Part shown: piece after piece, positions 1 to 64,000 of the stretch
How the letters are laid out: every line of letters begins with the position of its first letter
Position numbering within the stretch: the first letter of the stretch is position 1
Assembly (NCBI GenBank): GCA_029212365.1
Contig: JARGOC010000001.1
Span: forward strand, 310,001 to 374,000
Reading direction: 5' to 3'
DNA: 64,000 nucleotides
From: Roseovarius sp.
GTDB taxonomy: Bacteria > Pseudomonadota > Alphaproteobacteria > Rhodobacterales > Rhodobacteraceae
The notes under the pieces: model-generated
Seen by the model: only the letters and a program-made list of their open reading frames with translations
What the model was told of the DNA's origin: nothing
The model's database searches: none
Made by a program: the position numbers and the translations under genes

Positions 1-711
1 CGGAACAGACACCGTCATCGCCGCATAATCCGGCCCCACCAATGTGGCTGAATCCTCGCCGGGTTCGTCCACGTTTCCGGGCAATTCCGACAGGTAAGAG
101 GTGGGCATTTCGGGTGCTTGTCGGCGGCATTCGTCCAACAGATCCCAATCGAAACTATGCAAAACGGTGCGCGGTTCCAGATGCCTTTTGCGCACCTCCT
201 GAACAACCGAGGCCACCACCTGCGCGCGTGCGCTGGTGTCGTCTTTTATGTCCGGGTCGGATTTCAGTTCCAGCAGCAAGTGCATGTCGGCGTGTTCGGG
301 CTGTGCTGCCATATCCAACAGATCACAAAGACGTGGGATGCGAACACCTGACATAAATGCCTGATCCGAAAAGCGCTGACCGTATTCTGATTGCCCGTCC
401 AGACCACCGACATCCAGTGTCTGCAATTCGTCAAAGGTAAGGTCGGCCACTTTGGGTTCGGCGCCTGTTTTCCAGTTGCCATCCGGCGCGCGTGTCGCGG
501 CGTTTGCCAGGCGGTGATTATGCGTGATCACCGGGATTTGATCGCGGGTCAGGACCACATCAAACTCAAACGCCACCACGCCGATACGGTAGGTAAAGGC
601 AAATCCCTCCATGGTGTTTTCGGGCATGACCCCGCGCGCACCGCGATGGCCGATCAGGCGGATAATACCGCCGCCCCCACGAAAGCCATTCAATTGTGGA
701 AATTCAGTCAC
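1..711 (-). CDS. ugpQ: Glycerophosphodiester phosphodiesterase (3' part missing, cut by window edge)
   Basis: Hydrolyses glycerophosphodiesters to glycerol-3-phosphate and an alcohol, probably in the cytoplasm. The frame runs off the left edge without a stop, giving 237 codons. The N-terminal GDPD signature [13 protein letters not shown] is clear at about residues 21-33, followed by the [10 protein letters not shown] and THNHRL segments that carry the acidic and His active-site residues of the family. The start is a GTG inside the overlap GTGA with the ugpC stop, so translation is probably coupled. It lies last in a ugpB-A-E-C-Q order, matching the E. coli arrangement in which UgpQ processes imported diesters. 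The family call is firm; the symbol rests on context. Confidence 0.88.
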
Positions 712-1763
712 GTCTCGATCCGTTTGCCAGTGTCAGGGTCAAAAAGATGAAGCAATTCATCCGCGATTTTAAACGCCATCACCGACCCGGCCTTGGCGGT
801 TACATGGCCGGGCAGAGAGGCGACGATCTCAGTCTCGCTGCCCTCAAGTGTGCCGTGCAACAAGGTGTTGGCGCCAAGATGTTCAAACAGACCGACAGTG
901 ATGCGAATGTCGCCCTTCGCGTCGGCTTGCAGATGTTCGGGGCGCAGACCCACAATGACAGTGCCGCTTGCCGCGCCCGCGCCTGTGATCGCCACGCCAT
1001 TGCCCAGTGTCAATTGGCCCGCGCTGGCTGTCGCTGGCAGAAAGTTCATTGCGGGGCTGCCGATGAAACCTGCCACAAACAAGGTGGCGGGCCGGTCATA
1101 CAGCTCAATCGGGGTGCCGAATTGTTCGACATAGCCGCCATTTAGCACCATCAGGCGGTCGCCAAGTGTCATTGCCTCAACCTGATCATGTGTCACATAG
1201 ATCGAGGTCACCCCCAGCCGTTGTTGCAACTTGCGAATTTCCAGCCGCATCTGCACGCGCAGCTTGGCATCGAGGTTCGACAGGGGTTCGTCAAACAAAA
1301 ACACCTGAGGATCCCGCACAATGGCGCGCCCCATGGCAACACGCTGGCGTTGTCCTCCAGACAGCTGGCGTGGCTTGCGATCCAGATAATCCCTGATTTC
1401 CAGAATATCGGCGGCTTCTTCAACGCGGGCTGCGATCTCATCCTTGCTGATATTGCGGATTTTCAGGCCATAAGCCATATTCTGACGGACCGACATATGC
1501 GGGTACAAAGCGTAGTTCTGAAACACCATTGCGATATCACGGTCAGCTGGTTCCAGCTGGTTGACCACACGATCACCAATGCTGATGTCGCCCGAAGTGA
1601 CCGTTTCTAACCCCGCCACCATCCGCAACAGCGTGGATTTTCCACAGCCCGATGGCCCGACAATCACGACGAATTCACCGTCACTGATCTGCCCCTCCAC
1701 GTGGTGCAGAACTTCGGTATCGCCGTAGGCTTTGACAAGGTCTTTGAGGGTGATGGATGCCAT
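708..1763 (-). CDS. ugpC: sn-glycerol-3-phosphate ABC transporter, ATP-binding protein
   Basis: ATPase that powers import of glycerol-3-phosphate or glycerophosphodiesters through UgpAE. It is 351 aa from ATG at 1763; an upstream in-frame extension to 1832 would run into ugpE and was rejected. Visible motifs are Walker [10 protein letters not shown] (36-44), signature LSGGQ (134-138), Walker B FLFDEP (155-160), the H-loop VTHDQ, and a C-terminal TOBE-like regulatory part, as in MalK/UgpC ATPases. It lies 10 bp downstream of ugpE and overlaps the phosphodiesterase gene by 4 bp. Other carbohydrate-importing MalK-type ATPases look similar, so the substrate rests on the neighbours. Confidence 0.93.
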
Positions 1764-1773
1764 GATTTCTTGC

Positions 1774-2625
1774 CTATTTGTCTGTCTCGGTGAGGCCCTG
1801 AACAAACAGCCTCTGCATTGCGACCACCACAAAAACCGGCGGGATCATCGCCAGCAAAGCAGTCATCATGATGATGTTCCATTGTGGGCTTTGTTCCGCG
1901 GCCTCAAGCATCTGCTTGATGCTCATCACGATGGTGGTCATATCGGAATCGGTGGTGATCAGCAGCGGCCAGAGGTATTGGTTCCAGCCGTAGATGAACA
2001 AGATCACAAACAGGGCCGCGATGTTGGTGCGGCTGAGTGGGATCAGGATATCCCAGAAGAACCGCAGGGGGCCTGCGCCATCAATGCGCGCACTTTCCAG
2101 CATCTCATCGGGGATGGTCAAAAACACCTGCCTAAACATGAAGGTGGCCGTGGCCGAGGCGATCAGCGGTACTGATAACCCCCAATAACTGTTGAGCATT
2201 CCAAGATTTGCGACCACCTCAAACGTGGGCAATATGCGCACCTCAACCGGCAGCATGAGGGTGATAAAGATCATCCAGAAAAAGCCCATACGGAACGGAA
2301 ACTTAAAATAGACAATGGCAAAGGCCGAGATCAGCGAGATGGCAATTTTGCCCACGGCAATCATCATCGCCATGGTCAGTGAGTTCAACAACATGCGCCA
2401 AACAGGGGCGGATTGTGAGCCCGACAGGCCACTGCCAAAGAGGGTTTGTTTGAAGTTCTCCCAAAAATAACTGCCGGGCAGCATTGGGATCGGGGCTTGG
2501 GTCATGCGCACTGCATCATGTGTCGAGGCCACAAAGGTAATCCAGATCGGCAACGCCACAATGGCAATGCCAAACAGCAGTATCATATGTGAAACAAGGT
2601 TCAGGAGGGGGCGATTTTCGACCAT
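1774..2625 (-). CDS. ugpE: Glycerol-3-phosphate ABC transporter permease UgpE
   Basis: Inner-membrane permease of the CUT1/MalG type, 283 aa, with about six hydrophobic segments starting near residue 10. The EAA loop sits around [20 protein letters not shown], where it would dock onto UgpC. The N-terminal region with ASTHDAVRM and [12 protein letters not shown] is characteristic of UgpE. The ATG overlaps the ugpA stop (ATGA), which indicates coupled translation of the two half-permeases. Confidence 0.93.
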
Positions 2626-3506
2626 CAGTATTCCACCTTCCGTTCCACATAGCGGAACTGAACCACGGTCATCACGATGACAAGGAACATCAAGATCACC
2701 GATTGCGCTGCCGAACCGCCCAGATCAAGCCCGACAAAACCATCGTTGAACACCTTGTAAACAAGGATCGTTGTGGCATTGGCCGGCCCACCTTGGGTGA
2801 CAGCATGAATAATGCCAAAGGTTTCAAAGAACGCGTAGACAGCATTGATCACCAGCAGGAAAAACGTGGTGGGTGAAATCAGTGGAAAAATCAGATCCCA
2901 GAACCGGCGCACAGGGCCTGCACCATCAATGGCAGCGGCCTCAATGATAGAGCGCGGGATGGATTGCATCGCAGCAAGGTAGAACAAGAAATTGTAGGCA
3001 ATTTGCTTCCATGCGGCGGCAAAGATGACCAGCGCCATGGCCTGCTTGCCGTTCAGGTAGTGGTTCCAGTCGATGCCAACCATATCCAGCAGAAACGGGA
3101 AGATGCCCAGCGTCGGATTGAACATGAACACCCACAGCGCACCGGCCAGCACCGGGGCCACAGCATAGGGCCAGATCAGCAGCGTGCGATACGCCGTTGC
3201 CCCGCGCACCACGCGGTCGGCAAACCCGGCCAGTATCAGCGCCACGGACATCGACAAAAACGCCACCGCAACTGAGAAGAAGATCGTGCGCCCAAAGGTT
3301 TGCAAATATTGCTTGTCATCAAACAGCAGGGTGAAATTTTCAAACCAGACAAATTCGGTGCTGAGACCAAAGGCATCTTCAATCAGAAACGATTGATAAA
3401 CCGCCTGACTGGCGGGCCAAATGAAAAAGATCACTGTGATCAGGATCTGCGGGGCCACCAGCAAGTAAGGCAGGGCCGAAGACGGAAAATGGACACGTTT
3501 GAGCAA
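2625..3506 (-). CDS. ugpA: Glycerol-3-phosphate ABC transporter permease UgpA
   Basis: MalF-type inner-membrane permease of 293 aa that pairs with UgpE to form the translocation path. It begins [20 protein letters not shown], typical of UgpA, and has about six membrane segments and an EAA loop ([20 protein letters not shown]). About 75 bp separate it from ugpB upstream, and it overlaps ugpE by one codon step (ATGA). The length is normal for the family. Confidence 0.93.
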
Positions 3507-3580
3507 GGAGGCCTCGGGTGTTGGAGCATGGTCAGCGCCCGGCGAACGAAACCGCCGGGCGCTACATCTGTCAGGTCAAC

Positions 3581-4882
3581 TTAGTTGGCAGACCGCTCGA
3601 ACTTGCGCAACAGGGCGTTGCCGCGCTCGGCGGCTTCGTTCAAAGCATCCGTCGCCGATTTATCACCGGCCCAAAGCGCCTCAAGTTCCTCATTGATCAC
3701 ATCACGCACCTGCACGAAGTTGCCAAACCGCACGCCACGCGAATTCGGCGTCGGTGCATTCAGGCTTAGCTGCTTGATCGCAGTGTCTGTGCCGGGGTTC
3801 TTGTCATAAAAGCCCTGGCTTTTGCTTAGCTCATAGGCGGCTGTGGTGATCGGCACATAGCCGGTTTCCTGATGCCACCAGGCCTGCACCTCAGGCGAGC
3901 TGAGATAGGTCATGAATTGTGACAGGCCCTTGTATTCGTCGGCCTCATGTCCGGCCAGCACCCACAATGTGGCTCCGCCGATGATCGAGTTTTGCGGCGC
4001 ATCTGCCACTGAGGTATCCAGCGGCAGCATTGTTTGACCAAAAGCGAAACTGGCCTGATCCTTGATCGAGCCATAATAGGCCGAGGAGTTCATCCACATG
4101 CCACATTCACCATTGGTAAACAGTGGCAGGCTGTCGCCACGACGACCACCGTATTTGAACAGGTTGCCTTCGGACATCGACGCAATGTCATCCAGACGGG
4201 CGGCGACTTGGCCATTGTTAAAGGTGAATTCAGTGTCGAACCCGGCAAAGCCGTTTTCCTTGGTGCCCATCGCAATGTTGTGCCAGGCCGAGAAGTTCTC
4301 GACCATGACCCAGGATTGCCACCCAAAGGACACACCGCAATCCATGCCATTGTCGACAAGCGCCTGAGCCGCAGTTTTTACATCATCCCAGGTTTTGGGA
4401 GGCTCAACGCCCGCAGCGCTCAGGGCATCGGCATTGTACCACATCACCGGGGTCGAGCTGTTGAACGGCATCGACAACAATTCGCCCTCAGAGGTTTGGT
4501 AATACGAGATCACGGCAGGCAGATAGTCGGATTTGTCGAACGCCTCGCCGGAATCGGCCATCATTTTTTCGACCGGGTAAATCGCCCCTTTGGCGGCCAT
4601 CATGGTGGCGGTGCCAACTTCGAACACCTGCACCATATGCGGGTGTTCCTTGGCGCGGAATGCGGCCACGGCAGCGGTCATGGTTTCGGTGTAATTGCCT
4701 TTGTAGGTTGGCACGATTTTGTAGTCAGATTGTGTCGCATTAAAATCAGCGGCGATCTTGTCAACGCGCTCACCATTGGTGCCGCCCATGGCATGCCACC
4801 ATTGAATTTCGGTTTGTGCAAAGCTGACAGTGGCGCTGATGCTCAGCGCAGCCAAGCTTAGGCTTAGGGTTTTCAAAGACAT
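3581..4882 (-). CDS. ugpB: Glycerol-3-phosphate-binding periplasmic protein UgpB
   Basis: Periplasmic solute-binding protein of 433 aa that delivers substrate to UgpAE. It has a Sec signal peptide (about residues 1-22, cleavage after SFA) and then EIQWWHAMGG, the conserved N-terminus of mature UgpB. It is the first gene of the operon. The start is preceded by GGGAGGATGAA in the coding direction, a good ribosome binding site. The promoter region is shared with the divergent lysR gene. It carries the extracellular solute-binding family 1 fold features and is of normal size. Confidence 0.93.
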   Translation of the reverse strand: MSLKTLSLSLAALSISATVSFAQTEIQWWHAMGGTNGERVDKIAADFNATQSDYKIVPTYKGNYTETMTAAVAAFRAKEHPHMVQVFEVGTATMMAAKGAIYPVEKMMADSGEAFDKSDYLPAVISYYQTSEGELLSMPFNSSTPVMWYNADALSAAGVEPPKTWDDVKTAAQALVDNGMDCGVSFGWQSWVMVENFSAWHNIAMGTKENGFAGFDTEFTFNNGQVAARLDDIASMSEGNLFKYGGRRGDSLPLFTNGECGMWMNSSAYYGSIKDQASFAFGQTMLPLDTSVADAPQNSIIGGATLWVLAGHEADEYKGLSQFMTYLSSPEVQAWWHQETGYVPITTAAYELSKSQGFYDKNPGTDTAIKQLSLNAPTPNSRGVRFGNFVQVRDVINEELEALWAGDKSATDALNEAAERGNALLRKFERSAN

Positions 4883-4965
4883 TTCATCCTCCCGGAAATT
4901 TTTGAATCACCGGGGGATGGTTGCGCAGCAGAAAAGATAACTCAAGTAAAAGATTTGTATCAAAA

Positions 4966-4988
4966 AACATAACAAAACATTATATGTT
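4966..4988. promoter_or_regulatory. Candidate LysR operator (AACATA-N11-TATGTT)
   Basis: An inverted repeat AACATA (4966-4971) and TATGTT (4983-4988) separated by 11 bp lies in the AT-rich gap between ugpB and the divergent LysR gene. The spacing and dyad fit the T-N11-A rule for LysR-type regulators, so it may be where the adjacent regulator binds to control itself and/or ugp. It includes the ATG at 4984, which argues for the later lysR start. Confidence 0.4.
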
Positions 4989-5034
4989 GACTAACACTAT
5001 TCCCGATAATCTCACTGTAAGCCGAGGTAACCCA

Positions 5035-5931
5035 TTGAGTTTCAAGCTCAGACAACTCGAAGCCTTCAGGGCAATTGCCCGAACCGGTTCCATCACCCGT
5101 GCGGCGGTTGAGCTGGGTATATCGCAACCCGCAGCCAGCAGATTGTTGGCGGACTTCTCAAAATCGGTGGATTTCCCCCTGTTCCGGCGCGAGGCAGGCA
5201 GCCTGATTCCCACAGCGGAAGCAGAGTATATGCTGGCCGAAACCACCCGCGTTTTCGAGAGCCTCAACCACCTTGAGGATTTGCGGCATAATCTGAAAAA
5301 ACGCGCTGCCGGACATTTGCGCATTGCGTGTTTGCCCGGCTTCGCCACCAGCCATTTGCCCAAGATCCTGACCGAATTTCTGAAAGGCCGACCGCAAGTC
5401 ACAGTGACACTGGAGCCCGACCGCCCCGAGCGCATTCTGGAATGGATCATCGGGCAGCAATATGATTGTGGTATTACCGACGGGTTTGGCGGCCACCCCG
5501 CCACAGACAGCACAGATGTCACCATCCGCACTGTGTGCATCATGCCCAAAGGACACCAGCTGGCTGACAAGGCAGTGATCAACCCATCGGATTTACGCGG
5601 GGAAAAACTGATCCATTCGCGCCGCGACAGCCCCTTTTTCCAGCACCTGCAAGCAGCCTTTGCTGATAGCAACGAAAAGCTGAGCACTTGGATCGAGGTC
5701 CGTCAGTTCACCACCGCCTGCACCATCGTGAGTGAAGGCCAAGGTGTGTCGATTGTCAGCGCGCTGGATGCCGAGCAATACCGCGATCGAGGCATCGAGA
5801 TACGCCCGTTTGTGCCGCAGATCACGCACCGTTTGTCATTGCTGCGCCCGATCAGCGGCAGCAATTCCCCCCTTGTTCTGGATTTCCTGCGGCAGTTCTC
5901 TGAAAGCCTGACACCGTTTTCAGTACCCTGA
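5035..5931 (+). CDS. LysR-family transcriptional regulator
   Basis: DNA-binding regulator divergent from the ugp operon, which it probably controls; the ligand is unknown. The winged HTH covers about residues 6-65 (RQLEAFRAIARTGSITRAA, then LGISQPAASRLL), followed by the periplasmic-binding-like effector domain. The chosen start is TTG 5035, which has GAGG seven bases upstream and gives 298 aa, the usual LysR length with the HTH close to the N-terminus. An ATG at 4984 in the same frame would add 17 residues but lacks a good ribosome binding site and overlaps the dyad. Confidence 0.88.
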   Translation: MSFKLRQLEAFRAIARTGSITRAAVELGISQPAASRLLADFSKSVDFPLFRREAGSLIPTAEAEYMLAETTRVFESLNHLEDLRHNLKKRAAGHLRIACLPGFATSHLPKILTEFLKGRPQVTVTLEPDRPERILEWIIGQQYDCGITDGFGGHPATDSTDVTIRTVCIMPKGHQLADKAVINPSDLRGEKLIHSRRDSPFFQHLQAAFADSNEKLSTWIEVRQFTTACTIVSEGQGVSIVSALDAEQYRDRGIEIRPFVPQITHRLSLLRPISGSNSPLVLDFLRQFSESLTPFSVP

Positions 5932-5953
5932 GGGGAAACGCCCGGAACGCGGG

Positions 5954-7657
5954 CTATGCAATCACCTCAAATCTGTCCACGTCTATCAGGCCATGATCGG
6001 TGATTTTCAGGTGGGGGATGACTGGCAAAGCCAGGAAAGCCAGTTGCAGGAACGGCTCCTCCAGGGTCACGCCCAGCCCATGTGCAGCACGCCGTAAGGC
6101 CACAAGATCAGCCTGAACATCTTCAAAGGGTTTCAGGCTCATCAATCCGGCGATGGGCAAGGCCAGCTCGGCCAGAACGCGGCCCTGATGGGCCACCACA
6201 AACCCGCCATCAATGTCCTTTAGCCGGTTTGCGGCCAGTGCCATGTCATCGTAATCCACGCCGACACAGGCAATATTGTGGTGGTCATGGCACACAGTCG
6301 AGGCAATAGCCCCGCCCTGCAACCCAAAGCCGCGCACAAAGCCGGTGGCGATATTGCCGTTCTTGCCGTGCCGTTCAATCACGGCGATTTTCACCAGATC
6401 GCGGGTGATGTCAGGGCGTTTGTCGCCATCTTGTGGCAGGATGTCTTCGGTCAGGTGTTGGGTGATGATCTTGCCTTGGATGATGCCGATCACCGGTGTT
6501 TGCGCCCTATTGCCTGCCGTGCGAAATGAACCTGCCGTTATCGCAGGTGCCTTCACTGAGTTTAGCGCCACCGGTGCAATGTCCTGACGCGCGGCAAAGG
6601 CAGCGGCATCAGCCACACGCCCTTGGCACATCACCAATTCGGCGCGGCACGAGGCCAGATCATCAAGCACCACGATATCGGCCCGCTTGCCCGGTGCGAT
6701 CAATCCGCGATCCTTCAGGCCAAACGCCTCGGCCGCCGAAAGGCTGGCGGCGCGGTAGGTGGCCAATGGCTCGGCTCCGCCTGCAATTGCGGTGCGGATC
6801 ATGTAATCCAGATGGCCATGTTCGGCGATATCCAGCGGATTGCGATCATCAGTGCAAAAACAGATATAGGGTGAATTGCGCTCCGTGATCAGGGGCAGCA
6901 ATGCTTGCAAATCTTTTGAGACTGACCCCTCCCGGATCAGTACACGCATCCCCTTTTGCAGCTTTTCCAGGGCTTCCTCGGCGGTGGTGGCTTCATGCTC
7001 GGTGCCAATACCGGCCGCGATATAGGCGTTCAGGTCAAGCCCACGCACCAAAGGCGCATGCCCGTCGATATGGCGCCCCCGGAAGGCCTCAAGCTTGGCC
7101 ATGGCGCTTGGGTCTTTGTGGATCACACCGGGGTAGTTCATGAACTCGGCCAACCCTATCACCGCAGGATGGTCCATGTAGGGTGTCAGGTCTTTGGCCT
7201 CTAACTGTGCACCGGCGGTTTCCATCGTGGTCGAGGGCACGCAAGAGGACAGTTGCACCTTGATATCCATCAGTGTGTGGGCGCTGGCCTGAAGGAAATA
7301 TTCGATGCCCTTGATGCCTGCCACATTGGCAATTTCATGGGGGTCACAAATGGCGGTGGTCACGCCGCGCGGGCAAACACAGCGGTCAAACTCAAACGGC
7401 GTCACACAGGAGCTTTCGATATGCAGATGGGTGTCAACAAAGCCGGGCACCAATATTTTTCCGGTAACATCAATGACCTCGCGCCCCTCATATTCTGCGC
7501 AAGTGCCAACGATCATGCCGTCACATATCGCCACATCCCCATCCAGTAATGCACCGGTAATCAGGTCTAAAACCTGCCCGCCACGCAGAACGATGTCGGC
7601 CGGTTCGCGGCCATGGGCCTGATCAATCATTTGGCTAAGGGGTGGCAAATCGCCCAT
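5954..7657 (-). CDS. ade: Adenine deaminase
   Basis: Cytosolic amidohydrolase that converts adenine to hypoxanthine and ammonia in purine salvage. At 567 aa it has normal length. The metal-binding HxH is seen in [11 protein letters not shown] (His77, His79), then CDPHEIANV (His107), later GHAP and [10 protein letters not shown] carrying the catalytic Asp, and a second C-terminal domain typical of bacterial Ade rather than adenosine-deaminase-type enzymes. It is convergent with the lysR gene (22 bp apart) and divergent from the FAD oxidase gene. Confidence 0.95.
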
Positions 7658-7814
7658 GAGGATGTCCTATTGCTGTCCGCGATAGCACAAGATCACACAA
7701 CCGCAGGGCCGGGCGCAAGGGCACTGGTCATCCCAATGGGGGCTGTCTACGGTGGTTTCGTCGGCCATATTTTCGGGCCTGGGAACAACGCATTCAACAT
7801 GAAAGGCTCATCGG

Positions 7815-9029
7815 ATGAGCGCCACGCAAGCCCCGCAGCATTCCGGCTATGACATTGTGATTGTGGGTGGGGCCATCATGGGATCCAGCACCGCATGGTT
7901 TTTGTCCCAGGACCCTGATTTTGATGGCCGCGTTTTGGTGGTGGAACGCGACGTGACGTATCAGGCGTGTTCAACCGCGCATACCAACAGCTGTATGCGA
8001 CAGCAGTTTTCTGACGGGTTGAACGTGCGCATTTCGCAGTTCGCTGCGGATTTTGTGAAGAACCTGCGCAGCTATATGGGCGGTGATACGCGGGTGCCCG
8101 AATTGGGCATCCATTCGTTTGGGTACATGTATTTGGCCGACAACGAGGATTTTGCCAATGTTCTGCGCGAAAACCAAAAAATGCAGCGCGCAGCCGGGGC
8201 GGCCACTGAATTGCTGACCCGTGACGAGATCGCAAAACGCTATCCGTTCTATGCGCTGGATGACATCGTATTGGGGTCAATCAACACGATCGACGAAGGC
8301 TATTGGGATGGCAGCGCCGTGTTTGACTGGTTGCGCCGTCAAGCGCGCGAAGCTGGTGTGGAATATATCAACAATGAAGTGATTGGCATGACACGTTGCG
8401 TCGCGGGGGATGCCATTGAAAGCGTGACGCTAAAATCCGGTGAGGTGGTGACCTGCAACAAGGTGGTAAATGCCACCGGCCCACGGGCTGCCCGCACGGC
8501 AGCGATGGCTGGCATCAATTTACCGGTGGAACCGCGCAAGCGCTTTACCTGGATAGTCTCGGCTGAGACACCGCTGGACCGGGATTTGCCGCTGACAATT
8601 GACCCCTCGGGCGTGCATGTGCGTGAAAACGGCGGCGGCACCTATCAGGTGGGCGCGCATTCGGCGATTGATCCGGCGGTTGATTATGATGATTTCACCA
8701 TGGATCACGCGCTGTGGCAGGATCACGTCTGGCCGGTGCTGGCCAGGCGTATTCCGCAGTTTGAGGCGATCAAAGTGCAATCTGAATGGGCCGGGCATTA
8801 TGCGTTCAACACGTTGGATCAGAACGCCATCACCGGCCCACATCCTGAGGTCAGGAATTTCTACTTCCTCAACGGGTTTTCCGGCCATGGATTGCAACAA
8901 TCCCCCGCAATGGGGCGCGCCACGGCCGAGCTGCTGGTGCATGGAGCCTACCGCAGCCTTGATTTAAGCCCGTTTCATTATGATCGGATCACGCAGGATC
9001 AGCCCATCATAGAAAAGGCCATCATCTGA
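7815..9029 (+). CDS. FAD-dependent amine/amino-acid oxidase (DAO family)
   Basis: Flavoprotein of the D-amino-acid oxidase/sarcosine oxidase fold, 404 aa. The N-terminal dinucleotide motif is VIVGGAIMGSSTAW (about residues 15-28), followed by an acidic ribose-binding residue in VVERD. The C-terminal GFSGHGLQQSPAMG is the FAD-contacting segment of sarcosine oxidase beta-like proteins. The substrate cannot be told from sequence; N-methylated or secondary amino acids are typical. No corrinoid or folate partner subunits are adjacent, so it may act alone. It is divergent from ade with a 157-bp gap. Confidence 0.85.
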   Translation: MSATQAPQHSGYDIVIVGGAIMGSSTAWFLSQDPDFDGRVLVVERDVTYQACSTAHTNSCMRQQFSDGLNVRISQFAADFVKNLRSYMGGDTRVPELGIHSFGYMYLADNEDFANVLRENQKMQRAAGAATELLTRDEIAKRYPFYALDDIVLGSINTIDEGYWDGSAVFDWLRRQAREAGVEYINNEVIGMTRCVAGDAIESVTLKSGEVVTCNKVVNATGPRAARTAAMAGINLPVEPRKRFTWIVSAETPLDRDLPLTIDPSGVHVRENGGGTYQVGAHSAIDPAVDYDDFTMDHALWQDHVWPVLARRIPQFEAIKVQSEWAGHYAFNTLDQNAITGPHPEVRNFYFLNGFSGHGLQQSPAMGRATAELLVHGAYRSLDLSPFHYDRITQDQPIIEKAII

Positions 9030-9062
9030 GGCGGGCCACTACCGCTGCGCAAAGCGCCGATT

Positions 9063-10058
9063 TCAGGTCAGGTTGAGGCGGGCAAGGGCTGTGTCGAGCG
9101 GGCGCAGATCCTCAACCTCCAGCCGCACGGGCAGGGTGACAACCTTTTGGCGGAACTGTGCGGGCAGGCGCACGGCATCCTTTTCGGTGGTGACCAGTTG
9201 CGCGCCCAGTAATTCCGCCTCTTTTTCCAGCCGAGCCAGCAACGTCGGCGTTAAGGTCTGGTGATCTTCCAACGCCTCGCATCGGAGCAGATCAGCCCCA
9301 AGCCCTTTGAGCGTGGCAAAAAACTTCTCCGGGTGGCCAATTCCGGCAAAGGCCAGAAACGGCGTTCCCGTCCAATCCATACCGGTTTCAAGTGTTGCCA
9401 GATGGCCCTTTAGATGTGGCAGGGCAATGGCCGCACGCCATGTTTGTAACAGCGCATCTTGCGCTTTTGGCGGGCCGATTGACAGCACCAGATCAGCCCT
9501 AGCCAGGCCGATATTCACCGGTTCACGCAGAGGGCCTGCAGGCAGGCACAACCCATTGCCAAACCCCTTGGCGGCATCAACCACAATCACCGAGAGATCC
9601 TTGGATACATCGGGGTTCTGGTGGCCGTCATCCATAACGATCACGCTGGCACCCGCATCCTGTGCCGCCTGTGCTGCTGCGGCCCTGTCGCGTGCGATCC
9701 ACACCCGGGTGAAGGCCGCCAGTAATAAGGGCTCATCGCCAACGTCTTGGGCCGTGTGCTGACGCGGATCAACCTCACATGGGCCCCTCAGCGTTCCGCC
9801 ATGCCCGCGCGAGATAACAAAAGGGGTGTGCCCCTTGGCTTGCAGATGTTGAACCAGGGCAATCACTGTTGGTGTTTTTCCGGTGCCCCCGGCATTCAGG
9901 TTGCCCACACAAATCACCGGGATAGCCATCTTTTGCCCGGGCATGCTGCGTAGGCGACGTGCCGTGGCCCACGCATATAGCGCCCCAATGGGGGCCAGCA
10001 AACGTGCCAGCAAAGCGGGCCTTTCAGGTAAGCTGTACCAAAATGCAGGTGCTCGCAT
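9063..10058 (-). CDS. lpxK: Tetraacyldisaccharide 4'-kinase
   Basis: Inner-membrane-associated kinase that adds the 4'-phosphate to the lipid A precursor. The P-loop is visible in [12 protein letters not shown] (about residues 52-63), and the DDGHQN motif lies further on. It has 331 aa, normal for LpxK, with a short hydrophobic N-terminal part ([15 protein letters not shown]). Its start overlaps the waaA stop by one base (TAATG), forming a lipid A-Kdo unit with the upstream gene. Confidence 0.95.
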
Positions 10059-11275
10059 TACGCCCCCCTCACCACATCAAGTGTGTCTTGGATCAGGTCC
10101 AGAATACGATCCGTCGCTTCGGCCCCCTGCGAGGCGACATCCCATGCCGCATGTGCCATAATTGCCGCCTGATCCGGGGCAATCAAACTTTGTACAGCCG
10201 CCGCCAGCGTATCAGCATCGCGCACAATCCGCGCGGCGCGGGCTTCGGCAAAGCGTGAATATTCGGATAAATATCGCCGCATGTTGGGACCATACAGGAT
10301 GGCCGAGCCATGTACGGCTGGCTCGTTGGGGTTGCAACCCTCCATCCCGTGCACCAGTGAATGGCCAATGAAGCTGACCGGTGCCAGCCGATACCACAGA
10401 CCCAACTCGCTGCGGCATTCGCCCAGAATGATCTGGGTGGTTTCTTCGGGCATATCGCCTTCGGCCCAGATCACTGTGGGCAGGTTTTCCTGGCTCACTC
10501 TTTGTTGGATCGCCTGCTGATGATCCTTGTTCTGCGGCACAATGATCAACAATGAGCGGTGCGCCGCGCGCCCGACGATGCGTCTTGCGCCCAACACGAT
10601 ATCCAACTCGTCGGGATGCAGGTTGGCGGCCAACCACAAGGGACGCGCTCGCAGGCAAACGGCCAGTTCTTCGCGTTCATTTTCGTTGTAGGGCAAGGGC
10701 ACGGCCTCGGGGCGCAAGGGCGGGGCTTGGGTGATGTCCTCATCTGGCACACCGATCCGGCGCAATACGCGGGCTGTGTCTTCGGATTGCACCTGAATTT
10801 GCGCGAACTTGTCCAACAAAGAGCGCGGCAAATCCGGAAACCAGCGCCAGCCACTGCGCATCAATTGCTCTTCTTCGGCATCCAGCAGAAACAGCGGAAT
10901 GTTGCGACTGTCGGCACAGCTAAGCAAAGCGGGCCGTAGATCTCCGCCCGTCCAGAGGCACAGATCGGGTTTCCAGTGCTCCAAGAACACCTCGGCTCCG
11001 GCCACTGTTTCAGGGGGCAGATCATCGCGCACTATCAGCGCGCTGTCGATGTCGGGCAGGTCAATATCATGCGCCGTCGTCAACAGCATATGCACACCGG
11101 GGCGTTGCTGTGCCAGACGCTCGGCCATTTGGCATAGGGCGGCAGCGCGCGTCGGATCGGTGGCATGACCCCAGATCAGCTCGCCTTTGGGGCGCGCGGT
11201 GGCGGGAGGCGCCGGGGCATAGGTGGCGCGCCGCGCATAGGCCATATAGGCTGCAAGGCTCAGCGAACGCGCCAT
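10058..11275 (-). CDS. waaA: 3-deoxy-D-manno-octulosonic acid transferase
   Basis: Glycosyltransferase of the GT30 family that attaches Kdo to lipid A precursors at the cytoplasmic face of the inner membrane. It has 405 aa. The N-terminus [14 protein letters not shown] is a shortened membrane anchor typical of alphaproteobacterial WaaA; IWGHATDP and [10 protein letters not shown] are in the N-terminal domain, and HPDELDIVL and [10 protein letters not shown] in the C-terminal GT-B half. It is translationally coupled to lpxK. A short in-frame ORF ends one codon upstream of the start. Confidence 0.9.
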
Positions 11276-11278
11276 AGA

Positions 11279-11359
11279 TCAGATCATCGGGGCTTTGAAT
11301 TGACAGTCACCGGGAAGAGCCGGTTCACCGCCAAAGACAGGATTTAGCCGTTGGATCAT
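11279..11359 (-). CDS. Possible 26-codon leader ORF upstream of waaA
   Basis: A short ORF starts at ATG 11359 behind AGGAAGG, a strong ribosome binding site eight bases away, and stops at TGA one codon before the waaA ATG in the same frame. It could be a leader peptide or a small protein; the sequence is not recognised. The strength of the ribosome binding site is what makes it worth listing. It could also be chance. Confidence 0.3.
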   Translation of the reverse strand: MIQRLNPVFGGEPALPGDCQFKAPMI

Positions 11360-11492
11360 AAGAGAACCTTCCTGAAATCATGTAGGCGCGCAGGGTATTC
11401 CTTTGCCCGGTGGGGTCAAGCAGATGCAGGGCTTGACGACAAGGCAGCAAGCGGGCAACCACAATGGCGTTGATATGACGTCAGGTTGTCCG

Positions 11493-12236
11493 ATGGCCAA
11501 GCCCTTTTTGATCCTGCAATTGCGCCCCGAGGCAGAAGCCTCGGACAGTGAATACCATGCCATTTTGCGCAAGGGCGGGCTGCGCGAGGATCAGGCGCAC
11601 CGTATTCGGCTGGATCAGGAGGATTTGCCCGCAGGGTTAGACCTGAGCGCCTATTGCGGCGTGATTGTTGGCGGCGGCCCTGGATGTGTCAGCGATGCGC
11701 CTGAGGATAAATCCGACATTGAAGCCCGTATCGAAACGGCAGTTCTATCCTTGATGCCACAAATTACTGAGGCCGATTTGCCCTTTTTGGGCTGCTGTTA
11801 CGGCATTGGTATTCTGGGCAAGCAATTGGATGGAGATGTCAGCAAGGTGGCCTTCGGTGAGCCGGTGGGCACTTCGGAGTGCACGACCACAGCGGAGGGT
11901 TTGGCTGATCCGTTGTTGGTCGGCGTGCCCGAAAATTTTCAGGCCTTTGTTGGCCATAAGGAAGCATTGCAATCTTTGCCCGATGGGTGCACCCATCTGG
12001 TGGCTTCGCCGACATGCCCGTTTCAGATGATCCGCTTTGGGCAAAATGTGTATGCCACGCAGTTTCATCCCGAGGCAGATGGTGCGGGTTTCGAAATCCG
12101 GATCAACATCTATAAACATCGCGGCTATTTTCCACCCGAAGCAGCGGATGATCTGATTGCGATGTGTCGGGCCGCGGACGTACACGCGCCCGAACGTATC
12201 CTGCGCAATTTCGTGGCACGTTACCTAGCTGACTGA
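11493..12236 (+). CDS. Class I glutamine amidotransferase (GMP-synthase-like)
   Basis: Stand-alone glutamine amidotransferase domain protein, 247 aa. The nucleophile Cys102 lies in LGCCYGIG and the His192/Glu194 pair in QFHPEAD, so the catalytic triad is complete. It lacks the PP-loop ATPase domain of GuaA, so it is not GMP synthase itself. Members of this group act on gamma-glutamyl compounds or transfer amide nitrogen; the substrate here is unknown. ATG 11493 was chosen because the family begins at KPFLILQLRPE; upstream ATGs at 11475 and 11403 are in frame. Confidence 0.85.
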   Translation: MAKPFLILQLRPEAEASDSEYHAILRKGGLREDQAHRIRLDQEDLPAGLDLSAYCGVIVGGGPGCVSDAPEDKSDIEARIETAVLSLMPQITEADLPFLGCCYGIGILGKQLDGDVSKVAFGEPVGTSECTTTAEGLADPLLVGVPENFQAFVGHKEALQSLPDGCTHLVASPTCPFQMIRFGQNVYATQFHPEADGAGFEIRINIYKHRGYFPPEAADDLIAMCRAADVHAPERILRNFVARYLAD

Positions 12237-12257
12237 ATCAAAGGTCTCAGCCAGGGG

Positions 12258-12743
12258 TCAGCGTGTGCCGGGTTTACACGCGCCACCGTTCATACATTGC
12301 TCGGCCTGGGCCAGCATTTTTGGCGTTGGCTTGGCAAAGCCGAGGCTGCCACAAGGATCAGCCGCAAATGTATAGCCCGCGCCATCTTTGCGGATAAAGG
12401 CAAGATAGGGAATGCCAGACACCGCGCCGCCGCACCAAGGACCCAAACACTGCACCTCTAGGGTGAGGTCACGGTCAAACGGATGGTTGAACCCTGATTG
12501 TGACAGGGCATTGCCTGTCATATGCGCTTTGATTCTTGTGGTGGGCGGGCTGTCATTTCCAGAGGATTTTGGCAGCTTGGGTTCGTTGAATTTCAGCGTG
12601 CCATGCACCACCAGATAGCTTTCTTCGGCGTCGGCTGCGCGGCTATAGCTGCTCGCTACATCCGGGCGCATACACGACAGGGACAACGCCGGGGAGGCGA
12701 CCGCCATCAAAGCCGCGGCGAATGCGGTTGCACGGATCATCAC
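12258..12743 (-). CDS. Secreted protein of unknown function
   Basis: 161-aa protein with a signal peptide (cleavage near ASPALS, residues 16-21) and several Cys residues (in [28 protein letters not shown]) that could form disulfides in the periplasm. No enzyme motif was recognised. Its ATG overlaps the rppH stop (ATGA), so it is co-translated with rppH, but a functional link is not evident. Confidence 0.7.
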
Positions 12744-13222
12744 AGATACCCCTCAAACTCTTTCAAAACACGGGCGTAAACATCACGCTTGAATGGCACG
12801 ATATTGGCTTGCAGCTCGTCGGTGGGCATCCAGCGCCAAGCGGAAAATTCTGGGTGTTGCGTCTGTATGTTCACATCGCCATCATGCCCATGAAACCGCA
12901 GCAAAAACCATTTTTGTTGCTGCCCGCGAAACTGGCCTTTCCACAGGCGTGGCACCAGATCATGCGGCAGATCATATGGCACCCAACCGTCGGTTTGCGC
13001 CTCTACCATGACCAGATCAGCGGTCACGCCGGTTTCCTCCCATAGCTCGCGCAGGGCGGCCTGTTCGGGGTCTTCACCGGGATCAATGCCCCCCTGAGGC
13101 ATCTGCCAGGCCTGCGCCCCACTATCGAGGCGCTGGCCCACAAACACCCGGTTATCGGCATTCACCAACATAACCCCTGCGCAGGGTCGGTAGGGTAGTT
13201 TTGCAATCTCTTCCCGGGTCAT
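12740..13222 (-). CDS. rppH: RNA pyrophosphohydrolase (Nudix)
   Basis: Removes pyrophosphate from the 5' triphosphate of mRNAs, which triggers decay, or hydrolyses dinucleoside polyphosphates (IalA-type). It has 160 aa. The Nudix box GGIDPGE-x7-REL-WEETGV spans about residues 44-66 with all the metal-binding Glu residues. The N-terminal [11 protein letters not shown] and QMPQGGID are typical of RppH. It is the first gene of a two-gene unit. Confidence 0.93.
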
Positions 13223-13453
13223 GCCGGTCTCCTGTAGTCTTTATACATGTGGTCTCTTTTGACCTAGTTCAACCATCCGGGGCAAGGTGAACAACGCCTT
13301 GAATGTGATCCACATGCGAAGGTGTGCCGGAACAACATACAATAAAGTTTCGGGTTTTCGGAACAGAGGCTTAGGAAAACCGAAGGAATAAGAAACATCT
13401 CGCGGCGTCAGCCAATCTGGCCTAAGTTAACATCACAAGGACAAGGTAGCGCG

Positions 13454-16282
13454 ATGACCCAACAGCAGCCCCGGATCAACACCTCACCGAAAGTGTCGGA
13501 TGAGGTCAGGAAAACCACGTGCTATATGTGTGCCTGCCGCTGTGGGATCAACGTGCATATGAAGGATGGAAAGGTGGCCTATATTGAGGGCAACCGCGAT
13601 CATCCCGTCAACAAAGGCGTGCTGTGTGCCAAGGGCAGTGCGGGGATCATGCAGGTGAATGCCCCATCGCGCCTGCGGGCTCCGCTAAAACGGGTTGGCC
13701 CGCGCGGGTCTGGCCAGTTTGAGGAGATCAGCTGGGACGAAGCATTGGAAATGGCCACCGGCTGGCTGGAGCCGATCCGCAATGAAGCCCCTGAAAAACT
13801 GGCGTTTTTTACAGGGCGCGATCAATCACAATCCTTCACCAGCTTCTGGGCACAGAATTTTGGCACTCCTAATTATGCAGCCCATGGCGGGTTTTGTTCG
13901 GTCAATATGGCCGCCGCTGGCATCTACACCATGGGCGGGGCCTTTTGGGAATTTGGCCAGCCGGATTGGGATCACACCAAGTTGTTCATGATCTTTGGCG
14001 TGGCTGAAGATCATGACAGCAATCCCATCAAGATGGGCATAGGCAAGATCAAAGCGCGCGGTGCAAAGGTGATTGGCGTCAACCCGATCCGCTCGGGCTA
14101 TAACGCTGTGGCGGATGATTGGGTTGGCATCACGCCGGGCACGGATGGGTTGTTCATTCTGGCGCTGGTGCACGAGTTGCTGCGCGCCGGGAAAATCGAT
14201 CTGGATTATCTGGCCCGGTACACCAATGCGCCCGTGCTGGTGAACCGCGATTCCAAATCGCCTGAGTACGGGCTGTTCCTGCGCGATGACGATGGCAAGC
14301 CGCTGGTGGTGGATCGTAACACCGGCAAGCTGACGGCGTTTGACACGCCCGGCGTGAAACCCGATTTACATGCCACGCACCGCCATGCGGGCATCACCCA
14401 CAGACCTGTGATGCATCTTTTGGCATCGCGCTATCTGGACAAGAAATACGCCCCAGATACAGTGGCAGACCAATGCGGAATTAAGCCAGAAAAGATCAAA
14501 GCCATCGCCGCCGAAATTGCCCGTGTGGCCTTTGAAGAAGAAATTGTGCTTGAGCGTGAATGGACCGATTTCCGCGGCGAAAAGCACTCGGTCATGAAGG
14601 GTCGGCCGGTCAGCTTCCATTCCATGCGCGGAATTTCAGCGCATTCGAACGGGTTTCAAACCTGCCGGGCACTGCATGTGCTGCAAATCCTTTTGGGCTC
14701 GGTTGAAGTGCCCGGTGGTTTCCGCTTCAAACCGCCCTACCCCAAACCAGTCAGCGCCCACCCGACCCCACATTGCAAAGTGACACCGGACATGCCGCTG
14801 GATGGCCCGCATCTGGGCTTTGTGCGTGGTCCCGAAGACCTCGCGCTCAAGGACGACGGCACGCCTATACGGATCGACAAGGCCTTTACCTGGGAAAATC
14901 CGATGTCATCGCATGGCATGATGCATATGGTCATCAGTAACGCACATGCGGGCGATCCCTATAAGATCGACACGCTGTTTATGTATATGGCGAATATGTC
15001 GTGGAATTCGTCGATGAACACCTCAGGTGTGATCGAGATGCTGACCGACAAGGACGAGGACGGTGAATACAAGATTCCCCATATCATCTACTCGGATGCC
15101 TACAGTTCAGAAATGGTGGCATATGCCGATCTGATCCTACCCGATACGACGTATCTGGAGCGTCACGATTGTATCAGCCTGCTGGATCGCCCGATTTGCG
15201 AGGCCGATGCGGCAGCAGACGCTATCCGCTGGCCGGTGATTGAGCCTGACCGCGATGTGCGCGGTTTCCAGACTGTGCTGGTGCAGCTGGCCAACAAGAT
15301 GAAGTTACCGGGCTTCACCAACGAAGATGGCAGCGCAAAATTCGAAGATTACGCCGACTATATCACCAACCACGAACGCAAGCCGGGGATTGGACCACTT
15401 GCGGGTTGGCGACTGGGAAAAAATGGGCTGACTCATGGCCGCGGTGCGCCAAATGGCAGTCAGATCCAAAGCTATATCGCCAATGGTGGGTTCTTTGTTA
15501 AGCACATTCCACAAGAGGCCTCGTATATGAAGCCGTGGAATATGGACTATCAGAACTGGGCCGTTGAAATGGGCATCTTTGATAGCCCTCAGCCTTACGT
15601 CTTTGACCTTTATGTTGAAACCATGCGTCATTTTCAACTGGCGGCTGAAGGGCACGGCGAACACCAGCCCCCAGATCACTTGCGCGAGCGGATCAAATCC
15701 ACGATGGACCCGCTGCCGATCTGGTATCCTCCAATTGAAGATACGCATGTCGATCTGGAGGAATACCCGGTTCACGCGCTGACCCAACGTCCGATGGCGA
15801 TGTATCACAGCTGGGGCTCGCAAAATGCCTGGTTAAGGCAGATCCACGGACACAACCCGCTCTATCTTCCGACCAAACTGTGGGAAATGCACAGCTTTGG
15901 CGAAGGCGATTGGGCGCGTGTATCGTCTGTTCATGGTGAAATTACTATACCAGTGGCGCATATGGCGGCGCTGAACGAAAACACAGTGTGGACCTGGAAC
16001 GCGATCGGCAAACGCAAAGGGGCCTGGGCGCTGAAAGAGGACGCGCCCGAAGCCACCAAAGGGTTCTTGTTGAACCATCTGATTCACGAGCTTTTGCCCC
16101 CCAAAGGCGATGGATTACGCTGGTCAAATTCGGACCCAATCACCGGGCAAGCTGCGTGGTTTGATCTACGGGTGAAGATTGAGAAAGTGGACGCCCCGGC
16201 AGAAAGCCAGCCAGAAATGCCACCCATTCAATCACCCGTGGGCACTGGCCCAGACGAACTGACGTGGAAGGTGGGACAATGA
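13454..16282 (+). CDS. soeA: Molybdopterin oxidoreductase catalytic subunit, probable sulfite dehydrogenase SoeA
   Basis: Catalytic subunit of a DMSO-reductase-family complex, 942 aa, with no Tat signal, so probably cytoplasmic-facing. The N-terminal [4Fe-4S] site has C23-x2-C26-x3-C30-x27-C58, and Cys148 in GGFCSVNM is the likely molybdenum ligand. Together with the ferredoxin-like and DmsC-like subunits that follow, the size and lack of a Tat signal match the cytoplasmic, quinone-reducing sulfite dehydrogenase SoeABC known from purple bacteria and Roseobacters, which oxidises sulfite made from organosulfonates or thiosulfate. The ribosome binding site is AAGG seven bases before ATG. Other substrates (polysulfide, thiosulfate) cannot be excluded. 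Confidence 0.8.
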   Translation: MTQQQPRINTSPKVSDEVRKTTCYMCACRCGINVHMKDGKVAYIEGNRDHPVNKGVLCAKGSAGIMQVNAPSRLRAPLKRVGPRGSGQFEEISWDEALEMATGWLEPIRNEAPEKLAFFTGRDQSQSFTSFWAQNFGTPNYAAHGGFCSVNMAAAGIYTMGGAFWEFGQPDWDHTKLFMIFGVAEDHDSNPIKMGIGKIKARGAKVIGVNPIRSGYNAVADDWVGITPGTDGLFILALVHELLRAGKIDLDYLARYTNAPVLVNRDSKSPEYGLFLRDDDGKPLVVDRNTGKLTAFDTPGVKPDLHATHRHAGITHRPVMHLLASRYLDKKYAPDTVADQCGIKPEKIKAIAAEIARVAFEEEIVLEREWTDFRGEKHSVMKGRPVSFHSMRGISAHSNGFQTCRALHVLQILLGSVEVPGGFRFKPPYPKPVSAHPTPHCKVTPDMPLDGPHLGFVRGPEDLALKDDGTPIRIDKAFTWENPMSSHGMMHMVISNAHAGDPYKIDTLFMYMANMSWNSSMNTSGVIEMLTDKDEDGEYKIPHIIYSDAYSSEMVAYADLILPDTTYLERHDCISLLDRPICEADAAADAIRWPVIEPDRDVRGFQTVLVQLANKMKLPGFTNEDGSAKFEDYADYITNHERKPGIGPLAGWRLGKNGLTHGRGAPNGSQIQSYIANGGFFVKHIPQEASYMKPWNMDYQNWAVEMGIFDSPQPYVFDLYVETMRHFQLAAEGHGEHQPPDHLRERIKSTMDPLPIWYPPIEDTHVDLEEYPVHALTQRPMAMYHSWGSQNAWLRQIHGHNPLYLPTKLWEMHSFGEGDWARVSSVHGEITIPVAHMAALNENTVWTWNAIGKRKGAWALKEDAPEATKGFLLNHLIHELLPPKGDGLRWSNSDPITGQAAWFDLRVKIEKVDAPAESQPEMPPIQSPVGTGPDELTWKVGQ

Positions 16283-16289
16283 GCACACC

Positions 16290-16333
16290 AAATTTCTTTG
16301 AAGAAATTTGCCAAGAAAAATTGAATTTTCTTG
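16290..16333. repeat. Pair of palindromes between soeA and soeB
   Basis: Two adjacent inverted repeats fill the gap between soeA and soeB: AAATTTCTT and AAGAAATTT around TG (16290-16309), and CAAGAAAA and TTTTCTTG with a short centre (16312-16333). The AT-rich composition stands out from the flanking coding sequence. The paired layout resembles small intergenic palindromic elements scattered in Rhodobacterales genomes, although copy number cannot be judged here. Confidence 0.5.
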
Positions 16334-16343
16334 CGGGGCTGAA

Positions 16344-17087
16344 ATGACGGCACTTCCCGAGCATACTCAGAAGAAGCTGGGGCTGGTGATCGACCTTGAT
16401 ACCTGTGTTGGCTGTCATGCCTGCGTGATCAGCTGCAAGGGTTGGAACACCGAAAACTATGGCGCTCCGCTAAGCGATCAGGATCCTTATGGCGAACCCT
16501 CGGGCACCTTTCTGAACCGGGTGCATTCCTATGAGGTGCAGCCCGAAGAGGGCGCGGCCCAACTGATCCATTTCCCCAAATCCTGTCTGCATTGTGAAGA
16601 CGCGCCTTGCGTGACTGTTTGCCCGACTGGAGCCAGTTATAAGCGGGTCGAGGATGGCATTGTCCTGGTCAATGAAAGTGATTGCATCGGATGCGGCCTC
16701 TGCGCCTGGGCTTGCCCGTATGGCGCGCGCGAATTGGACCAGGCCGAGGGTGTGATGAAGAAATGCACCCTATGCGTGGACCGGATTTACAACGAAAACC
16801 TGCCCGAAGAAGACCGCGAACCTGCTTGCGTACGTACCTGCCCCGCCGGGGCGCGGCATTTCGGGGATCTGGGGGATCCTGACAGCGACGTCAGCCAATT
16901 GGTGGCGGAACGAGGCGGCATGGATTTGATGCCTGAACAGGGCACCAAACCAGTGAACAAATACCTGCCACCACGGCCCAAGGATCAGATGGATCAGATC
17001 GATGTATTGGCCCCGTTCCTAGAGCCCGTCGCTGAGGAAACCAAAGGGTTCCTTGGCTGGCTCGACAAAACTCTGGAGAAGCTCTGA
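16344..17087 (+). CDS. soeB: [4Fe-4S] ferredoxin-type electron transfer subunit, probable SoeB
   Basis: Electron-transfer subunit of 247 aa that links the molybdenum subunit to the membrane anchor. Four Cys clusters of the DmsB/NrfC type are visible: CVGCHACVISC, CLHCEDAPCVTVC, CIGCGLCAWAC and CTLC...CVRTC. ATG 16344 was chosen because residues before MTALPEH would come from the AT-rich palindrome. This ATG overlaps the stop of a 22-codon mini-ORF that itself overlaps the soeA stop. The gene's stop overlaps the next start (TGATG). Confidence 0.85.
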   Translation: MTALPEHTQKKLGLVIDLDTCVGCHACVISCKGWNTENYGAPLSDQDPYGEPSGTFLNRVHSYEVQPEEGAAQLIHFPKSCLHCEDAPCVTVCPTGASYKRVEDGIVLVNESDCIGCGLCAWACPYGARELDQAEGVMKKCTLCVDRIYNENLPEEDREPACVRTCPAGARHFGDLGDPDSDVSQLVAERGGMDLMPEQGTKPVNKYLPPRPKDQMDQIDVLAPFLEPVAEETKGFLGWLDKTLEKL

Positions 17088-17959
17088 TGCATCCCGCACC
17101 GTCTGTCATCGTCTTCACCACGCTCTCGGGTCTCGGGTTTGGCCTGCTGTTCTGGCTGGGCCTTGGCATGCCATCTGTCACCGGGTGGAGCGCCTTTGCC
17201 TTTTTCGTCATTGCCTATGTACTGGCGGTGGGCGGGCTGATCTCATCCACCTTCCACTTGGGCCATCCTGAACGAGCGATGAAGGCATTTACGCAATGGC
17301 GCACATCGTGGCTCAGCCGCGAAGGCGTGGTATCGGTGGCTGCATTGCTGGTCATGGCGGGGTTCGGAGCAGGCTTGGTATTCATGTCCGCAAACTGGGC
17401 AGTGCTGGGCTGGCTGGGCGCATTGCTTTCTTTGCTGACGGTCTATTGCACCGCGATGATCTATGGGCAGCTCAAAACCGTGCCACGATGGAAACAACCA
17501 CTGACGCCGGTGTTGTTGTTGACCATTTCGCTGGCCGGGGGCGCTTTGTTGGCGGGTCAGGTTTCTTATGCGCTGATCCTGCTGCCACTGGCGGGCGTGG
17601 TGCAGGTGGCGTGGTGGGTCATGGGTGACAAGGCTCTGGTTGAGAGTGGGTCAAATTTGTCAACGGCCACAGGGCTGGGCCAGCCCGGACAGGTGCGCGC
17701 ATTTGAGCCGCCCCACACCGGCACCAACTATTTGCTGCGGGAATTCGTGCATGTTGTCGGGCGAAAGCACGCGGTAAAGCTGCGCGGAATTGCTTTAATT
17801 CTGGGCTTTGCGCTGCCAGTGGTGCTGCTTTTGTTGCCGTTCAATCATGTATTCGCGCTATTTGCTGTCGTCAGCCATCTGGCCGGGATCGCCGCGTCGC
17901 GCTGGTTGTTCTTTGCCGAAGCCGAACATGTGGTGGGGCTGTATTACGGCAAACGATAG
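17087..17959 (+). CDS. soeC: DmsC-like quinone-reactive membrane anchor, probable SoeC
   Basis: Integral membrane subunit of 290 aa with about eight hydrophobic helices, matching the DmsC family that anchors molybdenum oxidoreductases and exchanges electrons with the quinone pool. SSTFHLGHPERAMKAF near residues 48-65 is characteristic of DmsC proteins. It is directly coupled to soeB (TGATG) and is the last gene of the soeABC unit, converging on the DUF1523 gene. Confidence 0.85.
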   Translation: MHPAPSVIVFTTLSGLGFGLLFWLGLGMPSVTGWSAFAFFVIAYVLAVGGLISSTFHLGHPERAMKAFTQWRTSWLSREGVVSVAALLVMAGFGAGLVFMSANWAVLGWLGALLSLLTVYCTAMIYGQLKTVPRWKQPLTPVLLLTISLAGGALLAGQVSYALILLPLAGVVQVAWWVMGDKALVESGSNLSTATGLGQPGQVRAFEPPHTGTNYLLREFVHVVGRKHAVKLRGIALILGFALPVVLLLLPFNHVFALFAVVSHLAGIAASRWLFFAEAEHVVGLYYGKR

Positions 17960-17967
17960 CGGCGGGT

Positions 17968-18543
17968 TCACCCCCAGCCGTCAGTCCATTCATCAATGAC
18001 CGGATTGATCTTGTTGTCTCGAAAGCGCTTCCAGCGCACCCGAATTGCCCAGACAATTGCCGCGAGTACCGTCAGCAAAATGATGTTGAACCAAGGTATG
18101 ATCCGCACATCAGGGCCATCCACCGCGCGCACTGAAACCGCGTTGGGATAGACCGACAAAAATTCATTGCGCCACCCATAGTGTTTTAGGGCGGCCCAGC
18201 GTGGGGCGGCTGAGGTGGATTTCAGATCCGATGCCTCGGCCTGAAGGTTTGACGTGTCAAATTTGAAATACGGCGGCCAGCCCCAACCGGTATCCTCATT
18301 GCGATACACCATGACCTTGCCATTGGTTTGCACGCTTTGGATGAAAAACACATCCCGGTTGGCTGTGCCCTCTTTCTCTCCGGTGCCCTGATTGGCCCAG
18401 AAGATTGAGTTCTCGCCAAAATCCACCCGCTTTTCATAAGTGTCGGAGATGCGCACGATGTCATGTTGTGGCAATGTGTAATGCAAAAATCCGGCGATGA
18501 TCAGCCAGAACAATCCCCAAAACACCAATTTCACATAGACCAT
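17968..18543 (-). CDS. DUF1523 family membrane protein
   Basis: 191-aa protein of unknown function. One N-terminal membrane helix (residues 4-22) is followed by a periplasmic part with LPQHDIVRISDTYEKR, typical of DUF1523, and a second helix near residues 150-168 before a short basic tail. The start at 18543 is supported by AAGGAGG five bases upstream. It is common in Rhodobacterales; no role is known to me. Confidence 0.8.
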   Translation of the reverse strand: MVYVKLVFWGLFWLIIAGFLHYTLPQHDIVRISDTYEKRVDFGENSIFWANQGTGEKEGTANRDVFFIQSVQTNGKVMVYRNEDTGWGWPPYFKFDTSNLQAEASDLKSTSAAPRWAALKHYGWRNEFLSVYPNAVSVRAVDGPDVRIIPWFNIILLTVLAAIVWAIRVRWKRFRDNKINPVIDEWTDGWG

Positions 18544-18770
18544 TGAGGCCTCCTTGCCCAAAACCGCCGACACGCGCGATCTGACCCGCAATCATACATG
18601 GTCACGTTATCTTAGGTCCAAATCATAAACACAACCAATGGGAGGTAAGATAGTGTGTGATGTCCCCTCAATGAAGGGCGCGGTGGAAATTATGCCAACC
18701 CGGCGCGCCAAAACGCCGTGGCGACACAGCCGACCTCGCGCCAATTATCACCTTGAGTGAAACGCATGGC

Positions 18771-19094
18771 TCAGGGATCAGTGCTGAGTATCTCACCGAT
18801 TTTCAGCGCGCGCATCGGATTGCCATCAACCTTGAGCTTGCCAGTCATAAACGCCGTGGCCGGATTTTGGCTGCCTTCGACAATGTTGCTAAATACATCC
18901 GATTTGGCAGTCAGGGTGATCTCTGCTTTTTGGTCACTCACCACGGCACCGGTTTCATCCACAAAAAGAGTGCCCAGGTCCGGCATGTCGAGACAAACTG
19001 TGCCTTTGATCCGGCCCTTGGCACGGGTTGTAACGATCTCGCAGATTTCGGGCAATGTGGGCATGGCGCTGACTTTCGATGTTTGGTTTTGCAC
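18771..19094 (-). CDS. SCP2 sterol-carrier-domain protein
   Basis: 107-aa protein consisting almost entirely of an SCP2 domain, a hydrophobic-pocket fold that binds lipids or acyl chains. GTVCLDMPDLGTLFVDETG, then AEITLTAKSDVF, then FMTGKLKVDGNPMRALKIGEI are the usual SCP2 blocks. The GTG start at 19094 has AGGA five bases upstream; an internal ATG (19064) is the alternative. It is divergent from the TetR gene, and the TetR operator lies between the two. Confidence 0.82.
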   Translation of the reverse strand: MQNQTSKVSAMPTLPEICEIVTTRAKGRIKGTVCLDMPDLGTLFVDETGAVVSDQKAEITLTAKSDVFSNIVEGSQNPATAFMTGKLKVDGNPMRALKIGEILSTDP

Positions 19095-19169
19095 AGCATC
19101 CTGTTTTTGCGTCTGTTTGCCCAGAGTGACGTTGGATCACTTGGTTTGCCATCGACACAACCTATGTTA

Positions 19170-19182
19170 TGAACGCAGTTCA
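19170..19182. promoter_or_regulatory. TetR operator copy 1 (TGAACNNNGTTCA)
   Basis: Perfect dyad TGAAC-GCA-GTTCA located 14 bp before the tetR start, between tetR and the divergent SCP2 gene. The same motif occurs twice more upstream of the PspA gene, so it is very likely the operator of this TetR protein and suggests autoregulation. Confidence 0.65.
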
Positions 19183-19196
19183 CATCTGAGGGTATC

Positions 19197-19796
19197 ATGA
19201 CTGAAAAGATTGAAAAGCGCCACAAAGCGTTGCGCGAAAAACTGGTGGAAATCGCTGAGCAACGCATTGCCGCTGACGGGATGGAGGCGGTGAAAGCCCG
19301 CGATCTTGCCAAAACTGCGGAATGCGCTTTGGGTGCCATCTACAATGTGTTTGATGATATTCGCGAAATCATCCTGATCGTAAACGGGCGCACTTTTCAG
19401 CGCCTTGGCGACGCAGTGCAACACGATCTTGCAGGGCGTGAAAACACGTCACCGACTGAACGTCTGATTACCATTGCCAATGCATATCTCGATTTTGCCG
19501 TGGAAAATACCAACCTCTGGCGCAGCCTGTTTGATATTCCATTTTCGTCTGATCTGAATGCACCACAATGGTACTGGAACGAGCTGGACCGATTGTTCCA
19601 ATACATCGCGGGCCCGGTAAATGAGTGTTGTGCACAGATGTCAGACACAGACCGCACCCTCATGACACGCGCGCTGTTTTCATCAGTGCACGGGATTGTG
19701 TCCTTCGGGATTGAGAACCGAACAACGCCTGTTGCGCGGGATGAACTGGAACGGATGATAGAGCAGATCATCATTGGAGTATCCGGAAACAAATAG
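19197..19796 (+). CDS. TetR-family transcriptional regulator
   Basis: 199-aa repressor-type regulator. The N-terminal HTH is seen in RIAADGMEAVKARDLAKTAECALGAIYNVFDDI (split across about residues 23-57), followed by an all-helical ligand domain that includes a TetR_C-like region with WYWNELDRLF. It is flanked on both sides by the dyad TGAACNNNGTTCA, which suggests it controls itself, the divergent SCP2 gene and the downstream PspA-YiaA genes. The ligand is unknown. Confidence 0.88.
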   Translation: MTEKIEKRHKALREKLVEIAEQRIAADGMEAVKARDLAKTAECALGAIYNVFDDIREIILIVNGRTFQRLGDAVQHDLAGRENTSPTERLITIANAYLDFAVENTNLWRSLFDIPFSSDLNAPQWYWNELDRLFQYIAGPVNECCAQMSDTDRTLMTRALFSSVHGIVSFGIENRTTPVARDELERMIEQIIIGVSGNK

Positions 19797-19800
19797 TTTC

Positions 19801-19813
19801 TGAACAGTGTTCA
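19801..19813. promoter_or_regulatory. TetR operator copy 2 (TGAACNNNGTTCA)
   Basis: Perfect dyad TGAAC-AGT-GTTCA just after the tetR stop and 73 bp before the pspA start. It is one of two copies in this gap, 43 bp apart from the next, and would allow repression of the PspA-YiaA promoter. Confidence 0.65.
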
Positions 19814-19856
19814 CAAAACTCTTGAACAGCGCGGCTGCCTCCCTATATCCCATTCA

Positions 19857-19869
19857 TGAACAACGTTCA
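19857..19869. promoter_or_regulatory. TetR operator copy 3 (TGAACNNNGTTCA)
   Basis: Perfect dyad TGAAC-AAC-GTTCA, 17 bp before the chosen pspA start and close to its ribosome binding site. It overlaps an in-frame upstream ATG (19856), which is a reason to prefer the later start. Confidence 0.65.
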
Positions 19870-19885
19870 CAGAAGGGACTTGAAT

Positions 19886-20560
19886 ATGTTTGGAACACTT
19901 AGAACCTTGGTTATCGGGGCAAATGCCAGAACAGAGGATCGTGTTAAAGATGCCTTTGCGATCGAACTGATTGACCAGAAAATCCGCGAATCCGAGGCAC
20001 AACTAAAAGCAGCCAAGGCGACGTTGGCCGCATTGGTTCAGCGGCAGCGTTCGGAAATCCGTCTTTTGGATACGCTGAAAACGCGACTGGATACCATGAC
20101 CATACGCGCCAGCGAAGCGATGCAAGCAGGGCGCGATGACATGGCACTACAAGCCGCAGAAGCCATCGCCACAATGGAAAACGAAGCCCAGCTGCGCCAA
20201 GAAACTGTCACCCGGCTGGATGGGCAGGTGACACGCCTTCGCGGCTCACTGGAGGTGGCGCATCGTCGGTTGATTGACCTCAAGCAAGGGGCCATCACCG
20301 CGCGTGCCATCCGACGTGAACAACAGATGCAAGGTGCATTGCGCACAACGATTGCCAACACGTCTGCCGCGGATGAAGCCGAAGAGCTGATCGCTCGTGT
20401 TATCGGGCGCGATGACCCGTTTGAGCAATCCGAAATCCTGTCTAGCATTGAGAATGACCTGTCACACACCACGCTGGAAGACCGCATGGCCGCCAACGGT
20501 TTTGGCCCAGCGACCAAGGTAACAGCCCAGCAGGTTCTGGACCGGCTGAAACAAGACTGA
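19886..20560 (+). CDS. pspA: PspA/IM30-family membrane-stress protein
   Basis: 224-aa coiled-coil protein of the PspA/IM30/ESCRT-III-like family, which binds and stabilises the inner membrane under stress. Almost the whole length from residue 15 to 160 is predicted helix with Gln/Ala/Arg heptads (ESEAQLKAAKATLAALVQRQR and so on). The start at 19886 has AAGGGA upstream; ATG 19856 lies inside the operator. It is followed by a YiaA-type gene and is probably under TetR control. Confidence 0.82.
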   Translation: MFGTLRTLVIGANARTEDRVKDAFAIELIDQKIRESEAQLKAAKATLAALVQRQRSEIRLLDTLKTRLDTMTIRASEAMQAGRDDMALQAAEAIATMENEAQLRQETVTRLDGQVTRLRGSLEVAHRRLIDLKQGAITARAIRREQQMQGALRTTIANTSAADEAEELIARVIGRDDPFEQSEILSSIENDLSHTTLEDRMAANGFGPATKVTAQQVLDRLKQD

Positions 20561-20606
20561 CAGGCCCGTCACCAATCTGAATCCTCAAAATTTACGGAGA
20601 ACTCAA

Positions 20607-20909
20607 ATGTACAATCACGATAAAACTGACAATTCCATAATTATGTTTTTTAACGCCGCTGGGGTGGTTGCCGCCTATTTGCTGTTGGCCCTGTCGCTTT
20701 ATAAATCGGTCGACGTGCCACTGGCCACCAAAGGGTTTTGGGGCATCGGTATTCTGCTCTTGACGCTTAGCCTTGTGAACTTTGTGAAATACCGTTTTGA
20801 CAACCAGCAACGCATTGACCGGATCAACCGGATCGAAGAGGCCAAGAACGAGAAAATCCTGGAGGATTACGTTGGTGATAGCTTCGGGCCTGACCGCAAT
20901 GACGGCTGA
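20607..20909 (+). CDS. YiaA/YiaB-family inner membrane protein
   Basis: 100-aa protein with two membrane helices (about 14-32 and 44-62) and a charged cytoplasmic tail, matching the YiaAB domain. It lies 46 bp after pspA with GGAG upstream, and a hairpin terminator follows, so the two form one transcription unit. Such genes often sit beside PspA-type proteins, which fits an envelope-stress role. Confidence 0.82.
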   Translation: MYNHDKTDNSIIMFFNAAGVVAAYLLLALSLYKSVDVPLATKGFWGIGILLLTLSLVNFVKYRFDNQQRIDRINRIEEAKNEKILEDYVGDSFGPDRNDG

Positions 20910-20924
20910 CTGAGACCCCATATC

Positions 20925-20951
20925 GGGCGGCCCGGATTAGGGCCGCCCTTT
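20925..20951 (+). terminator. Hairpin terminator after pspA-yiaA
   Basis: Stem GGGCGGCCC (20925-20933) pairs perfectly with GGGCCGCCC (20940-20948) around a 6-base loop and is followed by a short TTTG run. It sits between convergent genes and may work in both directions; the T-run is weak. Confidence 0.6.
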
Positions 20952-20966
20952 GTGGGTGCAGTTGGG

Positions 20967-22208
20967 TTAACCCACCACGTTGAAGTCTGGCCCATAGGGA
21001 TAGCCCGTGATGTTTTCATTGCCGTCTTCGGTAATCACCAGCACATCATGCTCTCGGTAGCCACCGGCGCCGGGTTGACCCTCGGCGATGGTCAGCATCG
21101 GCTCCATTGAAATCACCATGCCGGGTTCCAGCACTGTGTCGACATCCTCGCGCAGTTCAAGCCCGGCTTCACGGCCATAGTAGTGGCTCAGCACGCCAAA
21201 TGAATGGCCATACCCAAAGGTGCGGTACTGTAGCAATTGGCGGTCTTCCAGAAAGTCGTTGATCTGCTGGGTGATCTCAGCACAGCTGACACCGGGCTTT
21301 AGCAGGCTCATCCCAAATTCATGTGCGGCGACATTCGCCTCCCAGATTCTAAGGCTGGCGGGGTCTACCTCGCCTACAAACATGGTGCGTTCCAGAGCCA
21401 CATAATAGGCCGAGATCATCGGAAAGGTGTTCAGGCTCAGGATATCGCCGCGTTGCAATTGGCGCGCTGTGACAGGGTTGTGCGCGCCGTCAGTGTTGAT
21501 ACCTGACTGGAACCAAACCCAGCTGTCACGGTATTCCGCATCGGGGAAAACGCGGGCAATTTCCTGCTCCATCGCGTCACGCCCTGTCATCGCCACGTCA
21601 ATCTCGCGGGTGCCGACCTTGATTGCATCACGGATGGCATAGCCGCCGACATCGGCAATGGCGGTGCATTTGCGGATCAGCGCAATTTCAGCATCAGATT
21701 TATGCATCCGCTGCACCATCGTGTGCTCGGTGATGTCCACGGTTTTGTCCGGGCTCAGGAAGCTGTCCAGTTTGGCCTTTTGCATCAAGGTCATATGGTC
21801 ACCCTCATAGCCGATCACTTTGCCGACCCCCGAGACCGACCGCACAGCGCGCCAGTAATTATCGCGCTGCCAGTCGGTATAGGTGATGTTATCTTGGTGG
21901 CTGCGACGCCAGGGCTGGCCTGCATCAATGCCTGCGGAAATTGTCACACTTTCACTTGGTGTTACGACCAACCCATAGGGGCGGCCAAACGCGCAATACA
22001 AAAAGCCAGAATAATAGGCGATGTTGTGCATAGAGGTAAAAACAACCGCCTCAACGCCGGTGTCTTCCATGATCTGACGAAGCCCCGCCAGACGCCTATC
22101 ATATTCAGCGGCGCCAAAGGTAGGGGTGGCCTTTTCACCATTGTGAAACCGATAGAATTCAGGGCGTGCAGTATCAGCGGATTTAGTGGTGTTTGGATGT
22201 GTAGTCAT
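20967..22208 (-). CDS. Creatinase (creatine amidinohydrolase)
   Basis: Hydrolyses creatine to sarcosine and urea. The 413-aa protein has the pita-bread fold of M24 proteins and follows the Pseudomonas creatinase closely by eye: NIAYYSGFLYCAFGRPYGLV, GQPWRRSHQDNITYTDWQRD, FQSGINTDGAHNPVT, GYGHSFGVLSHYYGREAG. The metal ligands of true M24 peptidases appear not to be kept, as in creatinase. The start at 22208 has AGGAGGG upstream. It is divergent from a P1 peptidase gene. No creatininase or urease gene is in the window. Confidence 0.88.
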   Translation of the reverse strand: MTTHPNTTKSADTARPEFYRFHNGEKATPTFGAAEYDRRLAGLRQIMEDTGVEAVVFTSMHNIAYYSGFLYCAFGRPYGLVVTPSESVTISAGIDAGQPWRRSHQDNITYTDWQRDNYWRAVRSVSGVGKVIGYEGDHMTLMQKAKLDSFLSPDKTVDITEHTMVQRMHKSDAEIALIRKCTAIADVGGYAIRDAIKVGTREIDVAMTGRDAMEQEIARVFPDAEYRDSWVWFQSGINTDGAHNPVTARQLQRGDILSLNTFPMISAYYVALERTMFVGEVDPASLRIWEANVAAHEFGMSLLKPGVSCAEITQQINDFLEDRQLLQYRTFGYGHSFGVLSHYYGREAGLELREDVDTVLEPGMVISMEPMLTIAEGQPGAGGYREHDVLVITEDGNENITGYPYGPDFNVVG

Positions 22209-22477
22209 AGTGACCCTCCTAAAAAGAAAGGTCCCGGCGTTCAGGACTTTTGGGATATATCGGCCCAAGGGGCGACGCCATCGCTCCGGCCATAGGGTTT
22301 AATTGACCATCGTACAGATTCTGGCAAGATAAATTGTTTCGCATCACAACAGATAGCGCAGAGACGGCGAAACATGCGCAATGCTCTTTTGTGTTTCGTA
22401 GTGCGTCGCAAATCGTTGCTGGACATGTTTTTGGCGATACGCTTTGTTTTGCGACACAGTTTAAGGAAAATAGCGAC

Positions 22478-23473
22478 ATGCCCGCAGCCCCCGGACCTTT
22501 GAACCTGATTACCGATGTGGCGGGCCTGCGCGTTGGCAATGCCTCGGATGCAACGATCAAAACGGGGGCCACTGTGCTGCTGGGCGATGCGCCATTCACG
22601 GCTGGTGTGCATGTCATGGGGGGCGCGCCCGGCACCCGTGAAACCGATCTGCTGGCCCCTGACAAAACGGTGGAACAAGTCGATGCGCTGGTGTTGGCAG
22701 GTGGCTCGGCCTTTGGTCTGGATGCGGCCTCGGGGGTGGCGGATGCACTGCGTGTTGCCGGGCGCGGCTTTGCTGTGGGCGATCAACGCGTACCCATTGT
22801 GCCGGGCGCGATCCTGTTTGATTTGCTCAATGGTGGTGACAAGGATTGGGCTGAAAACCCATACAAGCAACTCGGAGCTGATGCCTATGCCTCGGCTGAC
22901 AAGTCGTTCTCGCTCGGCTCAAGTGGCGCAGGGATGGGGGCCACCACGGCCAATCTCAAAGGTGGGCTGGGCTCTGCTTCGCTGGTCTTGCCATCGGGGC
23001 ACACGGTGGGCGCATTGGTGGCGGTCAACGCCTTGGGGTCCGCCACGGTGGGGGATGGGCCACATTTCTGGGCAGCCCCATTTGAAATCAGTGACGAGTT
23101 CGGCGGGTTGGGTGGCGCGCCTGATTATCACGATCTGCATGTGCCTGCGACCAAACTGGCACAGCATTCAAATACAACGATCGCCATTATCGCCACGGAT
23201 GCAGCGCTGTCACAAGCACAATGCACCCGGCTGGCCATGGCAGCCCACGATGGGTTTGCCCGCGCATTGCTGCCATCGCACACGCCAATGGATGGCGATC
23301 TGATTTTTGCGGCATCTACCGGTGCGCGCGCGCTGGATAATCCCATTGCCGACATACTGGCCCTTGGCCATGCTGGCGCCACATGCATGTCGCGCGCGAT
23401 TGCCCGGGCTGTCTATCTGGCCAGCCCGGCGGACAATGACGTGCTGCCGTGTTGGTCGTCCCTGCACGGCTGA
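22478..23473 (+). CDS. P1-family self-cleaving peptidase (DmpA/NylC type)
   Basis: 331-aa N-terminal-nucleophile hydrolase that should cut itself between Asn232 and Thr233 (HSN|TTIAIIATDA), leaving Thr233 as nucleophile, as in the nylon-oligomer hydrolase NylC and DmpA aminopeptidase families. LITDVAGLRVGNASD at the N-terminus and LVLAGGSAFGLDAASGV are signature blocks. ATG 22478 (AAGGA upstream) is chosen; an in-frame ORF extends to 22334 but lacks family sequence. It probably acts on small peptides or amides. Confidence 0.88.
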   Translation: MPAAPGPLNLITDVAGLRVGNASDATIKTGATVLLGDAPFTAGVHVMGGAPGTRETDLLAPDKTVEQVDALVLAGGSAFGLDAASGVADALRVAGRGFAVGDQRVPIVPGAILFDLLNGGDKDWAENPYKQLGADAYASADKSFSLGSSGAGMGATTANLKGGLGSASLVLPSGHTVGALVAVNALGSATVGDGPHFWAAPFEISDEFGGLGGAPDYHDLHVPATKLAQHSNTTIAIIATDAALSQAQCTRLAMAAHDGFARALLPSHTPMDGDLIFAASTGARALDNPIADILALGHAGATCMSRAIARAVYLASPADNDVLPCWSSLHG

Positions 23474-23485
23474 TATGCCCCGCAA

Positions 23486-24277
23486 TCACGACAAAAGCGT
23501 GCGGGTCATAGTGCTGTTGGGGTCAACCAAATCATCAATAACATCAAAATGATGCTTGCCGCGTTGCACCACATGATCGGCGTCCCAGGCCTCGGCCAGC
23601 CAGCGTGCCTGATCCACAAACACCGGGCGTTCATCCGCCCCGACCCAAACCGTGACTGGCACATTCAGACGGCTGGTCATCAAAACAGGGCTTTCAGCAA
23701 TTGCAGTCGCGTCGTCCAAGTTGAAATCGGAATTCATCTGGGTATGTATCAGCGGGCGCAGGTCCGAAACCGGAGAGATCGCCATCACGCGCTGCAAACG
23801 CTCCGCAACCGCTGGATCAAGCAAGCCCGGCTGCATCATCCGTGACACCAGATGCCCGCCCGCGGAATGGCCCGCCAAGATCACCGGGCCGTCAACCATA
23901 CCGGCAATGACATTCACCGCCGCCGCGACTTGGTGCGTAATATCGCCAATCTGCACGTCCGGACACAGATCATATGACGGCATCGCCACGGCCCAACCAT
24001 GGGCCAAAGCACCCTGAGACAGGTGGAACCAATACGAGCGATCAAACTTTAGCCAATACCCACCGTGCACAAACACAACCAATCCTTTGGCCGGGTTTTC
24101 TGGATAAAACAGATCAAACCGTTGCCGCCCACTTGCCCCATAAGGCAGCCCGTCACGGCGTCGCCCGGCAGCACCCTGAACAAAAGCCCAGTTCTTTGCG
24201 GCATTCAACCAGCGGGCGGGATAGTCCTCAGCCCCTTCAATATATGGCCCGTTGGCATAGGCATCATCATAATCCAT
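23486..24277 (-). CDS. Alpha/beta hydrolase (arylformamidase/esterase-like)
   Basis: 263-aa hydrolase. HGGYW (His71-Trp75) is the oxyanion-hole motif, GHSAGG carries the nucleophile Ser138, and a C-terminal GKHHFDVIDD segment supplies His, so the catalytic triad looks intact. HGGYW is typical of kynurenine formamidase-like and BD-FAE-type esterases. No tryptophan-degradation genes are nearby, so the substrate is open. It is convergent with the P1 peptidase gene (12 bp gap). Confidence 0.82.
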   Translation of the reverse strand: MDYDDAYANGPYIEGAEDYPARWLNAAKNWAFVQGAAGRRRDGLPYGASGRQRFDLFYPENPAKGLVVFVHGGYWLKFDRSYWFHLSQGALAHGWAVAMPSYDLCPDVQIGDITHQVAAAVNVIAGMVDGPVILAGHSAGGHLVSRMMQPGLLDPAVAERLQRVMAISPVSDLRPLIHTQMNSDFNLDDATAIAESPVLMTSRLNVPVTVWVGADERPVFVDQARWLAEAWDADHVVQRGKHHFDVIDDLVDPNSTMTRTLLS

Positions 24278-24363
24278 GGCGCTTCCCGCTTTGTGGTACT
24301 GGACAAGCCTAGCCCAAAATGGTTTGGCTAAGCGAGATCAAAAGCACCTAAAGGAGATCTGCG

Positions 24364-25836
24364 ATGTCCGCGACTGACCTGAAATCAATGTTGAAAGATC
24401 CAAGCCTTCTGGCTGAACTTGCCTATTCCAATGGCCAATGGATTGATGGCGACGGCGGAACCTTCGAAGTGCACAACCCTGCCACCGGTGAGGTGGTTGC
24501 CAATGTCGCCGATATGTCGCGGGCACAGGTGGCAGACACAGTTGCCGCGGCTGAAGTCGCGCAAAAGGAATGGGCCAAATGGACCGGCAAGGAACGCGCC
24601 GCAGTGCTGCGCCGCTGGTTTGATCTGATGATGGAAAATCAGGATGATCTGGGCCTGATCCTGACCGCCGAACAGGGCAAACCATTGGCCGAAGCCAAGG
24701 GCGAGGTTGCCTATGGCGCGTCATTCATCGAATTTTTTGGTGAAGAGGCCAAGCGCATCTACGGCGAAACCATCCCCGGCCATCAGCGCGACAAGCGCAT
24801 TACCGTGATTAAGCAACCCATCGGCGTGGCCGCGTCTATCACGCCGTGGAACTTTCCCAACGCGATGATCACCCGCAAGGCGGCCCCTGCATTGGCGGCG
24901 GGCTGTGCCTTTGTCGGGCGTCCAGCGGCAGAAACGCCGTTGTCAGCCACCGTCATGGGGGTTCTGGCCGAGCGCGCGGGAATTCCGGCAGGCGTGTTCA
25001 ATATCGTGACGTCTTCGCGCTCATCCGACGTGGGCAAGGAATTCTGCGAGAACCCTGCCGTGCGCAAACTGACCTTCACAGGGTCCACCGAAGTGGGCCG
25101 CATTTTGCTGAAACAGGCCGCTGACAGCGTGATGAAATGTTCGATGGAGTTGGGCGGTAACGCCCCTTTCATCGTGTTTGACGATGCCGATCTGGATGCC
25201 GCCGTGGAAGGTGCCATCATGTGCAAATTCCGCAACAACGGCCAGACCTGCGTTTGCGCCAACCGCATCTATGTGCAGGCCGGTGTCTATGATGCCTTTG
25301 CCGCCAAGCTGACGGATGCTGTCTCAAAGCTGAAGATCGGCAACGGCATGGATGACGGCGTGGCGTTGGGGCCACTGATCAATGCGGATGCCATCGACAA
25401 GGTCAAAGAGCATGTGGCCGACGCCAAAGCCAAAGGCGGCACAGTTGTCATGGGCGGTGGTGAACCAATGGAGGGCGAAGGCTTCTTCTTGCCGCCGACC
25501 ATTATCACCGGGTGTACTCAGGACATGCAGGTCGCCACGGACGAAACCTTTGGCCCAATGGCACCTTTGTTCAAGTTTGAGACCGAAGACGATGTGATTG
25601 CCATGGCCAACGACACGATCTTTGGTCTGGCGTCGTATTTTTATGCCAAGGATCTCAGCCGTGTCTACAAAGTGGCCGAGGCGCTGGAATATGGCATCGT
25701 GGGTGTGAACACCGGCATTATCTCAACCGAGGTGGCCCCGTTCGGCGGCGTCAAACAATCGGGCCTTGGTCGCGAAGGCAGCCATCACGGCATCGAGGAT
25801 TACCTTGAGATGAAATACATCTGCATGTCTGTCTGA
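24364..25836 (+). CDS. gabD: Succinate-semialdehyde dehydrogenase (NAD(P)+)
   Basis: 490-aa aldehyde dehydrogenase that oxidises succinate semialdehyde to succinate in GABA breakdown. The family blocks are PWNFPNAMITRK, the Glu262 general base in MELGGNAPF, and catalytic Cys296 in NNGQTCVC with a second Cys two residues on, typical of GabD. The ITPWNFP to FVGRPAAETP region is unusual: the Lys normally in this motif is Arg186. The ribosome binding site is AAAGGAGA. A strong terminator follows. Confidence 0.92.
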   Translation: MSATDLKSMLKDPSLLAELAYSNGQWIDGDGGTFEVHNPATGEVVANVADMSRAQVADTVAAAEVAQKEWAKWTGKERAAVLRRWFDLMMENQDDLGLILTAEQGKPLAEAKGEVAYGASFIEFFGEEAKRIYGETIPGHQRDKRITVIKQPIGVAASITPWNFPNAMITRKAAPALAAGCAFVGRPAAETPLSATVMGVLAERAGIPAGVFNIVTSSRSSDVGKEFCENPAVRKLTFTGSTEVGRILLKQAADSVMKCSMELGGNAPFIVFDDADLDAAVEGAIMCKFRNNGQTCVCANRIYVQAGVYDAFAAKLTDAVSKLKIGNGMDDGVALGPLINADAIDKVKEHVADAKAKGGTVVMGGGEPMEGEGFFLPPTIITGCTQDMQVATDETFGPMAPLFKFETEDDVIAMANDTIFGLASYFYAKDLSRVYKVAEALEYGIVGVNTGIISTEVAPFGGVKQSGLGREGSHHGIEDYLEMKYICMSV

Positions 25837-25857
25837 TCCGTCGCTGATTTAGCAATG

Positions 25858-25887
25858 CGCGGCTCCTTTCGGGGGCCGCGTTTTTTG
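25858..25887 (+). terminator. Rho-independent terminator after gabD
   Basis: Stem CGCGGCTCC and GGGGCCGCG with one G-T pair around TTTCG, followed by a run of six T. A classic intrinsic terminator 20 bp after the gabD stop. Confidence 0.85.
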
Positions 25888-25998
25888 TTGATAGGTATTT
25901 TCATCATTGCGGTGCGTGAATCAGAAACTTTGACGAATTGAAACCCAATGTGATTTTCCCACCAAGGATTGACCAACCTGGCGCGTCCTACAATTGTG

Positions 25999-26541
25999 AT
26001 GCGTATGACGGTCAGTGATGAAAACCTTGCAGCAGCCGCAGGTGAAGGAGACGCAAATGCGTTCTCCCTTCTGCTTGAGCGGCACTATGACGGTGTGTTC
26101 CGGCTGGCGTTTCGGCTGACCGGGGCACAGGCCGAGGCCGAAGATCTGACCCAAGACATCTGCGCCGCTCTGGCCGCCAAGCTGGCAAAATTTCGCGGTG
26201 AGGCAAAGTTCACCACATGGCTGTGGCGCGTGGTGGTCAATGCAGCACATGATCGCCGCCGCCGAGCTGCCACGCGGGCGCGCCATGCGGAGGGCTGGGG
26301 TGATTGGGAGAAATCCCGCCTCGCTGAAAATGACGAAACCGCTGAGGCGCTCGATTGGTTGACCCAAGCGATGCGCGCCCTGCCCGATGATCTGCGTGAT
26401 ACATTGGCGCTGGTGCTGGACGACGCCACCCACGATCAGGCCGCTGAGGTGCTGGGCATTTCCCCCGGCACAGTCAGTTGGCGCATTTCGGAAGCCAAGA
26501 AACGCCTGCGCACCCTGCGCAAGAAGGAGGATCAGATATGA
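25999..26541 (+). CDS. ECF-type RNA polymerase sigma factor
   Basis: About 180-aa sigma factor. Region 2 is seen in YDGVFRLAFRLTGAQAEAEDLTQDI and KFTTWLWRVVVNAAHDRRRR; region 4 in LPDDLRDTLALVLDD and AEVLGISPGTVSWRISEAKKRL with its HTH. Its stop overlaps the start of a membrane-anchored von Willebrand protein (ATGA), which probably acts as or includes its anti-sigma factor. Start candidates are ATG 25999, ATG 26005 or TTG 25969; none has a strong ribosome binding site. Confidence 0.88.
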   Translation: MRMTVSDENLAAAAGEGDANAFSLLLERHYDGVFRLAFRLTGAQAEAEDLTQDICAALAAKLAKFRGEAKFTTWLWRVVVNAAHDRRRRAATRARHAEGWGDWEKSRLAENDETAEALDWLTQAMRALPDDLRDTLALVLDDATHDQAAEVLGISPGTVSWRISEAKKRLRTLRKKEDQI

Positions 26542-28619
26542 ATGACGATGATCTGGACGATCTGAAATCTGCGTTTCAGGCGGCAACACCTGCTCCGGAT
26601 GCCGCCAAAAAGGCGGCAAATATCGCGCTGGCTAAAAAAACCCATGCCGATCTCCAAGGATCGGTGGATGACACTCGTCTTACTTCTGAACGCCCACAAT
26701 CCGGGCTTTTCAGAGGAGTGAAAACCATGATTGCCAATCTCTCAACCCGCGGCGCATTGACCGCCACAACCGCTGTGCTGGCCGTGGGCCTTATTGTCAC
26801 ATTGCCACAACTGACCGAAAAACCCGCAGCGCTGCTGGACGGGCTGGCTACACCAGAACCTGAATCCAGTGTCGCGCCCTCCCCAGAGGTTGTCCTCGAA
26901 GAGACCGATCTGGATCAGGGTGCGCTGTCTCGGACCGAAAATGACGAAAGTGGCGTTGTCACCCTTGACGCACCGACACCACCGCCTGCGGAAGGCCGCT
27001 CGCAAGCCGCTGTTTCCACCGATGGTTATGGCGCCTCCCAGGATATGGCCGATGCGGCGCCCGACGCTCCTTTGGCCTCAGGCCGTCAATCTAAAATTGA
27101 AGAGCAGAGCATTGCCAGCGCCAAACCAGCCAGCCCCGAGCAAAAGCGCAAAGTGACCGGTGGTCTTATTGCCTCACAACCGATGCCTGCAGATACCGTG
27201 ACGGCCCTGCCACAAAGCAATACCGAGGCCTATCCTGACGTGCCTTCCAGCCCGCTGAAAATCACGACCGAGGCGCCTGTCTCAACCTTCTCGATTGATG
27301 TCGACACGGCGTCTTATGCGATCCTGCGCAGCACCATATCGGGTGGGCGCCTGCCTCAGCCTGACGCCGTACGCATTGAGGAAATGATCAATTATTTCCC
27401 ATATGATTACCCCGCACCCGAGGCGGATGGGCACCCTTTCCAGCCCACGGTTTCTGTGGTGCCAACCCCGTGGAACCAAGGCACACAGCTGGTGCATATC
27501 GCCATTCAGGGCGAAAAGCCGGCGCTGGAAGATCGCCCGCCACTGAACCTGGTGTTTCTGATTGATACCTCGGGGTCGATGAACCAGCCCAACAAACTGC
27601 CTTTGCTGAAACAAAGCCTGTCGTTGATGTTGTCACAACTCAGCGCGCAGGATCAGGTGGCCATCGTCACCTATGCCGGCAGTGCGGGTCAGGTTCTGGC
27701 CCCCACATCGGCCACCCAGCGCAGCACCATCCTAGGCGCACTTGATCAATTGTCAGCCGGGGGATCAACCGCAGGCCAAGCCGGGTTGCAACAGGCCTAC
27801 GCCGTGGCCGAGGGCATGGCCGAAGAGGGCGAAGTCACACGTGTGGTGCTGGCCACGGACGGTGATTTCAACGTTGGGCTGTCCAACCCTGACGCGCTGA
27901 AGGACTACATCGCCGACAAGCGCGAAAGCGGTACATATTTGTCCGTCATGGGCTTTGGGCGGGGCAATCTGGATGATGCCACCATGCAGGCGCTGGCGCA
28001 GAACGGGAATGGCCAGGCGGCCTATATTGACACGCTGAGCGAGGCGCAAAAGGTGCTGGTGGATCAGTTTTCGGGTGCATTGTTCCCGATTGCGGATGAC
28101 GTCAAAATCCAGGTGGAGTTCAACCCCGCCCAGATTTCCGAATACCGCCTGATCGGCTATGAAACCCGCGCGCTGAAACGTGAGGATTTCAACAATGACA
28201 AAGTGGATGCCGGCGACATCGGGGCAGGCACAGCAGTAACAGCCATTTACGAAGTCACCCCTGTTGGATCTGATGCGCAATTGAGCGATCCGCTGCGCTA
28301 TGGCGAGGCCGTTGACCCCGGCAGGCCCTCAGATGAGCTGGGATATCTGAAGCTGCGCTACAAAGCGCCGGGCGCACAGACCAGCACATTGATCGAAACG
28401 CCGATCCGGCCTGATCTGAGTGCAGCCACGGGCGAGGTCGGATTTGCCATTGCCGTGGCGTCCTTCGGTGAATTGCTGAAAGCATCTGATTTCACCGGTG
28501 ACTGGACGTACAATGATGCCGTTGCCCTGGCATCGGCCACAAAGGGCGAGGACGCTTACGGCTACCGTGCTGAATCGATCCGTCTGATGCGTCTGGCAGG
28601 CAGCCTGTCCGAGCAGTAA
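26538..28619 (+). CDS. Membrane-anchored von Willebrand factor A protein (YfbK-like), possible anti-sigma partner
   Basis: 693-aa protein. Residues 1-70 are cytoplasmic and acidic/Ala-rich, then one membrane helix at about 72-90, a Pro/Glu-rich linker, a conserved TFSIDVDTASYAILR block near 250-265, and a VWA domain with the MIDAS motif DTSGS at 343-347. The C-terminal part matches DUF3520. Start 26538 has AAGGAGG seven bases upstream and overlaps the sigma stop. The position and topology (cytoplasmic N-terminus, periplasmic sensor) fit an anti-sigma arrangement; that role is inferred, not seen. Confidence 0.85.
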   Translation: MNDDDLDDLKSAFQAATPAPDAAKKAANIALAKKTHADLQGSVDDTRLTSERPQSGLFRGVKTMIANLSTRGALTATTAVLAVGLIVTLPQLTEKPAALLDGLATPEPESSVAPSPEVVLEETDLDQGALSRTENDESGVVTLDAPTPPPAEGRSQAAVSTDGYGASQDMADAAPDAPLASGRQSKIEEQSIASAKPASPEQKRKVTGGLIASQPMPADTVTALPQSNTEAYPDVPSSPLKITTEAPVSTFSIDVDTASYAILRSTISGGRLPQPDAVRIEEMINYFPYDYPAPEADGHPFQPTVSVVPTPWNQGTQLVHIAIQGEKPALEDRPPLNLVFLIDTSGSMNQPNKLPLLKQSLSLMLSQLSAQDQVAIVTYAGSAGQVLAPTSATQRSTILGALDQLSAGGSTAGQAGLQQAYAVAEGMAEEGEVTRVVLATDGDFNVGLSNPDALKDYIADKRESGTYLSVMGFGRGNLDDATMQALAQNGNGQAAYIDTLSEAQKVLVDQFSGALFPIADDVKIQVEFNPAQISEYRLIGYETRALKREDFNNDKVDAGDIGAGTAVTAIYEVTPVGSDAQLSDPLRYGEAVDPGRPSDELGYLKLRYKAPGAQTSTLIETPIRPDLSAATGEVGFAIAVASFGELLKASDFTGDWTYNDAVALASATKGEDAYGYRAESIRLMRLAGSLSEQ

Positions 28620-28647
28620 TCCCCCGATTGCTTGCCAAGATGCAAGA

Positions 28648-28676
28648 AGCCCCGGGCGTGACCCGGGGCTTTTTTG
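28648..28676 (+). terminator. Rho-independent terminator after the VWA gene
   Basis: Perfect 9-bp stem AGCCCCGGG / CCCGGGGCT around CGTGA followed by TTTTT. It lies 29 bp after the stop, between convergent genes. Confidence 0.88.
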
Positions 28677-28687
28677 TTGCGGTGGAG

Positions 28688-28708
28688 GTCCCGGATCAGG
28701 TCCGGGAC
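28688..28708. repeat. Inverted repeat before hsp20 3' end
   Basis: Perfect 8-bp dyad GTCCCGGA / TCCGGGAC around TCAGG, 8 bp past the stop of the minus-strand hsp20 gene. It could stop transcription from the minus strand, but no T-run follows. It resembles short GC-rich palindromes frequent between Rhodobacterales genes. Confidence 0.45.
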
Positions 28709-28716
28709 GGTGCGGC

Positions 28717-29184
28717 CTAGTTCACGGCTTTTGCGTCAACCACATCTTTGGCGACCGTTGCACCACTGGCAATTTCGATCTGGCGGGGTTTCAGTGCTTC
28801 GGGCACTTCACGCACCAAATCAATGTGCAGCATGCCATCGGCGTGGGTCGCACCACTGACGCGCACATGATCGGCCAATTGGAATTTGCGTTCAAACGCG
28901 CGGGTGGCGATGCCACGATGCAAGAAGCTGCGTTCGGACTCATCCTCGGTTTTGCGGGCGGTGACAATCAGATGCCCTTCGCGCACTTCAACGCCGAGGT
29001 CTGCGTCACAAAAACCAGCGACAGCGATGGAAATCCGATAAGCATCATCCGCAGTTTTTTCAATGTTATAAGGTGGGTAAGTCGGCTGGGCGACATCACT
29101 GGACAGTACTCGGTCCATCATGTCTGCAACTTGGTCAAAGCCGACAGTGGCACGGTAAAGCGGTGCCAGATCAAAGTTTCGCAT
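28717..29184 (-). CDS. Small heat-shock protein Hsp20 (IbpA-like)
   Basis: 155-aa ATP-independent chaperone that binds unfolding proteins. The alpha-crystallin domain runs from about residue 38 (YPPYNIEKTADDAYRISIAV) to 130, including LIVTARK and SFLHRGIATRAFERKFQLADHV, and the C-terminal tail is short. The N-terminus with LYRATVGFDQVADMMDR is typical of IbpA. The GGAGGATGACCC sequence upstream gives a good ribosome binding site. Confidence 0.92.
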   Translation of the reverse strand: MRNFDLAPLYRATVGFDQVADMMDRVLSSDVAQPTYPPYNIEKTADDAYRISIAVAGFCDADLGVEVREGHLIVTARKTEDESERSFLHRGIATRAFERKFQLADHVRVSGATHADGMLHIDLVREVPEALKPRQIEIASGATVAKDVVDAKAVN

Positions 29185-29313
29185 GGGTCATCCTCCATTG
29201 AGCGATAACAGATATTGCAACCCTCCCATCACGGGACAGGCCATTGAAGACCGGCCTGATGATCAGCGCCGGACCCCTTTTATTTGGGATGCCGTGAATT
29301 GGGTTTCAAGCCC

Positions 29314-30129
29314 TCAGGGTTTGGCAAATTTCGCGCCCGAGGCACGCTTGGTTTCGCCCACCTTTACGCGGCGGTTGGTGGACTGGTCGGTGGCCGCTTT
29401 GGGCATGGCGCGCAAATCGCGTTTCAACTGATCCACCAAAGGTGGTAAATCCATGCCATAGGCCGCCGAGGATCCACCCCCGCTGATCAAGGTCAGAATG
29501 CGCGCCCTGCCGTTTTCACGGACAAAGACCGGCGCACCAGATGATCCAAAAGTCACATTGCAATCAAAAGCGATCAACCCCTTGCCACGGCCCAGCACCG
29601 AACATTCGCGTTGCCATGACAACGCCTGATCACGGCCCCGGCCATAGGATAGAACACTGACCTGTTGGCCTTCATTCGTCCGCTTTTGCAGAATGAACGG
29701 ATCGGCTTGTGATGTGGGAATAGGGGCTGCTAGCTCAAGCAGGGCGGCATCATAGCGGATGGTTGAGGTCCCGAAAGTTTGGTTCGGATCATAGCGTTTA
29801 TGGGCTGCGATACGCGTCACGGATTGCTCTGCAATCGCTGTCCCGTCGGCCAATCCTGCGCGAAACCGCATCGTTTCGGCGGATTGGAGGTGCCCTTGTC
29901 GATCAAACACGCAATGCGCTGCCGTGAGCACCAGATCAGACGCGATGAGCACGCCAGTGCAATAGGTGTCGCGCCCGATGTCGACACGGCCCACACCCTC
30001 CCATCCGAGCAGATCATCCCGGTCTGTCAGGCGCAACAGGCTGCTGCCCGCATGCAGTGGTGCACCCACAGTGGTCACCATGAAAATGCATAGAATACAA
30101 TGCAGTATGGTGCTGGTTCTGCGCATCAC
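29314..30129 (-). CDS. Secreted trypsin-like serine protease (second of a tandem pair)
   Basis: 271-aa S1-type protease. After a signal peptide (cleaved near residue 27), the catalytic His is in LTAAHCVF, Asp in RYDAALLEL and Ser in FGSSGAPV, so the triad is complete; GSSGAP replaces the usual GDSGGP. The tail ends in GAKFAKP, identical to its neighbour. Its start overlaps the upstream paralogue's stop (ATGA). It is a probable periplasmic or exported protease; the target is unknown. Confidence 0.85.
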   Translation of the reverse strand: MMRRTSTILHCILCIFMVTTVGAPLHAGSSLLRLTDRDDLLGWEGVGRVDIGRDTYCTGVLIASDLVLTAAHCVFDRQGHLQSAETMRFRAGLADGTAIAEQSVTRIAAHKRYDPNQTFGTSTIRYDAALLELAAPIPTSQADPFILQKRTNEGQQVSVLSYGRGRDQALSWQRECSVLGRGKGLIAFDCNVTFGSSGAPVFVRENGRARILTLISGGGSSAAYGMDLPPLVDQLKRDLRAMPKAATDQSTNRRVKVGETKRASGAKFAKP

Positions 30130-30929
30130 GGCTTGGCGAATTTTGCGCCGGTTTTGCGCCGCTCACCATTGATGGCCATCTTGGGGGCAGGGGCCTGGAA
30201 CACCCCTTTGCCAATGGCCAATTCACCGCGCAGCAGTTCTAGAGGGTCTTCCAATTGTGTGCCCAGCGAAACCTTCTTGCCATCGACCTCGGCCATGGCT
30301 GATACTACGGAGACAACACGCGGCTGGCCGCTTTCAAAGGAAAACACCGGCGCCCCGGATGAGCCAAAATTCACATCACAAGACATAATCAACACGCCTT
30401 GTTGACGCGCCATAACAGCGCAAACTTCCTGCAAAGACGGCGCTTCTGAGCGGTCACGGGCATAGCTGACCACTCCAATTTCCTGCCCCTTGCGCGGTCG
30501 GCGATCCGTTTCAAATGGCACCACAGAGGTGTTGTTGATCGGGTGATGCAATTCCAGCAGCGCCACGTCATTGCGCACCCGGTCCGCCGCCAGTTCGCCT
30601 TCATAAATGAAGTCAGGATGTGTCACAGCACGTTTCACCCAGCGATAAGCCGAGGCGCGTCCATTGCGCCATCCGGCCAGAAACTCGACTTTGCTGTGGT
30701 CAATGCGTGCGCCGGTTTCACTGTCAAACAGGCAATGCGCCGCCGTGAGCACCAGATCAGGCGCGATCAACGCCCCGGTACAAAACCCGCGCCCGTCAAT
30801 ATCGAGCCTGCCCACTGCCTCCCAACCGCGACTATCATCGCCGGTTTGCAGCGCAGTCAGCCCGGAATCGCCAGCAACGGCAAAACCAGCTGACATCATC
30901 AGTGCCAACGCCAAAATAAAATGCCGCAT
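30126..30929 (-). CDS. Secreted trypsin-like serine protease (first of a tandem pair)
   Basis: 267-aa paralogue of the following gene. Signal peptide residues 1-19, catalytic His in LTAAHCLF, Asp in RNDVALLEL, Ser in FGSSGAPVF. FCTGALIAPDLV is shared with the second copy. The C-terminal GAKFAKP motif is also shared. The two copies differ by eye over much of their length, so the duplication is not recent. Confidence 0.85.
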   Translation of the reverse strand: MRHFILALALMMSAGFAVAGDSGLTALQTGDDSRGWEAVGRLDIDGRGFCTGALIAPDLVLTAAHCLFDSETGARIDHSKVEFLAGWRNGRASAYRWVKRAVTHPDFIYEGELAADRVRNDVALLELHHPINNTSVVPFETDRRPRKGQEIGVVSYARDRSEAPSLQEVCAVMARQQGVLIMSCDVNFGSSGAPVFSFESGQPRVVSVVSAMAEVDGKKVSLGTQLEDPLELLRGELAIGKGVFQAPAPKMAINGERRKTGAKFAKP

Positions 30930-31013
30930 ACCTGTCCCGATACTATTTAGGCCTCAGGTTTCGGCCCTATCAGGGCTTTGAGGCGAAATTGCGGCAAATG
31001 CGGTTTGCCTGGC

Positions 31014-32303
31014 CTATTGACCCTGCAAAGCCGGGGGTTTCGGGCCGCCTGTGGCCCAGTCCAGCAATTCAACCGTATGCACCATTGGGATATCCGTTCC
31101 GCTGGCGATCTGCATCATGCAGCCGATGTTGCCAGCGGCGATGACATCAGGGGTCTGGGCCTCGATCGTGCGCAGTTTGCGCGCTTTGAGTTGTTTGGAG
31201 ATTGCCGGTTGCATCAGGTTGTAGGTGCCCGCCGATCCACAACACAAATGGCTGTCTGCGGGTTCAACCACCTCAAAGCCCACGCGTTTCAGCAGGTCTT
31301 TGGGAAAGGTTTTGATCTGCTGACCATGCTGAAGAGAACAAGCCGCGTGATAGGCCACTTTCAGGCCTTTTGAGGCGCCCTCAGGCAGGTCCAGCTTCAT
31401 CAGCACTTCGGAAATGTCCATTGCGATGTTCGATACCCGCGTGGCATCACCTGCCAGGGGTGTGTCGCGCAACATGTGGCCGTAATCCTTGACCGTGGTG
31501 CCACACCCCGAGGTGTTGATAACCACCGCATCCAAACCATCGCCGTCCATTTCGTGGGTCCAGGCACGAATGTTGCTGGCCGCAGCCGCGTGGCTCTGTG
31601 ATGATTTGCCCATGTGATGGGTCAACGCGCCACAACATCCAGCACCTTCGGCCACAACCACCTCACAGCCCAGCCGAGTGAGCAGACGGATAGTGGCATC
31701 GTTGATATCGGTGTTCAGCGCCTTTTGCGCACACCCCGTCATCAGCGCCACACGCATTTTATGGGGGGCTTGGGGCGCAAAGCTCTGCGGGTCATCGTTG
31801 CGGCTGACGGGGGGCACTTGTTTGGGGGCCATTTCCAGCATCGCACGCAGCCGCGCATCCGGCATCAGCCGCGCAAATGGGCGCCCGATTTTTGCCCCCA
31901 GCAAAGCCACCCGAAACCGCATCGGATAGGGCAGGATTTTTGCGAGCAACCAGCGCAGCGCACGATCCCCCAAAGGGCGCTTGTAGCGTTCTTCGATATA
32001 TTCGCGCGCGTGATCCACCAGATGCATATAATGCACGCCCGAAGGGCAGGTGGTCATGCAGGCCAGACAGCTCAGACAGCGATCAATGTGTTTGACGGTG
32101 CGGGCAACTGGTTGCCGGTCGTTTTCCAGCATGTCCTTGATCAGATAGATGCGCCCACGCGGGCTGTCCAACTCGTCACCCAGCACCTGATATGTGGGGC
32201 ATGTGGCTGTACAAAACCCGCAATGCACACAGTTGCGCAGAATTTCATTTGAACGTGCGATGGCGGGGTTTTCGAGCTGGTGATCTGTGAATTCTGTCTT
32301 CAT
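31014..32303 (-). CDS. glcF: Glycolate oxidase iron-sulfur subunit
   Basis: 429-aa subunit that carries electrons from the flavin subunits of glycolate oxidase. Two ferredoxin motifs CVHCGFCTATC and CLSCLACMTTC are near residues 25-35 and 75-85, followed by two CCG domains (GAGCCGALTHHMG, HLCCGSAGTYNL) that bind another cluster. It lies directly after a small membrane-protein gene (TAAATG junction) in the glcD-glcE-X-glcF order. Confidence 0.95.
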   Translation of the reverse strand: MKTEFTDHQLENPAIARSNEILRNCVHCGFCTATCPTYQVLGDELDSPRGRIYLIKDMLENDRQPVARTVKHIDRCLSCLACMTTCPSGVHYMHLVDHAREYIEERYKRPLGDRALRWLLAKILPYPMRFRVALLGAKIGRPFARLMPDARLRAMLEMAPKQVPPVSRNDDPQSFAPQAPHKMRVALMTGCAQKALNTDINDATIRLLTRLGCEVVVAEGAGCCGALTHHMGKSSQSHAAAASNIRAWTHEMDGDGLDAVVINTSGCGTTVKDYGHMLRDTPLAGDATRVSNIAMDISEVLMKLDLPEGASKGLKVAYHAACSLQHGQQIKTFPKDLLKRVGFEVVEPADSHLCCGSAGTYNLMQPAISKQLKARKLRTIEAQTPDVIAAGNIGCMMQIASGTDIPMVHTVELLDWATGGPKPPALQGQ

Positions 32304-32669
32304 TTACTGTGCCACCATTTGTGCCAGATGCAGCCCGAACCAAGGCAATGTTGTTGCAATCGCCCCAAGAGCGACAGCGCCGCGCAGGGCCGGTCCTTTG
32401 TCTATGCGGCGACGCACCGCCAAAACGCACATGGCCGCCACAGCGATCCACGCCAACCACAGCACCAGCAGGATGACCACGTCAAAGTACTCCCACATCT
32501 GCCACGCCTCGCCTGCGCCAAGTGGCACCAGATAGGCGAACCCTATCAAGACGATGATCAAGGCCGCGAGTTGGGCAAAATAACCGGCATCCGGATCCTG
32601 CCGCACCAAGGCCCAATAGAGCAGCGGACCAGCCACAAATACCAGCAAATAGGTGGCAATGATGATCAT
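32304..32669 (-). CDS. Small integral membrane protein between glcE and glcF
   Basis: 121-aa protein with about four hydrophobic segments (residues 3-20, 30-50, 62-84, 98-118). No known family was recognised. It overlaps the glcE stop by ATGA and abuts glcF, so it is co-expressed with glycolate oxidase. It could anchor the complex to the membrane or move a related solute; this is inference from position. Confidence 0.72.
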   Translation of the reverse strand: MIIIATYLLVFVAGPLLYWALVRQDPDAGYFAQLAALIIVLIGFAYLVPLGAGEAWQMWEYFDVVILLVLWLAWIAVAAMCVLAVRRRIDKGPALRGAVALGAIATTLPWFGLHLAQMVAQ

Positions 32670-33820
32670 GCCATCTGCCCCATCAAACCGGGATTGAGAA
32701 TGCCACGGGGGTCAAATTTCTGGCGTAGCCCGCGCTGCAAATCCTCTAGGGGTTTGGGCAATGGATGAAATGCTTTGGCATCTTGCCCGCGTATCAATGT
32801 TGCATGCCCACCGCCGATTTCGGTCAGGGCGGCCCGGATCGCCGTTCCGGTGATGCCGGTTTCTTCGGGGCATAACAGCCAGATCAGCCCACCGCCCCAA
32901 TCCAGTTGCGCACGCGGCCCATCCCCCATACGCGCCAGAAAATCAGGCGCATCTGTTGGCTTGAGAGAGATACGCCAGACATCACCGCTGGTGTGGGCAT
33001 CGCCAAACATGTCCAGATCCCGAAGCCGTTGCCAGGCCACGCGCGAGACATCGTGCTCAACCACATTCATGTCGCCATATTCTGCCAGGCGGGTTTTCAA
33101 CGCGTCGATACGATAGGCAACCGAGGCTTGCGTTCCCTCAACCCTCAGCATCGTATCGGGCTGGTCATTTGCGGTTAACGGGATATGTGCCGCCCCCGTC
33201 ACCTCCCAAGGAGAGCCAAGCGCCGAAGACATCGCGTCGATGGCCTGCGCGGTTGGCGTGTCATGCAGGATGAGCGTTTGTTCGGTCTCGGGCATGGGCA
33301 GGACTTTCAGAGCGACTTCGCTCAGCACACCCAAGGTGCCATAGCTGCCGGCCATCAGCTTGACCAGATCATAGCCCGTGACGTTTTTCATCACGCGCCC
33401 GCCGTTGGAAATCAACTGCCCGCTGCCATCAACAAACTTTACGCCCAACAGGCTGTCACGACATGCGCCCACCTGAATGCGGCGTGGGCCAGATACGTTT
33501 GCAGCCACCATACCGCCTACAGTTGGCTGTCCGGTGGTGCCCAGTACTCCGCGATGATCCATCGGTTCAAACGCCAGTCTTTGGCCCTCAGCTGCCAGCG
33601 TTTTTTCAACCTCAGCCAAGGGTGTACCTGCCTTGGCCACCAAAGTCAGAGCGCCGGGTTCATACAGATCAATGCCGTTCAGACCTGTGGTGCGCAAAAC
33701 CTGACCATCCCTCAGCTGACCAATCGGGCGTGTACCGCCGCCCTCAATGCGCAGCGGCCCCGTTGCACGGGCAACCATATCGCCAAGTTCGTCAGCAGAT
33801 TGAGGTAGCAGCTCTGTCAT
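32666..33820 (-). CDS. glcE: Glycolate oxidase FAD-binding subunit GlcE
   Basis: 384-aa FAD protein that pairs with GlcD. The PCMH-type FAD fold is seen in LRIEGGGTRPIGQ and in TTGQPTVGGMVAANVSGPRR, and FDPRGILNPGLMG closes the C-terminus. The start is ATG 33820; the in-frame TTG at 33829 is not preferred. It is shorter than GlcD, as expected for GlcE, and lies 63 bp downstream of glcD. Confidence 0.93.
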   Translation of the reverse strand: MTELLPQSADELGDMVARATGPLRIEGGGTRPIGQLRDGQVLRTTGLNGIDLYEPGALTLVAKAGTPLAEVEKTLAAEGQRLAFEPMDHRGVLGTTGQPTVGGMVAANVSGPRRIQVGACRDSLLGVKFVDGSGQLISNGGRVMKNVTGYDLVKLMAGSYGTLGVLSEVALKVLPMPETEQTLILHDTPTAQAIDAMSSALGSPWEVTGAAHIPLTANDQPDTMLRVEGTQASVAYRIDALKTRLAEYGDMNVVEHDVSRVAWQRLRDLDMFGDAHTSGDVWRISLKPTDAPDFLARMGDGPRAQLDWGGGLIWLLCPEETGITGTAIRAALTEIGGGHATLIRGQDAKAFHPLPKPLEDLQRGLRQKFDPRGILNPGLMGQMA

Positions 33821-33883
33821 CGTTCCCAAAACTCTCTTAAGTCGTCGTGAATTGCCAAAGGTCCACCAGCACAGACTGATCTG

Positions 33884-35323
33884 TCATTCTGCCGCAATCC
33901 GGCGGGTGTCGCTCGTTGCCAAAGGGAATACCTTGGCGGGGTTAAGCAACCATTTGGGATCAAACACATCCTTGACAGCCATCTGGATTTCCAGATCCGC
34001 GGGCGCATATTGATCCAGCATAAGATCACGTTTTTCGACGCCCACGCCATGTTCACCGGTCAGGCAACCGCCCACCTCAACACACAGTTTCAGGATCTCG
34101 GCACCGAATTCCTCGCACAGCTCCAGATCGCCCGGTTTGTTGGCATCAAACAGGATCAGCGGATGCATATTGCCATCGCCCGCGTGAAACACATTTGCCA
34201 CGTCCAGGCCGAATTCTTCGCTCATCTGAGCGATGCGCCGCAGAACGAATGGCAGCTGGCTGACCGGGATCGTGCCATCCAGACACATGTAGTCGTTGAT
34301 CTGGCCCATGGCCCCGAATGCCGATTTGCGGCCCAGCCAGATTTTGGCGCTCTCATCGGCGGATTGGCTTTCACGCAGCTCTACCGGGTTATGAGTGCGG
34401 GCGATCTCAATGATGGTGCCCAGTTGTTCGTCAATCTCCGCATCCGAGCCTTCGACCTCGACAATAAGCAATGCCTCGCAATCAGGGTATCCGGCCTTGG
34501 CAAAGGCCTCGCAGGCGCGAATGCAGGGACGATCCATGAATTCGATCGCCACCGGCAAGACACCTGCCTTGATGATGTCCGACACACAGGCACCCGCCAC
34601 CTCGTTGTTGTCAAAGCCTATCAGCACTGGGCGGGCGCCTTCGGGTTTGGGCAGGATACGCAGGGTGGCCTCGGTCACAACGCCCAACTGCCCCTCAGAC
34701 CCGCAGATCAGCCCCAGCAGATCATAGCCCTCCGCATCCAGATATGCGCCACCCAATTGCAACACCTGACCATCCATCAACACCATTGTCACGCCCATCA
34801 GGTTGTTGGTGGTCACGCCGTATTTCAGGCAATGCGCCCCGCCGGAATTCATCGCGATATTACCGGCAATGGCACAGGCCAGCTGGCTTGACGGATCGGG
34901 GGCATAAAAGAACCCCTGTTCTTCGACTGCGCCGGTCACACTCAGGTTAGTGCGCCCTGACTGTACGCGGATAAAGCGGTTGTCATAGTCGGTTTCCAAC
35001 ACGTCGCTGAGCCGGGCCACACCCAGGATCACGCTATCCTCGGTTGGCAAAGCCCCGCCCGCCAGTGATGTGCCCGATCCGCGCGGCACAACTGGCACGC
35101 CCATATCGTGACAAATACGCAAAACATCCGAGACCTCTTGGGTATTGGCAGGCAACACGGCCAGCAATGGCGGGCATTTATAGGCGGTCAGCGCGTCACA
35201 TTCATAGGCGCGTGTGGCAACCGGATCTGAGATGATGGCATCGTCAGGCATCACCTGGCGCAAACGGTCAATCAATTCAGGCTTGCGCGCCAGAATGGCA
35301 GGGTTTGGAATGGGCATATCCAT
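33884..35323 (-). CDS. glcD: Glycolate oxidase subunit GlcD
   Basis: 479-aa flavoprotein that oxidises glycolate (from photorespiration-type or phytoplankton-derived exudate) to glyoxylate. RGSGTSLAGGALP, SGGAHCLKYGVTTNN and the C-terminal CLTGEHGVGVEKRDLM with FDPKWLLNPAKVFP are hallmarks of GlcD/D-lactate dehydrogenase FAD oxidases. ATG 35323 was chosen (AAGGTGA upstream); the frame continues to 35359. It is the first gene of the glc unit, with an inverted repeat just upstream. Confidence 0.94.
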   Translation of the reverse strand: MDMPIPNPAILARKPELIDRLRQVMPDDAIISDPVATRAYECDALTAYKCPPLLAVLPANTQEVSDVLRICHDMGVPVVPRGSGTSLAGGALPTEDSVILGVARLSDVLETDYDNRFIRVQSGRTNLSVTGAVEEQGFFYAPDPSSQLACAIAGNIAMNSGGAHCLKYGVTTNNLMGVTMVLMDGQVLQLGGAYLDAEGYDLLGLICGSEGQLGVVTEATLRILPKPEGARPVLIGFDNNEVAGACVSDIIKAGVLPVAIEFMDRPCIRACEAFAKAGYPDCEALLIVEVEGSDAEIDEQLGTIIEIARTHNPVELRESQSADESAKIWLGRKSAFGAMGQINDYMCLDGTIPVSQLPFVLRRIAQMSEEFGLDVANVFHAGDGNMHPLILFDANKPGDLELCEEFGAEILKLCVEVGGCLTGEHGVGVEKRDLMLDQYAPADLEIQMAVKDVFDPKWLLNPAKVFPLATSDTRRIAAE

Positions 35324-35337
35324 GGAGTCACCTTTGC

Positions 35338-35360
35338 ATTGGTAATAAAATATAACCAAT
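35338..35360. promoter_or_regulatory. Candidate operator of the glc operon
   Basis: Inverted repeat ATTGGT (35338-35343) and ACCAAT (35355-35360) with an AT-only centre that is itself nearly symmetric. It is 15 bp before the glcD start; on the minus strand the centre reads as a plausible -10 box (TATATT). TGGT/ACCA half-sites are common for FadR/GlcC-type GntR regulators, but the usual spacing is shorter. Confidence 0.4.
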
Positions 35361-35536
35361 TTTTCGCCATAGCAAGCGCTTCTTTCTCATGGCTATGGCG
35401 TGCTTGATCTACACCAGCGTTGCTTAGCCAGACACTAACATCTCAATCACTAGGCAGATTGCCCCGGCATAATGTTTCACAAAGCCGCACGCAGTCGTGA
35501 GTATACCTCGACGTTAAACGCTCTATACTTTGGGTT

Positions 35537-35896
35537 ATGATACGCATTTTTTCTCTACTATCGCTTCTGGCACCTGCTGGTTCTGCAATGGCCGGTGCGC
35601 CTGAAATTATTGATGCCAAGGTTCAGAAGTCCGGCATGAACTGGCGCATAGAGGTGACGCTAAAGCATGATGATACCGGTTGGGATCACTATGCAGACGG
35701 CTGGGATGTGGAGGATGCGGATGGCAATGTTTTGGGCCAGCGCGAATTATTGCACCCACATGTGGATGAGCAGCCTTTCACCCGATCACTGGGAAATCTG
35801 ATGCTGCCCGATGGCACCCGTGAGGTGTTCATTCGCACAAGATGTTCCATAGATGGCTGGAGCGCAGACGCCGTGCGCGTAGAATTGTCTCCCTAA
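35537..35896 (+). CDS. Small secreted protein of unknown function
   Basis: 119-aa protein with a signal peptide (cleavage after SAMA, residue 19) followed by about 100 residues rich in Asp and Trp, including VTLKHDDTGWDHYADGWDVED. It is similar in type to short periplasmic beta-rich Rhodobacterales proteins. No catalytic motif was recognised. It is convergent with the BatA-operon end. Confidence 0.7.
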   Translation: MIRIFSLLSLLAPAGSAMAGAPEIIDAKVQKSGMNWRIEVTLKHDDTGWDHYADGWDVEDADGNVLGQRELLHPHVDEQPFTRSLGNLMLPDGTREVFIRTRCSIDGWSADAVRVELSP

Positions 35897-35931
35897 GCAA
35901 CCCCTTTGTAGTGAGATTACGTGCCTTGTGT

Positions 35932-37980
35932 TTATCTGCGCCCTTCGCGCAGCCAACCCGCCAGCACCAGACCCGAAATCAAGACCAAGACCAGCCATGC
36001 CGGCAGGATCGGCGATTGGGTCAGGTTCAGTGTCTCATACGCGCCGCGTGGGGTGATGCCGATCCAGCCTCGCCCAACGGCCGGGCGGCCCTCCCGCACC
36101 TGACGAATACGCGGGGTGCCATCCTCTAGTGCCCGGATGCCACCACCTGTGGCCTCCACCATTGTTGACAGCGCTTCACCGCTTGCCAGAGTTTGCTCAA
36201 ACTCCACAGGGGCGGCAGGGCCCAGCCCGATCACCGCTGAGAGGTCATCAACGCTCAGCCGGTAAAGGCCAATATCCGGGCCATCAAAACTGGCCTCAAA
36301 CCGGCCCGGTGTGGTTTCGCTTAGCTCAATCTCGTGGGTTTCGCCTGACGGGGTGATCACGCTCACCGGGTTGGACGTGTCCGCCAGGGTCTGGCGAATG
36401 ATGCGCATGGTCTGGCCCGTGGCCTCGGCCCACAGCGCTTCTTCTTCCAGTTCGGGTTCTTTCATCATCCAATGTGCCAAGCGGCGCAATAGTTCCAGTT
36501 GCGGCCCGCCGCCCTCATAGCCGCGGTTCCACAGCCATGCGTGATCAGAGGCCAGCAGCGCCACGCGCCCTTCGCCGACACGGTTGAGCACCAAGAGTGG
36601 CTTGTCGTCCACGCCCGACATCACCACATCACCGGCTTCGGCCACCACTTCGATCTGGCGCAACCAGCGGCCCCAGGGCGCATCCGCGTCAGGCGTCAGA
36701 CCCGCTGTAACCGGGTGGCGTTGACCAAGTTCAGTCACTGTTGGGCGATAGCGTTCTTCCAGCACACGCGCGGTGGGGCGCGCAGGCACGATGGATTCAA
36801 TCGGGGTACGATAGATGCTGTCGGCACTGGCAAAATCAGGGCCAGCAGCAATCAACACCGCGCCGCCCTTTTCAACATAATTGCGCACATTCTCAAGGTA
36901 GGCCGACGGCAAAATACCGCGCCGCTTGTAGCGGTCAAAGATGATCAGGTCGAAGTCCTCGATCTTCTCCAAAAACAATTCGCGCGTTGGAAAGGCAATC
37001 AGGGACAGCTCCCGCACCGGCACACCGTCTTGTTTTTCCGGTGGTCGCAGGATGGTGAAATGCACCAGATCAACCGAGCTGTCAGACTTCAGCAGATTGC
37101 GCCAGGTGCGCCCGCCGGCATGTGGCTCGCCTGAAACCAGCAGAACACTCAGCCGGTCGCGCACGCCATTGATCTGCACAAGGGCCGTGTTGTTGCGCTC
37201 GGTCAACTCGCCCGGCACAAACGGTGTTGAGAATTCCAGCACGTTTCGCCCCCCGTGGGGCAGGCGCAAAGGCAGTTCGATGTTCTTGCCCAGCGCCACG
37301 TCAAAGCGCTGCGGGTCTTCACCATCCACCGAAACTAGCAAAGGCACGGATTCCACACCATCGGGGGCTGCACCAATATCGTCTAGTGATAGTGTAAGGG
37401 TCACTTCCTCGCCCAGAATGGCAAAGGCCGGGGCGTTATCCACTTTGATCCGACGATCCCAGTCGGTTTTCTGGCCTGTGTGCAGCAAATGCAGCGGTGC
37501 GGGCACGTCGGGCGCGCGTTCCAGATCATGCAGGCGGCCGTCTGACAACAAGATCGCCCCCGCGATGCGGCCACGAGGCTCCTCGGCCAGGGCGTCGCCC
37601 AGAGCCGTCATCAGTTGGGTGCCAGAGTTGTCAATGCCGTCGGGCACGCTGATGTGGCGCAATTCAGTGTTGTCCATGGCAGCTATCTGTGCCGCCAATT
37701 GATCTGCGGCGAGGGCGGTGCGCTCGGCACGTTTTGATAGGGTTTGACTGGCGCTTTCATCCTCGATCAGCAGCACGATATCACTCAGGTTTTCGCGGTC
37801 TTCCTGCTGAAAGATGGGCCCCGCCAACGCCGCAAGAACCACCAGCGATGCCAGCCCCCTAAGCGCCCAACCCGACAGGCTCCGTTGCATCGCCAAGGCA
37901 CAAATCGCCAGCGCCATGCCAGCCAATGCAGCGATCAGCCACCAGGGCAAAAGCGGGTCAAAGATGACAGAGGCGCTCAT
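35932..37980 (-). CDS. Large membrane protein with amidotransferase-like/VWA-like region (end of MoxR operon)
   Basis: 682-aa protein with two N-terminal membrane helices (about 10-30 and 36-54), a long periplasmic part, and a C-terminal helix (about 652-672) plus a basic tail. The central FDLIIFDRYKRRGILP and GGAVLIAAGPDF resemble a class-I-glutaminase-like Rossmann fold, without a catalytic Cys that I can see. It overlaps the DUF4159 gene (ATGA). Genes like this close the MoxR/DUF58/BatA clusters in Rhodobacterales; the function is unknown. Confidence 0.8.
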   Translation of the reverse strand: MSASVIFDPLLPWWLIAALAGMALAICALAMQRSLSGWALRGLASLVVLAALAGPIFQQEDRENLSDIVLLIEDESASQTLSKRAERTALAADQLAAQIAAMDNTELRHISVPDGIDNSGTQLMTALGDALAEEPRGRIAGAILLSDGRLHDLERAPDVPAPLHLLHTGQKTDWDRRIKVDNAPAFAILGEEVTLTLSLDDIGAAPDGVESVPLLVSVDGEDPQRFDVALGKNIELPLRLPHGGRNVLEFSTPFVPGELTERNNTALVQINGVRDRLSVLLVSGEPHAGGRTWRNLLKSDSSVDLVHFTILRPPEKQDGVPVRELSLIAFPTRELFLEKIEDFDLIIFDRYKRRGILPSAYLENVRNYVEKGGAVLIAAGPDFASADSIYRTPIESIVPARPTARVLEERYRPTVTELGQRHPVTAGLTPDADAPWGRWLRQIEVVAEAGDVVMSGVDDKPLLVLNRVGEGRVALLASDHAWLWNRGYEGGGPQLELLRRLAHWMMKEPELEEEALWAEATGQTMRIIRQTLADTSNPVSVITPSGETHEIELSETTPGRFEASFDGPDIGLYRLSVDDLSAVIGLGPAAPVEFEQTLASGEALSTMVEATGGGIRALEDGTPRIRQVREGRPAVGRGWIGITPRGAYETLNLTQSPILPAWLVLVLISGLVLAGWLREGRR

Positions 37981-40724
37981 TGGCCCAACCTGTCCAGCAA
38001 GGCAGGCACATGCACCTGATCGGATTTGTAATTACCGGTCAGCACATGCATCACCAGATTGACGCCAAACCGATAGGCCAATTCGCGCTGACGTTCGCCG
38101 GCAAATCCACGGCCCACAGGAAACATCGGGTTGCCGCGCGCATCCATGGCCCAGGCTGACGCCCAGTCATTGCCGCCGATGACCACAGGCGTCACCCCAT
38201 CATTGAGGTTGCGAAATGGCATGCCTTCGATCTTTTTGGCATCTGGCGGCGCGGCCTCTACCCAGATGCCTCGGCCTGCGTGACGGCCCGGAAAATCCTG
38301 CAACAAATAGAAGGTCCGGGTCAGCACATGGTCTTCTGGTATTGCCTCAAGCGGCGGGATGTCCAGCGGCGCGGCCAGTTTTTGCAATTTGGCCCCATTG
38401 GGTGATGATGCGCCAAAGCCCGAGACATTGGCATCCCGCGTATCAAACAGGATCATGCCGCCCGTGCGCAGATAGGTGTTCAGCTTGGCATAGGCTACAT
38501 CCGATGGGATCGGCTGATCCGGGGTGATTGGCCAATACAACAGCGGAAAGACCGCCAGTTCATCGGCTTCAAGGTCCACGCCGATGGGGTTAGACGGCTC
38601 AATCGAAGTGCGAAAAAACAGCGTTTGTGACAGCCCGAGCAATCCTGCGCGGGCGGTATCATCAAGTTGCGCATCCCCGGTGAGAACATGCGCCAGCACC
38701 ATCTCAGATGTGGCAGCAAGGGTTTTGTCATCCTGCGCATGGGCATCCTGCGGCAAGCCCAACGCCAGCAGCGCGATCAGCGCCGCGCGCGCGGGCAACA
38801 GCCGCCCTGACAGGCCAAGTGAGGCCAGTACATCCGCGGACAACAAGATCAGCGCCAGTGCCAGCAACCACCCCCCAAAAGGGTGTTGCGCCGGTCGGAT
38901 AAGGCCGGTGACGGGCACATCCGCAGGCCAGCTGACGGGTGCTAGCGTGATGTCTGCGCCAATCACATTGCGTGCAATCCGGCGCTCGGGGCCGTCATAC
39001 AACCCCGGCTGCAACGTCGGCCCCAAAGGATCAGAGATCAGCCGCTCACCCGCGACCCCCGGCAGGTTGCCCGCCTCAGACAAAGAGCCGTCAGCCGCAA
39101 GCACCTTGACGGGTTGCCACGTTGTGCCTGCCAGATCTTCGGCTGTGGGCAGGCTGGCAGCACCTGAGATTGCCAGCCGTTCCAACATCTGCACAAACAG
39201 ACCCGACAAGGGCAAACTGGACCATTCGGCATTGGCAGTGACATGAAACAAAACCACCTGCCCTTGTCCGATACGTTTGCGCGTGACCAAGGGCGTGCCA
39301 TCGCTCAGCTGGGCGATCACCCGGTTGGCCAGACTCGGGTCCGGCTGGGCCATGACCTGCGCGCTGACACTCACATCGCCCGGAATGTCCAAGCCGAAAA
39401 ACGGGCTGCTGTCGCTGAATGGCGCCAGTGCCTTGGGTTCTCCCCAACTCATTGCGCCGCCCACTGAGCGCCCCCCGGCGCGCAGGCGCACGGGCATCAA
39501 GGGCGCTTCTTCCTGACGTGATATGTCACTGGCCGCCAGGCGTGGCCCGGCAAGGCGCAACAACATGCCGCCGTCGTTTATCCACTCCAAAAGCTGCGCC
39601 TGCTCGCCCTCGGCCAGGGTCGCCACATCTGCCAACACGATGGCATCAGGGTTGGCCGGTATGATATCGGCCAATGTACCATCCAGCAGATCAGCCGTAG
39701 GGATCAACGCCTGCTCCAGATAATGCAGCGGCGATAACAGCTCTAGCCCTTCACGATCTTCGCGCCCGGCGATCAGCGCCACCTCGCGGCGTTTGAGGGT
39801 ATCGTCAGACAGGGTAATCGCACCGGCATGATCCTGACCCACGATCTGAAACTGCGTGAGCCGGGCGCGCAGTTCTGGTGGCAGGGAAATTGCGCCGATG
39901 GCCTCGGTGGTGCCGACATCAAAGGTCATCGGCAGGGTGGCCAACACCCGCAGAATACCTGATGGATCACGCCCGAAAGCAGCAACCTCGATCGCGCGAG
40001 CGGCCCCCGGACGCACCCGCGTTGCCCGCAGCTCCAGATTGCCATCCAGTAATGCCGCAGGGGTCAGCGCCAGAATGGCACGCGGGCTTTCATAGACCGA
40101 GACCGGGCCACGATCCTGCAAGGCGCTCAGCAATGCCTCACGGCCATCGCGGGCCAATCCGTCTGAGAACCAGCGGGTTTCATAGCGATCTTCACCCAGC
40201 CAGGAGGTGGCTGTCGCCATCGTGTCAGTGGTCGGTGCCCAGGCCTCTGGCCCCAGACCTGACAATCGACTGCGCCATACATCGGCTGGTTGAAACACCA
40301 ATGCCTCGGGCGCACTTAGGCGCATCACAGCAACGGGGCGGCCATCACGCCCGGCCTCGCTCAGCATATCGTCCAACACAGCGCGCTGTTGATCCCAGTC
40401 GCGCGCAGAGGCCCAACTACTATCCAGCACCACCAACAAAGGCAGGTTGGCGTTGGTTTGTGCCTTGATGTGCGGGTTCAAAACGGGGCCTGCCAATCCG
40501 GTTATCACCGCCGCGACCGCCAGCATCCTAAGCAGTAACAACCACCACGGGGTGCGATCCGTGACGCTGTCATCATCCGTCAGCCCAATCAGCAGGGCCA
40601 CACCGGGAAAGCGCCGCCGAATGGGCGCGGGGGGGACAGCGCGCAGGATCAACCACAAGATGGGCAGCAACGCCAAAGCAACCAATAACCAGGGGGCTGC
40701 AAATCCGATGGGGCCGATTGTCAT
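37977..40724 (-). CDS. BatA/DUF4159 double-domain membrane protein
   Basis: 915-aa protein. The N-terminal Aerotolerance/BatA-type region has two membrane helices (PWLLVALALLPILWLILRAV, then near 60-80) and a VWA-like stretch (LPLLVVLDSSWAS) with a degenerate metal site. The C-terminal DUF4159 begins near residue 690 (FPLLYWPITPDQP, LRTGGMILFDTRDAN). It overlaps both neighbours by 4 bp. Such proteins are thought to work with MoxR ATPases in envelope assembly or metal insertion; the exact role is unknown. Confidence 0.85.
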   Translation of the reverse strand: MTIGPIGFAAPWLLVALALLPILWLILRAVPPAPIRRRFPGVALLIGLTDDDSVTDRTPWWLLLLRMLAVAAVITGLAGPVLNPHIKAQTNANLPLLVVLDSSWASARDWDQQRAVLDDMLSEAGRDGRPVAVMRLSAPEALVFQPADVWRSRLSGLGPEAWAPTTDTMATATSWLGEDRYETRWFSDGLARDGREALLSALQDRGPVSVYESPRAILALTPAALLDGNLELRATRVRPGAARAIEVAAFGRDPSGILRVLATLPMTFDVGTTEAIGAISLPPELRARLTQFQIVGQDHAGAITLSDDTLKRREVALIAGREDREGLELLSPLHYLEQALIPTADLLDGTLADIIPANPDAIVLADVATLAEGEQAQLLEWINDGGMLLRLAGPRLAASDISRQEEAPLMPVRLRAGGRSVGGAMSWGEPKALAPFSDSSPFFGLDIPGDVSVSAQVMAQPDPSLANRVIAQLSDGTPLVTRKRIGQGQVVLFHVTANAEWSSLPLSGLFVQMLERLAISGAASLPTAEDLAGTTWQPVKVLAADGSLSEAGNLPGVAGERLISDPLGPTLQPGLYDGPERRIARNVIGADITLAPVSWPADVPVTGLIRPAQHPFGGWLLALALILLSADVLASLGLSGRLLPARAALIALLALGLPQDAHAQDDKTLAATSEMVLAHVLTGDAQLDDTARAGLLGLSQTLFFRTSIEPSNPIGVDLEADELAVFPLLYWPITPDQPIPSDVAYAKLNTYLRTGGMILFDTRDANVSGFGASSPNGAKLQKLAAPLDIPPLEAIPEDHVLTRTFYLLQDFPGRHAGRGIWVEAAPPDAKKIEGMPFRNLNDGVTPVVIGGNDWASAWAMDARGNPMFPVGRGFAGERQRELAYRFGVNLVMHVLTGNYKSDQVHVPALLDRLGQ

Positions 40725-41599
40725 GCGCCTTGCCCCCCATCAATTGCACGATACAGCCAGAGCAGGGCCGTTTGGGCGCTTTCAGAGGTATGATGGCACT
40801 GATACCGCCATCCGGTCAGAGCACAGAGCTGCGCCAGCTCAGCTTTGCGTTCGGCCAGCCGCTCCAGATACCGGTCGCGCAAATCGGACGCTTTGAGTGT
40901 CTCATGCGCCAAGGTGCCGCCAACAGACTGGAATATGGTTCGGCCTTGATAAGGAAAGGCCTCTTCTGCCGGGTCTAGAACCTGCATCACAATACCTTGC
41001 ACGCCTCTGTCAGCGGCGCTGGTCAACGCATTTTGTGCGCCCGAGATATCACCCAGGAAGTCAGATATCAGCACTGCGCGGCCGTGGGCAGGCATGCCGC
41101 GCATGTCAGGGCTGCCATAGTCATCCTGAGTATCCTGGGCCAAAGCATCAGCCAATCGGGCCACCTGCGTTTCGCCCCGACGCGGCGGCAGGGCAGTGCC
41201 TGTCAGGCCCACACGCTCACCCGCACGGTTCAACAATATGGCCACAGCCAGCGCAAGCACGCGGGCACGGTCGGCTTTTTCGGGCAGGCCGCTTTCAGAC
41301 GCAAAGCGCATGGAGGCGGCATTATCCACCCACAGCATCACCGATTGGGCGATCTGCCATTCACGCTGCTTAACGAATTGCGTGTCACTTCGGGCCGAGC
41401 GGCGATGGTCAATCAAACGGCGTGAATCGCCGGGCTGAACCGGGCGGTACTGCCAAAAATCATCGCCCAGTCCTGATCTTCGACGCCCATGTTCCCCCAA
41501 CAACACAGCCCCCGCCAGCTGCTCGGCCCGCGCCAACAATGGCGGCAGGCGGGCGGCCTCGGTCTCGGCGTGTGTACGAAGGGGAAGCGGCTGGCTCAC
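40721..41599 (-). CDS. DUF58 protein (MoxR partner)
   Basis: 292-aa DUF58 protein. SGLGDDFWQYRPVQPGDSRRLIDHRRSARSDTQFVKQREW is the defining block (split near residues 42-82), followed by VMLWVDNAASM, a VWA-like strand with a weak metal site. DUF58 proteins are almost always encoded next to MoxR ATPases, as here (ATGA overlap), and are regarded as their substrate-binding partners. Confidence 0.88.
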   Translation of the reverse strand: MSQPLPLRTHAETEAARLPPLLARAEQLAGAVLLGEHGRRRSGLGDDFWQYRPVQPGDSRRLIDHRRSARSDTQFVKQREWQIAQSVMLWVDNAASMRFASESGLPEKADRARVLALAVAILLNRAGERVGLTGTALPPRRGETQVARLADALAQDTQDDYGSPDMRGMPAHGRAVLISDFLGDISGAQNALTSAADRGVQGIVMQVLDPAEEAFPYQGRTIFQSVGGTLAHETLKASDLRDRYLERLAERKAELAQLCALTGWRYQCHHTSESAQTALLWLYRAIDGGQGA

Positions 41600-42603
41600 G
41601 CAGCGGCCTCAACCCGGGTGATGGACCTTGTGGTAGAGGAGATCAGATCACCAAGCGTATCGCCGCGCGCACGCGCCGCAAAGCTCAGTGCCATGCGGTG
41701 GGACAGAACCGGCTGCGCAAGGGCAGCCACATCATCCACATCCGGAGCCAGACGCCCCTGCAACATGGCACGCGCGCGCACCATCAGCATCAGGGCCTGT
41801 GCCGCGCGCGGACCGGGGCCCCATGCAACGGTTTCGCGCACGGCCTCGCTGACGTTGGGGTCCTCGGGACGGAAGGCGCGGACAAGATCCAGAATGGCCT
41901 CCATCACGCTTTCGCCCACCGGCATCCGGCGCAACAGGGTTTGGGCGTTGACCAGCTCGGCCGCAGTGAACACCTCATGGGCATCGTCTTCCTCCACTCC
42001 GGTGGTGGCCAGCAGGATGTCACGCTCGGTGTCGCGGTCAGGATAGGGCACATCAATCTGTACCAAAAAGCGGTCCAGCTGCGCTTCGGGCAGCGGATAG
42101 GTGCCTTCCTGCTCAATCGGGTTTTGCGTGGCCAATACATGGAAGGGCGGTGAAAGCGTGCGATCCTGCCCCGCGACAGTGACCTGGCGTTCCTGCATGG
42201 CTTGCAACAAAGCGGATTGGGTGCGCGGGCTGGCGCGGTTGATTTCATCCGCCATCAGAAGCTGGCAAAAGATCGGGCCGGGGATGAATTTGAAATCGCG
42301 GCTGCCATCAGCGCCGGTTTCCAACACCTCAGACCCCAGAATATCGGCGGGCATCAGATCAGGGGTGAACTGGATGCGGTTGCCATGCAGGCCCATCACC
42401 TTGCTCAGCGTTTCCACCAACCGGGTTTTGCCCAGACCCGGCAGGCCGATCAACAGGCCATGCCCGCCACACAGCAGCGCCGACAGCGCCAGATCGACCA
42501 CATTTTCCTGACCGATAAAGCGCCGCGTGATGGAAGCACGCGCCTTGATCAGCCGCTCTTCAAGCGCTTCAATGCTTTTTACCAGATCTGTGTCATCGGC
42601 CAT
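41596..42603 (-). CDS. MoxR-family AAA+ ATPase
   Basis: 335-aa chaperone-like ATPase. Walker A GLPGLGKT is at 53-60, Walker B LLMADEINR about 115, and sensor/Arg-finger blocks ALLQAMQERQVTV, FLVQIDVPYP and VLSHRMALSF follow. ATG 42603 was chosen from family length; the frame extends upstream into the DUF1285 promoter. It heads a four-gene coupled operon and is divergent from DUF1285. Confidence 0.92.
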   Translation of the reverse strand: MADDTDLVKSIEALEERLIKARASITRRFIGQENVVDLALSALLCGGHGLLIGLPGLGKTRLVETLSKVMGLHGNRIQFTPDLMPADILGSEVLETGADGSRDFKFIPGPIFCQLLMADEINRASPRTQSALLQAMQERQVTVAGQDRTLSPPFHVLATQNPIEQEGTYPLPEAQLDRFLVQIDVPYPDRDTERDILLATTGVEEDDAHEVFTAAELVNAQTLLRRMPVGESVMEAILDLVRAFRPEDPNVSEAVRETVAWGPGPRAAQALMLMVRARAMLQGRLAPDVDDVAALAQPVLSHRMALSFAARARGDTLGDLISSTTRSITRVEAAA

Positions 42604-42661
42604 GGTAAAACTCCCTGTCAAATCTATACTCTTGGGGTAGAGTGTATCGCGCAGGATAGAA

Positions 42662-43255
42662 ATGGCAAAAGCAATGAGCGACAAACAGATCACGACACCG
42701 TCAGCAGAGGGCATCGCTGCCTCTGCCAAGGCCGCATCAAAACGTGGTTTACCGCCAGTGCATCTGTGGAATCCGCCGTTTTGCGGGGATTTGGACATGC
42801 GCATTGCCCGCGATGGCACATGGTTTTATCTGGGCACCCCTATTGGGCGGCCCGAGCTGGTGCGGCTGTTTTCAACCATTCTGCGCAAAGATGGTGACGA
42901 CTATTTTCTTGTGACCCCAGTTGAAAAAGTGGGAATCACCGTCGAAGATGCGCCTTTTGTGGCTGTGGATTTTGAGCCCTCGGGCACACAAGACGCACAG
43001 GTTTTGACGTTTGAAACCAATGTTGGTGACACCGTGCAGGCCGGGCCAGACAATCCGATCCGGGTTGAGCGTGATCCCGAGACAGGCGAGCCGTCACCCT
43101 ATGTGCTGATCCGCGCCAATCTGGAGGCGCTGATTGATCGCAAGAGCTTTTACCGGCTGGTCGAGATCGGCGCGCATCACGATGGGTGGTTTGGACTGTG
43201 GTCAGGGGGCGCGTTTTTCCGGGTGATCCCCTCAGACGATCTGCCTGACAGCTGA
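42662..43255 (+). CDS. DUF1285 family protein
   Basis: 197-aa cytoplasmic protein. [33 protein letters not shown] and the [27 protein letters not shown] blocks (each part of the DUF1285 fold) are clear. ATG 42662 has AGGAT upstream; ATG 42674 is an alternative. Its position facing the MoxR operon is usual in Rhodobacterales. The function is unknown. Confidence 0.88.
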
Positions 43256-43311
43256 ACAAGCCCCGTTTTGCCGCCAACTTGACCATGTCGTTTGCCAAGA
43301 AACCCGGCCTG

Positions 43312-43872
43312 TCAGACCGCGAATTTTTCCGCCAGCGCGCTGGGCAGATCAAACTCGTCCAGCACCCGTGCGCGCCCTTCTGCCGACATCTTTAGAGCAG
43401 TCTTTGCAACAATTCTTTCTATCTTTTCAGCGCCTTGCGTGGGGGCAAAGGGTGCGAAATACCACTTCAAAAAAGTAAAGCAGATCACATCCTCCAGATC
43501 TTGCACTTCCGGATTGCGCTTGATCCCTTCTTTGCGGATCATTTTTTGAGCATTTTCAATATCTTGGGCGGTATATCCCGCCTCATTCATGATCTCTCCC
43601 ACACGGGTCGCATGATGTTTGGCCAGCGCTGTCCGCCAGCTCAGATATCCGGCACGGCCTTCGGGAAAATCTTTTCTTTTCAAGACCCAACGTTCAATAT
43701 GCTGGCCTCGTGCCGCAATTTTCAGCGGCTCTGACGCATCCGGAAAAAGCCGTTCAACCTCCGCACTCATCCGCTGCCCATAAAGCTGTGCTGCTGGTTT
43801 GCCTTCGCTTGTGTCCGGGTCATGCGCATTGGCCGTATCAATTGCGGCAAGGGCAATTTTCAGTTTACTCAC
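43312..43872 (-). CDS. DUF4202 family protein
   Basis: 186-aa protein with the DUF4202 blocks AARGQHIERWVLKRKDFP, YLSWRTALAKHHA and EVQDLEDVICFTFLKWYF, suggestive of an HD-like metal-binding helical fold because of its conserved His and Asp, though no function is established. The start is GTG 43872. It is convergent with DUF1285. The next 287 bp upstream hold no convincing gene. Confidence 0.82.
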   Translation of the reverse strand: MSKLKIALAAIDTANAHDPDTSEGKPAAQLYGQRMSAEVERLFPDASEPLKIAARGQHIERWVLKRKDFPEGRAGYLSWRTALAKHHATRVGEIMNEAGYTAQDIENAQKMIRKEGIKRNPEVQDLEDVICFTFLKWYFAPFAPTQGAEKIERIVAKTALKMSAEGRARVLDEFDLPSALAEKFAV

Positions 43873-44159
43873 AATAGTTTACTCCATGAATTCGCCGAGT
43901 CTTTTCAGAATATTTCCGCAAGGTCGTTATGCCTTCGCACTATTGTATGATGGCGTGATGCGCGCGCCAACCACCTTCAACTTGAAAACTGCCCGCGACA
44001 GACTTTCAGGTGTCACCCACAACCGCCCGGCTATCTGGGCCTTGTCATCAGGCTACGTCACTTTACAGGGCCTCTTTTTGCAGTTGCTCAACCGGATCAG
44101 GAAATCGGCAACCCGCTGTGCTCTGGTTTGCGCTTTGATTTGTTCATTCGAAACGCAGC

Positions 44160-44864
44160 CTAGATCACCTTGATCACGTCCTTGTCGATAGCCAGCATAT
44201 AGCCCTTACGGGCGATGTTCTTGACCAGCAGTTCAGTTACCATCTGGTTGCCAAGTGCGTCGCGCAGACGTTTGATGCGGGTGGCGCCTGCGGCCTCTTC
44301 GCAGTCCGAAGACGAGCGACCCGAAATGACGCCTTCAATTTCAGCCCCAGACATCACGTCGTCATCCATGCGGGCTTCGGCCAATACAGCAAGCGTTTCC
44401 ATAGCCGCCTCTGTCAGTTTGAACCCCATGTTGTTCAGATAGACAGTTTTTTCCTCGCGGCTGATCAGCAATGAGCTGACCTGAATGCCTGCACGTTCAA
44501 TCTGTGCCATGCGGCGGTTAAGGGTGACCAGCATGACCAGAAACACCAATGCAGCGATCAACAAAGAGGCCGCAAAGACCAGCAATACGAAAATCACCAT
44601 GCGATAGCTGATCAAGGTTTCGGAAAACGCAGTGCCGGACAGCGCGAGGATTTCGAGCAATTTGATCTCGGTTTCTGAGGTCAGCAGATCATTTTCGACA
44701 AATATCTGTTCCACCCGTGCATTAAACGCATTGGCGTCCGGCAGGCTCAGAAACAAGAACACGGCAGCCAGTGTCAGGATGAGGACAATCGCCCCCATGC
44801 CAAACATCACCACCCGGCTGCCCGAGCGACGTGCCTCTGAGGCGGAAGCATTGGGGTCTGTCAC
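44160..44864 (-). CDS. Membrane protein with C-terminal winged-helix DNA-binding domain
   Basis: 234-aa protein with two membrane helices (about 18-42 and 85-113) and a C-terminal domain ending in RIKRLRDALGNQ...KNIARKGYML, which fits the DNA-binding helix and wing of the OmpR/PhoB family. This is the reverse of the classic ToxR order (HTH first, then membrane). The GTG start 44864 has GGAGAG upstream and lies 2 bp from the preceding gene's stop. It could be a membrane-bound regulator sensing an envelope signal; the target is unknown. Confidence 0.68.
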   Translation of the reverse strand: MTDPNASASEARRSGSRVVMFGMGAIVLILTLAAVFLFLSLPDANAFNARVEQIFVENDLLTSETEIKLLEILALSGTAFSETLISYRMVIFVLLVFAASLLIAALVFLVMLVTLNRRMAQIERAGIQVSSLLISREEKTVYLNNMGFKLTEAAMETLAVLAEARMDDDVMSGAEIEGVISGRSSSDCEEAAGATRIKRLRDALGNQMVTELLVKNIARKGYMLAIDKDVIKVI

Positions 44865-44866
44865 GC

Positions 44867-45118
44867 TCAGCTCTCCGTTACTGATAACACTTTTAGCAGT
44901 GTCAGGCCTTGTGCTGCCAAGATCGCCCTTAACTGGGCGGTGGCATTTTGCGACGTACAAGGGCCCGTCACCTGAGCCACATCATAGAAAAGCTCCAGCG
45001 GATTGTCCCGTTTGGCTTTGTATTCGGCCATGCAGGCGGATTTCGCCTGACTGGCTGTGACGCTCAGACCGAGGCTTAGCAAAGCGGCGGCGGCGTATGA
45101 GATGAATATGCGTGTCAT
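44867..45118 (-). CDS. Small secreted protein of unknown function
   Basis: 83-aa protein with a signal peptide ending near ASQAKS (residue 24) and two Cys residues in the mature part (SACMAEY, TGPCTSQ). It is encoded 2 bp before the membrane winged-helix gene, so the two are co-transcribed and it may be its periplasmic partner. ATG 45118 was chosen for the signal peptide; an ATG at 45130 is a close alternative. Confidence 0.6.
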   Translation of the reverse strand: MTRIFISYAAAALLSLGLSVTASQAKSACMAEYKAKRDNPLELFYDVAQVTGPCTSQNATAQLRAILAAQGLTLLKVLSVTES

Positions 45119-45307
45119 GCCAAGAAACATGCGCTGAACCGGTTGGCTATTCAATATCCAAGCGATTTTGGCCCGTAACTTCGTGGCGATATCCAATAAC
45201 AATTGACCGATATTGCCTGTCTTTCGGTGTGTGCCCCATCTTGGTTTCATTCCAAGGCGCCCATCTGCCGGGTGTCGCGTTCAACAGACCTAGAAAGGAT
45301 ATCAGAC

Positions 45308-45829
45308 ATGCACCGCAAGTTTATCGCTTTTGTACTTTCAGCTGCCCTGGCCACAACAGGGCTGGCCACATCACCCGCACATGCAGGAGACGACACTGAA
45401 AAATGGATCGCCGGAGCCGCGGCCCTTGCCATTGTTGGCATCGCCATCGCGGATCAGAAAAACCGCAAGAAACAAACCTATGAGCAATACTACGGCACCA
45501 ACAACAGCCAAGGTCACGCAGGGAACCATGGGCATAACTCCTGGTCCAACGGCCATGGCCACGCTGGCAATCACACAGTTATCACGCCCAAGCCGTATCA
45601 TAACGCGCATAAGGCATTGCCCAAGCAGTGTATTGTGAAGGAATACCTGCATGGCAAGAAATTCCACGGGTTCAGCCGTCATTGCCTGAAACGCAACCAT
45701 GTGAACGTAAATGCCATGCCGCGCGATTGTGCCGTGAAAGTTCGTAACCCGCATACTGGACAGCGCAAGGTGGTCTTTGGGGGGCGCTGCCTGAAGCGGC
45801 GCGGATATAGCATCGCGCGCGCATACTAA
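45308..45829 (+). CDS. Secreted His-rich basic protein
   Basis: 173-aa protein with a signal peptide (cleavage after AHA, about residue 26), a short hydrophobic segment (IAGAAALAIVGIAIA, residues 33-47) and a His/Gly/Asn-rich stretch GHAGNHGHNSWSNGHGHAGN. The C-terminal half holds Cys pairs (QCIVKEY, HCLKRNH, DCAVKV, RCLKRRG). This suggests a periplasmic protein that may bind metal. The family was not recognised. Confidence 0.7.
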   Translation: MHRKFIAFVLSAALATTGLATSPAHAGDDTEKWIAGAAALAIVGIAIADQKNRKKQTYEQYYGTNNSQGHAGNHGHNSWSNGHGHAGNHTVITPKPYHNAHKALPKQCIVKEYLHGKKFHGFSRHCLKRNHVNVNAMPRDCAVKVRNPHTGQRKVVFGGRCLKRRGYSIARAY

Positions 45830-45909
45830 AGAACAGGCCCGAGCAGTGCGAGGGGGCGGCCATTGTGCCGCTTCCTTTGCGTTTGGGCCTTTGCATCTGG
45901 GCGAGCACT

Positions 45910-46555
45910 ATGATTATTGGCTTTATGTCTGGTCCTGATTTTTCCCTTGAGAGAGCCGCCATGGCGCGTGGTGCCAACGTGATAGCGGGCGTCGATGAAG
46001 TGGGCCGTGGCCCTTTGGCCGGGCCTGTAACGGCGGCTGCGGTCATTCTTGATCCCAATGACATTCCCGAGGGGCTGAACGATTCCAAAGCGCTCAGCGC
46101 CAAACGCCGCGAGGCGCTGTCTGAACAGATCATGAGCCGTGCTCAGGTGTGCATTGGGCATGCCAGCGTCGAGGAAATTGACGAAATCAACATCCTGCGC
46201 GCGTCGCATCTGGCAATGGAGCGCGCGATTGCGGGGCTGGCGCAGGTGCCCGACGAGGTTTTGATCGACGGCAATATGATCCCACGTGGCCTCAGCCTCC
46301 CGGCGCAGGCGATAATCAAGGGAGATGCCCGATCTCTGTCGATTTCGGCGGCCTCAATTGTGGCAAAAATTTGTCGAGATCGTGTCATGTGGGATTTAGC
46401 GCAACACTACCCCGGCTATGGCTGGGAGACGAACGCCGGATATCCATCCAAAAGCCACAAAGCAGCACTGCAAAATCTCGGGGTGACCCCTCACCATAGA
46501 CGTTCGTTCAAGCCTGTGCACAACATATTGTATCAAGATAAAAACGTAACCTCCT

Positions 46556-46557
<2 letters not shown>
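45910..46557 (+). CDS. rnhB: Ribonuclease HII
   Basis: Removes ribonucleotides and RNA-DNA hybrids in the genome. About 215 aa. The first catalytic block is AGVDEVGRGPLAGPV, followed by LNDSKALSAKRRE, a DGN motif and ISAASIVAKICRDRVM; catalytic Asp/Glu residues are present. Start ATG 45910 or 45925; the latter fits the family equally well. It lies 91 bp before ccrM. Confidence 0.92.
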
Positions 46558-47761
<1,204 letters not shown>

Positions 47762-47820
47762 ATTTCATACATGAGAACACCGCCGGTGCCTGTGGCCTGA
47801 CCACTTGGCACTAACTTTAT

Positions 47821-47847
47821 GCCCCGCCTGTATTGGCGGGGCTTTTT
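47821..47847 (+). terminator. Rho-independent terminator after ccrM
   Basis: Perfect 8-bp stem GCCCCGCC / GGCGGGGC around TGTATT, followed by six T. It lies 60 bp after the ccrM stop. Confidence 0.9.
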
Positions 47848-47855
47848 TGTTCAAA

Positions 47856-47902
47856 TGGGGGCCAGCCCCCAAACGCTGTATCAATTGGGGGCCAGCCCCC
47901 AA
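47856..47902. repeat. Two copies of a GC-rich palindrome (TGGGGGCCAGCCCCCA)
   Basis: TGGGGGC-CA-GCCCCCA occurs at 47856-47871 and again at 47886-47901 (TTGGGGGCCAGCCCCCAA at 47885-47902), followed by CCCCCCGGGATATTT, a sequence style often seen between Roseobacter genes. Each copy can fold alone, or arms from the two can pair. Probably an intergenic repeat element. Confidence 0.6.
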
Positions 47903-47933
47903 CCCCCCGGGATATTTCCGGCAAGAAGATGGG

Positions 47934-48563
47934 TTAAGGAAAGCAGGTGGGTGCATCCCCCGGCTGCCATGGCGGGTATTTGTGCATAATGGCCGCGAAA
48001 CGATCAGATGTTTTGAAGCGCTCAAGCCAATTGGCAAGGGCAGGCCATGGTTGGGCATTGAACCAATCCAGATCCACATGGGCGAACTGGCGCACGAAGG
48101 GCAGGATTGCCATGTCGGCCAGTTTGGGCGTGTCACCAAACACGAACGCCTGCGCACCAAGTTGAGTGTTAAGTCGGTGCAGGAATTCAGCGGCGCTGTC
48201 GCGCGCGGTGGGCGCGTCGATGCCATCATAGCGCGTGGGGTATTTATAGTGATCAAGCGCGGTTTTGAACGGCCCGTCACAGGTGGCAATCAAGTTATGG
48301 CCCTGATCCGGCATATCCAGCCAGCCCTCGGGGTCATTCTGGCGCAAGGCCCAGATCATGATGTCGAGGCTTTCATCAATCACCAGCGCGCCAGTGTCGA
48401 GACAGGGCACTGTGGCGCTGGGAGAGGTGCCAAGAAAGGCCTTGGGTTTATCACGCAGGACGACTTCACGCAGGTCTGTTTCGAGCCCGGCGCTGGCGAC
48501 CCCCAAACGGGCGCGCATCGCATAGGGGCATCGCCGGAAGGACCACAGGACAGGGCGGCTCAT
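47934..48563 (-). CDS. Glutathione S-transferase-like protein
   Basis: 209-aa protein with a thioredoxin-fold N-terminus carrying CPYAMR (Cys12) in the place of the glutaredoxin/omega-GST active site, and a helical C-terminal domain (FVFGDTPKLADMAILPFVRQF). It is likely a GSH-linked thiol transferase or dehalogenase-like enzyme; the substrate is unknown. It is coupled to mtaB by an ATGA overlap. Confidence 0.82.
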   Translation of the reverse strand: MSRPVLWSFRRCPYAMRARLGVASAGLETDLREVVLRDKPKAFLGTSPSATVPCLDTGALVIDESLDIMIWALRQNDPEGWLDMPDQGHNLIATCDGPFKTALDHYKYPTRYDGIDAPTARDSAAEFLHRLNTQLGAQAFVFGDTPKLADMAILPFVRQFAHVDLDWFNAQPWPALANWLERFKTSDRFAAIMHKYPPWQPGDAPTCFP

Positions 48564-49816
48564 GCGGTGAGCTGGGTGGCAGTGGCGCCAGTGATCGCAG
48601 CGGTCACGATCTGGCTTTCGGGTTGGTCGGTGGCAAATGTCACCTCGGTGAATTGCTCGGTCCGGCCCATGCGAGGGTTTTCCATCAGGATGTTATGGGT
48701 GCGCCCCAGTTGGGCGGCCAAATGGCGGGCCACCTGGCGATCCCCTGCAGCGCGCAGGCGGGCGGCGCGATCTTTGATCACAGCGCCATTCACCTGACGG
48801 GGAATTTTGGCAGCCGGGGTGCCGGGGCGTTTGGAGTAGGGAAAGACGGGCAGCCAGGTAAGGTGGCACTCTTCCACCAGCTTTAGCGAGTTCTCAAAAT
48901 GCGCATCGGTTTCTGTCGGGAAACCAGCGATGATGTCTGCGCCAAAGGTCATCTCGGGGCGCAGTTTGAGGGCGTCTTCGGCAAACCGAATGGCGTCATC
49001 GCGCAGATGTCGACGCTTCATGCGCTTGAGGATCAGATCATCGCCATGTTGCAGGCTCAGGTGCAGATGTGGCATCAAACGTGGCTCGGTTGCGATGGCC
49101 AGCATCAGGTTGTCATCCACCTCAATGCTGTCGATCGACGATATCCGCAGGCGTGGCAAATCCGGCACCAACCTGAGGATGCGAATCACCAGATCACCCA
49201 AGCGAGGCGTGGATGGCAGATCAGCGCCCCAGGAAGTCAGGTCCACCCCTGTCAGCACCACTTCGTTATAGCCGCGATCAACGAGGCGTTTGATCTGGTC
49301 CACCACAACACCCGCAGGCACCGAACGGGAATTGCCACGGCCATAGGGAATGATGCAAAAGGTGCAGCGATGATCGCACCCGTTTTGCACCTGAACGTAG
49401 GCACGCGACCGGGTGCCAAAGCCATCAATTAGATGGCCGGCAGTTTCGGTCACTGACATGATGTCGTCAACTTGAGGGGTCTCAGACGCACCGATGAAAT
49501 CGGCCGCCAGTCCGGACCATGTTTCGGGCTGCATCTTTTCGGTATTGCCGATAACGGCGTCCACCTCATCCATCGCCATGAAGGTCTCGGGCTCGGTTTG
49601 TGCGGCACAGCCGGTGACAATCAGACGCGCGCCGGGGTTATCGCGGCGCAGGCGGCGGATTTCCTGACGGGCCTTGCGCACGGCCTCGGAGGTCACAGCA
49701 CAGGTGTTGACGACCACCGCATTGTCGAGACCTGCCATCTGGCTCAACTCTTTCATCGCCTCGGTTTCATAGGCATTCAGGCGACAGCCCAAAGTGGTGA
49801 ATTTGGGGGCACTCAT
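48560..49816 (-). CDS. mtaB: tRNA ms2t6A37 methylthiotransferase MtaB
   Basis: Radical-SAM enzyme of 418 aa that adds methylthio to t6A37 in tRNAs reading ANN codons. An N-terminal UPF0004 domain begins FTTLGCRLNAYETEAM (first cluster Cys), followed by VVNTCAVT and VTGCAAQ; the radical-SAM cluster is CDHRCTFCIIPYGRG near residue 150. VLTGVDLTSWG and SLQHGDDLILKRMKRRH are typical of MtaB (YqeV) rather than MiaB. It overlaps dapF by 4 bp. Confidence 0.93.
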   Translation of the reverse strand: MSAPKFTTLGCRLNAYETEAMKELSQMAGLDNAVVVNTCAVTSEAVRKARQEIRRLRRDNPGARLIVTGCAAQTEPETFMAMDEVDAVIGNTEKMQPETWSGLAADFIGASETPQVDDIMSVTETAGHLIDGFGTRSRAYVQVQNGCDHRCTFCIIPYGRGNSRSVPAGVVVDQIKRLVDRGYNEVVLTGVDLTSWGADLPSTPRLGDLVIRILRLVPDLPRLRISSIDSIEVDDNLMLAIATEPRLMPHLHLSLQHGDDLILKRMKRRHLRDDAIRFAEDALKLRPEMTFGADIIAGFPTETDAHFENSLKLVEECHLTWLPVFPYSKRPGTPAAKIPRQVNGAVIKDRAARLRAAGDRQVARHLAAQLGRTHNILMENPRMGRTEQFTEVTFATDQPESQIVTAAITGATATQLTA

Positions 49817-50646
49817 CCCAGTGCTTTCAGAAAGTCACCAGTGATGATGCCATCACAAACATGCATTGTGGGGCCCGTCATCCAGACACCATCATCGCGC
49901 CAATCCACATGGATCGTACCACCATCCAGATCAATACGAACGGATTTCCCCGTCAGGTCACGGCGGTTGGCCGCCACGCAAACCGCACAAGAGGACGAGC
50001 CAGAGGCCAGCGTCATCCCGGCGCCCCTCTCCCATACGCGCATTCGCAGGTGATCAGGTGCAAGCACGCTGACCACCTGAACGTTGGTACGCTCAGGGAA
50101 CAGCGGGTGATGTTCGTGCAGCGGGCCAAAGGTATCCAGATCGACAGTTTCGGCATCCGCAACAAAAAAGGTGCAATGCGGGTTGCCCATGCCGGTGGCC
50201 ACGGGCGCGCCATCAATCGGCAGGGCCAGGGTGTCCATCTCATGTGCCAGCGGAACCTCGTGCCAGTCCAGCTGAGGGTGGCCCATGTTCACCGATGTCA
50301 GACCATTGCCGGCTTCACGCGCATAAAGATCGCCGCGCGCGGTGGTCAGATGCAACGCATCGCGCCCGGTTTCATCCATCAAATAGCGCGCTATGCAGCG
50401 GGTGGCATTTCCACAGGCCGCCGAGGTTGAACCGTCAGTGTTCCAGAAGGTCAGATGCGCGTCTCCAGCGCCGTTTTCGATCAACGCCAATTGATCAAAC
50501 CCAATGCCAGTTCGACGGTTGCCAACGGCAATAGCAAAGGCCGCGGATACATTGATTTTACGGGCACGCCCATCCAGAACGACAAAGTCGTTTCCCAGCC
50601 CATGCATCTTCATGAAAGGCAATCCGGTATGGTTATCGCGTGCCAT
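49813..50646 (-). CDS. dapF: Diaminopimelate epimerase
   Basis: Converts LL- to meso-diaminopimelate for lysine and peptidoglycan synthesis. It has 277 aa. The MHGLGNDFVVLD start block, first catalytic Cys in AACGNATRC and second in GSSSCAVC are all present; the second motif deviates from the usual GTGAC but keeps the Cys. It heads a dapF-mtaB-GST operon and lies 107 bp from tRNA-Lys on the other strand. Confidence 0.95.
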   Translation of the reverse strand: MARDNHTGLPFMKMHGLGNDFVVLDGRARKINVSAAFAIAVGNRRTGIGFDQLALIENGAGDAHLTFWNTDGSTSAACGNATRCIARYLMDETGRDALHLTTARGDLYAREAGNGLTSVNMGHPQLDWHEVPLAHEMDTLALPIDGAPVATGMGNPHCTFFVADAETVDLDTFGPLHEHHPLFPERTNVQVVSVLAPDHLRMRVWERGAGMTLASGSSSCAVCVAANRRDLTGKSVRIDLDGGTIHVDWRDDGVWMTGPTMHVCDGIITGDFLKALG

Positions 50647-50753
50647 GAGGCGGCATATAAACCCAGGGGCGTGATGAATCCAGCATTCGCTTGGAAAACC
50701 CTACGTTTTGGGGTTGACCAGAGGTACGGCTCTTTCTAGATAGGCCGCCTAGT

Positions 50754-50829
50754 GGGCCGTTAGCTCAGTTGGTAGAGCAACTGACTTTTAATCAGTAGGT
50801 CGATGGTTCGAACCCATCACGGCTCACCA
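50754..50829 (+). tRNA. tRNA-Lys (anticodon UUU), probable attachment site
   Basis: 76-nt tRNA with encoded CCA end. The acceptor arm GGGCCGT pairs with ACGGCTC (one G-T), the D-arm is AGCTCAGTTGGTAGAGC, the anticodon loop ACTTTTAAT carries TTT, and the T-arm has GGTTCGAACCC. The integrase gene starts 141 bp downstream in the same direction, the common layout for an element integrated at a tRNA 3' end. A second copy of the 3' end was not found in the remaining window. Confidence 0.96.
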
Positions 50830-50934
50830 CTTCAACGCCAGTTAAACACCGAGTTTCAAAGCGATTACCTCAATGAAATGAGGTGCTTGCGCAATCTTTG
50901 GTTGGGTTTGATTGGTGTTGGAACGTAACGTGAA

Positions 50935-50962
50935 CCTTGTAACGAGACGGTCATTACAAGGA
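50935..50962 (+). promoter_or_regulatory. Hairpin over the integrase ribosome binding site
   Basis: CCTTGTAA (50935-50942) pairs perfectly with TTACAAGG (50954-50961) around an 11-base loop. The right arm includes AAGGA, the likely ribosome binding site of the integrase (ATG 50970). Folding would hide the site, or the dyad may bind a regulator. Confidence 0.45.
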
Positions 50963-50969
50963 TCATCAT

Positions 50970-52205
50970 ATGCCCCATATCAAGTTCACAGACTCGACGC
51001 TCAAGAAGCTGTCGGCCACGAAAACAACATGGTTCACGGACCCCACGGTCAAAGGATTGCGCCTCTGCGTGACGAAAGGCGGTGTCAAAACGTGGTACGT
51101 CAACAAGTGGGACCCCACATCGCAGAAGACTCGGTCGGTCAAATTGGCCCAATGGGCGACCAAAGCCACACACTGCCGTTGGGCAAAGGATCAGGTTGGC
51201 AAAGTCGCGCATGACATAACTACAGGCAATGTGCAGACGCGCGATGAGCACGAAGCAGAGCAGGCCACATTGGGCGTCCCTACGTTTGGTGATGCTCTGG
51301 AACAATACATCGAACACCGCACACAGCCGCGCGCATCTGGAAAGGCTCAGATGAAGCCGGGAACGGCGTATGACTATCGCAACACATTTTCCAATCATCT
51401 GGTTCGTTGGGCCGATGTGCCCGTGAACGAATTGCCGATTCTTGAGATCAATCAGCATCTGAACAATTTGCAGCTTGAGAAGGCGCACGCGGCCAACCAT
51501 GCGAGTTGTGTTGCAGGGGCCACTGTGCGGTTCATCAACAAGCTGTGCGCCCTTGCGCTGCCGATTCCGACGCTGCTCGACAACACCAAAATTCGGTCGC
51601 GCGTCCAGACAGGCAAGCTCGACATGTCGGTGCCGTGGTCGGATCGGTGGGACGAAATTCAGGTGGTCAAAAACGAGCATATAAGGCTGTGCTGGATGAT
51701 CACTTGGTACACGGGCTTTCGCCACGAGGACAGCTTGCGGCCTTTGACGTGGAACCAAGTCGATCTGGACGAAGGCACGGTTACATTCGGCAGGTTGAAG
51801 AAGCAGGAAGATGCGCGGGAGATTGCCATTGCGGACGATGTGGTCAGGCTGTTTGAGCGGCTTTGGGAAATCCGTTTCGATGATTGCGATTGGGTGTTTC
51901 CATCGCGTCGGGAGGTGAACGGGCGGCGTGGTCACTTGGATGTATTGGACCGTTTGCCCCTGACGCGCGCGGGCGATCTGCGGCATTTGTGGATGACAAC
52001 GGCGCGAGAGGTTGCCCCCCGACACGTTCACAGGTGGCTGGCACAGCAGACCATGACCGACGATGATCTGCGTATGCTCGGGCATTACGGCCAGCCAAGC
52101 CATGAGGAACAAAAGCGGTCGGCCAATGCGATTGCGTCGGCGATCAACGTGCAATTGGGCGCGCCACCTTCTTCCGTTATTGAACTGAAACGAAAGCGCG
52201 CCTAA
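50970..52205 (+). CDS. Tyrosine-recombinase-type integrase
   Basis: 411-aa integrase of the element. The N-terminal arm-binding region (residues 5-60, with VKGLRLCVTKGGVKTWYV) is of the DUF4102/phage integrase type, and the catalytic part carries TGFRHEDSLRPLTW (Arg251), DLRHLW (Arg338) and MLGHYG (His372). The HxxR motif has Gly in place of His, and no Tyr is found at the usual 9-10 residues after His372; only Tyr373 is nearby. It may use a displaced nucleophile or be impaired. Start ATG has AAGGA upstream. Confidence 0.85.
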   Translation: MPHIKFTDSTLKKLSATKTTWFTDPTVKGLRLCVTKGGVKTWYVNKWDPTSQKTRSVKLAQWATKATHCRWAKDQVGKVAHDITTGNVQTRDEHEAEQATLGVPTFGDALEQYIEHRTQPRASGKAQMKPGTAYDYRNTFSNHLVRWADVPVNELPILEINQHLNNLQLEKAHAANHASCVAGATVRFINKLCALALPIPTLLDNTKIRSRVQTGKLDMSVPWSDRWDEIQVVKNEHIRLCWMITWYTGFRHEDSLRPLTWNQVDLDEGTVTFGRLKKQEDAREIAIADDVVRLFERLWEIRFDDCDWVFPSRREVNGRRGHLDVLDRLPLTRAGDLRHLWMTTAREVAPRHVHRWLAQQTMTDDDLRMLGHYGQPSHEEQKRSANAIASAINVQLGAPPSSVIELKRKRA

Positions 52206-52341
52206 ATATTGACGACATACGCCTCCATGCCCGGGCGTAGTGACCTGACCGGGACTGGAAGGCCGAACGCGTGAGCGACGGCTTTTGTCGTCAGGAGCAG
52301 GAGACGCGTCGGTCATAGGCCTCATCATGAGGAATATGCCT

Positions 52342-52575
52342 ATGACTATCGACGAGCTTTCAGAGCAGCTAAAATCTCTGCACAATGACCTGATACGGTC
52401 ACACCCACCCCAAGTAATGACCTGCCGCGAGGCCGCGCAATTTCTTGCAGTGACAGATGAAACGTTGTTTCGTTGGCGCAAGGATGGTGTTGGTCCGTCA
52501 TACTCCCAGCCGAATTCTCGGTTAATTCGATACCTGTATGACGACCTTGTTGCTTGGATGAAGGAGTGTCGGTGA
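52342..52575 (+). CDS. AlpA/excisionase-like HTH protein
   Basis: 77-aa protein with a MerR-type/HTH_17 fold: VMTCREAAQFLAVTDETLFRWRKDGVGP (split about residues 31-58), then RYLYDDLVAWM. Such proteins direct excision or activate element genes. The start at 52342 has GAGGA at the right distance; ATG 52327 and 52336 are alternatives. Its stop overlaps the next start (TGATG). Confidence 0.78.
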   Translation: MTIDELSEQLKSLHNDLIRSHPPQVMTCREAAQFLAVTDETLFRWRKDGVGPSYSQPNSRLIRYLYDDLVAWMKECR

Positions 52576-53816
52576 TGGGTGGAAACGCAATAAGAACGCA
52601 AAACACTGACGTGGAACGCGCCAAGTTTCATCCCAGCCACACGAAACGGCTGCTTTCGTTCAATATCACGAAGCAGCGTGTGGCTGATCTGTGCAACCAA
52701 GAATGGAAAGAAAATCCATTTGAGAAAGAGGTGAATTACAGCTCTTGGCACCGCGCGATGGACGGGCATGAAGTGTTTGTGGGCGTAATCTCGCAGCTTG
52801 AGGGGCTCTATGAGGCGCAAAAGGCGCACCCAAAGAAATTCCTGCCTCAAGACGATCCCGGCGAAAACCTTCGTGAGTGGATGGGACAAATTGCAAAGGC
52901 AACGTGGTGGCATAAGACCTTGGAACTTGAAATGCCCCTCAACTCACTCAACAGTTGGTTCTCAGGCCGCGTTTCAAAGACACGGCCAGAATTGCTCGAG
53001 AAAGTGAATGACTGGTGGGCACGCGTAAAAACTGCCGCAGACGAGGCGGAGCGATATTCGGCGGTGCGAGAGCGTGATCGCTATCGCGACGGCAGTTTTG
53101 ACAATGGCAACGCTCGCTCGTGGGATTCATGGTGCAAGGACTTGCTCGAAGATGGTCTGTCGGTCGAGGAGTTGCGGGAGCGGTACATCGCGGAGGCGTT
53201 GATGCATGACCAGCATCACTTGAACCTGATCGACCTGTCCAACCCGGATACACCACTGACCATAGGTTACGTTTCCAAATCCCAAGAAGAATGGCGCGGC
53301 CAGCAATTGGACGAGCTTCTGGAGCAAGGGTTTCCAAGAGCTATGTCGCGAACGCCACCTGACTTTGATCCAGAGCCATTCATCCGTCACGGTCAGTGGG
53401 GGGATCGCCGGAACGAGGAATGCCCGAAAGACATCAATTCGCGCCTATACGGTAAACATTATCGAGAGCGTTGCGTCAGGTTTTGGGATGTTAAAAAGCG
53501 GTGCGTAAGTGTTAATTCTGAGATCGTCGAAGTGTCGGTTGATGGCGAGAATTGGCGTCCGGCGAATGAGACCGAGAAAAAGGGTTGGGACAACGGGATA
53601 TTCTACTGGGAGCAAGCGCTGATCGAAACAGGTGAACCTCCTGAGAATTCCTACACCCGCGAACTTAACGAGGCGAAGCTTAAGGAAAAGAAAGCGCGCC
53701 GAGAGTTTGAGTCCAATTTGGATGTGGTTCGCGATTCTGGTTTGCAGTCGGCGTTGATGACTGCCGAACGCGAATTGAAAATCGCATTCGACAACACTCA
53801 CGGCCAGTACGACTAA
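52575..53816 (+). CDS. Unknown Trp-rich mobile-element protein
   Basis: 413-aa protein with no family I recognise. It is unusually rich in Trp and charged residues (EWKEN, SSWHRAM, REWMGQ, TWWHKT, NSWFSGR, NDWWARV, RSWDSW), and the C-terminal 80 residues look like a charged coiled coil (LKEKKARREFESNL). The start overlaps the xis-like stop (TGATG) with AAGGAG upstream, so the two are translated together. The position of replication or regulation genes in phage satellites makes that a possible role; no motif confirms it. Confidence 0.7.
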   Translation: MGGNAIRTQNTDVERAKFHPSHTKRLLSFNITKQRVADLCNQEWKENPFEKEVNYSSWHRAMDGHEVFVGVISQLEGLYEAQKAHPKKFLPQDDPGENLREWMGQIAKATWWHKTLELEMPLNSLNSWFSGRVSKTRPELLEKVNDWWARVKTAADEAERYSAVRERDRYRDGSFDNGNARSWDSWCKDLLEDGLSVEELRERYIAEALMHDQHHLNLIDLSNPDTPLTIGYVSKSQEEWRGQQLDELLEQGFPRAMSRTPPDFDPEPFIRHGQWGDRRNEECPKDINSRLYGKHYRERCVRFWDVKKRCVSVNSEIVEVSVDGENWRPANETEKKGWDNGIFYWEQALIETGEPPENSYTRELNEAKLKEKKARREFESNLDVVRDSGLQSALMTAERELKIAFDNTHGQYD

Positions 53817-53980
53817 GCAAACTCAGCCGAGACGCGTTTCAGGATTGAGACGCGCTCTTGCGGCGTGCAGCGGTGAGTCAGTGAGGCTGCAATGGTTGCC
53901 CAAGGCGCATTGAGTTGGCGGAGCTGACGTGCGCGGTCTATGGGGGGCATTGTGGGGTCCATTGTTATGTCAAAGGGCAT
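53813..53980 (-). CDS. Small HTH-like protein
   Basis: 55-aa protein on the opposite strand, overlapping the 3' end of the Trp-rich gene by 4 bp. The start ATG 53980 has AAAGGA nine bases upstream. RARQLRQLNAPWATIAASLTH could form a helix-turn-helix. It may be a small regulator transcribed from the gene-free region, divergent from the packaging genes. Confidence 0.5.
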   Translation of the reverse strand: MPFDITMDPTMPPIDRARQLRQLNAPWATIAASLTHRCTPQERVSILKRVSAEFA

Positions 53981-54169
53981 CGGATCGCGTCCTTTCGGTT
54001 GGTGGGTGGTGACGGCTGATGGCCGTCGAAACATTGCCGTTTCATGCAACGTTATTGTAATGCCTGCAGGCGGCGGGATGCGATGGCAATGGCAGGTGCG
54101 AACAAGTGAGTTATAGGTCCACGGGTGAATAACCAAGATTGATGCTGCGGATATTCGCGCGCGCACGCA

Positions 54170-54243
54170 TGTGCATAAAAAAATGTTGTTGTCGGTTTTG
54201 GTACGTCTCCCTGAAAAGTGACAACAACATTTTTTTATGCACA
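54170..54243. repeat. Perfect 24-bp inverted repeat
   Basis: The arms at 54170-54193 and 54220-54243 are exact reverse complements (each contains a run of seven A or T), with a 26-base spacer in which TTTT (54196-54199) can pair with AAAA (54214-54217). It would fold as a long hairpin from either strand with T-runs inside the stem. It is unlike a simple terminator. Confidence 0.9.
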
Positions 54244-54726
54244 CGTACGTATACGCGTAATGGACGCAGGGCATCGCCCCTGACTCCCCGAAGAAGAACG
54301 TCCCCTTTAGGTTTATCCCAAGGCCAACTGATCAGTAGGACGTTGGTCTACGCGGTCAATCCATTGATCTTAAAGCACATTGCTGACCGCGATCCTTGTA
54401 ACGCACCGCACATCACAGGTTTTGCAAGGTAATCCGCCCGACCACCCCCTTTCTCTGACAGTGATCCTCGCCCCCGGGCTCATTTAGAAGATTACAAATC
54501 CACGATTTCCCCACCGAGCCCGCACCGCACACGCCCATGTGCCCTGCAACCACATCAAAGCCGCAGCGAAACCGCCCAAGCACGCGTTTTAATCCCGTTA
54601 GCCCCACCATCATGCCCGCTGCCCCGAAACCGCCTTCTCTGACGCGCGCTGACGATCCAACAACACCGCCCGCCGCCACCTGCTTTTTCCGACCGCCACC
54701 TGAATCTACGGGAACGCCCGCCGAAC

Positions 54727-54741
54727 GTTCCTGATATGTTC
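54727..54741 (+). promoter_or_regulatory. LexA-like box GTTC-N7-GTTC
   Basis: GTTC (54727-54730) and GTTC (54738-54741) are separated by exactly 7 bases, the alphaproteobacterial LexA motif. It lies about 80 bp before the first packaging-module gene, where it could link the module to DNA damage. Confidence 0.5.
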
Positions 54742-54821
54742 CTATTGTGCGCGCATCAGTCGGCGGGTCGCCGCAACACCCGACATTGGGCCCGCCGACA
54801 CCAAACAGAGAAAGCAATCGA

Positions 54822-55097
54822 ATGCCCATCAAGACCGTCGCCATCAAACCGACACCCCACGGTTCCCGCATCGTCGCCGAAGACATTCACACGGCATACC
54901 ATCTGGACTTGCCCATCGCCGAAGAAGACTTGCGCAACCTGATTGTCGCCGCTGCAAAAGCAGACGACCTGCACCCACGCGCCGAACTCATGGGCGTGCT
55001 TGCTGATCGAACTGAAAACGGAGTCCGCGTCCGCAACGTCGTCAACACATCGCACTTTGACATTCCGTGGCAGTTCATCGTGAGGGGCATCGAATGA
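54822..55097 (+). CDS. Small protein opening the packaging module
   Basis: 91-aa protein, not recognised. It begins MPIKTVAIKPTPHGSRIV, is acidic, and contains LRNLIVAAAKADDLHPRAEL. Its stop overlaps the portal start (ATGA). It could be a head-assembly helper or a regulator. A 15-bp upstream extension is not supported by a ribosome binding site. Confidence 0.65.
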   Translation: MPIKTVAIKPTPHGSRIVAEDIHTAYHLDLPIAEEDLRNLIVAAAKADDLHPRAELMGVLADRTENGVRVRNVVNTSHFDIPWQFIVRGIE

Positions 55098-56488
55098 CAA
55101 AGATCAACCATCGCACCTATCAGGAGCAACGGCAGGCCTACGACAAAATCCGCGATGTGGTTGCGGGCGAAGACCGGCTCAAAAACGCTGGCTCCCAATA
55201 CCTTCCACAGCCCGAGGGTATGACCTCGACGCAATACAGCCGATATGTCCAAGGGTCATCGTTTTATGCCGTTGCCGAGCGCACGCTCCGGGGCATGGTA
55301 GGCTCTGTCACGCGCAACGTGCCAATTTTGGAATTGCCTGATCGGATCGCGTCGATGCGCGATGCCGCAACGTTCGAGGGGCACAGCCTCGACGTTCTTT
55401 TGGAAGACACGCTGCGCGAAGTCTTGTCCATTGGCCGCTACGCGATGGTTCTCGACTACCCGACGGAGGGCGCGGCTCCGGGTTCGGCTCCGTTCATTTC
55501 GACATTCAACGCGGAATCCATTCTGGACTGGAAAGAGGAACTGGTTGGCGGTCGTCAAAAACTGACGCGGCTGCGCCTGCACGAAGACAACGACGATCTG
55601 GACGATGGCGTTGAACAACACCTTCTTCTGACACTTGAACCGGCCTACACCGTCCGCCGCTTCCATGTTTCGCGCAAGCGCAACGGCCCCGAGATTGCGA
55701 CCACTGCGGAAGTTCAAATCGGCGAAGATATCGTGCCGACCATTGACGGTGCGCCGCTGTTTGACATTCCGGCGGTCGTTGTCAGCCCCTACAATCTGAA
55801 AGCCGATGTAGAGAAGCCGCCGTTTCTTGATCTCGTCAACGTCAACTTGGCCCATTGGCGCGTTAGTGCGGACTACTACTGGAGCCTTTATTTGACCTCG
55901 CAACCGACGCCTTGGGTGGCTGGTTCGCTGAACGAAAAGAACATGCCGAGGCAAATCGGCTCGGGCGCATTTTGGGTTTTGCCTCAAGGTGCGACCGCTG
56001 GCATGTTGGAATTTACGGGCGCGGGCATCGCTGCCCAAAAGACCGCCTTGGATGATCTAACCGCTCAAATGGCGACATTGGGCGCGCGCATGGTCTACGA
56101 TGGCAAAGGCCGCAACGAGACCACCGACACCGCGAAATTGCGCACGCGTAGCGAACTGTCCCTCCTGCATTCGTCCGTGAATATGGTTGAGGCTGCAATC
56201 CTCAAGCTTCTGCGCCTTGCCGCTGAATGGACGCAAACCGGAACTCAAGATCAAGTCTCTCTGAAACTGCATCGCGACTTCATCACGGCCCAGATGGACC
56301 CGGCTGTTTTAACCGCGCTGATCAAGGCGTGGCAGGCTGGTGCAATCTCCCACGACACGCTGCTGATGAACTTGAAGAAGGGCGAGTTGATGGACGTCAA
56401 TCGCGCCTTGGATGACGAGCGCGATCTGATCGAAGAAGATGAAAACGTGCTGCCGCTCTCCACATTCCCGCAAGCTGGAAACGTATGA
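55094..56488 (+). CDS. DUF4055 phage portal-like protein
   Basis: 464-aa protein of the DUF4055 family, regarded as phage portal proteins that form the DNA channel at one capsid vertex. Typical blocks are YAVAERTLRGMVGSVTRNVP near the N-terminus, LREVLSIGRYAMVLDYP, YYWSLYLTSQPTPWVAG and a C-terminal helix region with LKLHRDFITAQMDP. ATG 55094 is chosen because it overlaps the previous stop. It is the only clear capsid-associated gene in the element. Confidence 0.82.
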   Translation: MTKINHRTYQEQRQAYDKIRDVVAGEDRLKNAGSQYLPQPEGMTSTQYSRYVQGSSFYAVAERTLRGMVGSVTRNVPILELPDRIASMRDAATFEGHSLDVLLEDTLREVLSIGRYAMVLDYPTEGAAPGSAPFISTFNAESILDWKEELVGGRQKLTRLRLHEDNDDLDDGVEQHLLLTLEPAYTVRRFHVSRKRNGPEIATTAEVQIGEDIVPTIDGAPLFDIPAVVVSPYNLKADVEKPPFLDLVNVNLAHWRVSADYYWSLYLTSQPTPWVAGSLNEKNMPRQIGSGAFWVLPQGATAGMLEFTGAGIAAQKTALDDLTAQMATLGARMVYDGKGRNETTDTAKLRTRSELSLLHSSVNMVEAAILKLLRLAAEWTQTGTQDQVSLKLHRDFITAQMDPAVLTALIKAWQAGAISHDTLLMNLKKGELMDVNRALDDERDLIEEDENVLPLSTFPQAGNV

Positions 56489-57132
56489 TGGCAATAGATC
56501 CCGACCACGGCATACATCACGCGCGAACCATGCCCGAGGAGTTGCTGATCTTCTCGGTCTTGTCCCGCGCCATTCTTGATCTGTTTGGCCCTGTCGGATT
56601 GACGTCGACCAAAGAGGAGGCGCAGCAGGCAAAGTCGGACGCGCTATTGTTCTTGACCAAAAAGTCGGGCGCGTGGGCAAAGCGGCGCAATGATCTCTGC
56701 GACGCCATCGGATTCGACGGTGACAATGTGCGCGACCGGGTCATTCGCGTTCTCGAAGGCGATAGCACAGCGCTTGCCACATATGACGGGCGACGGGAAT
56801 TGACCCAGGTCGCGCAGGCGCGCGAGCTTTGGGAACAAGAGCAATCCCGGTCCGAACGCCGGAAATTAGCGCCCCAGCCAACCCCCAAACCCCAGCCTCG
56901 ACCGCGACACGCAATTACCCGCTATGCCGACGTGCGCCGCCATATCATGCCGCTGCTGACACAACCCCGCACCTTCAAGGATTTGATCATGGCGACCAAC
57001 GGTGACGTGTCTGACACGACGATCCGCGAGGTTCTGCGAAACGCCGTCGCGAAGGGCGAGGTGGTGAACAACGACAACACCTATCTTCTTGTTTCTGGAC
57101 CTGAAACTGCGGTTGCGGCAGCGCCCGGATAG
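56485..57132 (+). CDS. Unknown phage-module protein with C-terminal winged-helix-like region
   Basis: 215-aa protein overlapping the portal stop (ATGATG). An N-terminal helical half (LLIFSVLSRAILDLFGPVG, LTKKSGAWAKRRNDLCDAIG) is followed by a Pro/Gln-rich linker near 137-150 (LAPQPTPKPQPRPRH) and a C-terminal part with LLTQPRTFKDLIMATNGDVSDTTIREVL that could be a winged helix. No family was recognised. Its place within the packaging operon suggests a DNA-binding or regulatory partner. Confidence 0.62.
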   Translation: MMAIDPDHGIHHARTMPEELLIFSVLSRAILDLFGPVGLTSTKEEAQQAKSDALLFLTKKSGAWAKRRNDLCDAIGFDGDNVRDRVIRVLEGDSTALATYDGRRELTQVAQARELWEQEQSRSERRKLAPQPTPKPQPRPRHAITRYADVRRHIMPLLTQPRTFKDLIMATNGDVSDTTIREVLRNAVAKGEVVNNDNTYLLVSGPETAVAAAPG

Positions 57133-57174
57133 CACCGAAAATCATTCTACAGCAATCGGGTTAGGCCCCTCTGC

Positions 57175-57227
57175 TCCTTGTGATGAAAACGGGGCGGGTC
57201 CGGCATAGCCCGTCCCAATCACAAGGA
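57175..57227 (+). promoter_or_regulatory. Two-tier hairpin covering a ribosome binding site
   Basis: Outer arms TCCTTGTGAT (57175-57184) and ATCACAAGGA (57218-57227) pair perfectly; inside, GGGGCGGG (57191-57198) pairs with CCCGTCCC (57209-57216) with one G-T. The right outer arm contains the AAGGA ribosome binding site of the next gene (ATG 57236), so folding could block translation. Confidence 0.55.
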
Positions 57228-57235
57228 AACCAGAA

Positions 57236-57646
57236 ATGGCCGACGACAACGACAAGCAAGCAGCAGCGCTGATCGCAGCCCTTGCACCCAAGATCGCAGA
57301 AGCAATCATTCCCCAGCTCACCGAACAGGTCGAGACCCAAGTGAAGGGCCTCAAGGACAAGAACGAAGAGCTTTTGGATAAGCTTGCGAATATGAAAAAG
57401 GACGCGGAGATTGAGGAGGCTGGCAAAGCATCAGCAGCCCTCGCCGCCAAGACCAAAAATCTGATCGACGCCGCCGACAAGCAGCGCATTGCCCGGCTTG
57501 ACGGAAACAACATGTACCAAGGCCGCAAGGCCGGTGATGCCATCAAGATCACGCGTTCTGACGCGCGCAGCGTTTCAGCCTATCGCGATGCGAAAGCACT
57601 GGCCGAGAAAGAAGGCGTGCCGCTTGAGATCGTTGCTGACGAATGA
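57236..57646 (+). CDS. Coiled-coil phage-module protein (scaffold-like)
   Basis: 136-aa protein, mostly helical and highly charged: IAALAPKIAEAIIPQLTEQV and GLKDKNEELLDKLANMKKDAEIEE form a coiled coil over residues 12-75. It has the size and composition of a scaffolding protein, but no capsid gene is nearby. Expression may be gated by the hairpin over its ribosome binding site. It overlaps the next gene by 4 bp (ATGA). Confidence 0.65.
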   Translation: MADDNDKQAAALIAALAPKIAEAIIPQLTEQVETQVKGLKDKNEELLDKLANMKKDAEIEEAGKASAALAAKTKNLIDAADKQRIARLDGNNMYQGRKAGDAIKITRSDARSVSAYRDAKALAEKEGVPLEIVADE

Positions 57647-58230
57647 CACAGGGAAAACGCCCCCATAAAATGATGATGCTCCCGGACGCAAAACGGGAGC
57701 ATTACACGCGCGAGATCGTGCTTGGGCGCGTGTCGATGTTCCAAGCGGGCAAAGACCTTGGCATGTCGGATACATCGGTTGCGCGGTACATTTCGCAACT
57801 GCCCGAAGAGGACAAACTGGCGATCCTTGCGACAGCAATGCACGACGCCAAAGTCAAGACCGCCATGCAGCACGCGGCGATTGTCAACGAGTTCGGAGAA
57901 GACACCGACAAAGATTTGAAGTGGGTCTTGCGCGAACTCAAAAGCCTGCTTGAAGGCGCGAAGGGCGATGAGGATCGCACAATGCAGTTGGGCGCACTCA
58001 AAGAGTTGCGCCAGAGCCTCATGGCCTTGGCCGACCTCCACGGCAAGCTAAACAAGAAGATGGATATCCATCTGAACCTGAACGAGTCGCCACAGTTCAT
58101 TCAACTTCGACAAATCATCCTGAAAGTGCTCAACAACCACCCAGCCGCCAAGCACGATTTCCTGAATGAGATGGACGCTATGGGAGTTATCAAAGAGCCC
58201 GTCCTTGTCGATGACCGGAGGCCCACATGA
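57643..58230 (+). CDS. Small-terminase-like protein
   Basis: 195-aa protein immediately preceding the large-terminase genes. The N-terminal HTH (EHYTREIVLGRVSMFQAGKDLGMSDTSVARYISQL, split about residues 20-54) would bind the packaging site, and the central KDLKWVLRELKSLLEGAKGDEDRTMQLGALKELRQSLMALADLHGKL region gives an oligomerising helical core. This fits the DNA-recognition subunit TerS. The assignment rests on fold and position. Confidence 0.62.
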   Translation: MTQGKRPHKMMMLPDAKREHYTREIVLGRVSMFQAGKDLGMSDTSVARYISQLPEEDKLAILATAMHDAKVKTAMQHAAIVNEFGEDTDKDLKWVLRELKSLLEGAKGDEDRTMQLGALKELRQSLMALADLHGKLNKKMDIHLNLNESPQFIQLRQIILKVLNNHPAAKHDFLNEMDAMGVIKEPVLVDDRRPT

Positions 58231-58424
58231 TGCCGACACGCAGCGCAAAATTATCTATCGAGATCGTCAACCGGCTTGAGAACACCGATCTTGAGAGCCC
58301 AAGCGCCGTGCGTGAGGCGATGAACGGGGCGTCACCAATCGTCGTCCAAATCCTGTCCGAGTTGGCCGCGCGGCAAATGCTGAAACCCGCGACACGCTGG
58401 CCCGGTCAGCCTGACCGCTCATGA
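58227..58424 (+). CDS. Small unknown protein between terminase genes
   Basis: 65-aa protein whose ATG overlaps the TerS-like stop and whose own stop (TGA) overlaps the large-terminase start. The tight chain of overlaps shows that it is a real gene. VQILSELAARQMLKPATRWP could be a winged-helix fragment. No function assigned. Confidence 0.6.
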   Translation: MMPTRSAKLSIEIVNRLENTDLESPSAVREAMNGASPIVVQILSELAARQMLKPATRWPGQPDRS

Positions 58425-59197
58425 TCCACGACGCCGCCCTCCATTCGTTTCTACAAGGGTTGACAGTCTCGCTCGATCCCATCGAACGATTCCGTCTTGC
58501 CATCGGTGAGCCAGATCCTTGGCAGCAAACGCTGCTGCAAACCGATCCGCGTTTAAACGAGGAAGACCGAATGGTCCTCGCTCTGTGCGGGCGGCAGTCG
58601 GGCAAATCGACGTCGGCGGGTGGACTTGGGTATGACGATTTCTCGGTTGGCAAAACGGTTATCCTGACCGCGCCCAGCCTTCGGCAATCAACTGAGTTAT
58701 TTCGGCGCATTCTGGAATTCAAAAACACCGATCCTTTCTGCCCGCCTATTGTGCGCCAGACGCAAACAGAGCTTGAGGCACACCCATCGCACGGCGGGCG
58801 GATCATTGTCGTCCCGGCAACCGATCAGGCACGCGGCATGACAGCGGACACCATCATCGCAGACGAGGCATGTTTCCTCGACGACGACGCCCTGACGGCT
58901 TTTTTCCCGATGCGGAAGGAGACTGGGCGCATCTTTCTTCTGTCCACGCCGAACCTGCGACAGGGTTATTTCTACGAGACTTGGACGAGCAACAAACGGG
59001 TGAAGCGCATCACTGCGCGATCCATCGACATACCGCGCCGCGCAGCCCAAGTCGCATTCGACAAGGCAACAATGTCCGACACCACATTCCGGCGCGAACA
59101 CTTATGTGAGTTTGTCGGCAGCGGCACGCCTCTGATCTCGTGGGAAACGCTCGAAAACGCGTCCAACAAGAACGTCCAAGCATTGGAAATCAAATGA
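58421..59197 (+). CDS. Large terminase, ATPase half (separate gene)
   Basis: 258-aa DNA-packaging motor domain. Walker A CGRQSGKST at 56-64, Walker B TIIADEACF at 144-152 with the catalytic Glu, and coupling motif LLSTPN at 173-178. A full-length TerL continues into a nuclease domain, but here the frame stops after residue 258 and the nuclease is encoded in the next frame starting at an ATGA overlap. It would drive DNA into a procapsid. Confidence 0.85.
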   Translation: MIHDAALHSFLQGLTVSLDPIERFRLAIGEPDPWQQTLLQTDPRLNEEDRMVLALCGRQSGKSTSAGGLGYDDFSVGKTVILTAPSLRQSTELFRRILEFKNTDPFCPPIVRQTQTELEAHPSHGGRIIVVPATDQARGMTADTIIADEACFLDDDALTAFFPMRKETGRIFLLSTPNLRQGYFYETWTSNKRVKRITARSIDIPRRAAQVAFDKATMSDTTFRREHLCEFVGSGTPLISWETLENASNKNVQALEIK

Positions 59198-59913
59198 CCT
59201 CCGACAACCCACCAAAGTATGAACATCTGAAAGACGGGCGCGTTGTGCTGCCATCAAACGCTGATCCCGCAGCCTTTGGAACCGTTGTTCACGGCTGGGT
59301 TCGCCATCATGTCGGCATGGACCTTGGACGCAATGATCCATCGGCCATTGTGGTGGTCAAGGACACTTGCTACCCGCAGTTCACAGGCCGGGGGTTCGAA
59401 CAGGAGTTGGGACCGCGCAAATGCACCGTCGTGTTCCAAGAATCCATCCAGCTTTACAGCTACACCGACCTTGCCGATTTCCTCGCGCGGCGTCTGAACC
59501 AAATCCCGCACTGGTCCCTCACCATCGACGCGTCAGGTCTTGGCGCACCGTTCTCATCGACCTTGGACAATGCGGGCATTGAACACCACGCCGTTGTAAT
59601 GACCGCAGGCGCGAACATGTCCCGCAATGGCAAGGACGTGAAGATTGCAAAAACGATGCTCCTCGAAAATATGGCCGTCGGGCTTGAGACCGGCGCGCTC
59701 ACTGTCGCCCACAACCTCGACGGCAAACAAGACCTGCTCAACGAGATTGCGTCTTTCGAATTGGCATCCACATCGGCAGGCAACCTCGTCCTGCAAGGGG
59801 GCGGCAAAGGCCATCACGCCGACCGCGCGATTGCAACTGCTTTAGCATATCTCGACGCAACCCATCTGGACACATACACAGGCGGGCAACACCGCCTGAC
59901 AGGTTGGGCTTAA
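59194..59913 (+). CDS. Large terminase, nuclease half (separate gene)
   Basis: 239-aa RNase-H-fold nuclease that would cut concatemeric DNA at packaging start and end. The three acidic positions are visible: Asp43 in GMDLGRNDPSA, Asp112 in LTIDASGLG and Asp210 in HHADRAIATALAYL. The start at 59194 overlaps the ATPase stop (ATGA, -1 frame), so it is likely made by coupled re-initiation. No heptameric slip site was seen at the junction. Confidence 0.83.
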   Translation: MTSDNPPKYEHLKDGRVVLPSNADPAAFGTVVHGWVRHHVGMDLGRNDPSAIVVVKDTCYPQFTGRGFEQELGPRKCTVVFQESIQLYSYTDLADFLARRLNQIPHWSLTIDASGLGAPFSSTLDNAGIEHHAVVMTAGANMSRNGKDVKIAKTMLLENMAVGLETGALTVAHNLDGKQDLLNEIASFELASTSAGNLVLQGGGKGHHADRAIATALAYLDATHLDTYTGGQHRLTGWA

Positions 59914-59923
59914 CGCAACAACA

Positions 59924-60397
59924 CTAATTTGAACCGGGTTTTGCTTTTGTGAAGTGTGGGCGATCTTGATCCATACTTGCGAGACGTACTTTGCGCATTT
60001 TGTGGTAAGCAGATTTGACAGTTTCATATCCATCTTCGAGATCGAAAACTTCAATGTATTTAATCAGCGCGACTTCGAGATCAACTTCCGCTTCGCGTCG
60101 CCACATATCAACCCAATCAAATACTTGGGCGTAGTCAAGTTTCGACTTCGCCCCAATTGGCTTGCGCCGCTTTTTGGGGCGAATGACCGGCACTTCAAGA
60201 TGTTGGGTCAACGCGATTTCGTCATCTTCGTGCGGATCGAATTCATCAATTTTGGCGCATACTTTTTCGAAATACCTGCGCGAGACGACCGGCAGCTTGT
60301 CCAAGTTTGAGGCAAGTAGTGCCCACGCATCATATGCGTCAATTGCCTCATCGTCATCCGAGTTGAGGAAATCTGAATTTTGCTCAACTGCGTCCAT
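59924..60397 (-). CDS. Unknown acidic accessory protein
   Basis: 157-aa protein on the opposite strand, convergent with the terminase genes. The N-terminal half is very acidic (NSDDDEAIDAYDAW), the middle basic (RPKKRRKPIGAKSK). Base composition is more AT-rich than the packaging module. No family was recognised. Confidence 0.62.
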   Translation of the reverse strand: MDAVEQNSDFLNSDDDEAIDAYDAWALLASNLDKLPVVSRRYFEKVCAKIDEFDPHEDDEIALTQHLEVPVIRPKKRRKPIGAKSKLDYAQVFDWVDMWRREAEVDLEVALIKYIEVFDLEDGYETVKSAYHKMRKVRLASMDQDRPHFTKAKPGSN

Positions 60398-60480
60398 GAT
60401 CGTGATTCCCTAATTTGGCTGCATGCCACAGTTCACTCAGAACTTGGCGGCTTAATGGCTAACATAGGAAGGCCTATCAA

Positions 60481-60828
60481 ATGTTGAAACTCAATACTCT
60501 GAACGCTGAATTCTCGTTCGAAATGTCTAACGAACGCGAAGGGCGCAATCTGAATGCTCGAGATGTTCTCGAAGCTGCAACTGACGTTATGCGTAGTGAT
60601 CCCTCATTCTTGCGGAGACGCAAAGATGGTGGACTCTATAAGCAAAGCCGGTCTGACATATGGCGTTACGTCGGTTCGCCAGATACGATGATCGTCGGTT
60701 CGACTGAAAGCTGGGTTGTGATCATCACTGCAATTGGCGGTCATCGCTATGAAGCTCGCGCATTCAAGCCAAACCTTCACATTTGCCCACTGCAAAGCTT
60801 CCGAGCGCTTGAAAAACAAGCTGCGTAA
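60481..60828 (+). CDS. Unknown accessory protein
   Basis: 115-aa protein with a beta-rich second half (WRYVGSPDTMIVGSTESWVVIITAIGG). Divergent from the acidic-protein gene and followed by a strong terminator. The family was not recognised. Confidence 0.6.
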   Translation: MLKLNTLNAEFSFEMSNEREGRNLNARDVLEAATDVMRSDPSFLRRRKDGGLYKQSRSDIWRYVGSPDTMIVGSTESWVVIITAIGGHRYEARAFKPNLHICPLQSFRALEKQAA

Positions 60829-60837
60829 CATGAAAGT

Positions 60838-60865
60838 GGGCGGCGCAACTGCGTCGCCCGTTTTT
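60838..60865 (+). terminator. Rho-independent terminator
   Basis: GGGCGGCGCA and TGCGTCGCCC (one G-T) form a 10-bp stem with AC between them, followed by G and five T. It lies just after the 115-aa gene. Confidence 0.82.
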
Positions 60866-60868
60866 ACC

Positions 60869-60918
60869 CTCAAGACACATCGACCTCGCTGCAAGCGCCC
60901 GGGTCGATGTGTCTTGAG
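60869..60918. repeat. Perfect 17-bp inverted repeat
   Basis: Arms at 60869-60885 and 60902-60918 are exact reverse complements around a 16-base GC-rich loop. It begins four bases after the T-run of the preceding terminator and precedes the XRE-ImmA unit, with no T-run of its own. Confidence 0.88.
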
Positions 60919-61069
60919 ATTGACGAGCGACCCGGTTTTTAGGCGGCGCTAACGGGGTCTTGGGATTTTAGGCATCGACAAACACGGCTGGGAATTGACT
61001 GGCCTCAGCGCGAAACTGAATGGTGGAGTGAATAATTTGTGGTTGCTTTTGTAAAGATGGGTCGGTACC

Positions 61070-61687
61070 TTGGCTGAAAACAACGTGGGGCAGAGCATGC
61101 CGATTCCGAATCAGGCCGTCGTCAAACCGATCATTGACGAAATCCGCGACGAGATCGTCGCTGCCATTCATGAGGCATGGGACGACTGGATGGCCAGCGA
61201 CTATGTCGCGGTCTGGCGCTGTAAGCGCAGTCGTGCGAATTTTGTTTGGGAACAGATCATAGACCGGGCGCACGCCGCGCTCCTGAGTCTCGACAATGTT
61301 CACTTCATAGAGGCCACTGAAACGATGAAGTTCCTGATCCACGATCAGGTTCTTTTCCGGTTCAAGAAAGCTGACGATGCTGGCCGCACCGCGAACGTGG
61401 CCACGCAGATGGCAATGGCCTTCCACGATCACGATCAAGACTTGTTCGGACTGCCGGAAGTCCAGCGCGTCGAGGTCGTCTACAAACTGAACAAGCTGGA
61501 GACGGCGATTGCGGACATCTGCGTTGTTGCGCGTGATGGCGATGCCGTGACCTGGGAATACAGCCTGCTCGACGCCGGGGATGTGGTAGCGCCCCTGCCC
61601 ATGCCGGAGCCGGAACCTGCACGGCCCGCCGCCAAGATCGTCAAGCTCAAAGTCGTATCCGACGAGCGCAAGAAGCGCGATAAGTAA
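61070..61687 (+). CDS. Partner of the XRE-ImmA/IrrE protein, possible toxin
   Basis: 205-aa cytoplasmic protein, mainly helical, with an acidic/Pro linker (PLPMPEPEPARPAAK) near the end and a basic tail. Its stop overlaps the next start (TAATG), so the two are co-translated. In some toxin-antitoxin and defence units the partner of an XRE-ImmA/IrrE antitoxin is such an unknown protein. TTG 61070 gives the longest product; ATG 61097 is an alternative start. Confidence 0.58.
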   Translation: MAENNVGQSMPIPNQAVVKPIIDEIRDEIVAAIHEAWDDWMASDYVAVWRCKRSRANFVWEQIIDRAHAALLSLDNVHFIEATETMKFLIHDQVLFRFKKADDAGRTANVATQMAMAFHDHDQDLFGLPEVQRVEVVYKLNKLETAIADICVVARDGDAVTWEYSLLDAGDVVAPLPMPEPEPARPAAKIVKLKVVSDERKKRDK

Positions 61688-62757
61688 TGTCTACAGGGTT
61701 CAATCAGGACCTGCTGCGGATTGCGCGGCAGGCACGAGGATGGAGTCAGACCGAGCTTTCGCGTCGGTCTGGTGTGTCGCAGGCGAACTTGTCGAAGCTG
61801 GAAAACGGGTTGATCGGACCCACTGACGAGGTGATGGGTGACGTGAGTGAAGCACTCGGTTTCCCGGTCGATTTCTTCTTTCAGAATGACCGCGTAATCG
61901 GTCTGCCCATGAGCGTTCAATACCGGAAACGTGCCAGCGTTGGGCAAAAGGCGATTGAGCGTCTTGAAGCCGAGTTGAATATCAGAATCTTGCATATTCG
62001 CCGTCTTCTTGATGCTGCCGAATTGGAGCCTGAGCTATCTCTCCCTCGATTGGATGTTGATGAATTTGGAGGTGATCCGGAACGCATAGCCGGTCTCGTT
62101 CGACGAACATGGCTCGTCCCAACTGGCCCAATTCGAGAGTTGGTGTCATGGGTTGAGCGGGCGGGTTGCATTGTAATTCACTGTGACTTCGCGGCTTTGA
62201 AGGTGGATGGCTTCACAGTTCAAATCCCCGATATGCCGCCGTGTATCTTCCTGAACCGAAACATGCCGTCAGATCGGCAACGGTTCAGTCTTGCCCACGA
62301 ACTCGGTCATGTTGTCATGCACCAAATTCCCTCACCCGAAATGGAAAGCGAGGCTGACTCATTCGCGTCCGCGATGTTGATGCCCGCAGGAGACATTCGG
62401 CCGCAGCTTTCCGGTCGCCGCCTGACCGTTCAGCGGCTCGCGAGTTTGAAGCCAGTTTGGCGGGTCTCCATGGCTGCACTTCTCTACCGCTCCAAGACAG
62501 TTGGCGCTGTTACAGCAAACCAAAGCCAATACCTTTGGCGACAAATGAGTTCGATGGGCTACCGCCGAGTCGAGCCTCCCGAACTTGATTTCCCAATGGA
62601 GGAACCGACAGTTCTGCCCGAGATCATCAGGTTGCATCTTGAAGACCTCGGCTACGGTTTGTCGGAACTTGCAGAGGCACTGCGTTCAACTGAGGGTGAC
62701 TTTCGAGCGCTTCATCCAATTCCCGGTGCAACCAACCATCTTAGAGTGGTCAAGTAG
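61687..62757 (+). CDS. XRE HTH plus ImmA/IrrE metallopeptidase
   Basis: 356-aa fused regulator. An XRE-type HTH covers about residues 6-65 (LSRRSGVSQANLSKLENG), and an ImmA/IrrE peptidase domain carries HELGH at 204-208, with Glu222 in ESEAD as the probable third zinc ligand. In mobile elements such proteins cleave or act as repressors (ImmR-ImmA) or as antitoxins. It forms a coupled two-gene unit with the upstream ORF. Confidence 0.83.
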   Translation: MSTGFNQDLLRIARQARGWSQTELSRRSGVSQANLSKLENGLIGPTDEVMGDVSEALGFPVDFFFQNDRVIGLPMSVQYRKRASVGQKAIERLEAELNIRILHIRRLLDAAELEPELSLPRLDVDEFGGDPERIAGLVRRTWLVPTGPIRELVSWVERAGCIVIHCDFAALKVDGFTVQIPDMPPCIFLNRNMPSDRQRFSLAHELGHVVMHQIPSPEMESEADSFASAMLMPAGDIRPQLSGRRLTVQRLASLKPVWRVSMAALLYRSKTVGAVTANQSQYLWRQMSSMGYRRVEPPELDFPMEEPTVLPEIIRLHLEDLGYGLSELAEALRSTEGDFRALHPIPGATNHLRVVK

Positions 62758-62799
62758 CCTGAAAGTGCTCAGCGGCTTTCTTCAGAGTGTGGAGTTTTG

Positions 62800-63582
62800 A
62801 TGCAACCAAACTTGCTGCAACATTTTGGCATCACTGGATACTCTGTGAAATCAGCGATCCAAGTTGGCTCAATGTTTGTTCGAGCAAAGGAACTCCAAAT
62901 ACACCTCGGGCGTTATGCTCAAAGATTTGTCAATTGCACTGGCGATGACGTTTATCAATTTCAACACTTAGGAACCGCGACGGGCATAAAGTATCGGGGG
63001 CGCCATTTTGTCATTTCGACAGATCATCAACGAAGGCATGGAGAGCTGGGAGAACTCGGAATTGTTTGCGACCCGGGACAATCAGTCATTACTCCAAGCG
63101 CTATGTGGACGCTGAATTTACCTAGCGAAGTTGAACGGGAAGATATGCACGACTTTGTTGTGTACGAGTTTGAGCCTGAAAAATATCCAGATAGAAATAT
63201 TTCGTCCCAGTTTTTTGAAATTGGAAAAGATAGCGGTGTCAAAGCCTCAGTTGGGAAAGTCGCTTTGAATTTAGGATACCCGACACGATTGCAGAACATT
63301 GACTACTATGAAGGCAGTGTTGATCTAATAGTGGTGTCGAATTTTGTAAAGCTCATCGAAAAAACTTCATCCGAAAATGTCTTTTTGTTTCAAACAGTTT
63401 CGGATGACAGGTTTTTTGAAGACGGTACTAGCGGATCTCCTGTTTTTGAAGTTGTTCACGATGACGCTGGGTTTCGTGTCGTTTGGTTGGGGATTGTTGT
63501 TCGTGGAGGCGATCAGTCGCGCTTTGGTCGCGTCATCAGCGCTGACTTCATTGTCCAGCAGCTGGAAGATAATATTCTATAG
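62800..63582 (+). CDS. Trypsin-like serine protease domain protein
   Basis: 260-aa protein. GTSGSPVF near the C-terminus is the nucleophile loop of chymotrypsin-fold proteases, with a likely catalytic His in HFVISTDHQRR and an acidic residue downstream in HDFVVYEF. There is no signal peptide, so it acts in the cytoplasm. ATG 62800 has GGAG upstream. Composition is clearly AT-richer than the core. It could be a protease effector of a defence unit; this is inferred from place and fold. Confidence 0.62.
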   Translation: MQPNLLQHFGITGYSVKSAIQVGSMFVRAKELQIHLGRYAQRFVNCTGDDVYQFQHLGTATGIKYRGRHFVISTDHQRRHGELGELGIVCDPGQSVITPSAMWTLNLPSEVEREDMHDFVVYEFEPEKYPDRNISSQFFEIGKDSGVKASVGKVALNLGYPTRLQNIDYYEGSVDLIVVSNFVKLIEKTSSENVFLFQTVSDDRFFEDGTSGSPVFEVVHDDAGFRVVWLGIVVRGGDQSRFGRVISADFIVQQLEDNIL

Positions 63583-63815
63583 ACTGAGATAGTGGCCGTC
63601 GTCTCAGGCGCAAATATTCGCTGTGACCGTCTGATATCATAAACCAATCTGACGGAGTGTTTGGGTTTCGCCACACATGACACCCAATACCTTGGAAAAG
63701 CTTAGTGACCGCCAACCAATCCAACAGATAGCCCCAATGGTTCAGCTGATAGGTTGATTGTTACGGTTAGCATTATGTGGAGAATTGAGGCACCGAATCT
63801 ACTTTAGAACAATGA

Positions 63816-64000
63816 CTAACAGCCAAATTCCCGTAGTTCAGAGATGAGCTTCTGCCGCGCTGCTTTCACATCGTCGCCGTTAGTGCTCGAACGTCGTACG
63901 CCTTCTGAACGTTCTGTGTTCTCATTTTGTGTAACTGCTTGATCGGACACAGCCTTCGAGTCGAAGACAAACAGGAATTCAGGTTGCTGTCTTCGCTTTT
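63816..64000 (-). CDS. C-terminal end of an unknown protein (cut by window edge)
   Basis: An open minus-strand frame enters from the right edge and ends at TAG (63816-63818), giving 60 residues ending in KAARQKLISELREFGC, preceded by EFLFVFDSKAVSDQ. The length and absence of stops, as well as the charged helical end, suggest a real gene. The family was not recognised. Confidence 0.45.
   Translation of the reverse strand, partial: KRRQQPEFLFVFDSKAVSDQAVTQNENTERSEGVRRSSTNGDDVKAARQKLISELREFGC

Follow-up and report, generated by a model that had tools for sequence, protein, structure and literature searches.

The large terminase (TerL), which drives phage DNA packaging, is normally a single protein in which an ATPase and a nuclease are joined. 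In a 64,000-nucleotide stretch of Roseovarius sp. DNA (GCA_029212365.1, contig JARGOC010000001.1, positions 310,001 to 374,000, forward strand; hereafter the window), these two activities appeared to be encoded by separate genes, which raised the question of whether the split is real and, if so, what kind of element would make its packaging motor in two pieces. The first-pass annotation placed the pair at 58421-59913, with Walker A, Walker B and coupling motifs in the first open reading frame, three acidic nuclease positions in the second, and an ATGA overlap into the -1 frame, and it read this as a functional split rather than decay. What it described is present in the sequence: window positions 58421-59197 encode a 258-aa ATPase half (TerN), positions 59194-59913 encode a 239-aa RNase H-like nuclease half (TerC), and the two overlap by ATGA at 59194-59197, with TerC in the -1 frame.

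To assess the identity of each half, we compared both with protein families and solved structures. TerN matched Pfam Terminase_6N at 25.3 bits against a cut-off of 22, and PHROG 7579 ("terminase large subunit") at an E value of 6.9e-42 over positions 3-237 of 239, covering this family almost end to end. A profile built from 20 chosen TerN sequences matched the solved TerL ATPase chain 4zni (E 1.1e-22). In those 20 sequences R58, G61 and K62 (Walker A) and E149 were invariant, and Q59, D148 and S175-T176-P177 nearly so. TerC itself had no Pfam hit and matched PHROG 27743 ("unknown function"; E 2.6e-30), but 9 of 20 chosen TerC sequences matched Terminase_6C (best E 2.1e-9), and the profile of these 20 matched the solved TerL nuclease chains 5tge, 5m1q and 5m1f (E 1e-16 to 2.5e-16). 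An AlphaFold2 model of TerC (mean pLDDT 78.9) found G20c TerL nuclease structures first (best 5m1f, E 1.4e-8), followed by T4 gp17, D6E TerL and the SPP1 nuclease. D43, D112 and D210 were invariant in the 20 chosen TerC sequences. The pair therefore carries the ATPase motifs and the three acidic nuclease residues of a large terminase, though not in one chain; translocation of DNA at a portal and binding of TerN to TerC were not assayed. Alignment to full-length TerL had been proposed as a check on the split, and when both products were aligned with the one-chain TerL of Thermus phage Riverbug and Meiothermus phage MMP17, which share the catalytic residues of both halves, the split fell between the two domains.

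A sequencing error at the junction, or relatives that all had a single continuous frame, had been named as outcomes that would overturn the observation, so we next asked whether other genomes share the split. A search of genome contigs with TerN gave 14 loci, 13 of them recorded as Rhodobacterales. Together with the window and plasmid pSC52_1, whose TerN is 98% identical, these make 16 near loci (individual loci are numbered with L and genomes with G below), and in 16 of 16 the halves lie in different frames, with TerC always in -1. Eleven have the ATGA overlap; L010 has GTGA, L013 a one-base TGATG overlap, L016 and L018 a 13-base overlap and L017 a long overlap, with 13- and 16-base overlaps both occurring among the junctions. 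In L011, TerC (10774-11490) has an in-frame stop although the element keeps its att repeats and the other genes searched for, the contig of L012 ends within TerC, and L021 starts within TerN. Twelve more distant loci, whose TerN is 30-56% identical to that of the window, are also split, 10 in the -1 and 2 in the +1 frame. The halves are again neighbouring genes on the Salinibacter ruber plasmids pSR11, pSR14 and pSR31 and on a 16-kb Streptomyces plasmid, so the split also occurs on plasmids of other phyla. Plasmid pSR31 carries one ATPase gene followed by two consecutive nuclease genes (L051: 5178-5780 and 5798-6436), both with the three acidic residues by eye. Two nuclease-half genes also follow a TerN in genome G312 (L082, 8587-9815 on the reverse complement), which lies outside the chosen set of 20, and the first of these reads GVSVG where the first catalytic Asp is expected. 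Because the same split is present in separately deposited genomes, a sequencing or assembly error is refuted, although a single-base error would give a frame change; raw reads across the junction could not be examined.

We then estimated how common the nuclease half is. With the TerC profile A4, 22 of 292 genomes of the order, 8 of 385 of the class and 12 of 299 of the phylum matched at E <= 0.001, and with a narrower profile, A2, 13 of 194 relatives matched; the genome of the window is counted in each, and the samples overlap. In the class and phylum searches the open frames fell into two groups, 201-288 aa for the strong matches (5 of 385 and 10 of 299 genomes) and 490-583 aa for six weak matches (3 of 9 and 3 of 13 matches, respectively), which are one-chain TerL by length. 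Of the 23 matches listed for the order, one lies in a 453-aa frame, one has an internal stop and several are fragments. A short nuclease frame does not by itself show that an ATPase gene is beside it, since at two nuclease-only places, G479 (L081) and G350 (L083), no ATPase was found within 700 bases. One chromosome (G051, contig C1) holds four TerC copies, at 667337 and within 4188669-4221928, three of them within 33 kb, as if elements were stacked at one site.

Both halves look under purifying selection. In 8 of 8 pairs tested, out of 15 near loci, dN/dS against the window was 0.03-0.09 for TerN and 0.06-0.13 for TerC, with dS near saturation in some. Given the same split point in independent genomes, the conserved catalytic residues and the low dN/dS, the interpretation of a functional split rather than decay is supported. 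A single origin of the split was rejected for TerN (AU p 0.009) but not for TerC (p 0.37). The TerN tree puts the one-chain Riverbug and MMP17 proteins among the split ones, so the state has changed at least twice there; several branches are long, and two splits, or one split and a re-fusion in the Thermus phages, both remain.

What the first-pass annotation did not include was the context. A tRNA-Lys gene ends at 50829, and its last 46 bases recur exactly 1.8 kb beyond the window on the same contig, bounding an integrated element of 15.0 kb that is not a complete prophage. The features of this element, in window coordinates and with predicted proteins named by length, are as follows.

50754-50829 (+), tRNA-Lys(TTT); its last 46 bases (50784-50829) are attL, repeated exactly at 65796-65841 (attR), outside the window
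50970-52205 (+), tyrosine integrase, 411 aa (Pfam Phage_integrase, E 1.7e-7; PHROG 1, E 1.2e-22)
52285-52575 (+), AlpA/excisionase-like HTH protein, 96 aa, start uncertain (PHROG 66, excisionase and regulator, E 3.1e-7)
52554-53816 (+), p420, unknown, no family below E 0.01; it takes the place held by a primase-like gene in some relatives (an AEP primase in L046), so by inference perhaps a replication protein
54747-55097 (+), p116, small protein of 116 aa, unknown, no PHROG or Pfam hit
55067-56488 (+), portal protein (DUF4055), 473 aa as called, although the start may be 27 bases further in, as annotated in pSC52_1 (Pfam DUF4055, E 6.3e-45; PHROG 145 portal, E 3.3e-111)
56485-57132 (+), p215, unknown, with relatives in 12 of 15 and 13 of 16 loci
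57236-57646 (+), p136, putative mini-scaffold
57643-58230 (+), p195, putative small terminase (TerS), with an HTH-like N part and long helices
58227-58424 (+), p65, unknown, found in 6 of 15 near loci
58421-59197 (+), TerN, stand-alone ATPase half of TerL, 258 aa
59194-59913 (+), TerC, stand-alone RNase H-like nuclease half of TerL, 239 aa
59924-60397 (-), variable region, 157-aa ORF, unknown, no hit in PHROGs, Pfam or PADLOC
60481-60828 (+), variable region, 115-aa ORF, unknown, no hit in PHROGs or PADLOC
61070-61687 (+), variable region, 205-aa ORF, PHROG 15813 (unknown; E 6.6e-35)
61687-62757 (+), HTH plus M78 peptidase (ImmA/IrrE-like), called RmrA by PADLOC
62797-63582 (+), 261-aa ORF with no family hit; a GTSGSPVF stretch looks trypsin-like by eye only
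63816-64000 (-), part of a dCTP-deaminase-type anti-phage gene that runs to 65711, outside the window (PADLOC dCTPase, E 1.5e-159)

Relatives carry other cargo: an MTase-like ORF by eye in L040, a patatin plus DncV-like pair, as in CBASS, in L080, and a PDC-S28 candidate in L002. The variable region of L041 carries an ORF that looks like a reverse transcriptase by eye (12872-14437). Beyond attR, the last ~65 bases of the contig (C25; 66150-66215 in window numbering) recur in several related genomes, some at contig ends, which suggests a repeat. To look for an unoccupied integration site, we searched same-genus genomes and found that left-flank homology in many of them stops near the tRNA end (about position 700 of the query); none of the matches examined crosses the join, so no clean empty site was found.

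To determine whether the element could build its own particle, we searched 19 of its ORFs in the window against PHROGs and found no coat, protease, head or tail family below E 0.05 other than portal and TerL. Eight proteins of Dinoroseobacter phage vB_DshS-R5C (Nanhaivirus) and three of Riverbug were also compared with 54 loci, and only the R5C portal matched (27 of 54); R5C coat, head morphogenesis, tail, TerL and the whole scaffold matched 0 of 54 at E <= 1e-3. The element thus lacks a full set of recognised virion genes, although p215, p420 and small ORFs are unassigned and a novel coat protein is not excluded. The role of p195 as TerS rests on its place and an HTH-like predicted N part, plus a weak TerS hit for the gene in that place in Streptomyces (L006; E 8.6e-4). 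Its model is poor (pLDDT 61.7), Foldseek gave nothing at E <= 0.001, and PHROGs gave no TerS for its 11 relatives, and p195 is not shown to be a TerS. The plasmid relatives share TerN and TerC only, as far as tested, so that they are satellites is a guess, and pSR11 has a gene with tape-measure-like hits (E 8.7e-9).

We also examined the total length of the elements. For this, we cut loci at about 10 kb on either side and sought repeats within 13 kb before and 11 kb after TerC. Of 49 loci examined, L034 and L089 were dropped as second copies of L019 and L015 (L035 and L088 also repeat L009 and L010), 20 elements had long exact repeats, and 4 (L013, L016, L022 and L040) were added from tRNA fragments picked out by hand; the others had no repeat that we accepted, because of contig ends, IS elements or short repeats. 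The resulting 24 att-bounded elements, the window's included, have precise ends formed by tRNA direct repeats and measure 13,497-15,926 bases (mean 14,812, SD 622). The parts before and after the start of TerC vary more (SD 936 and 866) and compensate each other (r = -0.76; r = -0.84 for the first 20 elements), and 0 of 20,000 shuffles gave so small a spread. The elements are related, so this overall p is optimistic; within the portal clade p was 0.011 and within the rest 0.013. Such a pattern is what packing into a shell of fixed size would give.

We next looked for links to a possible helper. The portal is 51% identical to that of R5C, 49% to that of Pan1 and 48% to that of R26L. PHROGs gave only weak, scattered hits for p136 (best 0.0072), but direct comparison by tblastn matched about 30 residues at its end to the very end of the R5C scaffolding protein at E 0.012, and we tested this weak match with profiles. 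A tail profile from 12 satellite loci ranked the R5C scaffolding protein and the corresponding gene before the coat gene in R26L (annotated hypothetical) and Pan1 (annotated minor structural protein) as the top 3 of 3,256 segments from nine phage loci, at E 1.5e-11 to 9.6e-10, with the next match at E 1.2 (0.59 for the whole protein). In the other direction, a profile made only from the three phage tails found an ORF upstream of TerN, on its strand, in 43 of 53 loci (four are second copies), 39 of them at i-E below 0.01, the portal-less clade included. The tail was not found in L003, L006, L021 (truncated), L050, L051, L081, L082, L083, L092 and L093, the plasmids among them. Only the tail profiles are strong, and the helper is a guess from two genes. 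In a search for a helper prophage, an R5C-type coat had no match in 59 of 60 genomes, the own one included, while G012 has a distant one (27% identical, E 1.1e-14). Three scans of IMG/VR with short patterns gave one related contig, L023, and so no virome support. The C-terminal homology resembles the arrangement in SaPI1, in which CpmB and the 80alpha scaffold bind coat through a shared C-terminal helix-and-hook (PMC5644958).

We are fairly confident that the best reading of these observations is a two-chain large terminase belonging to a family of phage satellites that bring their own portal, mini-scaffold and motor and borrow coat and tail from a Nanhaivirus-like helper. The analysis itself shows that the ATPase and nuclease halves are separate, conserved, overlapping genes in a 15-kb element bounded by tRNA repeats, and that this element carries a portal, a small protein with the tail of a phage scaffolding protein, and no recognised coat gene. 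The rest is inference, made without induction, packaging, virion, infection or transduction data: when a Nanhaivirus-like phage infects, the element would excise and replicate, p136 would bind helper coat and, with the element's portal replacing or joining the helper's, enter the helper's procapsids (p136 perhaps making them smaller, as CpmB does for SaPI1), p195 would select the element's DNA, and TerN and TerC, perhaps translationally coupled through their overlap, would meet on the portal and act together as translocase and cutting nuclease. Where no portal was recognised, the member would use the helper's portal or an unrecognised one. The portal and scaffold-tail homologies point toward genes that act on helper assembly, but with no test of their action that question is left undecided.

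Other explanations are less likely. A programmed -1 frameshift joining the frames into one TerL would fit the -1 frame of TerC in 16 of 16 near loci, yet no X XXY YYZ heptamer occurs in register near the end of TerN in the 13 of 16 near junctions tested (L012, L017 and L021 were left out), the junction varies, the frame is +1 in L038, L039 and pSR11, and pSR31 has one TerN and two TerC genes; we consider it very unlikely, and two proteins are expected. A prophage remnant that lost its head and tail genes, with the TerL break as an early step of decay, would explain why coat and tail genes are not recognised and why L011 has a stop inside TerC. It is also very unlikely, given the similar gene order and the same split in many genomes, the exact att repeats, the near-constant total length with compensating parts, and the low dN/dS in both halves. 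A complete small virus or phage-plasmid with an unrecognised coat protein is unlikely but somewhat harder to dismiss, since several ORFs have no family and related plasmids have large unassigned genes, one of them that with tape-measure-like hits. Against it, PHROGs gave no head or tail family below E 0.05 other than portal and TerL among the 19 window ORFs searched, and the scaffold tail resembles that of phages whose coat is absent here.

The element was compared with several described systems. Single-chain TerL proteins of Riverbug, MMP17 and MMP7 are the best-ranked phage matches of the ATPase half (34% and 33% to the window TerN; 50-52% to the pSR11 TerN); those of Riverbug and MMP17 are continuous frames of 417 and 415 aa next to annotated head genes, while MMP7 was compared through this ranking only. 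SaPI and PICI satellites with CpmB are about 15 kb long, carry an integrase and cargo, and have a small protein sharing the C-terminal coat-binding tail of a phage scaffold, but SaPIs use the large terminase and portal of the helper, and this element encodes its own; sequence relation to CpmB was not tested. PICIs have an integrase, an AlpA- or Stl-type regulator and TerS, with helper TerL; here an integrase and an AlpA-like HTH are present, TerS is not proven and the element has its own TerL, which leaves membership unsettled. The elements treated in PMC10690885 encode their own portal and large terminase, but also a coat protein, and cf-PICIs a protease and connectors, none of which was recognised here, so the element does not fit the definition of a cf-PICI by its own major capsid protein and head protease; the word "split" does not occur in that paper. 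PLE satellites likewise encode a scaffold (TcaP) that remodels helper capsids (PMC10945586). R5C, in contrast, is a 78-kb phage with its own one-chain 501-aa TerL. Literature searches, limited to open-access papers and thus missing most subscription ones, found no description of a split TerL or of such satellites; the related papers retrieved mention terminase genes on Salinibacter plasmids (PMC6060240), plasmid satellites of Vibrio (PMC13230959) and another marine element (PMC12324425).

A bolder reading, which we regard as possible but tentative, is that these elements are a distinct, widespread family of satellites carrying a modular packaging apparatus of their own (portal, mini-scaffold with the helper's coat-binding tail, and two-chain motor) and taking only coat and tail. 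In this view the split is adaptive, because the nuclease can be swapped, duplicated or regulated apart from the ATPase, as the two nuclease genes of pSR31 and of G312 would illustrate. The split may also allow escape from host sensors of the Avs type, which recognise TerL, an idea we did not test.

TerL motors are studied as one chain in which ATPase and nuclease must be coordinated, and a natural two-chain TerL lets that coordination be tested by mixing and omitting subunits. The finding also suggests a function for PHROG 27743, a family now listed as unknown that appears to be a stand-alone TerL nuclease. Finally, the element points to a satellite strategy between PICIs, which use the helper's motor, and cf-PICIs, which have their own capsid, with a candidate helper in a cultured pair, Dinoroseobacter shibae and phage R5C.
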